Source: Cenarchaeum sp. SB0675_bin_21
GTDB lineage: Archaea; Thermoproteota; Nitrososphaeria; Nitrososphaerales; Nitrosopumilaceae
Length of the DNA: 48,201 nucleotides
Assembly: GCA_009843815.1 (NCBI GenBank)
Contig: VYCS01000032.1
Span: forward strand, 1-48,201
Direction: 5' to 3'
Positions 1 to 48,201 of the stretch are shown here, piece by piece. The notes beneath the pieces were generated by a model. That model saw only the letters and a program-made list of their open reading frames with translations. It did no database searches and had not been told where the DNA came from. The stretch's first letter is position 1, and each line of letters begins with the position of its first letter. Position numbers and translations under genes: made by a program.

Positions 1-8149: not shown

Positions 8150-10977
8150 CATGGCAAGAGATTGAAGGTCGCTGGCAACACGTATGGGCAGACAACCATA
8201 CATTTGATGCTGAACCTGATCACCGACCAAAAAAGACAATCACCGTAGCTTATCCATATCCCAACTCACCCCAACATATAGGACATGGTCGTACTTACAC
8301 GCTAGCAGATGTCAACGCCAGGTTCTGGCGCATGCGGGGGTACAATGTACTATTCCCAATGGGATTTCATTATACGGGGACGCCCATACTGGGCATGGCA
8401 AAGCGCGTATTAAACAGAGATAGTGAATTGTTGGTGGGGTTACGCGATACATTTGGTGTGCCCGAGCAAATCATAGAAGGATTTGTCAAACCAATAAACA
8501 TAGCCAACTACTTTCGTGATGAGATAAAGACTGGAATGATGGAGATGGGTTATTCGATAGACTGGCGCCGCGAGTTCACCACCATAGATGAAGCATATAA
8601 AAAGTTCATAGAGTGGCAGATATCATCACTGCGAGATAAAAATTTGATAATACAAGGGTCACATCCGGTCGGATGGTGTCCCGAAGATCAAAATCCAGTC
8701 TCACAGCACGATACATTAGGTGATGTGGAGCCGGACTTTATAGAGTATGTTCTGGCTCGATTCATCTGGAAAGATTACATAATTCCAACAGCAACTCTAC
8801 GACCCGAGACCATATTTGGTGTGACCAACTTGTGGGTAAATCCAGATGTCATATATGACATAATACTGCGCAATGATGAAAAATGGATTGTATCCAAAGA
8901 GTGCACCACCAAATTGCAGTTTCAAGGAAGTGATGTAAAAAAGATTGGTAGTATGCCAGGCGCAAACATAATAGGTAACACAGTCAAGACTCCATTGGGC
9001 GTATACATACCCGTACTGCCGGCGCAGTTCGCTAAACCAGATACTGGAACCGGTTTTGTGATGTCGGTTCCTGCGCATGCGCCCTTTGATTATATGGCAC
9101 TGCATGATATATCAGAGGATTACAGTATATCGCCCATACCGGTGATTGCGGTTCCTGATTATGGGGATGTGCCAGCCAGAGAAGTCTGTCAAAAGTTAGA
9201 GATAAGAGATCAAAACGATACAAAGTTAGAGGAGGCCACATCGGAGATATACAACAAAGAGTTCTATACAGGAAGACTGTTAGGTATATGTGGCAAATTT
9301 GCAGGTCGCATAGTATCCGAATGCAAAGACGACATTCGTGAGTGGATACAGAGAGAACACAACTCGGAGATATTTCGCGAGCTAAATGGGGAGGTGCGAT
9401 GTAGATGTGGTACAGTGTGTGTTGTAAAGACGCTTACAGATCAATGGTTTCTAAATTACGGTGAGCACACATGGAAGCAGAAGACAAAAGAGTGTCTAAA
9501 TGGGATGAGCATACTTCCAGATGAGATATCAGGAGAGTTTAACAATGTTGTAGATTGGCTACGGGAGAGGGCCTGTGCCAGACAACACGGCATGGGAACC
9601 AATCTACCCTGGGATGATGACTGGATAGTGGAGAGTCTGTCGGATTCTACCATATACATGGCATTCTACATAATTATGAAGTTTGTGAATAGTGGCGATA
9701 TAACACCAGATTTGATGGACCAAGACTTTTTCAATTATGTATTTTATGGTAAGAGACATAGCCACGTTACATCTCAGATGGAGAAGATTCGCAGTGAATT
9801 TCTATACTACTATCCAGTGGATACGCGCCACTCTGGCCGGGACTTGGTACCAAACCACCTTACTTTCTTTGTTATGAATCATGTTGCATTATTCCCCAAA
9901 GAACATTGGCCGCATCAGATAGTAGTCAATGGTTCTGTACTGATGAATGGTAAAAAGATGTCAAAGAGTATGGGAAACATAGTGCCTCTGCGCAGCGCCA
10001 TCAAAAGATATGGTGCGGATCCCATACGTCTGGGAATAGTTATCTCTGCCGAACTACTACAGGATTCAGACATCAACCTTGAGTCAGTGACAAATATAGG
10101 AGATCGCCTAAAGCGCATGATACAAGAATGCCAAGGTGTGCAGACAGGGTTACAAAACTATGATACACATGAGGATAGATGGATTCATGCTAAACTAGAT
10201 CAGATAATCAATCGTGTCACGTATAATATGGAGATAATGAGGTTACGTGAAGCCTTACATGACATATTGTATACATTAGAGCAAGATGTGCAATGGTACC
10301 GCCGACGTCTCTTGGCAAAGGGACGGAGGGCGCCGCCAGGCATTACACATTACATATTAGATGTCAGGGCTCGACTGCTTGCGCCGTTTGCCCCCCATGT
10401 TGCCGAGCAGATGTGGAGTGATTTGGGGCACGATAACATAATATCTATGGCGGCATGGCCAGAGTCTACCAACAAGTATCATGACACAATACACGCAGAG
10501 TGGTACATGAAGTCTATTCTGAAAGACACTACAAACATAGTAAAGGTGTCTGGTATAAAGCCCAGTATTATTCGATTATACGTAGATAAATCCACCGACA
10601 TATATCAAGCCGTGTTAAACTGTGTACAGAATGACAAGACCAACATGAAAGATGTAATGAGTGATATATCATCAAATCCCAAGACCACACACCTGAGGAG
10701 ACATCCCAACAAAATTGCAAAGTATCTCAAAGACATACTCTCAGAACCTGCAGACATACGTAAGGCTCGATTGAACAACAGTACATTTGATGAAGAGAGT
10801 ATTTTAGCGTCTGAAATGAGATACATGATAAAGACAGAGTTTGATTGCGACGTTCACGTATATACAAACGATACTGATGCATCTAATGATCCTGGTAGAA
10901 AGGCAAAGTTTGCCAGGTCATATCATCCTGCAATATTCATAGAAGGATATACCGCAGATACAAGCGATGAGCAATAA
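8146..10977 (+). CDS. leuS: Leucyl-tRNA synthetase, archaeal/eukaryotic type
   Basis: Charges tRNA-Leu. The class I signatures are both present: HIGH in SPQHIGHGRTYT near residue 27-30 and KMSKS in NGKKMSKSMGNIVPL around residue 605-610. Between them lies the editing (CP1) domain with ATLRPETIFGVTNLWVNP, the threonine-rich discrimination segment. The protein is about 943 residues, matching archaeal LeuRS rather than the shorter bacterial form. The ATG at 8146 overlaps the alaS TGA, which decides the start over an in-frame ATG eight codons upstream. The stop is followed after 6 bases by the target duplication of the mini-element at 10992-11453, so the insertion removed or moved the original terminator region. 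Confidence 0.96.
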   Translation: MTWQEIEGRWQHVWADNHTFDAEPDHRPKKTITVAYPYPNSPQHIGHGRTYTLADVNARFWRMRGYNVLFPMGFHYTGTPILGMAKRVLNRDSELLVGLRDTFGVPEQIIEGFVKPINIANYFRDEIKTGMMEMGYSIDWRREFTTIDEAYKKFIEWQISSLRDKNLIIQGSHPVGWCPEDQNPVSQHDTLGDVEPDFIEYVLARFIWKDYIIPTATLRPETIFGVTNLWVNPDVIYDIILRNDEKWIVSKECTTKLQFQGSDVKKIGSMPGANIIGNTVKTPLGVYIPVLPAQFAKPDTGTGFVMSVPAHAPFDYMALHDISEDYSISPIPVIAVPDYGDVPAREVCQKLEIRDQNDTKLEEATSEIYNKEFYTGRLLGICGKFAGRIVSECKDDIREWIQREHNSEIFRELNGEVRCRCGTVCVVKTLTDQWFLNYGEHTWKQKTKECLNGMSILPDEISGEFNNVVDWLRERACARQHGMGTNLPWDDDWIVESLSDSTIYMAFYIIMKFVNSGDITPDLMDQDFFNYVFYGKRHSHVTSQMEKIRSEFLYYYPVDTRHSGRDLVPNHLTFFVMNHVALFPKEHWPHQIVVNGSVLMNGKKMSKSMGNIVPLRSAIKRYGADPIRLGIVISAELLQDSDINLESVTNIGDRLKRMIQECQGVQTGLQNYDTHEDRWIHAKLDQIINRVTYNMEIMRLREALHDILYTLEQDVQWYRRRLLAKGRRAPPGITHYILDVRARLLAPFAPHVAEQMWSDLGHDNIISMAAWPESTNKYHDTIHAEWYMKSILKDTTNIVKVSGIKPSIIRLYVDKSTDIYQAVLNCVQNDKTNMKDVMSDISSNPKTTHLRRHPNKIAKYLKDILSEPADIRKARLNNSTFDEESILASEMRYMIKTEFDCDVHVYTNDTDASNDPGRKAKFARSYHPAIFIEGYTADTSDEQ

Positions 10978-10983
10978 TACATA

Positions 10984-10991
10984 CAGAACTA
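10984..10991. repeat. Target-site duplication, left copy
   Basis: CAGAACTA directly abuts the left terminal inverted repeat and is identical to 11454-11461. The empty site can be reconstructed as one copy of CAGAACTA between the leuS stop and AATAACG. Confidence 0.85.
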
Positions 10992-11453
10992 GGTTCCTCC
11001 CGCAAGGACGGGTGGTGGTTGTTGTGTGTTGGATGATGTTAAATACACCATTGAACCGTACTATGTAGTGGCATCAGTAAAAAATAGCAGGGCTATAACG
11101 CGCCCACTCACAAAAAATTTGGGTATGCGGCATGTGTTCGAACATGTCAGGAAGGTGGCGTACATTATAGCGAATAATACGGGAAAGGATACCTATGGTG
11201 TTAATGCATTGATGTATAGTACAATGCGCGGCCCTGACCCCAAAGTACGTTCACCTATAACGCAGACCGCCATACGGGACGGGGTCGTCGCCTATAAAAC
11301 GCACAAAACAAAGACTGCGCAGGGCATGAAGGTGTCTGAGCCTATATTTCGTAATCCGGTTGTAAAGTTGAAAAACCAGGATTGCTGGAGCAACTGGGCC
11401 GACAGACTATCCCGCGTGGCGATGTGACATCACCCGACTTTGCGGGAGGAACC
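10992..11453. mobile_element. 462-bp mini-element with TIRs and 8-bp target duplication
   Basis: The left end (10992-11014) begins GGTTCCTCCCGCAAGG and the right end (11431-11453) is its reverse complement at 21 of 23 positions. Each end is itself a hairpin of the CCCG/CGGG type followed by AGGAACC. Immediately outside lie exact CAGAACTA copies at 10984-10991 and 11454-11461, a clean 8-bp target-site duplication. The interior encodes a 133-residue fragment that looks like the N-terminus of a TnpB protein, with no catalytic part. The right end resembles the terminal hairpin of tnpB guide RNAs. A derivative lacking its own nuclease core, moved in trans, is the simplest reading; a TIR plus TSD is unusual for IS605-type DNA. 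Confidence 0.85.
11026..11427 (+). pseudogene. TnpB-like N-terminal fragment inside the mini-element
   Basis: A 133-residue open frame from a GTG. Residues 80-125 read like the TnpB N-terminal segment that precedes the RuvC domain: ITQTAIRDGVVAYKTHKTK, then EPIFRNPVVKL, then a short basic/aromatic stretch. No RuvC motif or zinc finger follows, as the frame stops at the right inverted repeat. It is therefore a probable deletion remnant of a tnpB gene carried as cargo. Whether the truncated protein is made or does anything is unknown; the frame is clean, with no internal stops, which either means recent deletion or selection. Confidence 0.55.
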
Positions 11454-11461
11454 CAGAACTA
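11454..11461. repeat. Target-site duplication, right copy
   Basis: CAGAACTA directly follows the right terminal inverted repeat, identical to the left copy. Confidence 0.85.
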
Positions 11462-11615
11462 AATAACGTGTGGCAGGCTGACAGTGGTCTTGTATATGTC
11501 TGGCAGACCTCCATAGACCTAAAATTTTTTCCATGCAGGATGCATCACTGGTATAGACGGCATCATGACAGTTTAGGGTATGTACCTCATTTTATATAGA
11601 AAGACTAAATATAGA

Positions 11616-11642
11616 AAACAAATTAAAAAAAGAAGAGTTTTT
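11616..11642 (-). terminator. T-rich terminator after the secreted coiled-coil gene
   Basis: On the minus strand the stop at 11643 is followed by runs of T (complement of A-tracts at 11616-11633), the usual archaeal intrinsic termination signal. No strong hairpin is needed or seen. Confidence 0.5.
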
Positions 11643-13034
11643 CTACTGGGCCGTACAAGAGCCGCCAGCTACTGTAGAGTATTGTATCTGCACCAACAGC
11701 TGACTTACATTCGGCATGCTGCCGCGAACTTCCATGTTGCTATTACTAAACGATATTGGGTATTCAGTAGGCGATATTGCGCCGTCCGAATCAAATCCTA
11801 TTGATACATTAGAACTAGCATCGTTGGGGAATTGTAAATCAAAGCTTGCAAAGCTCGCCAAGTCTGGACTCCATCCACTGCCTACTGCATTGCCGATTAT
11901 GTTAGTTATCTGTACTGGGTCATTGTTACATGATATAACCTGTCTGAATGGCTTTATGATGCTGCTAGTAGTATCAGCAGTTATAGTCAAAAGAAGTGTG
12001 TCGCTATTGGTCAGTGTTGGATTGGAGCTGGTACCACGACCAGTATCCAAAGTGCAGGTGACAGACTGGCTTCCTAGATATTCCACTGTGATCTGATATT
12101 CAAATGAGTACGATGATCGTGTAGAGTCGGCTATCCTTGTGCCATCTTCAACTTGTCTACTGGAAAAGTCCAGTGTGCTTCCAACAAGTAGGGGCCTTAG
12201 GTTAAACTCAGCATCACGATTCAAGACACCATAACTACCCGAGGATATCTCAAATCTGCTGTTATACAAGTCCCTGTTATCCACCTTCAGATAGTTCTCT
12301 TTAGTACTAGAGTTAGGACTGTTCGTTGGTATTATGGGAGTTTGTGGTGTGCGAACATCAGTGCTGACACTGTCTATGCTTACAGGTCCATCACAACTAA
12401 ACGTCATGTCCAAAAAGTAGACTGTATCTCCAGATACGGTTCTCTTGTTGCCACTAACTTTGTAGTCATAGCTGTTTACATCCTGATTGAGTACCTTACG
12501 AACTAGGTTGGCTGAAGAAACTTGTGCCGGTTCTTGAAGTTGTGTTCCCAGAGAGCCTAGGCTAGTCTCTATCGCTTGCAGGCGTGTACTGATAGCAAGA
12601 TTGTTGTTATCTACAGTTGTCTTTAATAGATCCAGACGTTGCTCAATGCCAGAGCTACCTCCACTGCCAAGTACAGTTTGAATAGAGTCAATCTTTGAAT
12701 TCATCTCTAGTATCTGAGATGTGAGGCCATTTAGCTGGTTCCTGTTGGATTCTGCAGTAGTCTGTATGGCCAACAATGCAGTGTTAAATCCAGATATGGT
12801 TGACTTTACCTCAGACAGATCTGAGTTTATTGCTGCTGTAGATACAAGTACATTGTCAAGTTTTGCCACCATATCAGCGATTGGGGATAGAGTCTCAACA
12901 ATACCGTCGACTGCATCCTTTATGTCAGATGTGGTCGACTCTATAGTCCGTATACGTTCTGAATTGGTCTGTGCATATGCATCATATGCTGTTCCCACCG
13001 CAACTAATAGTAAGAGCATTATTACAATTTTCAT
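11643..13034 (-). CDS. Secreted protein with N-terminal coiled coil and beta-rich C-terminal half
   Basis: I do not recognise a named family. Residues 1-21 (MKIVIMLLLLVAVGTAYDAYA) form a clear Sec signal peptide ending in AYA-Q. Residues 25-175 are heptad-rich with repeated S/T-L-x-x-I spacing, a long coiled coil or stalk. Residues 185-463 are rich in Ser, Thr, Asn and beta-prone, with few Lys, typical of an extracellular domain; Cys residues are spaced singly (FSCDG, VTCTLD, ISCNN, GGSCTAQ) and could form disulfides. There is no C-terminal membrane anchor. The shape suggests a cell-surface or S-layer-associated stalked protein. It stands alone between the mini-element and a pair of small coiled-coil genes. 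Confidence 0.7.
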   Translation of the reverse strand: MKIVIMLLLLVAVGTAYDAYAQTNSERIRTIESTTSDIKDAVDGIVETLSPIADMVAKLDNVLVSTAAINSDLSEVKSTISGFNTALLAIQTTAESNRNQLNGLTSQILEMNSKIDSIQTVLGSGGSSGIEQRLDLLKTTVDNNNLAISTRLQAIETSLGSLGTQLQEPAQVSSANLVRKVLNQDVNSYDYKVSGNKRTVSGDTVYFLDMTFSCDGPVSIDSVSTDVRTPQTPIIPTNSPNSSTKENYLKVDNRDLYNSRFEISSGSYGVLNRDAEFNLRPLLVGSTLDFSSRQVEDGTRIADSTRSSYSFEYQITVEYLGSQSVTCTLDTGRGTSSNPTLTNSDTLLLTITADTTSSIIKPFRQVISCNNDPVQITNIIGNAVGSGWSPDLASFASFDLQFPNDASSNVSIGFDSDGAISPTEYPISFSNSNMEVRGSMPNVSQLLVQIQYSTVAGGSCTAQ

Positions 13035-13163
13035 TTATTAGTAATCACAGAATACGTTATAATGTACAAAGTTAAAAAATAATAAGTAAATCATCAATTT
13101 TTGTTGATTCACATTAATAGAGTTGCATTATAGGTGACATAACATCTGCTAAAACCCTGTAGC

Positions 13164-13170
13164 TATTTAA
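13164..13170 (+). promoter_or_regulatory. Box A for the 82-residue coiled-coil gene
   Basis: TATTTAA centred 27 bases upstream of the ATG at 13194, the spacing expected of a leaderless archaeal transcript. Confidence 0.6.
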
Positions 13171-13193
13171 CGAACACCAACTGATATTACGGT

Positions 13194-13442
13194 ATGGGTA
13201 ACTCTGTTAAGGATGAACTGACGGAACTAGAAGCAAAATATAGTGAGCTGAAAAACGAGCTTGAGAAAGGACGCTCCGATCTACAAAAGAAACAACACGA
13301 ACGTGAGGAGTTGGTTAGGAGGTATAATGAGTTGGGACTAGAGTGTAAAGAGTTAGAACAAAAGTTAACGCTCATCTATGAGGATGACGAGAAGATTGAG
13401 CGGGAGATATACAATTTGAAAACAAGGAATGATATTTACTAG
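13194..13442 (+). CDS. Small coiled-coil protein (82 aa)
   Basis: Almost entirely charged heptads from residue 6 to 75 (ELEAKYSELKNELEKGRSDL and onwards), a single long alpha-helical coiled coil with no signal peptide or membrane segment. One Cys lies in LECKELEQKL. A good box A 27 bases upstream supports real expression from the ATG. Its stop codon TAG overlaps the stop of the convergent 35-residue gene on the other strand. The pair may form a heteromeric coiled coil, which is speculation from their proximity; no family function is known to me. Confidence 0.65.
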   Translation: MGNSVKDELTELEAKYSELKNELEKGRSDLQKKQHEREELVRRYNELGLECKELEQKLTLIYEDDEKIEREIYNLKTRNDIY

Positions 13443-13546
13443 AGTTTATCCAATCTTGCTCTCCAATCTCTCAGATCACTCCTAAGACGATCGATTTTGG
13501 TATTTATTCTAGCTATCTCTTTTAGCTGCTCCTCGACAGTATCCAT
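13439..13546 (-). CDS. Very small coiled-coil protein (35 aa)
   Basis: Reads MDTVEEQLKEIARINTKI and ends RSDLRDWRARLDKL: one amphipathic helix with I/L at heptad positions. The in-frame extension upstream is low-quality, and a textbook TTTAAATA box A (complement at 13570-13577) sits 27 bases before this ATG, so the short form is the likely product. It converges on the 82-residue coiled-coil gene with the two stop codons overlapping. Function unknown. Confidence 0.6.
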   Translation of the reverse strand: MDTVEEQLKEIARINTKIDRLRSDLRDWRARLDKL

Positions 13547-13569
13547 ATTGTATAATATGATGCAAAGCG

Positions 13570-13577
13570 TATTTAAA
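13570..13577 (-). promoter_or_regulatory. Box A for the 35-residue gene
   Basis: TTTAAATA on the minus strand, centred about 27 bases from the ATG at 13546. It supports expression of this tiny gene. Confidence 0.6.
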
Positions 13578-13857
13578 ATATTCCTCGGCTGAAAATGTAT
13601 TCCACAAACATATACTAGTAAAACAGCGTTACAAAACTTGTGTTTAACCAAGTGATATAATAGTTCCAAAGGTACAAGGTTTGCATATCTATTTTGCCAG
13701 CATATATTTCTGGTATACGACCGGCTTACTCTATGCATTTTTAATGGGAGGGTTCGCGCCTACTAATCCAGTAACAATACACACGGTAGACTCGAGTATA
13801 TAATTCCAGAACCCAAAATGCGTAATCGTTAAAAACAAAATATTACCTAGATCACCA

Positions 13858-14994
13858 ATGAAACAATCTATAAAAGATTCTAAAATCCAAACCAAAGACA
13901 GTCGATTGCTGGTGATATGTGTAGATAGAGACAACGACATTGGTGATAAAGCCAATATAGAGACACCAGCAGTAGGAAGAGACGCGTGTATAGAGGCTGC
14001 ACAACGGTTGGCACTGGAAGACCCTGAAGATGCAGACTCCAACTCCATATTTGCAGCTATAAAGATGTATGAGGATTTGGTGAGTCAGGGGTACAAAGCC
14101 GAAGTAGTCACCGTAGCAGGATCAGCGGATCGTGGTGTTGCCGCCGATGAAAAGATAATCAAGGAAGTCAAATACACAATAGAAAAGTTTCCGGCGACAG
14201 GTGTCATAGTTGTTTCAGATGGCGAGGATGATGAATCAGTCATACCCATAATACAAGGGGTTGTGCCTGTGGTGTCGGTAAAGCGGGTAGTCATGAAGGT
14301 AAGCCGAAGTGTCGAGTACTCGTACGCAGTCTTTGGCAAGTATCTAAAGATGATAGCGTATGACCCCAAATACTCCAAGTTCTTCTTGGGTCTACCGGGT
14401 ATATTGTTACTTATAGGAGGCATTGGTAGTGTCTTTGGATACACTGCAGAGATATTTGCCGTACTAGTCAGCATATTTGGTGGAGCACTGTTGGTGCGTG
14501 CCTTTGATGTGGACAAGACTCTCTACAAGTGGACACGGCCAACCCCATCTGGATTCATTCGGTTGTTTATGCTGGTAGGCGGAATTATACTGATACTATC
14601 ATCCATACCTGCTGGGTTAACAGCACTGGATCCCATAGTGCTTAGTGGAGGAACAGATATCATATCTGCCATAACTGACAAAGAGATACTAGGTCAGTTT
14701 GTGGCCGGAGCGCTCCCCATATTATGGGTAGGAATAGGAGTCATCTTTGCTGGTACACTTCTAGGAAATATGGTTGGCAGTAATAGGGCCCACACCATAG
14801 ACATACTTCGGCTGGCGGTATTAGCATCACTGTATCCCATTGTGTATCAATTTACCAACATTGTGTTGCATGATGAGACCTCATTCACACTGATACCTCC
14901 ACTATTGGCAGGTTTGGCGGCAACACTAACGATTGCAGCGTTACTGTTTTGGAGGAAGCGTAAACACAAAGACGAGACTGAGTCTCAACCATGA
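13858..14994 (+). CDS. DUF373 family membrane protein
   Basis: Matches the archaeal DUF373 family as I know it: a cytoplasmic N-terminal domain with LLVICVDRDNDIGDKA and ETPAVGRDACIEAA, then SDGEDDESVIPIIQG, followed by a C-terminal membrane part. Five hydrophobic segments are visible from about residue 178 (FFLGLPGILLLIGGIGSVFG, then LVSIFGGALLV, LFMLVGGIILILSS, ILWVGIGVIFAGTLL, LLAGLAATLTIAALLFW). The biochemical role of the family is not established. The ATG at 13858 follows A/T-rich promoter-like DNA. The gene is directly followed, from the base after its stop, by decayed tnpB DNA. Confidence 0.85.
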   Translation: MKQSIKDSKIQTKDSRLLVICVDRDNDIGDKANIETPAVGRDACIEAAQRLALEDPEDADSNSIFAAIKMYEDLVSQGYKAEVVTVAGSADRGVAADEKIIKEVKYTIEKFPATGVIVVSDGEDDESVIPIIQGVVPVVSVKRVVMKVSRSVEYSYAVFGKYLKMIAYDPKYSKFFLGLPGILLLIGGIGSVFGYTAEIFAVLVSIFGGALLVRAFDVDKTLYKWTRPTPSGFIRLFMLVGGIILILSSIPAGLTALDPIVLSGGTDIISAITDKEILGQFVAGALPILWVGIGVIFAGTLLGNMVGSNRAHTIDILRLAVLASLYPIVYQFTNIVLHDETSFTLIPPLLAGLAATLTIAALLFWRKRKHKDETESQP

Positions 14995-15000
14995 GTTTAT

Positions 15001-15396
15001 GCAGATACAGCCCACAAAGATAAAGCAACATGCCCAGACAAACGGCAAATTAGAGTAGTTTCACGGTGAGATACCGCGCAAGTAAAAGTGGCTTTCAGAC
15101 ATACATGAGATTATACACTAGGGGAACCACAGACCTCACATGTCCCGGGGTTGGGACAATTTGGAAAATCCTGCCAAGGCGTTTATACGCAAGATGCTAC
15201 CTAAAGAATTCACCATAGTAGACGAGTAGTCTGGGAGGGCACATGATGTCACGTAGATTGCAAACTAATTTTGGGATTGCGCATATGGATGCCACAGTCA
15301 ACATCTCTCACTACACATTGAGTAGAATAATAAGTTTAGAAACCATAGGCCGTTTATTCGCTATACGACAAGGCTGGAATGGTCTTGAGAGGAAAG
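15001..15396 (+). pseudogene. Decayed tnpB related to the intact copy at 35829
   Basis: Short patches match the intact gene in order. CAGATACA...CAAAGATAA at 15003-15022 resembles the codons for RYNNQKKDW. A GTTDLTCP reading at about 15122-15147 parallels GTSSTCP before the zinc finger, and HMDATVNI at about 15281-15305 parallels HIDRDDVAAINI, the last RuvC motif with two codons missing. Between them are stops, frameshifts and deletions, so no protein is made. The patch order and the shared downstream module identify the source family; the alignment was done by eye. Confidence 0.5.
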
Positions 15397-15552
15397 ATAC
15401 ATCTCGCGACACTCACAATACCCAGTGTCGTTGGTGACGTGATGGCCGGTACAGGCTGTTCAAAGGTCGGGTGTCAAAGTCCAACCAACAAAGAACGTCT
15501 CAATGTAACTCCTCTGGATGGTGGTTCGCCACCAACATCTGCCGCACGGCAG
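15397..15552 (+). ncRNA. Repeated tnpB 3' module (candidate omega-RNA), relic copy
   Basis: About 125 bases from 15397 align with 37465-37590 downstream of the intact tnpB, with roughly 14 differences in the first 104 positions, nearly all transitions, while the surrounding coding DNA is badly decayed. The module is followed by two perfect hairpins, GGTGG-TTCG-CCACC (15520-15533) and CTGCCG-CA-CGGCAG (15539-15552). A conserved structured tail at this place is where the guide RNA scaffold of TnpB is expected. A short open frame (VGDVMAGT, then TNKERL) runs through both copies, so a coding explanation is not excluded. Confidence 0.5.
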
Positions 15553-15622
15553 GCCGGTAACTGACGCGACGTTTAGTTACCAGCTCATACTTTCTATATA
15601 ACTCCACCACACAAACATAGTA

Positions 15623-16414
15623 ATGAGATATCCTCACGACATCATACTTCGCTATTTGGGGCTGTACAACATATACTCACGACGATTAGAACATGAGATA
15701 AAGCAAGGAACCATACCTGGCCACATAGCAGTAATACTTGATGGAAATAGGCGGTGGGCAAAAAAACAACTTGTTCTGGAGAAAGCAGGCCATTTTCGTG
15801 GAGCCGACGCTGTAGAGAACTTGTTGGATTGGTGCGAGGAGTTAGGCATCAAAATAGTTACATTATACGTATTATCCGCAGAAAATCTATCTAGAGAAGA
15901 TGAAGAGTTATCGTATCTCTATCAATTGATAGAGGCCCGGCTCTGGAAGTTATACAATGATCCTCGAATACATCGCAATCAAACCAGAATATGTGCCATA
16001 GGCAAAATGGAACTTTTACCTGATAGCATACTTGATGCACTAAAAAAACTGGATGAGGCAACCAAGTCGTATAGCCGTAGATATCTAAACATAGCAATGG
16101 CGTATGGCGGCCAAGATGAGGTATTAGATGCAATAAAGAAGATTGTTGCAAAGGTTTGCAGAGGAGAAATTCATGTGAACGACATTACTGCCAAAGAGAT
16201 TGAGTCAAACTTGTATACATCACACCTTCCCCAATCATCACCAGATATGATACTGCGCACATCAGGGGAGAAGAGATTAAGTGGATTTTTACTGTGGCAA
16301 GGAGCATATAGTGAGCTTGTCTTTATGGACATATTATGGCCAGAATTTAGAAAAATAGATTTGTTAAGAGCAATACGTACGTTTCAGAAACGTAAGCGTC
16401 GCATGGGTAAGTGA
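15623..16414 (+). CDS. uppS: Isoprenyl (undecaprenyl/polyprenyl) diphosphate synthase, cis type
   Basis: Condenses isopentenyl diphosphate with allylic diphosphates in cis to make the lipid carrier for glycosylation of surface proteins. The family motif HIAVILDGNRRWAKK (residues 35-48, catalytic Asp) is followed by the GHFRGADAVENLLDWCEELGI and LYVLSAENLSR motifs, and near the C-terminus by SSPDMILRTSGEKRLSGFLLWQGAYSEL and WPEF. Length 263 residues is normal for archaeal enzymes, which carry this N-terminal extension. A TATATAA box A about 25 bases upstream supports the ATG at 15623. It stands as a single-gene unit with a small hairpin after the stop. Confidence 0.95.
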   Translation: MRYPHDIILRYLGLYNIYSRRLEHEIKQGTIPGHIAVILDGNRRWAKKQLVLEKAGHFRGADAVENLLDWCEELGIKIVTLYVLSAENLSREDEELSYLYQLIEARLWKLYNDPRIHRNQTRICAIGKMELLPDSILDALKKLDEATKSYSRRYLNIAMAYGGQDEVLDAIKKIVAKVCRGEIHVNDITAKEIESNLYTSHLPQSSPDMILRTSGEKRLSGFLLWQGAYSELVFMDILWPEFRKIDLLRAIRTFQKRKRRMGK

Positions 16415-16415
16415 T

Positions 16416-16440
16416 GAGCGGCACCATTAGTCGCTCTTGT
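16416..16440 (+). terminator. Hairpin after uppS
   Basis: GAGCG (16416-16420) pairs with CGCTC (16432-16436), followed by TTGT. A weak intrinsic terminator candidate immediately after the uppS stop. Confidence 0.35.
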
Positions 16441-16503
16441 AAAGTTCGAGCAAGCCATACCCATCTGAGCCATCAGTGTGGAGATTCACTATTAAAAAAA
16501 GAA

Positions 16504-16660
16504 TCACTCTTCTGCGAGCTCGACACAAGTACCGTCTACAACTTGCGTTATCACAAATTTTGACCCAACCAGATCACCGTATTCAGTCAGAGTTAGATCA
16601 CCAGAAGATCCCTGCATATGGGCTGCCATACGGAACCATACGGAACCATCCGGCATCGCA
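16504..16660 (-). pseudogene. C-terminal remnant of a second ligand-binding protein
   Basis: On the minus strand an in-frame stretch reads GSSGDLTLTEYGDLVGSKF, then VITQVVDGTCVELAEE and a stop. This has the C-terminal pattern of branched-chain-amino-acid-type binding proteins, in which a G-x-x-GxLxLxxxGD motif precedes a two-strand end. The intact protein immediately upstream ends GSAGPLRLTDNGDLAYAEYS. There is no start, and the upstream part is lost after a short tandem repeat of CGGAACCATA (16631-16650). It is best read as the relic of a tandem paralogue. Confidence 0.55.
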
Positions 16661-16717
16661 CGACATCCAAGTCACATTATAAAAAGATCATAAAAATAAC
16701 ACAGTTTTGGAAATAGG

Positions 16718-17923
16718 CTAGTTCCCCACATCAATCAGCGAGTCTGTAGCCGGATCGTAGTCATATATGGTCACAAACTCTCCACCGGAGGCTTGTAGTA
16801 TGGAGTATTCGGCATATGCCAGGTCGCCGTTATCAGTAAGCCTTAGTGGACCGGCAGAGCCAATCATATGCTCCGCTACCAATGGTATGGCATTCACTAA
16901 AGTCGATATATCAGTGGTACCAGTCTGCAGGATGGTCACACCCAAAAGCCAGACTGAATCGTACGACGCGTAGGTGTACTGCGATGGGGCTCTTTCAGAG
17001 GTGGCGTTCAGTATGTCATCAACGTGCGCGGTAACGTGGTTTGCACTCGTGCTGCCCTGCTTGGTCACTGTCAACATCACGGTATCGACGAACTCGGCGG
17101 CATCCTCGTTTTGGAACAGCGCTTCATTGGTCGCTTGTGTGTTGGTGCTGAACCACCTGACATTATCCACATTGTCGTATAGTTTCGTTCCTTCTATTAT
17201 TGTCAGGAACTCATCGGTTCCCACGTATAGTACGCCCACCTTGTCGGCTCCATGCTCTTCTATCAGGTCTCCAATGCGCAGATCTAGCGTGCCTATCTCA
17301 GCAGAGAACTCCAGATTCGTAGTAGCATACTTGAACTCATCGGGTATGGTGCCGCTATACTGTTCCTTTACTGCATTCAGCATTCCGTTGCCCCAAGTAT
17401 CATCTCGTACAAAGGGAACTAGTACCTCAATGCCAGCATTCTCTATCATGGCCACAACGGCCGGCGCCTGGTTGCTGTCACTGGGCACCAACCGGAACAT
17501 GTTATCGTCAATCTCCAAGTTGGCGGCCTGCGAGGCGTGGGATATGACCAGCATGTTGTGGTTATCCACGTATGCGGCCGATTGCTGAAGGTGCGAGCTA
17601 AACCCCATACCAATTATTATATCAGCACCGCGGCTATTGAGCGACGACACTTTATCAAACGCGACAGGCCCCAATGCCTGTGAGTCTTCGATGAGCAGTT
17701 TCATTTGCCATTCGGCGCCTATATCCACCAGATACGCATTGAAGTCGTCCACCGCGTATTGCGCGGCCGTCCTGCTCAAGCTGCCCTCCTCAGACCAGCT
17801 GCCTGTAATGTCAAACACGCCGCCTACGGTTACCTCTTCTGGTATCTCGGCTAATGCAACGCCGGCACCAGACATCATACTTACAATTGTTATCGCCACT
17901 AAAGTAGCGAATATTCTATTCAT
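16718..17923 (-). CDS. Extracellular ligand-binding protein, ABC transporter type (branched-chain amino acid/amide class)
   Basis: Type 1 periplasmic-binding-protein fold. Residues 1-25 (MNRIFATLVAITIVSMMSGA) are a Sec signal peptide. The mature start reads EVTVGGVFDITGSWSEEG, the typical first strand and ligand loop, then IIGMGFSSHL and AAYVDNHNMLVISHASQA, the family's second motif where a serine contacts the ligand. The C-terminus holds TYASYDSVWLLG and GPLRLTDNGD. At 401 residues it is full length. No permease or ATPase genes are adjacent, so it may be a receptor or a solute-binding orphan. Codon usage is noticeably richer in G/C at third positions than the neighbours, which may reflect high expression or later acquisition. 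Substrate unknown. Confidence 0.8.
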   Translation of the reverse strand: MNRIFATLVAITIVSMMSGAGVALAEIPEEVTVGGVFDITGSWSEEGSLSRTAAQYAVDDFNAYLVDIGAEWQMKLLIEDSQALGPVAFDKVSSLNSRGADIIIGMGFSSHLQQSAAYVDNHNMLVISHASQAANLEIDDNMFRLVPSDSNQAPAVVAMIENAGIEVLVPFVRDDTWGNGMLNAVKEQYSGTIPDEFKYATTNLEFSAEIGTLDLRIGDLIEEHGADKVGVLYVGTDEFLTIIEGTKLYDNVDNVRWFSTNTQATNEALFQNEDAAEFVDTVMLTVTKQGSTSANHVTAHVDDILNATSERAPSQYTYASYDSVWLLGVTILQTGTTDISTLVNAIPLVAEHMIGSAGPLRLTDNGDLAYAEYSILQASGGEFVTIYDYDPATDSLIDVGN

Positions 17924-18054
17924 TGGTGAAAGATCAATGCTCTGTGTTATAAGTGTGACAAAGTAATTATCTTGGATGTGGGCAATACCACACTATTGTT
18001 TCAGAAAATATACAACGCTGAAAATTTTTAACCACCATACACCGTATATTCATT

Positions 18055-18426
18055 GTGCAGTTGCCAATAATGTTATATGATGATACCTGTAAGATGTGCC
18101 ATCGCTTTGCCCTTGTTGTGGATGCACTTTCAGGCAGCAATCTCACCATAATTGGCCATTATACGCCTGAGGGTAAACGAATCAGAAAACAAATTCTAGA
18201 TGATACTGCCACAGATATGTTCTGGGTTATAACTAAAATTGGCGCATATGGCGGCAGGGCAGCCATAATACCATTAATCCAATCTATTCTTACCACCAAA
18301 GACGGTCTAGGGATGAAACACGATGATGCAAAATGCTCTAATGAATGTAACATACTTCTTCGTTCATATAGCCTGGTTACTCATAGTCGGCACATACCAT
18401 TTGAAGTTCCCAGAGATAGTATTTAG
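18055..18426 (+). CDS. DCC-family (DUF393-like) thiol-disulfide protein
   Basis: The N-terminus reads MLYDDTCKMCHRF, the D-x-x-C-x-x-C signature of the DCC family, a thioredoxin-like group of uncertain function; the middle contains an RAAIIPLIQS stretch. Two further Cys are in AKCSNECN. At 123 residues it is slightly short for the family. The GTG at 18055 is preferred because a TTTTTAA box A is centred about 27 bases upstream, giving a leaderless transcript; an ATG 15 bases later is the alternative. No partner is obvious in the neighbourhood. Confidence 0.65.
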   Translation: MQLPIMLYDDTCKMCHRFALVVDALSGSNLTIIGHYTPEGKRIRKQILDDTATDMFWVITKIGAYGGRAAIIPLIQSILTTKDGLGMKHDDAKCSNECNILLRSYSLVTHSRHIPFEVPRDSI

Positions 18427-18463
18427 TGATGATTTAATTAAAACATAGTTTGTGTTGTTTACG

Positions 18464-18967
18464 ATGCAATCCATATTGCGAGAGAGTGATGGGTGTATAT
18501 ACAGACGTGCACAACCATCAGACCTCATACCCATAATGGAGATAAATCTAAAGACATTACCAGAACACTATTCGGACTACTTTTATGAGAGCCTTCTAGC
18601 AGAGATACCTGAAGCCTTCATAGTGGCTTTAGAAGGCGACAAGTATGTTGGTTATATAATGTGCAAGACCGAGTATGGTTTTTCGTCTTTTCGACGATTG
18701 GGATTTGTCAAAAAGGGCCACATGGTATCAGTAGCAGTACTCCCCGACTATCGTAAACGGGGCATAGGCCGCATTTTAGTCGAGGAGTCCATCAAAGGCA
18801 TACAAAGCAAGCAGTGTGTAGAGATGTATCTTGAAGTGAGATGTAGTAACAATGGAGCTGTACGACTATATGAAAGGTTGGGCTTTGTCATAAAGCAACA
18901 ACTAAATTCATACTATAGAGATGGTGAGGATGCTTTTCTCATGGCAATAGAATTTCCTTCAAAGTGA
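18464..18967 (+). CDS. GNAT N-acetyltransferase, RimI/NatA-like
   Basis: Acetyl-CoA-dependent acetyltransferase of the archaeal RimI/Ard1 group, which acetylates protein N-termini. The acetyl-CoA pyrophosphate loop is VAVLPDYRKRGIGRILVEES (R-x-x-G-x-G, about residue 90-109), preceded by GYIMCKTEYGF, and followed by MYLEVRCSNNGAVRLYERLGF, the hallmark of N-terminal acetyltransferases. The ATG at 18464 is preferred over an in-frame TTG upstream, since a TTTAATTAAAA box A lies about 30 bases before it. Length 167 residues is normal. Confidence 0.9.
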   Translation: MQSILRESDGCIYRRAQPSDLIPIMEINLKTLPEHYSDYFYESLLAEIPEAFIVALEGDKYVGYIMCKTEYGFSSFRRLGFVKKGHMVSVAVLPDYRKRGIGRILVEESIKGIQSKQCVEMYLEVRCSNNGAVRLYERLGFVIKQQLNSYYRDGEDAFLMAIEFPSK

Positions 18968-18995
18968 TAAATTAGGTACTTGTAGATACAATTCG

Positions 18996-19211
18996 ATGGA
19001 CAGGCGAAAAGCTGGAGGTCTGATGATATTCATACTATGCATAGGTGGCTTCTTCACATACGCATACTTGTTGATGCTCTCTGAATGGAGTCCCATAGTG
19101 ATGCAGTTATCCATGCTCATGATTGTAGGTGCGCTGCTAGCCGTAATAGCTTGGATAGGATACTCCATGGCAACTACACGTCGCTCCTCTGCATCAATCA
19201 CAGATGCCTAG
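18996..19211 (+). CDS. Small two-helix membrane protein (71 aa)
   Basis: Two transmembrane helices are visible: residues 9-28 (LMIFILCIGGFFTYAYLLML) and 36-58 (MQLSMLMIVGALLAVIAWIG), with a basic N-terminus MDRRKAGG and a short Ser/Thr-rich tail. The 3' end overlaps the convergent trm5 gene by 18 bases. No function is recognisable. Confidence 0.6.
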   Translation: MDRRKAGGLMIFILCIGGFFTYAYLLMLSEWSPIVMQLSMLMIVGALLAVIAWIGYSMATTRRSSASITDA

Positions 19212-20045
19212 TATTTTGTATATTATAACATCAATTACGACCTGATAGTATCTGGGCCCAACTGCCCGTACCAACCGGCCATCAGTTATTTTATGTAAAG
19301 TTGGCGATATATCATCAAAGTGCTCTTTTAAAACCGATACGGCATTTTGTTTGCGGTCTGCATGTACGTGGGAGTAGTAGTGTATTACTCCAGTATCTTT
19401 TATAGCCGATACGGCATCTTTGAGAAATTCGTCTGTCCTCTCGGGTAGCGGCATTACAATCCTATCAAAGGTATCTGGCATGCTTTGGCATATAGCACTG
19501 GCATTGTTTGTGATAGATATGACACTGCCCTTTAGACGGTTCAGTTGTGTATTGCGTATACACAAAGTAGTAGCTTGAGGATTTATGTCTACATTATACA
19601 CAGTACAGTTAGTGTCTTTGGCCATCTGTATAGAGAACATGCCTGCACCGCCAAACATGTTCAGTACTTTTTCATTTGGCTGAACCATTGTAGATATCCT
19701 TGCTCTCTCCGTTGCCAGACGTGGTGTAAAAAAGACCCTCTCCACATCCACCTCGAATGTGCAGCCGTTCTCTTTGTATGTAGTAGTAGTGTCTCCCTGA
19801 CCGGCCACCAACTCTAAACTCCGGGTGCGATATTCGCCGCCGATATCAGTTATCTGGCAAAACACACGGTTCACCACATTTATCTCATTTAAGAGAACAT
19901 TGCCAATCTCCATCCTTTTAGGGTATAATGATGATGGTATGCGAATTATTATAATGTCGCCAATTTGATCAAATGCCGATATCAGACTGTCAAGTTCATA
20001 ATCGTTTAGTGTATCAGCCAGAAGGCGTTTTAAAAATCGGGTCAA
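19194..20045 (-). CDS. trm5: tRNA (guanine-37-N1)-methyltransferase, Trm5 family
   Basis: Methylates G37 next to the anticodon using S-adenosylmethionine, preventing frameshifting. The class I methyltransferase core shows FFTPRLATERARI, then VLNMFGGAGMFSIQMAK (SAM loop), VYNVDINPQA and, in place of the usual N-L-P-x-x catalytic segment, RIVMPLPERTDEFLKDA. At 283 residues it is the shorter archaeal Trm5 form with only part of the N-terminal D1 domain. The start is TTG at 20043-20045, overlapping the rli1 stop as TTGA, consistent with coupled translation. Confidence 0.88.
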   Translation of the reverse strand: MTRFLKRLLADTLNDYELDSLISAFDQIGDIIIIRIPSSLYPKRMEIGNVLLNEINVVNRVFCQITDIGGEYRTRSLELVAGQGDTTTTYKENGCTFEVDVERVFFTPRLATERARISTMVQPNEKVLNMFGGAGMFSIQMAKDTNCTVYNVDINPQATTLCIRNTQLNRLKGSVISITNNASAICQSMPDTFDRIVMPLPERTDEFLKDAVSAIKDTGVIHYYSHVHADRKQNAVSVLKEHFDDISPTLHKITDGRLVRAVGPRYYQVVIDVIIYKILGICD

Positions 20046-21826
20046 CGAGAAAGATAAAATGTGCCATTTGCCTTCTGCTGCTTGTCTAGTCTACTGTTTG
20101 TTTTATTTACACGGGGTCTCATGCTCTTTTCATCTCGCCGAAAAGAGATATTCAGTGTCTCTAAAAATTTATTCATCGCATCAGATTTGGTTGTGGGAGG
20201 ATGAGCTATACCCGACCTGCCGGACTCTCCCTCAAATATCACAATCCTGTCAGAGACCAAATCCATAAGCTGTAAATCATGATCAATGATCACTGCAGAT
20301 TTACCAAATGATCTGACAAACTTTTGAATAAACTTGGCAACCGCTATCCTATCTTCAACATCCAAAAATGCCGATGGTTCATCCAAACAGTACAAGTCTG
20401 CCTTTCGCAGTAAAGAAGCAGCTACGGCCACCTTCTGCAGTTCGCCTCCAGAGAGACTGTTTATCTTTTTTGTGTATAGTTTGGTCACCCTTAGCGGGTA
20501 TACGATGCGCTCTTCCTCATCACTACCTTCTATAGTACCATCAATGGTTCGACTCAACAGTTCAGATACCTCCATATCCGTATCTGCTTGTAAATATTGA
20601 GGTTTGTAAGAGAGCTTGATATCTCCTGTAACCGTACCCGAGTCGGACTCCTCAACCCCCGCCAAGATCTTCATAAATGTGGTTTTGCCTAAAGCATTGG
20701 CACCCATTATACCTAAAATCTCACCTTTTCTCACCATTCCAGAATGTACCGAAAGTGAGAACGACTCGTACTTTTTTGTTATATCAGTATACTCCACCAT
20801 CGGTGGAGAGTTTGTAAAGTCATCACTACTAGATGATGCCACAAATGTGAACTTTTTCTCTCGAAACCTCACATTCTCTTGAGGTAGATAGCCATCCAGA
20901 AATACGTTTATTCCAACCTTTGTGGATAAAACATTGGAGACTATACCGTATGCACCTGGCTCACCATACAGAACCTCTATGTAGTCGCTCAGAAAGTCCA
21001 AAAGTGTCAGGTCGTGCTCCACTACCATCACGCTACTTCCTGCATTGGCCAGACTTTGAATTACCCGGGCGACACCAGTCCTTTGAAATATGTCATTATA
21101 CGAGGAGGGTTCATCAAAGAAGTAAAAGTCGGCCTTTTTACAGGCGGCCACAGCTATGGATATTCGCTGCAGTTCGCCTCCGCTGAGCTCATTCAGAGGT
21201 TGATGGATAGCATTGGTCAAGTCCAACTCTTGTATCATCTGTCTGCCCACGCCTCTCTGATCAAACTGCTCAATCAGATCTTTGCCTGTACCATTAAATG
21301 CAGATGCCACTCGGTGTACCTGTTGTGGTTTGATGGATGATACAATATTCCCATCGCGTATGCTTTCAAAATGCTGTTTCAGTTCGGTTCCAGCAAAGTG
21401 TTTGATTATGCCGTCCCAACTTGGGTCAGTCTCATAGTCTCCCAAGTTTGGTATTAATCCACCTGAAAGTATATTCACCACGGTACTCTTTCCCATGCCA
21501 TTGCGGCCAAGCAGCCCAACCACCTCTCCTTTTCTAGGTGTGGGAAGTCTATACAATCTAAATGAGTTTTGGTCGTACTGATGTATCTTGTCCGTCTTTA
21601 ACTCGGATGCCAAATTCACTATTGTAATAGCATCAAAGGGGCAGACTTTGACGCAGATTCCACATCCATTGCATATGTCTTCATCAATCTGAGCTTTTTT
21701 TTCACCCTCATCCAATACTATGCAGTCGGCGCCGCTCTTGTTTACTGGACAATATTTTATGCATTCCAAGCCGCATTTTCGCGGTTGGCAGAGATCGCTG
21801 TCTAGAACAGCCACACGATGTGTCAT
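20042..21826 (-). CDS. rli1: ABCE1/Rli1 ribosome-recycling ATPase
   Basis: Splits ribosomes after termination. Two N-terminal 4Fe-4S clusters are bound by CQPRKCGLECIKYCPV and CNGCGICVKVCPF. Two ABC ATPase domains follow: Walker A GRNGMGKST (about residue 109) with signature LSGGELQRISIA, and a second Walker A GANALGKTT with signature LSGGELQKVAVA, and two D-E-P-S Walker B ends (FFDEPSSYN, CLDEPSAFLD). At 594 residues it is complete. A CATAAAATAC box A sits about 28 bases before the ATG at 21826. It is the first gene of an operon with trm5. Confidence 0.97.
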   Translation of the reverse strand: MTHRVAVLDSDLCQPRKCGLECIKYCPVNKSGADCIVLDEGEKKAQIDEDICNGCGICVKVCPFDAITIVNLASELKTDKIHQYDQNSFRLYRLPTPRKGEVVGLLGRNGMGKSTVVNILSGGLIPNLGDYETDPSWDGIIKHFAGTELKQHFESIRDGNIVSSIKPQQVHRVASAFNGTGKDLIEQFDQRGVGRQMIQELDLTNAIHQPLNELSGGELQRISIAVAACKKADFYFFDEPSSYNDIFQRTGVARVIQSLANAGSSVMVVEHDLTLLDFLSDYIEVLYGEPGAYGIVSNVLSTKVGINVFLDGYLPQENVRFREKKFTFVASSSSDDFTNSPPMVEYTDITKKYESFSLSVHSGMVRKGEILGIMGANALGKTTFMKILAGVEESDSGTVTGDIKLSYKPQYLQADTDMEVSELLSRTIDGTIEGSDEEERIVYPLRVTKLYTKKINSLSGGELQKVAVAASLLRKADLYCLDEPSAFLDVEDRIAVAKFIQKFVRSFGKSAVIIDHDLQLMDLVSDRIVIFEGESGRSGIAHPPTTKSDAMNKFLETLNISFRRDEKSMRPRVNKTNSRLDKQQKANGTFYLSR

Positions 21827-21907
21827 AATGTACTTACATTATGTTCTGTATTTTATGCATGCTGTTGATAAATACATATTTGTTAAGATTTTGTGAATCT
21901 AAATTGT

Positions 21908-22837
21908 ATGGAAGATTTGTATAACATCATACGGCAGGCCTGCATAGACACAAAGGCCAACACAATATCTTTGTCGGGCGGATTAGACAGTACCATAATT
22001 GCATATCTAACACAAGAGAGGCAGATGCAGGCCATATCGGTAATTGCCGAAGAGTTTGTATCGACAGATTTGACGTATGTTCAAATGGTATCAAAGAATT
22101 TGAATATGTCATTGAAGATGATAACACCCACTCTAGCAGAGATGTTAGAAGGGGCCGGGCAAACCATCAATATATTGGGTAACTTTAATGATATAGAGAT
22201 TCGCAACAGTCTAGTCATGTACTTTGCCATTAGAGAGGCCAAACAGTGCAATATTGATAGCATAATTACTGGTGATGGAGCAGATGAGATCTTTGCCGGG
22301 TATAATTTTTTGATAAGGACAGAGAATCTTGGTGATGAGCTTCGTCGGCTTCGAAACATAATGCACTTTACATCACACAAAATTGGTAAATTCATGGGTG
22401 TACAGGTTGAATCGCCCTTTTTAGACCACGCCGTAATGGATGCTGCATCACGTATTGCACCCAAAGATATGATAGGGAATCATCAGGGACGCGTCATGGG
22501 CAAGATGGTACTGCGTCAGACGTTCCGGAATTTGTTGCCTCCAGGCATATTGTGGCGAGAAAAGACTCCTATGCAGGATGGGGCCGGAACTGCAGGGTTG
22601 ACAAATCTACTAGAATCTCTCATCTCAGACGTACAGTTTGACACAAAAACATCCGACATATTAAAGGAGGATGGTATCAAAATTCGCACCAAAGAGTCTT
22701 TGTTCTATTACGAGCAGTACAAACAAAAATTTGGAGTCCCTCCAGCTGGTGAACATGGCTCCCATAACTGTCCATATTGTAAATGCACGGTTACAGAGTC
22801 AAGGTTCTGCAGAATGTGCGGAGCTTTCCCGGTTTAA
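21908..22837 (+). CDS. Asparagine-synthase-like amidotransferase-less ATP pyrophosphatase with C-terminal zinc ribbon
   Basis: The synthetase domain of the AsnB family: the PP-loop SLSGGLDSTIIAYLT near residue 25, then SIITGDGADEIFAGYN, the aspartyl-AMP site, and PFLDHAVMDAA. The N-terminal glutaminase domain (Cys at position 2) is absent, so ammonia rather than glutamine would have to be the nitrogen donor, or another substrate is adenylated. The C-terminal 35 residues have CPYCKCTVTESRFCRMCG, a zinc ribbon not found in AsnB. ATG 21908 is chosen; a GTG at 21893 closer to the box A spacing is possible. Its stop is one base from the convergent YHS gene. Confidence 0.75.
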   Translation: MEDLYNIIRQACIDTKANTISLSGGLDSTIIAYLTQERQMQAISVIAEEFVSTDLTYVQMVSKNLNMSLKMITPTLAEMLEGAGQTINILGNFNDIEIRNSLVMYFAIREAKQCNIDSIITGDGADEIFAGYNFLIRTENLGDELRRLRNIMHFTSHKIGKFMGVQVESPFLDHAVMDAASRIAPKDMIGNHQGRVMGKMVLRQTFRNLLPPGILWREKTPMQDGAGTAGLTNLLESLISDVQFDTKTSDILKEDGIKIRTKESLFYYEQYKQKFGVPPAGEHGSHNCPYCKCTVTESRFCRMCGAFPV

Positions 22838-22838
22838 A

Positions 22839-22982
22839 TTACCGCCATAGTCGGGGCTTCATGAATATTAGACGGCAGCCATTACAACAAAAGTAGTACG
22901 TCTTTCCTTTGCGCACGTACTTTAGGGCCAACTCTTCGTCCAATTCAATACCACATACTGGATCTACAGGCACAATAGTCAT
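22839..22982 (-). CDS. YHS-domain mini-protein (47 aa)
   Basis: A 47-residue reading frame: VDPVCGIELDEELALKYVRK at residues 6-25, then YYFCCNGCRLIFMKP at 29-43. This is the YHS pattern (DPVCG-x-x-x, Y-x-F-C/S, C-x-x-x-F), a small metal-binding fold otherwise found at the N-terminus of copper P-ATPases and heavy-metal proteins; here the domain stands alone and shorter than usual. It converges on the asparagine-synthase-like gene with a single base between the stops. Expression likely from the region upstream shared with the 5S gene. Metal binding via Cys-10, Cys-32, Cys-33 and Cys-36 is inference. Confidence 0.7.
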   Translation of the reverse strand: MTIVPVDPVCGIELDEELALKYVRKGKTYYFCCNGCRLIFMKPRLWR

Positions 22983-23006
22983 GCACAGTAACCATTAATA
23001 AATAAT

Positions 23007-23120
23007 GCCAGCACTGTTGCTTCCCAAGAGCTCTCGCACCTTAGTAGCACAACAGCGACATCAGGTTTGACTTCCAAGTTCGGAATGGGGTTGGGTCGCG
23101 CCCTGACGCTATGGCCGGCT
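23007..23120 (-). rRNA. rrf: 5S ribosomal RNA
   Basis: On the minus strand a 114-base sequence begins GCCGGCCATAGCG, contains the conserved CCCATTCCGAACTTGG loop B region and GTCGCTGTTGTGC, and ends with CAGTGCTGGC. The ends pair as GCCGGC with GCTGGC. A box A (ATTAATAAAAG) lies about 25-30 bases upstream and T-rich DNA follows. It is not linked to 16S or 23S, as is usual in this archaeal group. Confidence 0.92.
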
Positions 23121-23292
23121 TGTATCGTATGGAATTGGCCTCTTTTATTAATCATAGGGTGTGGGATTTTTTGCAGCCAAACCACACAAGCGTGCCACCC
23201 ACTCAAAACGATTACCATGCCAGACCTGGATCATTTTTAATTTCCCAAAACACGAGGTAAAGAATAAATTGTTGACAAAAAATAATGAGTGT

Positions 23293-23709
23293 ATGCTACT
23301 ACCAGCAGAGATAGAATCAAAGACGCTTATCCCGGCAATAAGAGCAATCTTGGCAAAGAAATTAACAGCCAACTATGGGATACCTGAAGACACAATATCA
23401 AAGATGTTGGGTGTGACGCAAGCGGCCATCAGTAACTATGTTCGCGGCACCCGGGGAGATCCTGCACTTATAGAGAAACTCCTCCAAAACAAGAAAGTGT
23501 CTGAATTGATTGAAGATCTCAGTAATAACTTGGCATCCGATAGAGCATATACTCCATCTAGCCTCGCAAAGTTCATTGGTCTGTGTAACTATATCAAATC
23601 AAGCTTACTCATATGTGATATACACCATCAGATGGAGTCAGGTATAGATGAGCAGATTTGTAAGGAATGCGAGAGTATGTTGCTAAAAGGTCCTGGCACA
23701 GTATACTAA
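23293..23709 (+). CDS. Helix-turn-helix transcriptional regulator
   Basis: A lambda-repressor/XRE-like HTH is visible at residues 20-52: YGIPEDTISKMLGVTQAAIS followed by NYVRGTRGD, the recognition helix and its end. The C-terminal half has CDIHHQMESG and ICKECESML, possibly a metal- or redox-sensing pair. The start is the ATG at 23293 since AATAAATTG lies about 25 bases before it; the earlier in-frame codons read as non-coding. The gene is 139 residues, and its stop overlaps the convergent Alba gene by four bases. The target is unknown. Confidence 0.75.
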   Translation: MLLPAEIESKTLIPAIRAILAKKLTANYGIPEDTISKMLGVTQAAISNYVRGTRGDPALIEKLLQNKKVSELIEDLSNNLASDRAYTPSSLAKFIGLCNYIKSSLLICDIHHQMESGIDEQICKECESMLLKGPGTVY

Positions 23710-23999
23710 ATTTTAGTGATAATTATCTCAATTGTAGATGCCATACTCCCGTCGGGACGCATTGCACCATCTAAAAGTATACGATATATCTGTGAGTTTT
23801 CTTGCATCATCTTTTCGGTCAATATGTTGGCCACCACTACAGCGCGGGGTATGTTGTTCTCTCGAGCCCGTATGGACAATAGTCCCTTCTCTCCTAATTT
23901 TGACATTGCTTCGATAACAATACTCATTATCGGAGCACCGCTGATTATTAATATCTGATCCCGAGGTATGCCGGCTTTAGTTTTCTTTTGTTCTGACAT
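23706..23999 (-). CDS. albA: Alba-family DNA/RNA-binding protein
   Basis: A 97-residue basic protein with the Alba fold pattern: GAPIMSIVIEAMSKLGEKGL, then LSIRARENNIPRAVVVANIL, where the loop residues bind nucleic acid, and a C-terminal strand pair ending TIEIIITKI. Chromatin protein and RNA chaperone in archaea. The second of two adjacent ATGs at 23999 is a reasonable start, giving MSEQKKTKAGIPRDQ. Its 3' end overlaps the regulator by four bases. It lies head-to-tail with rpoK. Confidence 0.85.
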   Translation of the reverse strand: MSEQKKTKAGIPRDQILIISGAPIMSIVIEAMSKLGEKGLLSIRARENNIPRAVVVANILTEKMMQENSQIYRILLDGAMRPDGSMASTIEIIITKI

Positions 24000-24042
24000 C
24001 AACCGTTCACACCTGCATCATTTATTAAATTTTGTTGAATTT

Positions 24043-24459
24043 TCAATTAAAGTATCCTATGGGTATATTTTGAAAGTCTCCATTGGGTAGTGCGCGTCGT
24101 ATTACAATAGGAATCACTCTTAAATTCAACTCCTCTTGGGCTATTGCCAATGAAGTTTTAATATCCGAAGTCAAGTCTACGAATGGTGGTGCTCCCATGG
24201 ATAGTTGTAATGCCCGGGCCCCCATAATTCTGGCCTTCTCAAATCTGGTTAATGTGGGCGGGCCTATGAGAACTCTGCGTTCATCACCCTCAGATACAAT
24301 CTCGGTGGCAGTATGTTCCTCGTTGTACTCGATTACATCCCTGGTCTCCATGGCCTTTGCTCTTATCTCTATCTCTTCCCTCTGTTCGTCTGTGAGATCA
24401 TCACGTTCCATTCTCTTTCTGAACGCTATTACTGCTTTCTCCAACACCTGATCCCCCAT
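24043..24459 (-). CDS. rpoK: DNA-directed RNA polymerase subunit K (Rpb6 homologue)
   Basis: C-terminal residues 60-138 show the RpoK/Rpb6 core: [20 protein letters not shown], then [11 protein letters not shown], then [20 protein letters not shown] and a final NIPI. The N-terminal part is acidic and charged, as often in this subunit. A TTTATATA box A (complement at 24497-24504) is located so that the ATG at 24459 is preceded by a short leader, whereas the in-frame ATG at 24507 would lie upstream of the promoter. The gene is divergently transcribed from the gene at 24594. Present once in this window and complete. Confidence 0.93.
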
Positions 24460-24593
24460 ATTATCCAAATCATCGGCTGTCTCAAATTCTGACAAGTATA
24501 TAAACACATCGTGAGGGTTTTATAATTCTTCTTTTTATTGTCAGGCACGTGAAATCTCGAAAGTATATAAAACCACAATGTCTAATCAAATAG

Positions 24594-25055
24594 TTGAGTG
24601 AACCAAACTATGCTGCAAACATAATCGTGACGTTGGCCTCGCTACCTGAATTTCTGCGCAAGCCAATGTTAAGCGCTCGGGTATCCGAGTTTCCTCGCCT
24701 CCCAAAGAATGAGCAGGTAGACGTTATCCACCATGCATTAGATGCCAGTCCCACAATCCCGTTTGACAAGTTTAGTACGTTGTTACAGACTTGGTTGGAG
24801 GTGGTATCAGAGCAGGAAGCCGAAGACAGACGTGTATTGTTGGAGGCATATGCCAGTGAAATACTATCAAACCCCGATAAATTGGTGCAATTACACATGG
24901 ATGGCATTGTGGATGTGTTTTTGGGACTTGAACCAAATAGACAGAACACAATCATCACTACATTGCGCATGATCTTGAGCGATATGGACGATAACGATAA
25001 AAGTAAATTGATAGCCTTAACGCCCGAGTCAATCAAACAGATACTAGATATCTAA
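24594..25055 (+). CDS. Conserved-looking helical protein, function unknown
   Basis: A 153-residue soluble protein of alpha-helical character with no signal or membrane segment; the middle holds DASPTIPFDKFSTLLQTWLE and the C-terminus repeats of M-x-x-I-x-x-x-D-x-x-x. It begins with TTG at 24594, about 27 bases after an AGTATATAAAA box A, so a leaderless TTG start is likely. Divergent from rpoK with a shared promoter region, and convergent with a YggX-like gene whose 3' end overlaps it by four bases. I do not recognise the family. Confidence 0.6.
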   Translation: MSEPNYAANIIVTLASLPEFLRKPMLSARVSEFPRLPKNEQVDVIHHALDASPTIPFDKFSTLLQTWLEVVSEQEAEDRRVLLEAYASEILSNPDKLVQLHMDGIVDVFLGLEPNRQNTIITTLRMILSDMDDNDKSKLIALTPESIKQILDI

Positions 25056-25321
25056 GCGTCAGGGTTGCGGTTTTCTTCGTCTGCATAATTTACAATACCA
25101 CCTTCAGGTGTCAGAACGCCCACAAAGATCTTTTCGTGTTTTTTGAGTACTTTGCGGTGGTCTAACATTGACATGTCCAATCGCATTTCATTCATTACCA
25201 TTATTCTATACTCTTTCCATGCAGTCCAACATGTATTACAGCAAGGATACTTGGCTGCAAACGGATCCAAGACATCATCCTCGGGAATAGTATTCTTGCA
25301 TTTTGTGCAGGTCATAGCCAT
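25052..25321 (-). CDS. YggX-like (Fe(2+)-trafficking type) protein
   Basis: The central segment CCNTCWTAWKEYRIMVMNEM, then RLDMSMLDHRKVLKKHEKIF, closely follows the bacterial YggX pattern (C-x-x-C-x-x-x-W-x-x-Y-x-x-M-x-I-N-E-x-R-L-x-L-x-D), a family that limits oxidative damage to iron-sulfur clusters. The N-terminus has CTKCKNTI, so four Cys may form a zinc or iron site. Start is placed at 25321 (MAMTCTKCKN); ATGs at 25327 and 25315 are alternatives. A box A (GATAAATTTATC region) precedes it, and the 19-bp palindrome at 25384-25402 lies about 40 bases further upstream. Confidence 0.7.
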   Translation of the reverse strand: MAMTCTKCKNTIPEDDVLDPFAAKYPCCNTCWTAWKEYRIMVMNEMRLDMSMLDHRKVLKKHEKIFVGVLTPEGGIVNYADEENRNPDA

Positions 25322-25370
25322 CACCATGTTTAGGCGGCATGATAAATTTATCCCTTTGGACAAAGTCATA

Positions 25371-25402
25371 GGGAATCATACACATGAGTAAACATTACTC
25401 AT
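25371..25402 (-). promoter_or_regulatory. Palindromic operator candidate, copy 1
   Basis: ATGAGTAAACATTACTCAT at 25384-25402 is a perfect 8+8 inverted repeat with a 3-base centre; its gene-proximal side carries GGGAATC at 25371-25377. The same unit occurs at 32110-32141 in front of another gene. Both lie upstream of a box A, in divergent intergenic regions. Confidence 0.7.
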
Positions 25403-25523
25403 ACCTTGGCGCCTTGTACAGTGGCATGCACAGCGTTGAAGTTATAACATACAGTAGATAAGTCATATTCGCCGCCTGACTTGTTGTACAAAGTATAATA
25501 TCTTGATTATCCCAAGTATACTT

Positions 25524-25733
25524 GTGAAGATAAAGTGTCCCAAATGCAAAGATAGTGCAGAGCTCTATCCAGACTTTTCATGTGTTATATGTTCACACTG
25601 TGGCCTGGACATATCCTATGGGGAGTACGTCAGATTCGTGGCGCATAATGATGCTACATACTCAGACATACTAGGAGACTATGCAGGTAGTACGGAGGGT
25701 CAGTCTTCGGGTACATTAGATGAATGGGATTAA
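25524..25733 (+). CDS. Small zinc-ribbon protein (69 aa)
   Basis: Starts with MKIKCPKCKDSAELYPDF, then CVICSHCG: a four-Cys ribbon (CPKC...CSHC) followed by an acidic Ser/Gly-rich tail ending LDEWD. The GTG at 25524 fits an AAGTATAATAT box A about 27 bases upstream. The tail resembles those of small transcription or ribosome-associated ribbons, but the function is not recognisable. The next gene, a Nudix hydrolase, starts about 30 bases downstream on the same strand. Confidence 0.65.
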   Translation: MKIKCPKCKDSAELYPDFSCVICSHCGLDISYGEYVRFVAHNDATYSDILGDYAGSTEGQSSGTLDEWD

Positions 25734-25764
25734 TTATTAAACAATGTATTATATGATATACAAC

Positions 25765-26181
25765 ATGCAGACATCCGCCGGAGTAGTGTTGTATAGATAC
25801 GACAGTTTAGATAAACTCTTCTTGCTACTAAAGTACCCAGCTGGACATTGGGACTTTGCCAAGGGGCACAGGGAGGTGGGCGAGACCAACAAACAAGCTG
25901 CTGTTCGCGAGGTGGAAGAGGAGACAGGCATAAAAGACGTAGTATTTGTGAGTGGTTTTAAGAAACGTATCCTCTACTCTTATAATTATGCTGGTCGCAC
26001 AATGAGAAAACAGGTTATCTTCTTTTTGGGCCATACATTAGAAGAAGATGTCCATCTATCCAATGAGCATCTTGATTATGTGTGGCTAAACTATGAAGAT
26101 TCACTACAGCGAGTAACCTTTGATAATGCTAGAAGAATATTGACCAGCGCATATAGGTTTCTTCACGTCACGACAAAATAG
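25765..26181 (+). CDS. Nudix hydrolase, diadenosine tetraphosphatase-like
   Basis: Cleaves a nucleoside diphosphate linked to another moiety; the Nudix box reads GHREVGETNKQAAVREVEEE followed by TG, matching GX5EX7REUXEEXGU with all catalytic Glu present. The opening MQTSAGVVLYR and the FAKGH turn before the box are typical of the Ap4A hydrolase-type subgroup. ATG 25765 is preferred because the box A (TTAATTATTAA) lies about 27 bases before it; ATG 25744 is an alternative with seven extra residues. The 3' end overlaps the convergent pyrF gene by 14 bases. Confidence 0.9.
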   Translation: MQTSAGVVLYRYDSLDKLFLLLKYPAGHWDFAKGHREVGETNKQAAVREVEEETGIKDVVFVSGFKKRILYSYNYAGRTMRKQVIFFLGHTLEEDVHLSNEHLDYVWLNYEDSLQRVTFDNARRILTSAYRFLHVTTK

Positions 26182-26872
26182 ATATTGCCATTTCAGAGGG
26201 GTTCTTGGCGTTTAGAAGAGTTCGTCCCACTATGATATAGTCTGTACCGTTGGCAAAGGATGTCTGTGCGCTGCCGCCCTGCACACCTATGCCTGGTGAG
26301 AGTATATCAAGACGATCTTTAGCTTCATGTTTGCATGCGGAGATTATCTCTGGAAATGTGGCACCCACTATGACTCCATCTACTTTGGCAGCCAGTCCCC
26401 ACTCTAGAAACTTTTTGTATAGTGGCCCACCCCCCACTTGAAGCTCATATGAGACTGCACCTTCGGACGAACTCATATGACATAGAGATATTATTCCATT
26501 ATCTACGCTGTGTGCCTTTTGTACTAATGCAGATAGCGCTTCTGGGCCCATTATTGGGTTTGCTATGATGGCATCAAAGCCTGCTCTCCAGAGTATATCA
26601 GAGGTGTCCAGGTTTGTATTATTAATGTCGTTTAGTTTGATATCCGCAATGCACTGCAAGTCTCTTGCATGAGCTGCATCTGTAATCTCTTTTATTTCGG
26701 CGATACCTAATGTCAATAACACCTGAAAATTCATCTTAATTGCGCATATATGATCATTTAAATTGTTCATATTATACGTAATGTTTTGTACGGTTCTGTG
26801 TGTAGTATCTGCAGCCAGTATTATGGGGCCATGACGTTCTGCGGACTTTGCCAAACGATCACGAAAAGTCAT
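26168..26872 (-). CDS. pyrF: Orotidine 5'-phosphate decarboxylase
   Basis: Last step of UMP synthesis. The invariant Asp-Lys-Asp motif is visible as ADIKLNDINNTN around residue 76-87, with the phosphate-binding loop IVGATFPE and C-terminal GIGVQGG and IVGRTLL. At 234 residues it is normal for the archaeal enzyme, and the N-terminal IILAADTT matches the first strand with its Asp. It lies three bases behind purA on the minus strand, so the two nucleotide-synthesis genes are probably cotranscribed. Confidence 0.95.
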   Translation of the reverse strand: MTFRDRLAKSAERHGPIILAADTTHRTVQNITYNMNNLNDHICAIKMNFQVLLTLGIAEIKEITDAAHARDLQCIADIKLNDINNTNLDTSDILWRAGFDAIIANPIMGPEALSALVQKAHSVDNGIISLCHMSSSEGAVSYELQVGGGPLYKKFLEWGLAAKVDGVIVGATFPEIISACKHEAKDRLDILSPGIGVQGGSAQTSFANGTDYIIVGRTLLNAKNPSEMAISILS

Positions 26873-26875
26873 ACT

Positions 26876-27877
26876 TTAACTTCTCCGATCAATAACTGAT
26901 GTATCCTCTGGGCCAGTACCAACTATTGTCACAGGTATGCCCAACTCATCCTCCATCTTTTTTACAAATGATTTTGCCTCAAGGCTCAGATTATCATAGG
27001 ATGTCATCTTTGAGCATTCAGGAAATAGCATGTCAAGTTTGGTCAGTGCCAGTTGATTGGCACCATTCAACATCACTGCCCGCCTGCCCAACTCGTAGTC
27101 AAACGCAGCAGCCCTGCGGTCCCGACCAGTGACGGTACCCTTCTCGTTCCATCCTCGTCGTACAGTATCCTCATGAGATAGTTCGTTGTTCAACGGACCC
27201 GTGCCTACACGAGTTACAAATGCCTTTACCACCATTATGACATCATCTACTATTGTAGGACCAATGCCCACATCGGCGCATATTCCCGAGGCAGTTACAT
27301 CCTTGGAGGTTACATACGGATATGTTCCATGCCACAAAGACAAAAATGTCCCCTGAGTGCCCTCCACCAGTACATCTCCGCCTGCTCGCACTGTCCTGTC
27401 AATCTCAGCGGGAACATCGATGGTGACATCCTCCAGCTCATTGATGTGACAGGCAAGTTTTAGTACCCTCATGGCTCGATCTGCATTGGCCGGTCCCGTA
27501 CCCGAACCCGTACTACCAATCTTCTCTTTCAAGTCTCCCTTAGAATCCATATCTATATGGGACTGCTCTATAATGCCACAATTTTTGTCTATAAACGCCC
27601 GGCCACCGACACCAAACTCAGCTATCTCACTATACAACACTTTAGGGTTTATCACTACACCAGGTCCAACCAGCAGACGGGTACTCTTGTTTAAAAAACC
27701 ACAGGGCAGCATTCTGACTTTGTAAGTGTCATTGCCGCTGCGAATGGTATGACCTGCATTAGGCCCAGCTCCACCCCGAACGACTATATCCGGATCATCC
27801 GCTCTGGCTAAGTGGGATATTACTTTTCCTTTACCCTCATCACCAAAGAAACCGCCCACTACGATTGTTACCGTCAT
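26876..27877 (-). CDS. purA: Adenylosuccinate synthetase, archaeal short form
   Basis: First committed step from IMP to AMP using GTP and aspartate. The N-terminal GTP loop reads VGGFFGDEGKGK, and GGAGPNAGHTI is the IMP/catalytic segment; further down are GSTGSGTGPANADR and TRVGTGPLNNEL, and GTGPEDTSVIDRR ends the protein. At about 333 residues it is the known short archaeal form, not the 430-residue bacterial one. The ATG at 27877 gives the consensus opening MTVTIVVGG; a GTG two codons upstream is nearer a TATATTATA promoter box. First gene of the purA-pyrF pair. Confidence 0.96.
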   Translation of the reverse strand: MTVTIVVGGFFGDEGKGKVISHLARADDPDIVVRGGAGPNAGHTIRSGNDTYKVRMLPCGFLNKSTRLLVGPGVVINPKVLYSEIAEFGVGGRAFIDKNCGIIEQSHIDMDSKGDLKEKIGSTGSGTGPANADRAMRVLKLACHINELEDVTIDVPAEIDRTVRAGGDVLVEGTQGTFLSLWHGTYPYVTSKDVTASGICADVGIGPTIVDDVIMVVKAFVTRVGTGPLNNELSHEDTVRRGWNEKGTVTGRDRRAAAFDYELGRRAVMLNGANQLALTKLDMLFPECSKMTSYDNLSLEAKSFVKKMEDELGIPVTIVGTGPEDTSVIDRRS

Positions 27878-28077
27878 AACCACACATTAGCATGCCGTGT
27901 ATAATATATGTCCAAGCGACACTCTGGTGTTTGCATAGCAAAGATATCAGATGCTTTGCCATTATCAAACAAGACAGGCGTCAGCTTTGACTGTCATGTA
28001 TGATACAATATTATGTAATCAGCATACAACCTAATTTAGAAAATCAATCTTTTATGCTGATTTTATCATCATTATAC

Positions 28078-29820
28078 ATGCTGTTCTCTATATTGGCCGA
28101 AAGTTTGGCAAAGATGGAAGAGACTACCAAAAGGCTGGAGTTGACATCAATCATGGTGGATATATTCAAGCAGGTGAGTCCAGATCATATAGCAGAGATT
28201 GTGTATCTGTTGCAGGGCAAGGTGCGACCCGACTACGAGGGAGTGGAGGTGGGTGTTGCAGAGAAGATGGCAATACGCGCCATCGCCAAATCCTCAGGCA
28301 CATCACAAGCAGCCATACAGGCAAAGTATGTAGAGACCGGTGACTTAGGAGAGGCAGCATCCCATATACTAGAGAAGAAGTCGCAGACCACACTCTTTGC
28401 GCAGGAGGTAACTGTGGATCGTGTATACAACACCATACTCAAAATGGCCCAGGTTGAAGGATCACGTTCACAAGACATGAAGATAAAGTACATATCAAGT
28501 CTACTAAATGATGCAAGTCCCACCGAAGCCAGATTCATACTCAAAATACTGTTAGGTTCAATGAGGCTAGGGGTAGCAGAGAACACCATCATGGATGCCT
28601 TGGCCGAAGCATATACTGGCGAGCGTGCAAATCGCATTTTATTAGAGGAGGCATACAATGTGTCCAGCGATCTGGGTCGCGTCGCACACACCACAGCCAA
28701 ATATGGACTTGAGGGTTTAAAGTCATTCAAGGTTACACCGTTTAGTCCCATACGACCCATGCTTGCAGAGCGCATTCGTACTGAAAGCGATGCCCTAAGT
28801 AAGATGGGTGTTGGTTTTGCTGCCGAATACAAGCTAGATGGCGAACGGGTCCAGATACATATGGCAGATGGTCATGTTGAGGTCTTTTCTCGGAAATTGG
28901 AGAGGATAACCGAGTACTATCTAGATGTTATTGAGGCCATGCCAGACATATCCAAATCAAGTAATATAATATTGGAGGCGGAAGCTGTTCCCATAAATAC
29001 AGAGACCGGGGAGTTTCTGCCGTTTCAAAATATAATGCACCGCCGACGAAAGCATGGTCTGGAAAAGGCAATATCCGATTATCCGGTCGTGGTGAACTTT
29101 TTTGACATATTATACGTAGATGATCAAAGTTTTTTGGATGAAGTATACGAAAAAAGGCGACAGATGCTTCAATATGTTATAAAGGAAGGCGGTATCGCGC
29201 GTTTAGTACCAATGATGATCATAAAGACCGAGGCAGATATTGTTGAATTCATGGAGAGTAGTGTAAATGCAGGGTGTGAGGGGTTGATGGTAAAGGCCAC
29301 GGACAGCATATATCGCGCCGGATCCCGGGGCAGCCAGTGGCTGAAATTAAAGCAGGACTATCAGAAGGGAGTTGGGGACACGTTGGATTTAGTTGTCATA
29401 GGCGCATTCTACGGAAAGGGGCGCCGGGCCGGCACCTATGGAACGCTTCTTTTGGCAACATATGATGATGCGCAAGATATGTTTTTGAGTATATGTAAGG
29501 TGGGTAGTGGTTTCAAAGATGAGGACCTAGACACATTATACCAGATACTTAATGAAAAGATCTTAACAAAGGTGGACCTGCGTGTGGACAGCATAATGGA
29601 GGCAGACGTATGGTTTGCCCCAGAACTTGTAATTGAGGTTGTGGCAGCAGAGATAACTCGCAGTCCAATACACACTACAGGTAAAGCAGATGGCGATTCA
29701 GGGTTTGCATTACGATTCCCTCGTTTTACTGGTCGCATAAGGGTGGATAAATCAGCCGAGCAGGCGTCCACTGCAGAAGAGATACTCACATTATACAACG
29801 GCCAGGCAAAGTCATACTGA
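28078..29820 (+). CDS. lig: ATP-dependent DNA ligase
   Basis: Joins nicks during replication and repair. Motif I with the adenylated Lys is AEYKLDGERVQIHMADG (about residue 250), followed by motif Ia SRKLERI, motif III VVNFFDILYVD, motif IV EGLMVKAT and motif V QWLKLKQDY. The N-terminal DNA-binding domain begins MLFSILAESLAKMEETTKRL, matching archaeal ligases. ATG 28078 gives 580 residues and lies about 25 bases after a CTTTTAT box; two ATGs upstream in frame are less consistent with the family. Single-gene unit, complete. Confidence 0.96.
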   Translation: MLFSILAESLAKMEETTKRLELTSIMVDIFKQVSPDHIAEIVYLLQGKVRPDYEGVEVGVAEKMAIRAIAKSSGTSQAAIQAKYVETGDLGEAASHILEKKSQTTLFAQEVTVDRVYNTILKMAQVEGSRSQDMKIKYISSLLNDASPTEARFILKILLGSMRLGVAENTIMDALAEAYTGERANRILLEEAYNVSSDLGRVAHTTAKYGLEGLKSFKVTPFSPIRPMLAERIRTESDALSKMGVGFAAEYKLDGERVQIHMADGHVEVFSRKLERITEYYLDVIEAMPDISKSSNIILEAEAVPINTETGEFLPFQNIMHRRRKHGLEKAISDYPVVVNFFDILYVDDQSFLDEVYEKRRQMLQYVIKEGGIARLVPMMIIKTEADIVEFMESSVNAGCEGLMVKATDSIYRAGSRGSQWLKLKQDYQKGVGDTLDLVVIGAFYGKGRRAGTYGTLLLATYDDAQDMFLSICKVGSGFKDEDLDTLYQILNEKILTKVDLRVDSIMEADVWFAPELVIEVVAAEITRSPIHTTGKADGDSGFALRFPRFTGRIRVDKSAEQASTAEEILTLYNGQAKSY

Positions 29821-29835
29821 AAGGGGCATATATAG

Positions 29836-29961
29836 TCAAGAGAGCATCGTGGCTCTGATGGCCTCGCGACTTTTATACACCATGGACATCGACAGTCCGG
29901 CGATGTACTCTGACTTGCACTCCCGACACATTTGGACTGGTTGCGCCTCCGCCTGGTCCAC
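29836..29961 (-). CDS. Possible 41-residue protein between lig and the DUF47 gene
   Basis: On the minus strand a GTG-initiated frame reads MDQAEAQPVQMCRECKSEYI, then AGLSMSMVYKSREAIRATML. It has one CxxC and helix-like C-terminal half, clean codons rich in G/C at third positions, and an AGATAAAATC box A about 42 bases before the GTG. It could instead be non-coding sequence of a small RNA. Convergent on lig with 15 bases between stops. Confidence 0.35.
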   Translation of the reverse strand: MDQAEAQPVQMCRECKSEYIAGLSMSMVYKSREAIRATMLS

Positions 29962-30104
29962 AGGGGCGGTGTGTTACTGTGGCGTAGTGTCCAGGGTGAT
30001 TTTATCTGATTACGTATCGTAGTATTTTAGTCGCCATAACAAAGTCTGATATTTGTATTAAAGAGAGTTTAAATTATGCGCCTTCTAACTTATATAGTAA
30101 AGTT

Positions 30105-30758
30105 ATGTATAGTGGAGCGTTAGAAGAGCAGGCTAAAAGGAAGGCAACTTCTATACTACAAGATGAAATAAATCGTATACTAAATGCTACAAGGGAGCTG
30201 GCCCGACTGCCAGATCTCATGACAAGGAGGGATAAAGAGGGCATAAAGGACCTGTTAAACCAGATAGCGGATATTGAAGATGAGGTTGAAACCCATAGAC
30301 GAAAAATAACAAAAGAGGTGGGTGATGTTGGAGGCCTCATAATGAACCGAGAGAATTTGTTGAATACGGCATTTACTATTGATGAGATAGCAGGACACAT
30401 TACGGGTATCTCATTTAAGCTGTCCAACATCAAGGCAACTACGCTCAAAAATTCCAAGATGGACAAAGATTTGACAGATCTGATAGAGTTAGTAGTAGAT
30501 GAGGTTCTCAAACTAAACGAGATTACAAGAAACCTCAACACCAACAGTAGTAAGGCCATAGAGTTAGCTCAAGAGACACAAGAGATAGAAAGAGAGATAG
30601 ACACCAAATATCGTCAAGCGACAATAAAGGCGATGAAGAGTCTAAAGGATCCTGCAGAACTAATACTAATGAAAGACGTTATTGATGGCATAGAAGAGAT
30701 GGCCGATAAATGTCAAGAGGTCTCGGATTCTTTCATAATGTTAGCATTTAGTCTATAA
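30105..30758 (+). CDS. DUF47/PhoU-like protein
   Basis: A 217-residue, nearly all-helical protein with the PhoU-like DUF47 layout: KRKATSILQDEINRILNATR near the start, DEIAGHITGISFKL (residues 89-102) with the metal-contacting acidic residues, and DVIDGIEEMADKCQEVSD at the C-terminus, the classic E/D-x-x-x-D repeat of this family. DUF47 proteins usually sit next to Pit-type phosphate permeases; no such gene is beside it here, so partner and role are inferred only. ATG 30105 is about 30 bases after a GTTTAAATTAT box A. Downstream endA follows 23 bases later. Confidence 0.85.
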   Translation: MYSGALEEQAKRKATSILQDEINRILNATRELARLPDLMTRRDKEGIKDLLNQIADIEDEVETHRRKITKEVGDVGGLIMNRENLLNTAFTIDEIAGHITGISFKLSNIKATTLKNSKMDKDLTDLIELVVDEVLKLNEITRNLNTNSSKAIELAQETQEIEREIDTKYRQATIKAMKSLKDPAELILMKDVIDGIEEMADKCQEVSDSFIMLAFSL

Positions 30759-30781
30759 AAGACATCATCTTACATTGTTTA

Positions 30782-31315
30782 ATGAAGGGCAACCTTGTGG
30801 AAAATCGTATAATCATATGGGATATACAGGACTCTAAAAGACTATTTTGTAGTGGTTACTACGGAAAACCCATAGGCATACCAAAGCCCAAGCCCGAGCA
30901 GATAGACGTGCCTCTGGTGCTGGACCTTATAGAGGGGCTATATCTTTTGGAGACAGGTCGCATAGATGTTCGCCTAGCTCATAAAGCAGTAAGCATACCG
31001 ACAATGAAAGAGATATGCAAGTCCAAGTATAGTAACTTTGATAGAAAGTATCTAGTATACAAGACGTTTCGTGACTTGGGATATGTAGTGACTCCAGGTA
31101 TAAAGTTTGGATGTGATTTTGCCGTATACAAATCAGGGCCAGGCATAGACCATGCGCCGTATCTGGTTCACGTATATGGTACGCGAGACGCCATCACAAC
31201 AACCAGTCTTGTTTTGGCGGGCAGACTAGCCACCACAGTCAGAAAACAGTTCATCTTGGCTATACCCCGGGGCAAAAATGTAGATTTTATGGCTCTGGAT
31301 TGGTGGAAGGCTTAA
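30782..31315 (+). CDS. endA: tRNA-splicing endonuclease
   Basis: Cuts archaeal tRNA introns and the bulge-helix-bulge motif. The catalytic triad can be located: Tyr in IKFGCDFAVYKSGP, His in DHAPYLVHVY and Lys in TTVRKQFILAIP. Length 177 residues corresponds to the homotetramer/half-size type. The N-terminal WDIQDSKRLFCSGYYGKPIG matches the family's N-terminal domain. The 3' end overlaps the convergent gene at 31287 by 29 bases, and endA follows DUF47 with a short gap on the same strand. Confidence 0.93.
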   Translation: MKGNLVENRIIIWDIQDSKRLFCSGYYGKPIGIPKPKPEQIDVPLVLDLIEGLYLLETGRIDVRLAHKAVSIPTMKEICKSKYSNFDRKYLVYKTFRDLGYVVTPGIKFGCDFAVYKSGPGIDHAPYLVHVYGTRDAITTTSLVLAGRLATTVRKQFILAIPRGKNVDFMALDWWKA

Positions 31316-31700
31316 ACGTATTCAATGATTTCACATGACCGGCAATCCTGTCGTAGATATCAAACTGCTCTTTAGTAACTCCAAACTCCAGATGATTCTT
31401 CCATTTCCCATGTATGCGTACTGCACCATCGGTGGGTTCTACAAGTATGTTGGCATCGCGTACATCTTGTTTCAGTATCATATTCTTTAGTTCCTCATCA
31501 TTGTTCAAAGATACTGCCAGATCACCAACTCCCTCCCACGATACAGACTCTAGTTTTTTTGATGCAAAATGGCCCTTTGTTTTTAGGCGGGTCCTAGCAA
31601 GATACATGTGGGGATCATCAGATGGTGTCTTTACAATGTAATGAGCTTGAAAGCGGTCCATTGCTCCCCATGGTATTGGATTAGGATCTTGCGGCACCAT
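31287..31700 (-). CDS. Hypothetical protein (137 aa)
   Basis: A soluble mixed alpha/beta protein with no signal peptide or obvious motif: a central segment VSWEGVGDLAVSLNNDEEL and a C-terminal helical stretch VTKEQFDIYDRIAGHVK. It lies one base behind the 113-residue gene upstream, so the pair is probably one operon read away from the SDR gene. The family is not one I recognise; the protein is probably lineage-specific. Confidence 0.6.
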   Translation of the reverse strand: MVPQDPNPIPWGAMDRFQAHYIVKTPSDDPHMYLARTRLKTKGHFASKKLESVSWEGVGDLAVSLNNDEELKNMILKQDVRDANILVEPTDGAVRIHGKWKNHLEFGVTKEQFDIYDRIAGHVKSLNTFKPSTNPEP

Positions 31701-31701
31701 A

Positions 31702-32043
31702 TCACCCCTTTTGGATTATCTGCACCATATCTATGTTAGAGTCCTTGATGTTTAATGTTCCTCTATTGGTGACCATTCTAGGTGTTTGAGAGTAGTGTCT
31801 AGAGTAATAGTCTCCACTCTCCAAAGCTTCCGAGCCCACATCGTTAGCCTGTGAATCCACATTGATTTCACGCAACATATCAGAGAACTTTTCTGGCCAT
31901 GTCTGATAGAGAAATGTGTCAGGTTCAGAGTCGCGCATACAGACAATACTCAAACCACCATAAATAAAGTATCTGATGGATTCTTGCAGAGAGATATGAC
32001 TATATTTCAGATGTATTGTGCTGGGCATCATAAGTAATGACAT
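31702..32043 (-). CDS. Hypothetical protein (113 aa)
   Basis: Soluble protein with an N-terminal MSLLMMPSTIHLKYS and two acidic regions, the second reading NVDSQANDVGSEALESGDYY; no recognised motif. A GATTATAACC box A-like element lies about 28 bases upstream. It is divergent from the SDR gene with the palindromic element at 32110-32128 between them, so both could respond to the same regulator. The next gene, 31287-31700, follows after one base. Confidence 0.55.
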   Translation of the reverse strand: MSLLMMPSTIHLKYSHISLQESIRYFIYGGLSIVCMRDSEPDTFLYQTWPEKFSDMLREINVDSQANDVGSEALESGDYYSRHYSQTPRMVTNRGTLNIKDSNIDMVQIIQKG

Positions 32044-32109
32044 TTAGCTGGTCACAACTCTGGTCTTGGTTATAATCTATCTTTGCTGGAGTGGAAGGGA
32101 ATTGTATGC

Positions 32110-32141
32110 ATGAGTAAACATTACTCATGTATATGATTCCC
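32110..32141 (+). promoter_or_regulatory. Palindromic operator candidate, copy 2
   Basis: The same 19-base palindrome ATGAGTAAACATTACTCAT (32110-32128), followed six bases later by GATTCCC (32135-32141), lies about 16 bases before the box A of the SDR gene. With copy 1 (25371-25402) read toward its gene, the downstream bases TTACTCATGTRTATGATTCC agree at all but one position. Confidence 0.7.
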
Positions 32142-32156
32142 GAGTTGAACATCGCA

Positions 32157-32169
32157 AAATTAAATAATG
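32157..32169 (+). promoter_or_regulatory. Box A for the SDR gene
   Basis: AAATTAAATAATG centred about 25 bases upstream of the GTG at 32189, supporting a leaderless GTG start. Confidence 0.55.
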
Positions 32170-32188
32170 TAATAAAATGTGGTAAATC

Positions 32189-33934
32189 GTGAAGTTTCTG
32201 CAAAAGACTGCCCTCATTACTGGAAGTGGAACTGGGATCGGCAAGGCTATAGCCACGGCGTTTGTAGAGCAGGGCGCCAGCGTAATAATTCTGGGCAGAC
32301 GTAAGGAGCCATTAGTCGAGGCGGCCTCCGAGCTGCAACAGATAATTGATAAAAGTAAGAGTGGGGCCGGTGTCAGAATATTCCCAGGTGTTGATGTCAG
32401 TAATGAGGAAGACATATCTGATATGTATAGTACACTAAAGGCTGATGGTGTCACAGTAGACTATATTGTGAATAATGCAGGTGTTTCAGGTCCCGTAACA
32501 TGTTTCCCCAATGCGAGTATGGATGACTTTACGGGGACTGTGGCAATACATCTAACAGGTACATTCTGGGGTTCTGTATGTGGCCTACAATGCATGAAGA
32601 GGGGAGGCAAGATAATCACCATATCTACATTCTTTACTGAAGAGAGACCGCTGGAGCAGCGTCCTTATCGATTCCGGGGACCATATACTGCATCACAGGG
32701 GGCCAAAAATAGATTGGCCGAGGCAATGTCATGGGAGTTGGTGGGCGATGGAATCATATCAATAGCTACAAACCCAGGCCCGGTACACTCGGATCGCATA
32801 TACAAGACAGTGTATCCCAAGGCAGCGGCTGAATTTATGAGAGTGAGCGGATTTGAGGGTTTAGTGCCTCAGCAGGTAGAAGAGGCAAGCAAGCAGATAC
32901 TGCCACTGCTAGGAGAGGATGAGTCCATAATAAAGAGTGGCATAGACAATGCTGCAGAGACTCTAAACGTCGATGCAGATGTACTACGTAGAATGCTCCA
33001 AAAGATACAGAGTATAGCCGAAAAGATACAGAAGAACACATCACATATGATCGCAGACAGACAGTTTCTATCTCAGAGGCAGGTGGCAGAGAGTGTACTT
33101 AATCTCTGTGATGACAGTATAGGGGAGATTGTAAATGGCAAAGTCATACCCGGAGACCGTGTATTTTATCCAGTAAGGCCGCATGTATGTAATCGCACTC
33201 CTCCGGCGACGGCTGACTACAGTGGCAGTTGTGTTGTCATTGTCCTAGACCCCACCAAAGATGCAGATGTGCAGAGAGTAGTTACATTAGCACAACACAT
33301 CATAAAGTTTGGAGGCAAGGTGGTACTGCTCATGCCAGAGTCCACGCCCAAATCCATATCAGACACACTAAGTGAGTTCCACTCACATTACATAGACATG
33401 GATGATACTGCGCAGTTACGTAGATGGTTTGGTACTGCGGCCATAAAGATGGGAGATATACGCTCCATAGTACACATAACCGGAGACTTGCCAGATATCG
33501 ATAAGATTACACAGATGAGTCGAGCAGAGTGGGATGGGTTAGTGGATAAATTCATCAATCGACCGGCTAAGACCGTACAGGAGGCTTTAGAGTACTTTGT
33601 GCCGGGTGGAGGTGGAGATCCTCGCAAATTTGCAGGGGCAGACGGCAGCATACTGATAGTGGGTCCCAGTCTTCCCCAAGGCAGAAAGATATCCGGCGCA
33701 GAGCGAGCCAAAGTTGAGATATTTCGGGGAAGTCTGAGGCCGTTTACAACAACCATAAATCAGGAGCTCAGCGATGTGTTAAAGTCAAATGCGCGGGTAT
33801 TTACAGTATTACCAGGAACCACATCTGGATCTGAGCCAAACCACCATGAGATAGCCAAAGTTTTAGACTATTCGCTGTCAGATGACGCACGTCACTCTGG
33901 CGAGGTTATATTTAACGTGGATGAATCTAGATAG
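32189..33934 (+). CDS. Long SDR protein resembling one half of bacterial malonyl-CoA reductase
   Basis: An N-terminal Rossmann domain shows TGSGTGIG (residues 11-18), VDYIVNNAGVSG and TNPGPVHSDRI. The whole 581-residue layout (SDR domain, helical RRMLQKIQSIAEKI linker, SQRQVAESVLNL, then a second Rossmann-like domain with CVVIVLD...GGKVVLLM) resembles, from memory, each half of Chloroflexus malonyl-CoA reductase, a tandem-SDR enzyme of the 3-hydroxypropionate pathway. If so, it could reduce malonyl-CoA or malonate semialdehyde in the thaumarchaeal 3HP/4HB carbon-fixation cycle. The Tyr motif reads YTASQ (Tyr-166), with Gln-170 where YxxxK would have Lys. GTG start at 32189; palindrome-linked promoter. 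Substrate is inference; another carrier-linked aldehyde/ketone is possible. Confidence 0.75.
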   Translation: MKFLQKTALITGSGTGIGKAIATAFVEQGASVIILGRRKEPLVEAASELQQIIDKSKSGAGVRIFPGVDVSNEEDISDMYSTLKADGVTVDYIVNNAGVSGPVTCFPNASMDDFTGTVAIHLTGTFWGSVCGLQCMKRGGKIITISTFFTEERPLEQRPYRFRGPYTASQGAKNRLAEAMSWELVGDGIISIATNPGPVHSDRIYKTVYPKAAAEFMRVSGFEGLVPQQVEEASKQILPLLGEDESIIKSGIDNAAETLNVDADVLRRMLQKIQSIAEKIQKNTSHMIADRQFLSQRQVAESVLNLCDDSIGEIVNGKVIPGDRVFYPVRPHVCNRTPPATADYSGSCVVIVLDPTKDADVQRVVTLAQHIIKFGGKVVLLMPESTPKSISDTLSEFHSHYIDMDDTAQLRRWFGTAAIKMGDIRSIVHITGDLPDIDKITQMSRAEWDGLVDKFINRPAKTVQEALEYFVPGGGGDPRKFAGADGSILIVGPSLPQGRKISGAERAKVEIFRGSLRPFTTTINQELSDVLKSNARVFTVLPGTTSGSEPNHHEIAKVLDYSLSDDARHSGEVIFNVDESR

Positions 33935-33962
33935 GAATCTAGATACAAAGTTAGCTGTCAGA

Positions 33963-34035
33963 CGAATGGTTTGGTTATTACGGCTAACATAGTATATGTG
34001 CTGTTATAATGGCTACACTAATAGAAAACCATTCG
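33963..34035. repeat. 73-bp palindromic element
   Basis: CGAATGGTTT (33963-33972) pairs perfectly with AAACCATTCG (34026-34035); within the loop is ACATA-GTA-TATGT. The region 33935-34200 between two convergent genes contains no plausible gene besides this. It could be a terminator shared by the two genes, a small structured RNA or a degenerate mobile element. Confidence 0.5.
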
Positions 34036-34200
34036 ACATGGTTCCCACAGCGGCGGGTGTTTGCTTGAAAGATGCAAACTCAGAGCTTTGATGGGGACAA
34101 AGTAGTGCCAGATATCATATAGTTATGTGATAAATATGGCGCAAAATCGACCCGCAACATCAAGTATAATGAAAACATCAAACTTTGGCACATAATTCTC

Positions 34201-35046
34201 TTAGGCAGTATCAGGGGCAGCACTATTCCATATCATCATGATGGCCGTGACAGTCATGGTCGCCATCACCAACACTCGGGCGTACTTTTCACCTACCTCC
34301 AGTGAGAGTTTGGCTCCGGTCATGCCGCCCAACAATCCTCCTGCAGATAACAGTAACGCCAGTATAGCATCGGTATTACCCAATACACCATGAGTAGTTA
34401 TCCCAGCTATGGAGGTCAACAAAAGTGCCATTATGGATGTGGGGGCTGCACGCATTACGCTCATGCCGTATAGCATCACCAATAATGGAACAAAGACCAC
34501 ACCTCCACCTATTCCAAAGTACGAAGAGACCAAACCTGCAAGGAAGCTGGTACCTGCAGAGAGTGTCAAAAAGATGGGGGTCCCTGGATGTGGACGGCTG
34601 CGCAGACGGGGACGGATATACACATAGACACCTGCAGATATTAGAATCGTAGCTAAAAGTATGCTGTAAGAGCCAACCTCGGCATCCTTTGATAGTATGG
34701 CGCCCAATATACTGCCAGGTATGGCTATCATGCCCAGTTTCAGAGCTTCCTTGTACTCTATGCGTCTTTGTCGTCCATATATCAGACTTGAGGCGGTTGC
34801 GTTGGACATTGTGGCGGCAAGACTGCCAAAGGCGGCAACCGGAGGCGATAGTCCCAGAAATATCAGTATGGGTATTATGACAAGGCCGCCTCCCAGACCC
34901 GCTATAGATGCCAATGTACTAGCTGCAGTTGCCAGGAACACAAAGAATACGGCAGTCTGCACGTCGGGTACCAGTGCTGAACCACCAAAGAGTGCGGCTA
35001 AAATCAGCAATCCAATAACGAGTAATATGATAATCCACTGTATCAT
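34201..35046 (-). CDS. TauE/SafE-family membrane permease
   Basis: An eight-helix membrane protein with the TauE/SafE pattern: a repeated half, ASIAGLGGGLVIIPILIFLG near residue 45 and SSYFGIGGGVVFVPLLVML near 170, each containing the family's G-x-G-G-G motif, and FGSLAATMSNATASSLIY. The family exports sulfonates or sulfite or takes up related anions; the substrate cannot be read. Its start overlaps the stop of the 35043-35690 gene by ATGA, so the two genes are cotranslated. 281 residues is normal. Confidence 0.85.
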   Translation of the reverse strand: MIQWIIILLVIGLLILAALFGGSALVPDVQTAVFFVFLATAASTLASIAGLGGGLVIIPILIFLGLSPPVAAFGSLAATMSNATASSLIYGRQRRIEYKEALKLGMIAIPGSILGAILSKDAEVGSYSILLATILISAGVYVYIRPRLRSRPHPGTPIFLTLSAGTSFLAGLVSSYFGIGGGVVFVPLLVMLYGMSVMRAAPTSIMALLLTSIAGITTHGVLGNTDAILALLLSAGGLLGGMTGAKLSLEVGEKYARVLVMATMTVTAIMMIWNSAAPDTA

Positions 35047-35690
35047 GGAGTGTTACCAATCAAAATTGTCCATAAATAGTTGCCAGATGAGCCGGTCAGC
35101 TCCAACAAGACCGGTGTTGGTAGACCATCGATAGTGGACTTTGTGGCCATAGTACTCTCTCTTGTATGTCTATCCGATAACTGCTCTATCCAGAGGGCGG
35201 ATGTGCCACCTGTGCACTCAAATACACTTCCAATAATCGAATCAGCTACAGCAGTCACGGTATGTACACCAGAAGGTATGGTGTCAGATCGTACAACCCC
35301 CAACACAGCAGAGGGCTCATCAGTCGTACCCACCATGTGGACGTTGCCCAAAAATTCACCACTCTGTACGAGTTCGGTAGATGTGCAGTATACGGGTACA
35401 GTGCCATCTGCAAAGAACGAGCAAAATTCTGCAGCCTTTTCGCCAGAAAACTCTAGTGATGAGGACATCTGTATATCGTGTCTTTCGAGCGCAGACCGAA
35501 TCAAGTTGTTATCATCATACGATAAGGGTGTTACAGATAGTTCACTCTCAGTCAAATCATCCGCGCAGATATACGACTCTGATGCTTGTATTTCAATTTC
35601 AGGTTGTTGGCCCAAATTATATATCAAAACAAGAGCAGACATGCTCACACCAATCAAAATAATTATTGTAATCAGTATACTGCGTCTCAT
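35043..35690 (-). CDS. Membrane-anchored secreted protein coupled to the permease
   Basis: Starts MRRSILITIIILIGVSMSAL with one N-terminal membrane helix, then a soluble domain of about 190 residues rich in Ser, Thr and acidic residues. Four Cys (YICADD, EFCSFF, VYCTST, FECTGG) may form two disulfides outside the cell. The start is the ATG at 35690 because ATTTATTTTG lies about 26-30 bases upstream; upstream in-frame codons are unlikely. Translationally coupled with the TauE-type gene, it could be its extracellular partner; no homologue is recognised. Confidence 0.6.
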   Translation of the reverse strand: MRRSILITIIILIGVSMSALVLIYNLGQQPEIEIQASESYICADDLTESELSVTPLSYDDNNLIRSALERHDIQMSSSLEFSGEKAAEFCSFFADGTVPVYCTSTELVQSGEFLGNVHMVGTTDEPSAVLGVVRSDTIPSGVHTVTAVADSIIGSVFECTGGTSALWIEQLSDRHTRESTMATKSTIDGLPTPVLLELTGSSGNYLWTILIGNTP

Positions 35691-35828
35691 GTTTTCTAAT
35701 TGTGAAATCAAAATAAATTCTTTGGTGTTGCAGGGGTGTGTCCCGCAGGTAAATATCCAAAAACAGTGAATGATGTATGCCAATAACGGTAATCAAATAT
35801 TAAATAGTAAAACATAGTATAGTACTCT

Positions 35829-37445
35829 ATGAAAAGACGATGTGGTGACACCGTAGCAGTAGCAATGCCACACGGTAAGATATACCACCCTGCAAAGTTT
35901 TGTGAACTGACAGGATCTCGTAGACCGCCCAAATACGACCCAGATGATATACTGGAATCCGCCTTACAATATGCAGGACATAAGACTGGGCTGGGATACC
36001 GTCTTTGGTCCGAATTGATCAGGGATTTTCCAAAAGTACGGGAAGCGTATAGTGAAGATGAGTTAGAAGAGTATGATGTCAGAGCCAAGAACATATACAG
36101 ACTGCTCAAGCACCGCGACAACAAATACATGGCGCAGTTCGCGTTAACCATGAAAGATGAGTGTGAGGCTAAGATGCGTGCATACTACAAGAGGGGTGCG
36201 CAAGACCCCAACGCGCGGCGGCCAAAGTGTACAAGTCCAGTACTGCGGCAGAATGCTGGGTCTTGTCGGATATATGGTCAAGGTTTCCGATGTAGGTTAT
36301 CTGACGCACCGAATCAACCCCTACAGGCATCACCATACGTGGTGTTGCGGTTTCCCATCACACCACATAAACACACCGTGGAGATACAACTCACGCCGTA
36401 CATGGTAGAAAAGTTGGCTACTGCCGTAAGTGTGGGGGCGGTTACCATAAATGACAAAACGGTATCCATCGCGTATGAACCACAACCAACCACACCAGTG
36501 CAGGCCAAAGGTATGATGGGTATGGATGTCAACAAAGTACAGCATGTAACGGTTGACACCGACGGTAATGTAAAACGCATTCCAAATGGGGCGCTTGAAG
36601 CCGCTCAGACACGACGGCAGAAACACGCCAACCTAGGCATGACTGGTGGCAAACCGAAGAGTAAACAAGCCCAAAAACCAAAGAAAGGGAGGCGTACTCT
36701 ACCAAAGCACATCAAACATGCAGGCCGCAAGCCAAAGAACAAGCGGCGAGATGAGAGAGTTAGTCGTCGCGAACGCGCTCGCATAAACACCAGATACAAC
36801 AACCAAAAGAAGGACTGGCTGTTCAAGCTGATGTACAGGTTGGCCGCGTTGGGCTTTGTGTTGGTGTTGGAGGAGCCAACCATCGACAGGATGATGAAAA
36901 AGAGTAACAAACAGATGTCAAACGAGACGCGCGACTTGTTGAAGATGGGGCTGAGTCAGGGTACGATATGGGCGGTGGCTAAAAGCGTATACGGAAAGCA
37001 TGGTCTTCCCGTGATTGGTGTCGTTGCTAAGGGTACTAGTTCTACTTGCCCTACCTGTAAGAAAGCGTTGTGGGAACCAAAGTACGACACGAAAATATGG
37101 GAGGAATGGAGGCGTATTAAAGGGTGTGAGATTTGTTTATACCATATCGACAGGGATGATGTCGCAGCCATCAATATTGTATGGCGCGGCATCCTCAAAT
37201 ACTGTGAACTGGCAGCCGATTCTAATCGGTGGGTGGCCGGGGATTGGGAGCAGTGCGTCCAACGGTTGTTGGATGCTACCGTCTTGTGGTTTCCGCAGGA
37301 CGGTGAAGGGCGGCGGCCTAAAGGGGAGGTGATGAACTCACTACGCGTGGGTGATGATTTACCGTCCCTGGACGACCACCTGGATGTATCCAATTGTGCT
37401 GCTGGTGTAGCGCTGCCGGAGGAGACTCCAGTGGCTTTATACTAG
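35829..37445 (+). CDS. tnpB: TnpB, second family, RNA-guided endonuclease with long insert
   Basis: 538-residue OrfB-type protein unrelated in detail to the copy at 3911. RuvC motifs are MMGMDVNKVQHVTVD (Asp-233), FVLVLEEPTIDRMM (Glu near 348) and CLYHIDRDDVAAINIVW (Asp near 441-444). The zinc finger is split into CPTC (407-410) and CEIC (433-436). Between motifs 1 and 2 there is a very basic stretch (KPKSKQAQKPKKGRRTLPKH, about 274-293) suited to nucleic-acid binding. All catalytic residues are intact, with a 95-residue tail. The decayed copy at 15001 and the shared 3' module belong to this family. No tnpA is near. Confidence 0.9.
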   Translation: MKRRCGDTVAVAMPHGKIYHPAKFCELTGSRRPPKYDPDDILESALQYAGHKTGLGYRLWSELIRDFPKVREAYSEDELEEYDVRAKNIYRLLKHRDNKYMAQFALTMKDECEAKMRAYYKRGAQDPNARRPKCTSPVLRQNAGSCRIYGQGFRCRLSDAPNQPLQASPYVVLRFPITPHKHTVEIQLTPYMVEKLATAVSVGAVTINDKTVSIAYEPQPTTPVQAKGMMGMDVNKVQHVTVDTDGNVKRIPNGALEAAQTRRQKHANLGMTGGKPKSKQAQKPKKGRRTLPKHIKHAGRKPKNKRRDERVSRRERARINTRYNNQKKDWLFKLMYRLAALGFVLVLEEPTIDRMMKKSNKQMSNETRDLLKMGLSQGTIWAVAKSVYGKHGLPVIGVVAKGTSSTCPTCKKALWEPKYDTKIWEEWRRIKGCEICLYHIDRDDVAAINIVWRGILKYCELAADSNRWVAGDWEQCVQRLLDATVLWFPQDGEGRRPKGEVMNSLRVGDDLPSLDDHLDVSNCAAGVALPEETPVALY

Positions 37446-37464
37446 TGGGACATACCCGTGTTGC

Positions 37465-37644
37465 AGACATCTCGTGACACTCACTATATCCAGTGCCGTT
37501 GGTGATGTGATGGCCGGCACAAGTTGTCCAAAGGTCGGGCGTCAAAACCTGACCAACAAAGAACGTCTCATCAGAGCCCCCTTGGATGGCGTGGGAATTG
37601 TCCCTCACGGACAGCACCCGGCGCCAACATCACTCGAAAGAGTG
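37465..37644 (+). ncRNA. Repeated tnpB 3' module (candidate omega-RNA), intact copy
   Basis: The first 126 bases correspond to 15397-15522 at about 87% identity by eye. The module follows the tnpB stop by 19 bases, and it ends at a perfect hairpin CACTC-GAAA-GAGTG (37631-37644) with a GNRA tetraloop, after which GTCATG follows. In TnpB systems the guide is the sequence just past such a hairpin. A short frame with MAGTSCPKVGRQNLTNKERL also crosses it. Confidence 0.5.
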
Positions 37645-37677
37645 GTCATGTTTACTTAGAGATGTAATTTCCATTAG

Positions 37678-38169
37678 TTATACTGATATCAGGTATAGCT
37701 GCGAGCCCAACTGTATATTGTGCAGCTCGACAAAACCACCGGTGGCCTCAAGTATGTATAGCGCATCAACTTCCGGGGCAATGGACGGGCAGGTCATGGC
37801 TTCCAAGGCGGTAAGACATGGAGGTACACGTTCTTCGATGTGGACCACAACACCATCTTCATCAAACCATATCATATCCAAGGGAAACTGTACGTTACGC
37901 ATCCACAGACTGTATTGCCCTACAGAGTCAAATATGAATATCATTCCCTGATCATATGGGAGTTCGTTTTGATGCATTAGGCCTAGTACGCGGCGTGGCT
38001 CTGTATCAGCTATCTGCACCTGAACTACAACATCATCTACCCGTATGGTACCTTGTGGAAATTCAGCAAAGTCCATCTTGGTATCTGCTGGTATGGATAT
38101 TATGCCAACCACACCAACTATTACGGCGGCGGCAGCCACGGGTATTAGTACTTGCATTCGGGTGGCCAT
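37678..38169 (-). CDS. DUF192 family secreted/anchored protein
   Basis: Matches DUF192: RVLGLMHQNELPYDQGMIFI near residue 61-80, WMRNVQFPLDMIWFD near 90-104 and the C-terminal VPPCLTALEAMTCPSIAPEV followed by YILEATGGF. Residues 7-27 (LIPVAAAAVIVGVVGIISIP) form an N-terminal signal or anchor, so the domain lies outside. Family function is unknown; the conserved residues include two Cys here. Start ATG 38169 fits a TTTTTAATG box A about 26 bases upstream. Divergent from the DtxR gene. Confidence 0.9.
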   Translation of the reverse strand: MATRMQVLIPVAAAAVIVGVVGIISIPADTKMDFAEFPQGTIRVDDVVVQVQIADTEPRRVLGLMHQNELPYDQGMIFIFDSVGQYSLWMRNVQFPLDMIWFDEDGVVVHIEERVPPCLTALEAMTCPSIAPEVDALYILEATGGFVELHNIQLGSQLYLISV

Positions 38170-38230
38170 TACTACACGTTGTGCAATGCCATTAAAAATC
38201 GTATCCTGTGCAGGTATAATAAATGGAGCT

Positions 38231-38240
38231 CTTTAATATG
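38231..38240 (+). promoter_or_regulatory. Box A for the DtxR-family gene
   Basis: CTTTAATATG centred 25 bases before the ATG at 38260. Confidence 0.5.
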
Positions 38241-38259
38241 GTGTAGACGTATTAGTATT

Positions 38260-38721
38260 ATGCCGCCGGATGTTAGCAGGTTAGATTCCATTCGTGCTGC
38301 ACATGGCGTGGGCCGTCGAGATTCAAGTCCCCGTATGGAAGACTATCTAGAGGTGATGGCAGAGCTTGTAGAACTAAAAGGATATGCCACCACTTTGGAC
38401 ATATCCAGATACATGAATGTAAGTGCGCCTAGTGTCACCAAGATGCTACATCGATTGGATGAGGGCGGCTTTCTAAAGTATGAAAAGTACCATGGCATAA
38501 ACTTGACTAACAAAGGACGCAAGTTGGCCGACTCCATACGACAGAGGCATGGTACTCTGTTGGAGTTCTTTGATATGTTGGGCATAACTGGTGATGCCGC
38601 AAATCAGGATGCCGAGGGTATAGAACACCATTTGAACCCGGAGACTGTATTTCAGTTACGAAAGTTCATCACGTATTTAAAGGCAAACCCAAAAATTATT
38701 GAGGAGTTTGGGCGTCTTTAA
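38260..38721 (+). CDS. DtxR/MntR-family metal-dependent transcription regulator
   Basis: The winged-helix DNA-binding domain is MEDYLEVMAELVELKGYATT then LDISRYMNVSAPSVTKMLHR, the characteristic DtxR recognition helix, followed by LTNKGRKLADSIRQRHGTLL and the metal-binding FFDMLGI and EGIEHHL motif. At 153 residues it has the two-domain form without the SH3-like domain. ATG 38260 is chosen by the box A 25 bases upstream; upstream in-frame codons contain no plausible start. It probably senses manganese or iron. Its 3' end overlaps the convergent PIN-ATPase gene by 26 bases. Promoter targets are not visible. Confidence 0.92.
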   Translation: MPPDVSRLDSIRAAHGVGRRDSSPRMEDYLEVMAELVELKGYATTLDISRYMNVSAPSVTKMLHRLDEGGFLKYEKYHGINLTNKGRKLADSIRQRHGTLLEFFDMLGITGDAANQDAEGIEHHLNPETVFQLRKFITYLKANPKIIEEFGRL

Positions 38722-40528
38722 CAATCACGCGAATATCTCCATCTTCAGAGACCATATCTATAAAACGCCGCGCAGCTTCGGATCTCTTTGGTAGTTTTAT
38801 TTGACCCTTGCGCCCCACCCGCCTGGATGTCAGAGGCGTATTATCAACAAAGACTGTAGCGGACATGGAAGCATATTGTGAGCCCACATCCAGCAACAAG
38901 GCGGTCTTGGACTCTGAAAAGCTGGTAGGCACTTCAAGACCATCAACAATTGATTCGTTATCTCGCGCCTCCACATCTATGGATATTCCCAGCTTTCGTT
39001 CCAAATCACTGATGTTAGAGCCTCGGCGTCCTATAACGCTGGGTATACGATCCTTTGCCACGCGAACCACGACACGACTATCAGAGAGTATCTCTACGGC
39101 CACATTGGGGTCGTATCGCTCAAACATTGAGCGTATCTTGTCTTCGGCAAGTCCACCTATACCCTTTGTATGGCCATCTAACACCGGCACTATTACATTC
39201 TCCTGACCAAACGTGTAAATCTCGTGTTCCAGTGCCTTGGTTGTAAAGTCGCGAACCTCGATGACTGGTCGTGCCAAATCTGCCTCTATCATGCCAGAAG
39301 GTACTTTTACCTTCAGGTCCAGCTCATAGACTTTTTCAATACCACCATCCTGAACAAACACTACAGTATCCAATACGCTTGGGATGATTCCCAAATCCAC
39401 CTTCCCAATGAATCTTTGAATGCCATCCATGGGCGAGTTAGCATGTACTACTCCCACCATCCCTACACCAGCAAGTCGAAGATCAGTGAACGTTTCAAAG
39501 TCCTCACGCCGGCGCACCTCATCAAATATGGTACAGTCAGGCCTTACCAAGAGAAGTATGTCTGCAGAGTTTTCAAAACTGCCATCTAATTTAGCATATT
39601 GTGTAATATTGGAGCTCACTTGTAGGTCTCTAGGAGATTCAAATGTCTTAACTATACGACCCTTCGCACTGTAAAAGTCGGCCAAACTTGATGCCAATGT
39701 GGACTTACCAGAGCCTGGCGGGCCGGCCACCACCACACCCTCTGCAGTATCAGCAAACCGCTCCATCAGCTCATCAGATACATCATAGTCATTCAAAGAT
39801 AGATTGACTAGTGGATGTACAATTGTTATCTCTATTGCTTCTGAGAATGGTGGTCGGGTTATTGCGATTCTGTAATCTTCGTATTGTACGACGGTGGCTC
39901 CGGGCTTTTCTATCTCAATTATTCCATTGGAACTTCGAGTGGCATCTACTATTTTAGAGGCTATTCGCTCCAAATCCACGTGTGTCAGGGGGGCGCTGTC
40001 TAGTGAGACCATTATAAATGAGCCGGGGCCTCCTCTTTTGGCTACAGGAGCCATATTCTCTTTTAGGTGCACGCTCATCGTATCTGAATCAAAGTATTTG
40101 GGAAACTCCATATCCACAGATTCGGTGTCAGGTGGAAGGAGGATTGCATCCATGCCTGTCGCGCGCGCCGCGAGGTGCTGAAGGGTATCTGATGTGTATA
40201 GTGTTGCCCGAAGTCGTTTTGCAGTATCGTTTATGAGATTGTCCAGTCTGCCACTACTGGACAGCTCCAGATCTTCGGCTGTTGCGTGATTACCATGTAT
40301 GGTGACGGTAATACCAGCATCTGAGGACAATTCAAATAGTTGTTGAAGTGTCCCAAGGCCTGCCCACCCCTGCTGGCGATGGTTGTTGGCCTGCGCATAT
40401 AGTTCATCAAGTACCACCTGCGGTATTATTATCTCATAGTTACGCATATCACCTGATTCAACACGGTTCAATAGACGACTGTTTACTATAACGCTGGTAT
40501 CGACAACCACTCGCTTTGCCCTTTCCAT
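38696..40528 (-). CDS. PIN-domain, ATPase and KH-domain protein (archaeal PINc/ATPase)
   Basis: Three domains in order: a PIN nuclease-like domain at residues 1-120 with Asp in VVDTSVIVNS and YTSDTLQHL; a PilT/VirB11-like ATPase with Walker A GPPGSGKSTLASS (about residue 268-280), Walker B ADILLLVRPDCTIFDEVRRR and VVHANSP; and a KH domain with VAKDRIPSVIGRRGSNISDL (about residue 508). This combination is a known archaeal family of unsettled function, likely in RNA processing. 610 residues is full length. The start ATG 40528 is followed by a Lys/Arg-rich opening. The region upstream is the structured non-coding DNA at 40529-40952. Confidence 0.92.
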   Translation of the reverse strand: MERAKRVVVDTSVIVNSRLLNRVESGDMRNYEIIIPQVVLDELYAQANNHRQQGWAGLGTLQQLFELSSDAGITVTIHGNHATAEDLELSSSGRLDNLINDTAKRLRATLYTSDTLQHLAARATGMDAILLPPDTESVDMEFPKYFDSDTMSVHLKENMAPVAKRGGPGSFIMVSLDSAPLTHVDLERIASKIVDATRSSNGIIEIEKPGATVVQYEDYRIAITRPPFSEAIEITIVHPLVNLSLNDYDVSDELMERFADTAEGVVVAGPPGSGKSTLASSLADFYSAKGRIVKTFESPRDLQVSSNITQYAKLDGSFENSADILLLVRPDCTIFDEVRRREDFETFTDLRLAGVGMVGVVHANSPMDGIQRFIGKVDLGIIPSVLDTVVFVQDGGIEKVYELDLKVKVPSGMIEADLARPVIEVRDFTTKALEHEIYTFGQENVIVPVLDGHTKGIGGLAEDKIRSMFERYDPNVAVEILSDSRVVVRVAKDRIPSVIGRRGSNISDLERKLGISIDVEARDNESIVDGLEVPTSFSESKTALLLDVGSQYASMSATVFVDNTPLTSRRVGRKGQIKLPKRSEAARRFIDMVSEDGDIRVIVKDAQTPQ

Positions 40529-40952
40529 GATTCAGACAATATGCACACTACTAAATAGCTTACATCTGAAGGGGCGTACATGCTCAACTCCGCCCCCCGT
40601 TCTAGGTCCGATTTTGATGTGATACGGGCATCGCAGCCTTACTAACGGCGCAAAACGGTGTTAATTAGCAATATGTGGCAACAAGCTATATCGAGCGCCT
40701 AAAATTAGCAGGGGGCATGGTAACCGTTTAGCCCCCACAAATGGATTACCCCCGCAAGACGGGGCGACGGTCCGAGACGAAGCGTGATACCGCCAGACAC
40801 CCGCCACATCCAACATGTATCGTAGGAGGGATATTGATGGGATGGTACACCGCGGAATGCCCTACGTTTGGGCATGGCCAAATCACCGGTCCTTGCAAGG
40901 AGAACCTAACTCCACAAAGTTATTATAACAAAAATTAACAAAGTACCATACA
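40529..40952. other. Non-coding, hairpin-rich region upstream of iscA
   Basis: No gene can be supported in these 424 bases. They hold GGGGGC/GCCCCC (40711-40716 and 40731-40736), an ATGCCC/GGGCAT hairpin (40857-40862 and 40870-40875) and the diverged mini-element at 40743-40906. G/C content is above the flanks. The promoter of iscA probably lies in its last 50 bases. A 65-codon open frame crosses it but has no family resemblance. Confidence 0.6.
40743..40906. mobile_element. Diverged 164-bp relative of the 462-bp mini-element
   Basis: The right end (complement of 40884-40906) reads GGTTCTCCTTGCAAGGACCG, agreeing with the 10992 end at about four of five positions. The left end GGATTACCCCCGCAAGACGG has the same CCCCG/CGGGG hairpin (40750-40764). 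Both end in GGNTT(A/C)C-like bases. No perfect target duplication is visible; CCACAAA occurs on both flanks but not at exact ends. It carries no coding part. Likely an older, decayed member of the same repeat family. Confidence 0.45.
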
Positions 40953-41303
40953 ATGGAGACTAAACAGACACAAAAGTTGATAACCGTTACCGCGACTGCG
41001 GCTACAAAGATTAAAGAGTTTATGGCCGAAGAGGAAGCCAAGCCCGAATATCTGCGTGTATACGTACAGGGAGGAGGATGTTCTGGCCTCTCATACGGCA
41101 TGGGCTTTGAGGCCAAGCCAGAGGAGGACGACCTAGTCATAGAAGAGGCTGGTGTAAAGTTACTAGTGGATAGCATGAGTTTAGACCACCTCAAAGGCGC
41201 TAATGTGGACTACATTGAGAGTCTCATGGGCTCTGGATTTAAGATTAACAATCCCAATGTAGTAAAGTCCTGCTCTTGCGGACACTCCTTTAATACCGAG
41301 TAG
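40953..41303 (+). CDS. iscA: Iron-sulfur cluster assembly protein, IscA/ErpA family
   Basis: HesB/IscA scaffold or carrier that delivers 2Fe-2S/4Fe-4S clusters. The three conserved Cys are in GGGCSGLSYGMGF and SCSCGHSF, with DSMSLDHLKGANVDY between them. The N-terminus KLITVTATAATKIKEFMAEE is the typical first helix. 116 residues is normal. ATG 40953. It stands alone, followed 43 bases later by dnaG. Confidence 0.95.
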   Translation: METKQTQKLITVTATAATKIKEFMAEEEAKPEYLRVYVQGGGCSGLSYGMGFEAKPEEDDLVIEEAGVKLLVDSMSLDHLKGANVDYIESLMGSGFKINNPNVVKSCSCGHSFNTE

Positions 41304-41346
41304 TTTTCAAATTTTTCCCATTTTTCAATTTCGTTAGACTATTATA

Positions 41347-42537
41347 ATGCAATCCAGATTATTCATACATGATAATTCAGGAGTTGATTGGTTTATGCCC
41401 AGCACGGGCGCTGACAAATATAATGTTAAGCTTTCCTTCAAAGTGGATGGGATCGTTGAGCGGACAGATATAATCGGAGCCATCTTTGGGCAGACCGAAG
41501 GTCTGCTAGGTCCCGAAATGAACCTCAACGAACTGCAGCGAGCATCAAAGGTAGGACGTATCGAAGTTGACATACGTGTCTCTGGAAATGCCACCAGTGG
41601 TGAGGTAAATATTCCTATGAGTACCGATATCGATCCCTGCGCTCTGATAGCTGCAGCCATAGAAAGTATTGAAAAGGTAGGTCCCTTTGACTGTAGTTAC
41701 AAGCTCATCTCACTAGAAGATATACGAGCCGTCAAGAAAGATGACATAGTACGGCGCGCCAAGGAGATAAAACAACGTTGGGCCACAAAGACCATAAGCG
41801 AGGGCGAGTCCATGATTCGTGACATACATCAGGGCGCTTCAAGAACACTGGCATCTTATGGACCATCAAAACTTACCTGTGGTTCTGGCGTATACGAGAG
41901 TAACTGGATAATTCTAGTAGAGGGGAGGGCGGATGTCATCAATCTACTGAGGGCCGGCTACGATAATGCCATAGCAATTGAGGGCGCAAAGATAGACGAC
42001 TCCATAAAAGATCTGTGTTCTGCAAAGGAGAAGATAGTAGCATTTACCGATGGGGATAGAGCAGGAGGTTTTATACTGAAAGGTCTAAAGTCTGTGGTTA
42101 CTGTCGATTATGAGTTACGTGCCGACCCGGGAATGGAGGTCGAAGAGTTGACTCCTCTACGTATTGACGAAATACTAAGACCCATAGTAAAGCAGATTGA
42201 GTCGGGGGATGAACCTGCACCGGAGTTGAGTAGTTCTGAAAAGGCAGTTCAGTCACTTGCTGCGGTCATATATCCAAAACTAAAAGAGACATTAGAGGCA
42301 GTTGCGCTGGATGAGAGCCAAGAGGAGATGTTTCGAGTGCCAATCAATGAATTAGTACGCACCATATCTACACAGTCAAATGTTCATTTCTTGTTTCTGG
42401 ACGGAATAATAACACAGAGATTGCTGGATGGTGCCCGAAGTGCAGGCGTGCAGTATATAGTGGGACACCGGGTGGCAAAGGTGACTAACACAGGTGGAGT
42501 GGCGCTCACATCATTTGCGGACTTGGATATTCGTTAG
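41347..42537 (+). CDS. dnaG: DnaG-type primase (archaeal, exosome-associated)
   Basis: Archaeal DnaG with a central TOPRIM domain: IILVEGRADVINLLRAGYDN followed by AFTDGDRAGGFILKGL, which hold the acidic metal ligands. The flanking archaeal-specific parts include VYESNWIIL and a long C-terminal helical domain (ALDESQEEMFRVPINELV) that binds the exosome in related archaea. 396 residues is as expected. It is immediately followed by ribK with no gap (stop 42537, next codon 42538), so the two could be cotranscribed. Confidence 0.95.
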   Translation: MQSRLFIHDNSGVDWFMPSTGADKYNVKLSFKVDGIVERTDIIGAIFGQTEGLLGPEMNLNELQRASKVGRIEVDIRVSGNATSGEVNIPMSTDIDPCALIAAAIESIEKVGPFDCSYKLISLEDIRAVKKDDIVRRAKEIKQRWATKTISEGESMIRDIHQGASRTLASYGPSKLTCGSGVYESNWIILVEGRADVINLLRAGYDNAIAIEGAKIDDSIKDLCSAKEKIVAFTDGDRAGGFILKGLKSVVTVDYELRADPGMEVEELTPLRIDEILRPIVKQIESGDEPAPELSSSEKAVQSLAAVIYPKLKETLEAVALDESQEEMFRVPINELVRTISTQSNVHFLFLDGIITQRLLDGARSAGVQYIVGHRVAKVTNTGGVALTSFADLDIR

Positions 42538-43218
42538 TTGGCAACATTAAAGATCCATCATTTGATGACTTTGGCCCATTTGATGACTTTGGGGTGTCAG
42601 AATGGATTTGTGCCTGTAACCACATTGACGTTGGGTCGGGCGGTGGGCGTATCTCAGCAGGCAGCATCTAGTCATCTAGCAGAGTTGGAGAGTAGTGGTC
42701 TGATTCAGCGTGAAGCCAAAGGACGTGGTAGACACATACGGGTCACAAAGAAAGGGCATGCCGAGGTGATGAGAGTCTCATCCATATTGAACAATGCTGT
42801 ACAACACAAGCCTCGCAGTGCAACTCTCCGGGGGAGGATAGTGTCTGGTGTTGGTGAGGGCGCATATTACATGTCGTTACCCGGATATATAACACAATTT
42901 TGCGCAAAGATTGACTTGACTCCTTTTCCGGGCACACTAAATGTACAATTGGATACAGAGTCTGCCCGTACCATATCAGGCGTTGAGGATTTTCCCAGCG
43001 TATTGATTGAAGGTTTCTCGGATGGTCAAAGAACATATGGTTGGGTACGCTGCTATCCCATACGGATACTGCCAGACATCAACTGCTATATGATTCGTTT
43101 GGAGAGAACTCATCATGACCCGTGCATAATGGAGATAATATCTGATGTGCATCTAAGAACCCGGGCAAATATATCTGACGGATCACAGATTACAGTATCC
43201 ATACTGGCGGAGAGTTAG
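42538..43218 (+). CDS. ribK: CTP-dependent riboflavin kinase with N-terminal HTH
   Basis: Phosphorylates riboflavin to FMN using CTP. The C-terminal half (residues 95-226) carries the archaeal RibK/DUF120 pattern: LRGRIVSGVGEGAYYMSLPG, FPGTLNVQLDTES and RIRLERTHHDP-like end, while the N-terminal half is a MarR-like winged helix (LTLGRAVGVSQQAASSHLAE), likely autoregulatory. The TTG at 42538 directly follows the dnaG stop; ATG at 42565 is an alternative. Residues 8-19 read HLMTLAHLMTLG, an 18-base tandem duplication. Convergent with the FAD synthase gene by four bases. Confidence 0.92.
   Translation: MATLKIHHLMTLAHLMTLGCQNGFVPVTTLTLGRAVGVSQQAASSHLAELESSGLIQREAKGRGRHIRVTKKGHAEVMRVSSILNNAVQHKPRSATLRGRIVSGVGEGAYYMSLPGYITQFCAKIDLTPFPGTLNVQLDTESARTISGVEDFPSVLIEGFSDGQRTYGWVRCYPIRILPDINCYMIRLERTHHDPCIMEIISDVHLRTRANISDGSQITVSILAES
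42559..42593 (+). repeat. Tandem 18-bp duplication at the start of ribK
   Basis: ATTTGATGACTTTGG occurs twice head to tail with an 18-base period, encoding HLMTLA-HLMTLG. It keeps the frame. Confidence 0.75.
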
Positions 43219-43826
43219 AGATTATGTATGTTGTCACCATATACACGTTTTATCTCTGAGCTGGATATGTCTGGTACAGGTGACTGCAGTCGTGCCACCT
43301 GAATTCGCGGATTGATTTTTTTGCACCCATCAGCGATATATTTTTCATGATGTCCTTGATCATATCCCAGCGCTACAATATCAGGTATTATATCCTGAAC
43401 AGTCTTGAATATATTATTCTGGTGTCCTATCACACAGACATCTACAATCTGTAGTGACTCCACTAGAGTTTGCCGCTGTATCTGGGAGTGTATTATGTTA
43501 TCACTCTTTTTAGTAGCCGTACTATTACTGGCAACAACCACCACCAATATATCCCCTAGACCCTTGGCGGCATTGAGTGTGTGTATGTGACCAGGATGTA
43601 TTATATCAAAGACACCTCCAGTTAAAACTACCCGAATAGACTCTCGGCCCAGTGCCGTCAGTGTATGTTCATCCATCAGACCATTACGGTTCAGGCTAGC
43701 GATACCTTTGCGCACAACATAATCAGGTACTCCTCGCTGCGCACACACATCTTGTAGTGGTTTGTCGGTGATCTGCGCAACATATGCAGCAAATATCACA
43801 CTGCCTTGTATTGAATCCATCTGCAA
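43215..43826 (-). CDS. ribL: Cytidylyltransferase-type FAD synthase with N-terminal helical domain
   Basis: Archaeal RibL-like: TGGVFDIIHPGHIHTLNAAK (residues 70-89) is the HxGH nucleotidyltransferase motif, followed by SQIQRQTLVESLQIVD (in place of the R-x-x-x-x-x-x family motif) and DISSSEIKR at the C-terminus, the ISSTxIR-type motif. The first 60 residues form an HTH-like domain (VPDYVVRKGIASLNRNGLMD). It transfers AMP or CMP to FMN. Its 3' end overlaps ribK by four bases; both are in flavin synthesis. Start ATG 43826 with another in-frame ATG two codons later. Confidence 0.88.
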   Translation of the reverse strand: MQMDSIQGSVIFAAYVAQITDKPLQDVCAQRGVPDYVVRKGIASLNRNGLMDEHTLTALGRESIRVVLTGGVFDIIHPGHIHTLNAAKGLGDILVVVVASNSTATKKSDNIIHSQIQRQTLVESLQIVDVCVIGHQNNIFKTVQDIIPDIVALGYDQGHHEKYIADGCKKINPRIQVARLQSPVPDISSSEIKRVYGDNIHNL

Positions 43827-43850
43827 AATAGTAGGTTGTTTTTTGGAATA

Positions 43851-44864
43851 TTATATTTTCGGATCCATGCCATGTGAAATACGTAACGCATCTACTAGAC
43901 CATCTGCATAACCTATAGACAGTATGGCCACCTCGTCTTGGCCACTCTCCAAAGCCCTCTGAGCGTCTTGTATGTATGAGATGGCATTTTGTACTATCAA
44001 TTTTTCATTATTAGAGCAGTCTGGAAGATCTTGAATGGATTTGTGTATCATTGGAGTATATTTTTCAATCATCTGTTGTGGTATGCTCTTTATGGTTTGA
44101 TTTTCTGGGGGGCCATCCATACATCTGGTTAATACCCGTATAGCGTCACATTCAGTAAAGTGGAGCCTTCCAGTCAGTATTATGGAGTGTGGGGGTTCGC
44201 CAAAGTCGTATCCCTCAAGGCTTGAGAGACTTCCAGATACTACAAGTTGTCTCTTTGTCCCTATACGACATGCCACTATACAGTGTCTGTCAGGTGTAAA
44301 GACGCCTCGCCGATAACTCTTTTCAGCATCAGATAGCCTCTGTAGTGCCACATCTGCTTTTAGAAAAAAGTCTGCATCCTGATTATACTCCAATAATAAC
44401 AGTGTGTGATTCCCCAATACGGCATTTCTATACGAGACCATGTATGGTGTCTCCAACAGTGTATCTTCGCTCATTATGGTAGCCATGCGGCCCATCATGT
44501 AATGATGTAGGCCGCACTCACCCACTAAGGTTGTGATGGCAGAGGGGCCATGCACCACATTTACGGGTATGCCCCTTTGTGCTGCACGTACTCGAAGTTC
44601 AGTGTGGGTAGTGGCCACCAAAGGGTCTCCATATGATGCTAAAACCACATCTTTGTATTCTGATTCTTCTAGTATGCGGCGACCATCCTCCACCAGCCAC
44701 CTAGGGGCCATCTGTAGTGTGGGGCATATGCGCCTTATCTGGGAGGTATTGATGTCTGGGCTGGTGAATACCTCCAGATATACTATGTCTGCTTTTTGTA
44801 TTATATCTTCAATGTTATATGGTATAGAGTCATCCGATACGCCCAATCCCACTATATGCAACAT
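43851..44864 (-). CDS. dph5: Diphthine synthase fused to a DUF357-like C-terminal domain
   Basis: Residues 1-255 are Dph5: MLHIVGLGVSDDSI at the N-terminus, LASYGDPLVATTHTEL and VHGPSAITTLVGECGL, the SAM-binding segments of diphthamide methyltransferase, which modifies the histidine of elongation factor 2. The last 75 residues (MIEKYTPMIHKSIQD, then AISYIQDAQRALESGQDEVA, then SIGYADGLVDALRI) match the small helical DUF357 domain, which is usually a separate protein. The start ATG overlaps the lysK stop as TAATG. 337 residues instead of about 265 reflects the fusion. Confidence 0.9.
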   Translation of the reverse strand: MLHIVGLGVSDDSIPYNIEDIIQKADIVYLEVFTSPDINTSQIRRICPTLQMAPRWLVEDGRRILEESEYKDVVLASYGDPLVATTHTELRVRAAQRGIPVNVVHGPSAITTLVGECGLHHYMMGRMATIMSEDTLLETPYMVSYRNAVLGNHTLLLLEYNQDADFFLKADVALQRLSDAEKSYRRGVFTPDRHCIVACRIGTKRQLVVSGSLSSLEGYDFGEPPHSIILTGRLHFTECDAIRVLTRCMDGPPENQTIKSIPQQMIEKYTPMIHKSIQDLPDCSNNEKLIVQNAISYIQDAQRALESGQDEVAILSIGYADGLVDALRISHGMDPKI

Positions 44865-45994
44865 TATACAGTGGCCCGTCTTTTATCATGAAGTCTCTTC
44901 AAGTGAGCCAGTGATTTTTTGAGTACATCGATTCCTCGCAGATACTCAGATACTGACACACTCTCATTTATTGTGTGGGAAGCATGTGGATCGCCAGGTC
45001 CATATGTGATTACTGGAATTCCCCATCGACTTCCCATAACATTCATGTCTCCGGTACCTGTCTTTCTTATCAATGTGGGTCTGTTCCCCTCACACTCAAT
45101 TATTCCCAGTGTAAACGCTCGTACCAGAGGCGAGTTGTGAGGAGCCTCAAAGGGTTCGGTCTCATCCAATATAGAATAGAATACCTCCACGTCCCTCTCC
45201 TCGCTAATGCTTCTAACAAGGTCGGATATCTTCTCCTCAATCATTTTACAGTTGGTGGTGACAGGTATGCGTATATCCATAGTGGCGGTGCACTCTTGCG
45301 GAGTAACATTGTGACTGGAGCCGCCGCGAATCTCGGTTATAGCAGCAGTCATCTGCATACTACGACTATCGGCATGTCTAGCCTCCAAGGCACTCTTTAA
45401 TTTGGATGTAAAGTATGCAGTCTCTTCTATAGCATTCTTTGATAGCCAAGGCGCGCTGGCATGGGAGCTGTCTTTTACATCTACACGCAAGCTGATAGCC
45501 AGTCTACCTTTATAGGCTATTGTTACCTGATCTAATCTACTAGGTTCGCCAAATACAGCATAATCTACATTCATTCTCTTTTTGACCAGATTTTTTATCC
45601 CTGTAGCGTTACCCTCCTCATCTACGGCGCCTACAAAGATCACAGTTCCATTACCATCACCGACTGATGCTGCGGCAAACAACATTGCCATCAAAGGAGC
45701 CTTGGCATCTGAGGCTCCACGGCCATACAGTGTGTCACCATCTCGGCGAACCCGTATCTTGCCGGGCACCGTATCCATATGACCACACAGTATTGTTGTA
45801 GGTGAACCAGAGCCCTTTGTGGCGATGACATTACCCACACCATCTATTCGTATATCATTAAATCCCAGCTCATCGCACTTGTCTGCCAAAAATTCTGTCA
45901 TGGGTCGCTCGCTTAGTGATGGCGTATAGAGTCGGAGAGCTTTTTCGAGCATCTTGACTGCATATTTTGAACTTACATTGGCCCCATACATCAT
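44864..45994 (-). CDS. lysK: [LysW]-lysine/ornithine hydrolase
   Basis: Releases lysine (or ornithine) from LysW in the carrier-protein pathway; M20 family zinc peptidase. Metal ligands appear as CGHMDTVPG, GRGASDAKAPLMA, VGAVDEEGNATG and, further on, VFGEPSR, and the terminal H in PHASHTINESV. The N-terminal LEKALRLYTPSLSERPMTEF matches the subfamily. ATG 45994 overlaps the lysX stop as ATGA. 376 residues is typical. Its stop overlaps the dph5 start by TAATG. Confidence 0.92.
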   Translation of the reverse strand: MMYGANVSSKYAVKMLEKALRLYTPSLSERPMTEFLADKCDELGFNDIRIDGVGNVIATKGSGSPTTILCGHMDTVPGKIRVRRDGDTLYGRGASDAKAPLMAMLFAAASVGDGNGTVIFVGAVDEEGNATGIKNLVKKRMNVDYAVFGEPSRLDQVTIAYKGRLAISLRVDVKDSSHASAPWLSKNAIEETAYFTSKLKSALEARHADSRSMQMTAAITEIRGGSSHNVTPQECTATMDIRIPVTTNCKMIEEKISDLVRSISEERDVEVFYSILDETEPFEAPHNSPLVRAFTLGIIECEGNRPTLIRKTGTGDMNVMGSRWGIPVITYGPGDPHASHTINESVSVSEYLRGIDVLKKSLAHLKRLHDKRRATV

Positions 45995-46839
45995 CGTCTG
46001 GCCCTCTGTATTGCGTACTTTATCATGGCGCCGGCTATGTCAATACCTGTAACCCGTACAGTGTTCTTGAATTCAGTTGTGTTGTTTACTTCATGTACTA
46101 ACAACCCATCATCACTCTCCATCAAATCCACACCCACGATTTTACCACTTACGGCATTTGATGCTTTTATGCACATCTCTTCCATCTCAGGTGTTACAGG
46201 ACACGGATCTGCGGTTCCACCCAAGGCCGTATTGGTCTTCCACATGTTATCATGGGAGGTACGATATATGGCTGCCACTATTTCATCTCCCACCATTATA
46301 GCACGAATATCTCTAGGAGGTCGCTTTACGAACTCTTCTATGTAGTGTATCTGGTATATGGGATACATACTCTCCCTGCTCTCCAGTATACTGCCTGCTA
46401 TCTCTGGATCATTTATCTTTGATATTAGTCGGCCCCAGCTTCCCACGGTTGGCTTTATGACTGCAGGATATCCAATCTCATCCAGTGCTTTTAAGGCAGC
46501 CTCTTGTGAAAATGAGACGGTTGCCTTGGGTGTGGGTACGCCGGCATTTTTGAGTAGCATGTGAGAGTATAGTTTATTGCCAGCAAGTATGCCAGTCATA
46601 TGACAGTTAATTACATCCACGCCCATGCCTTCTAGTGCCGCTGTGGAGTGAACATTTCTGTAATAGCTGACACATCTTTGAAGTACCACACCAAACTTGT
46701 CTGTCTTGCCCTCCAAATCCAGATGCAGGCCCTTACAGTTTACCATACTGATAGTCACACCCATATCTTTTGCTGACGCCAGCAAGGCCTTCTCTTCCCA
46801 CCTGATAGTATCGTAAAGTATGGCTATGTCAGGATTCAC
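45991..46839 (-). CDS. lysX: LysW ligase, LysX/ArgX family (RimK-like ATP-grasp)
   Basis: Forms an amide bond between the amino group of alpha-aminoadipate or glutamate and the C-terminal Glu of LysW. The sequence opens NPDIAILYDTIRWEEKALLA, typical of LysX, and shows the ATP-grasp pattern YPAVIKPTVGSWGRLISKIN, HYIEEFVKRPPRDIRAIMVG and VGVDLMESDDGLLVHEVNN, the metal-binding end. The GTG at 46837-46839 overlaps the lysW stop as GTGA and is preferred to an upstream TTG. 282 residues. The operon is lysW-lysX-lysK-dph5. Confidence 0.93.
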   Translation of the reverse strand: MNPDIAILYDTIRWEEKALLASAKDMGVTISMVNCKGLHLDLEGKTDKFGVVLQRCVSYYRNVHSTAALEGMGVDVINCHMTGILAGNKLYSHMLLKNAGVPTPKATVSFSQEAALKALDEIGYPAVIKPTVGSWGRLISKINDPEIAGSILESRESMYPIYQIHYIEEFVKRPPRDIRAIMVGDEIVAAIYRTSHDNMWKTNTALGGTADPCPVTPEMEEMCIKASNAVSGKIVGVDLMESDDGLLVHEVNNTTEFKNTVRVTGIDIAGAMIKYAIQRARR

Positions 46840-47003
46840 TGCCCCCAATCCTCGCCTACCGTCTGGGCGGGTTTGAGACTAAACGGATCCGAACTACCAA
46901 TCAACTCGAAACTTGCTCCACAATCAGCGCACGTCACAATCTCTCCTTCTAAGGCATCTGTGGGAGTGGATATATCCGCGTCACATTCACTACATTTGGT
47001 CAT
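46836..47003 (-). CDS. lysW: LysW amino-carrier protein with C-terminal Gln
   Basis: The small acidic carrier that protects the amino group of aminoadipate/glutamate intermediates. A 55-residue frame starts MTKCSECDADISTPTDALEG, with two zinc-binding pairs CSEC (4-7) and CADC (25-28), and ends VGEDWGQ. The EDWG ending identifies LysW; the last residue in the family is Glu, whose gamma-carboxyl takes the substrate, but here the codon is CAG (Gln), one base from GAG. The ATG at 47001-47003 and a box A around 47028-47037 support the start. The stop overlaps lysX as GTGA. Confidence 0.9.
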   Translation of the reverse strand: MTKCSECDADISTPTDALEGEIVTCADCGASFELIGSSDPFSLKPAQTVGEDWGQ

Positions 47004-47018
47004 ACTGTAAATACTGTA

Positions 47019-47091
47019 ATGTGGCTCTTAATTATCTTATGGAATATGGTTTCGTCCCCAAAGTTTGGTGCGGACCTAAATTGAGCCACAT
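47019..47091. promoter_or_regulatory. Inverted repeat at the lysW promoter
   Basis: ATGTGGCTC (47019-47027) and GAGCCACAT (47083-47091) are perfect complements 55 bases apart; the lysW-side half lies between the lysW box A and its start, so binding there would block initiation. LysM, an Lrp-type regulator, is known to act on lysW promoters in Sulfolobus; an analogous site is inferred. Confidence 0.5.
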
Positions 47092-47156
47092 ATAGATGGT
47101 CAGGACGTATTCAGGTTAGGATATATTTTTGACAACATTCGGTCGTAAACACAGTC

Positions 47157-47263
47157 TTACTTTGAGCATCTCTCTTGTATAACGTCATAGACAAATTTGG
47201 GAGTCCGGGTATACGTAAAACTACCATCAGCCGTATTTTCCAGATAACCTACAGAGTTAATGT
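47157..47263 (-). pseudogene. Possible protein C-terminal fragment without start
   Basis: A minus-strand frame reads SVGYLENTADGSFTYTRTPK followed by FVYDVIQERCSK and a stop, with a stop just upstream and no ATG, GTG or TTG. It looks protein-like and could be the end of a lost gene or a tiny protein from an unusual start. Confidence 0.25.
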
Positions 47264-47272
47264 TTTTATATA
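47263..47272 (+). promoter_or_regulatory. Box A for the secreted Met/His-rich gene
   Basis: TTTTTATATA centred 26 bases upstream of the ATG at 47293. Confidence 0.6.
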
Positions 47273-47292
47273 GTGATCAATCCTTAAGGGCA

Positions 47293-47829
47293 ATGAAAAT
47301 GATACTAATGGGAGTAGCTACAGCTGCAATGTTAGGCGCAATCTTCCTATCTTGGTCTATGTCAGAGCAAGCAGCAATCGCGGCCTCAGATGATGGAGAG
47401 CATATGGATAGTATGGAGCATATGGAGCCAACAAGTCATGAGTACCGCTTTACCCAGACAACAGACTCAGCCCTCTCACCCGGACTAGGACATGAGACAC
47501 ACCAGATAGTCAGAGTACTAGAGCCAAGTGATGGCATCATATACGCTGGTACTGTGTCATATGTCGCCAGTGAGCCTATAGATATTGTTATACTTCATGA
47601 GATGAACAATGAGGATTCACGTGGTCAAGCAATTTGGAGAATAGATGATGATAGAGTGTACGGTTGGACATTTATGGATATTGACTCGAAGGTAGGATAC
47701 TTTGAGTACTCTGGAGCAGGACTGTTATTCCACACAGGTGGTGATGAATTTACTGCCACATATACTGCAGTGGGTTCCGCTCAAGAAAGTCAGGTTCTAA
47801 ACATAACCTCATCTATAGACGCACCATAG
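47293..47829 (+). CDS. Secreted protein with Met/His-rich segment
   Basis: MKMILMGVATAAMLGAIFLS is a Sec signal peptide with cleavage near AAIAAS. The mature N-terminus reads DDGEHMDSMEHMEPTSHEY (about residue 34-52), a run of Met and His with spacing suited to copper(I) or copper(II) binding. The remainder (residues 55-178) is beta-rich and ends with a Thr/Ser-rich strand; no Cys at all. Ammonia-oxidising archaea are rich in secreted copper proteins, so an extracytoplasmic copper-handling role is a reasonable guess, not shown. Leaderless ATG 47293. Confidence 0.6.
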   Translation: MKMILMGVATAAMLGAIFLSWSMSEQAAIAASDDGEHMDSMEHMEPTSHEYRFTQTTDSALSPGLGHETHQIVRVLEPSDGIIYAGTVSYVASEPIDIVILHEMNNEDSRGQAIWRIDDDRVYGWTFMDIDSKVGYFEYSGAGLLFHTGGDEFTATYTAVGSAQESQVLNITSSIDAP

Positions 47830-48201
47830 AATGTATAGATATCGACTGACCCACATAGTCCCCATGATCATCATAGAAGCACAATCTACTTTTTAACAAA
47901 CACAAAAAAACAACTCGTATGATTGGTAGTAATTCAAAGATATAACATCAACTTTTCAGGCATACACATTTAGGCTCCCATGAGGAGACCCGCATAATGC
48001 AGAAGAGTAGCCGGATGCACCGGCCTACTTGCCCAACATTGAATGATATCGCGCAATGACTGCCGTCTCTGCCACTGTGTTCTGGATAACTATTGGTGCA
48101 ACATTAGGATCCTTGGGAATTATCCACCTTACTGAACATACGTAATATACGCGTACATTCCCAGGTGCTTCATGACGCTTGATGTTTTGGGTCGATTGCA
48201 C
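47830..48201. other. Terminal intergenic region
   Basis: 372 bases at the window edge without a gene that can be supported. The only candidate is a 29-residue hydrophobic frame MTAVSATVFWITIGATLGSL on the plus strand at 48056-48145, which could be a small membrane peptide or part of a decayed gene. No RNA gene or repeat was seen; a T-rich stretch after the Met/His-rich gene (47891-47895) could serve as its terminator. Confidence 0.4.

Follow-up and report, generated by a model that had tools for sequence, protein, structure and literature searches.

In the LysW carrier protein, the C-terminal Glu is regarded as the defining functional residue, and in the characterised species charging takes place via the gamma-carboxyl group of this Glu. 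In the window, by which we mean the whole stretch of 48,201 nucleotides from Cenarchaeum sp. SB0675_bin_21 analysed here, the lysW gene ends with a codon for Gln, and the question arises whether such a carrier can still work and, if so, in which way its cargo would be attached.

The gene in question (copy A, the lysine-side carrier; 46836..47003, minus strand) is an open reading frame for 55 amino acids with the tail VGEDWGQ. On the minus strand its 3' end reads GAG GAT TGG GGG CAG TGA, i.e. EDWGQ and stop (46838-46836), and the CAG codon at 46841-46839 (46839..46841, minus strand) is found in place of one for the acceptor Glu both by direct reading and by comparison with relatives. The initial annotation had described this exchange, with the remaining protein and the overlap with lysX preserved, and both parts of the description stand: the product scores 84.3 bits against the NCBIfam archaeal LysW/ArgW model NF041070 (cut-off 75), the match spans model positions 3-57 of 57 up to the last residue, and the GTGA overlap is present (GTG at 46839-46837, then A). 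The zinc-binding CxxC...CxxC pattern occurs as CSEC and CADC, and its cysteines (C4, C7, C25 and C28) are invariant in an 18-row alignment. The LysW relatives in the PDB (3vpb_E, 3wwl_A and 5k2m_E) all end in EDWGE, whereas the window protein ends in EDWGQ; judged by homology it is a LysW, yet one without the defining acceptor Glu. In size, four-Cys zinc motif, EDWG tail and an operon shared with lysX/argX, lysY, lysZ, lysJ and lysK, LysW of ammonia-oxidizing archaea (AOA) resembles the LysW/ArgW carriers of Thermus, Sulfolobus, Thermococcus and Natrinema, but it differs in the last residue, as the characterised and structurally solved members all end in EDWGE (PMC10433800).

Two further genes are linked to lysW in the window. 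The ATP-grasp ligase LysX (45991..46848, minus strand) reaches 327.7 bits against the archaeal LysX model TIGR02144 (cut-off 275.6) with its GSWGR motif intact, and it starts either with GTG at 46839 (4-nt overlap with lysW) or with TTG at 46848 (13-nt overlap). In loci of the Nitrosocaldus family and of Nitrosocosmicus no GTG occurs at this place, so that lysX may start at TTG 46848. The third gene (44864..45994, minus strand) codes for an M20-family hydrolase predicted to release the amino acid from LysW. Its best match is the [LysW]-lysine hydrolase, at 280.4 bits and under the cut-off of 363 of that model, while it exceeds the cut-off of 163.1 of the broader dapE-lys-deAc subfamily with 268.8 bits; on these two matches we name it lysK.

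The initial annotation had further considered the Gln codon as a possible one-base defect of this genome, a view that could not be upheld. In a protein search that covered the genome itself and 60 relatives, LysW turned up in 60 of the 61 genomes, usually in two copies each; among the members of the same family (Nitrosopumilaceae) in this set copy A, beside lysX, always ended in Gln, and copy B, usually beside argX, mostly ended in Glu. A DNA pattern for Gln-ending LysW was then positive in 227 of 330 genomes of the class, namely in 171 of 185 genomes of the Nitrosopumilus family, 51 of 51 of the Nitrosocosmicus/Nitrosopolaris family and five of six of the Nitrosocaldus family, with no match in the 88 genomes of the other families. 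These three families are ammonia-oxidizing lineages, a label taken from the genera that they hold. Among the 14 pattern-negative Nitrosopumilaceae, five genomes (G152, G186, G187, G200 and G208) carry Glu in both copies, and in the others the pattern did not pick up copy A. Since Gln is a conserved, lineage-wide state of AOA that is found in 171 of the 185 family genomes, an error at base 46841 is excluded for practical purposes, and conservation across more than 200 genomes also rules out a pseudogene.

The exact DNA pattern [V/I/M]GEDWGQ-stop, whose last codon also admits TGG, returned at least 119 stretches from named genome contigs, and among the matches listed all but three are labelled as Nitrosopumilaceae, Nitrosotalea, Nitrososphaeraceae, Nitrosocaldus, Thaumarchaeota and the like, or simply as archaea. 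The three bacterial matches read through as ...GEDWGQW in unrelated frames with no stop and were rejected as LysW.

One could still imagine that the overlapping lysX frame preserves the Gln codon irrespective of any role in the carrier. The two genes overlap in most loci and, if lysX begins at TTG, its codons take in the Gln codon, so that a C-to-G change would alter LysX codon 3. Arg is, however, tolerated at that LysX position in Glu-type relatives, and Gln also occurs in copies that do not overlap in this way, such as the unlinked Cenarchaeum copy and the argX-linked copies of Nitrososphaeraceae. The unlinked Gln-ending copies rule out the overlap as the cause, and together with sequencing error we consider this kind of explanation extremely improbable.

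How the two residues are distributed over the two copies varies between lineages. Copy A ends in Gln and copy B in Glu in most Nitrosopumilaceae as well as in g49 and, within the Nitrosocaldus family, in g23; both end in Gln in g45, several other Nitrososphaeraceae and the window's genome; copy A ends in Glu and copy B in Gln in g44 and g48; and Glu is found in both copies in G327, in family f3, in the five Nitrosopumilaceae mentioned above and in those deeper families in which two copies were read. The Nitrososphaeraceae g44 and g48 are thus swapped, with Glu in the lysX-linked and Gln in the argX-linked LysW (L311-L315, L339-L342). Across 250 distinct LysW proteins, a set that comes partly from Glu/Gln pattern searches, the last residue is Glu or Gln only (AOA: 156 Gln, 65 Glu; outside AOA: 29 Glu, no Gln), and the loci from protein and profile searches, where the query does not fix the last residue, again show nothing but these two. 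This restriction suggests that the LysW side chain matters.

Could the Gln-ending protein simply stay uncharged while a Glu-ending LysW encoded elsewhere does the work? Most Nitrosopumilaceae do have a second, Glu-ending LysW, and the initial annotation had named such a copy as what would explain the Gln away. In the Cenarchaeum genome the second LysW (copy B, G000:C45:420-593) has a terminal Gln as well, and the genome is therefore without any Glu-ending LysW. The same holds for its congener G002, which has Gln-ending LysW only, while congener G001 has Glu in copy B. Genomes of g45, which we take to be Nitrososphaera as named Nitrososphaera records stand beside it in the ligase trees, possess two LysW proteins that both end in Gln. 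In Nitrosocosmicus (g29), a profile search of 14 genomes, three of them single-contig assemblies, yielded a single LysW as the sole match in each, and it ends in Gln in 14/14. With Gln-only complete genomes contradicting it, an uncharged Gln-ending carrier appears very unlikely to us.

In the Nitrosocosmicus clusters that were read, argX directly follows argG, the single lysW lies upstream of lysX, and argX, lysX and the shared lysY, lysZ, lysJ and lysK are all there. Nitrosocosmicus has lost the argX-linked LysW, and one Gln-ending LysW must serve LysX and ArgX (L327, L328, L039, L174). Nitrosocosmicus arcticus is maintained as an enrichment on mineral medium (PMC6657660), so that the synthesis of lysine and that of arginine very probably both depend on the Gln-ending carrier, which likewise speaks against an uncharged protein.

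As regards the organization in Cenarchaeum, copy B (L032/L002) is not linked to argX, and in the arginine cluster argG-argX-lysY-lysZ-lysJ the gene argG is followed by argX with no lysW in between (L338, G000:C38:13062-13898). The sole homocitrate-synthase-like gene seen near this cluster (G000:C38, L350:3171-4679) scores as a distant paralogue, and a true homocitrate synthase was not located near the cluster.

The ligases next to the two types of carrier provide a further line of evidence. For 163 LysX proteins, the tree requires at least seven changes in the terminus of the adjoining LysW, four of them forced by starred branches, and for 82 ArgX proteins it requires at least three. One starred group, made up of four Nitrosopumilus genomes whose copy A has GAG, sits inside a set of CAG genomes, clearly a return from Gln to Glu. 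Judged from these trees, AOA LysW can carry Glu or Gln interchangeably. The GSWGR motif, which reportedly recognises the tail of LysW (PMC10433800), is kept in all 163 LysX and all 82 ArgX proteins of either type, and over six contrasts between Glu groups and their Gln relatives no ligase column tracked the terminal residue; covariation of ligase residues with Gln was rejected, as nothing was found beyond phylogeny. Two LysX columns are conserved in AOA (H96 and E171), both also in the Glu-type family f3, and ArgX has no AOA-only conserved column. In the other enzymes such columns are LysK C40, LysZ N120 and LysJ F112, and LysY has five AOA-conserved columns, three of which are common, at least partly, to family f3. 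These few changes in LysK, LysZ, LysY and LysJ at the base of AOA were examined for hints of a new function, but none could be so read.

Because of the Gln-only genomes, the repeated switching, the lack of any ligase change and the invariant GSWGR, the Gln-ending LysW is very probably a working carrier. In that case AOA cells must either convert the terminal Gln beforehand or hold the cargo by a different attachment, and on this point we agree with the initial annotation, which had named deamidation and use of the alpha-carboxyl group as the two ways out.

The second of these is the main alternative: LysX and ArgX of AOA would use the alpha-carboxyl group of the last residue, a peptide bond would hold the cargo and LysK would be a true carboxypeptidase. 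LysX belongs to the same ATP-grasp family as RimK, CofF and MptN, which make alpha linkages, and it also matches the models of these ligases. A free interchange of Glu and Gln as observed would follow, and a deamidase would be unnecessary. Yet AOA LysX retains the LysX-type GSWGR and scores as LysX, unlike RimK, CofF and MptN, which extend their substrates via the alpha-carboxyl group. Other last residues would also be expected whereas only Glu and Gln occur, no AOA-specific residue marks an altered ligase chemistry, and the characterised species link via the gamma-carboxyl group. The last residue of Natrinema ArgW is essential, as the E54A variant is an arginine auxotroph (PMC10433800), but this is a gamma-linking system. 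From our point of view, alpha linkage is conceivable but doubtful.

It can also be imagined that the Gln amide is a direct substrate of LysX, with ATP activating the carbonyl oxygen and the substrate amine displacing ammonia, or with hydrolysis preceding ligation. No extra gene would be required, and for Dop acting on Pup-Gln an attack of the side-chain amide oxygen on ATP has been suggested, in analogy to argininosuccinate synthesis (PMC8599861). A mark on LysX would be expected, however, and none follows Gln; moreover, as Gln also occurs with ArgX, this ligase would have to have gained the activity independently. We consider such a reaction unlikely, and less probable than alpha linkage as the route that AOA have taken.

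The reading that we prefer is that the Gln-ending LysW of AOA works as a pro-carrier, with deamidation of the Gln to Glu ahead of charging at the gamma-carboxyl group and with LysK as the likeliest deamidase; for this reading as a whole we estimate a probability of about one half. New LysW would be made with the C-terminal Gln, an amidase would strip the side-chain ammonia from the tail, and LysX and ArgX would then couple alpha-aminoadipate and glutamate, respectively, to the gamma-carboxyl group, as in other species. Given a working carrier, the exchange of Glu and Gln, the limitation to these two residues and the unchanged enzymes, the simplest solution is that all carriers end up with Glu. 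One set of LysZ, LysY, LysJ and LysK is common to Glu and Gln carriers in the same operon, which is likewise simplest if both finish as Glu. In Nitrosopumilaceae the lysX-linked copy is nearly fixed for Gln, which argues against Gln as a mere precursor of Glu, as commoner returns to Glu might then be expected.

LysK cleaves the amide that joins the LysW gamma-carboxyl group to lysine or ornithine. By analogy with Dop, which acts on Pup both as deamidase and in its removal, LysK, whose normal reaction is on an amide of the same gamma-carboxyl group, would be the most economical candidate for the deamidase. Against the reading stand the operon, where no amidase gene besides lysK was seen, and LysK itself, which shows just one AOA-specific conserved residue. 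Dop and CheD were rejected as LysW deamidases: Dop/PafA-type genes (PF03136) occurred in none of the 13 genomes tested, and CheD is patchy, being missing from the Cenarchaeum genome and from both Nitrosocosmicus genomes tested.

A comparable logic has been described for Pup, which is encoded with Gln in some actinobacteria and is deamidated from Pup-Gln to Pup-Glu by Dop before ligation, the same enzyme also cleaving the Pup isopeptide (PMC8599861). Like Pup, which forms an isopeptide via the gamma-carboxyl group of its C-terminal Glu, LysW is a small protein that is encoded with Gln or Glu depending on the species, and the alternation between relatives is found in both ligase trees. The two systems differ in that no sequence relation between LysW and Pup is known, that the 13 genomes lack a Dop/PafA homologue and that for LysW we infer the deamidation.

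A literature search, with most subscription papers outside its coverage, found no description of a Gln-ending LysW. The metabolic model of Nitrosopumilus maritimus, in the portions of the article at hand, uses the standard LysW route and makes no mention of the terminal residue (PMC6038301). As AOA are widespread archaea that commonly encode Gln, either the pathway as described lacks a LysW deamidation activity or the linkage differs. We regard it as quite likely that AOA share an undescribed LysW chemistry, be it a pro-carrier deamidated by LysK, and hence a second, unrelated instance of the Pup/Dop logic, or charging at the alpha-carboxyl group. If true, either would provide AOA with one more point at which the synthesis of lysine and arginine can be controlled. 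The case parallels that of Pup-Gln and Dop, and the question can be addressed directly in cultured Nitrososphaera, Nitrosocosmicus or Nitrosopumilus.

Some genomes deviate from the usual two copies. The single-contig 3.2-Mb genome G024 (g2, L048) has only an argX-linked, Glu-ending LysW and no copy A by profile search, and three LysW genes per genome occur in G019 (L083, G019:C37) and in G326, two of them Gln-ending in the latter. In the window, a divergent gene upstream of lysW (47260-47829, plus strand) codes for a predicted exported protein in which a His/Met/acid-rich stretch follows the N-terminal hydrophobic segment.
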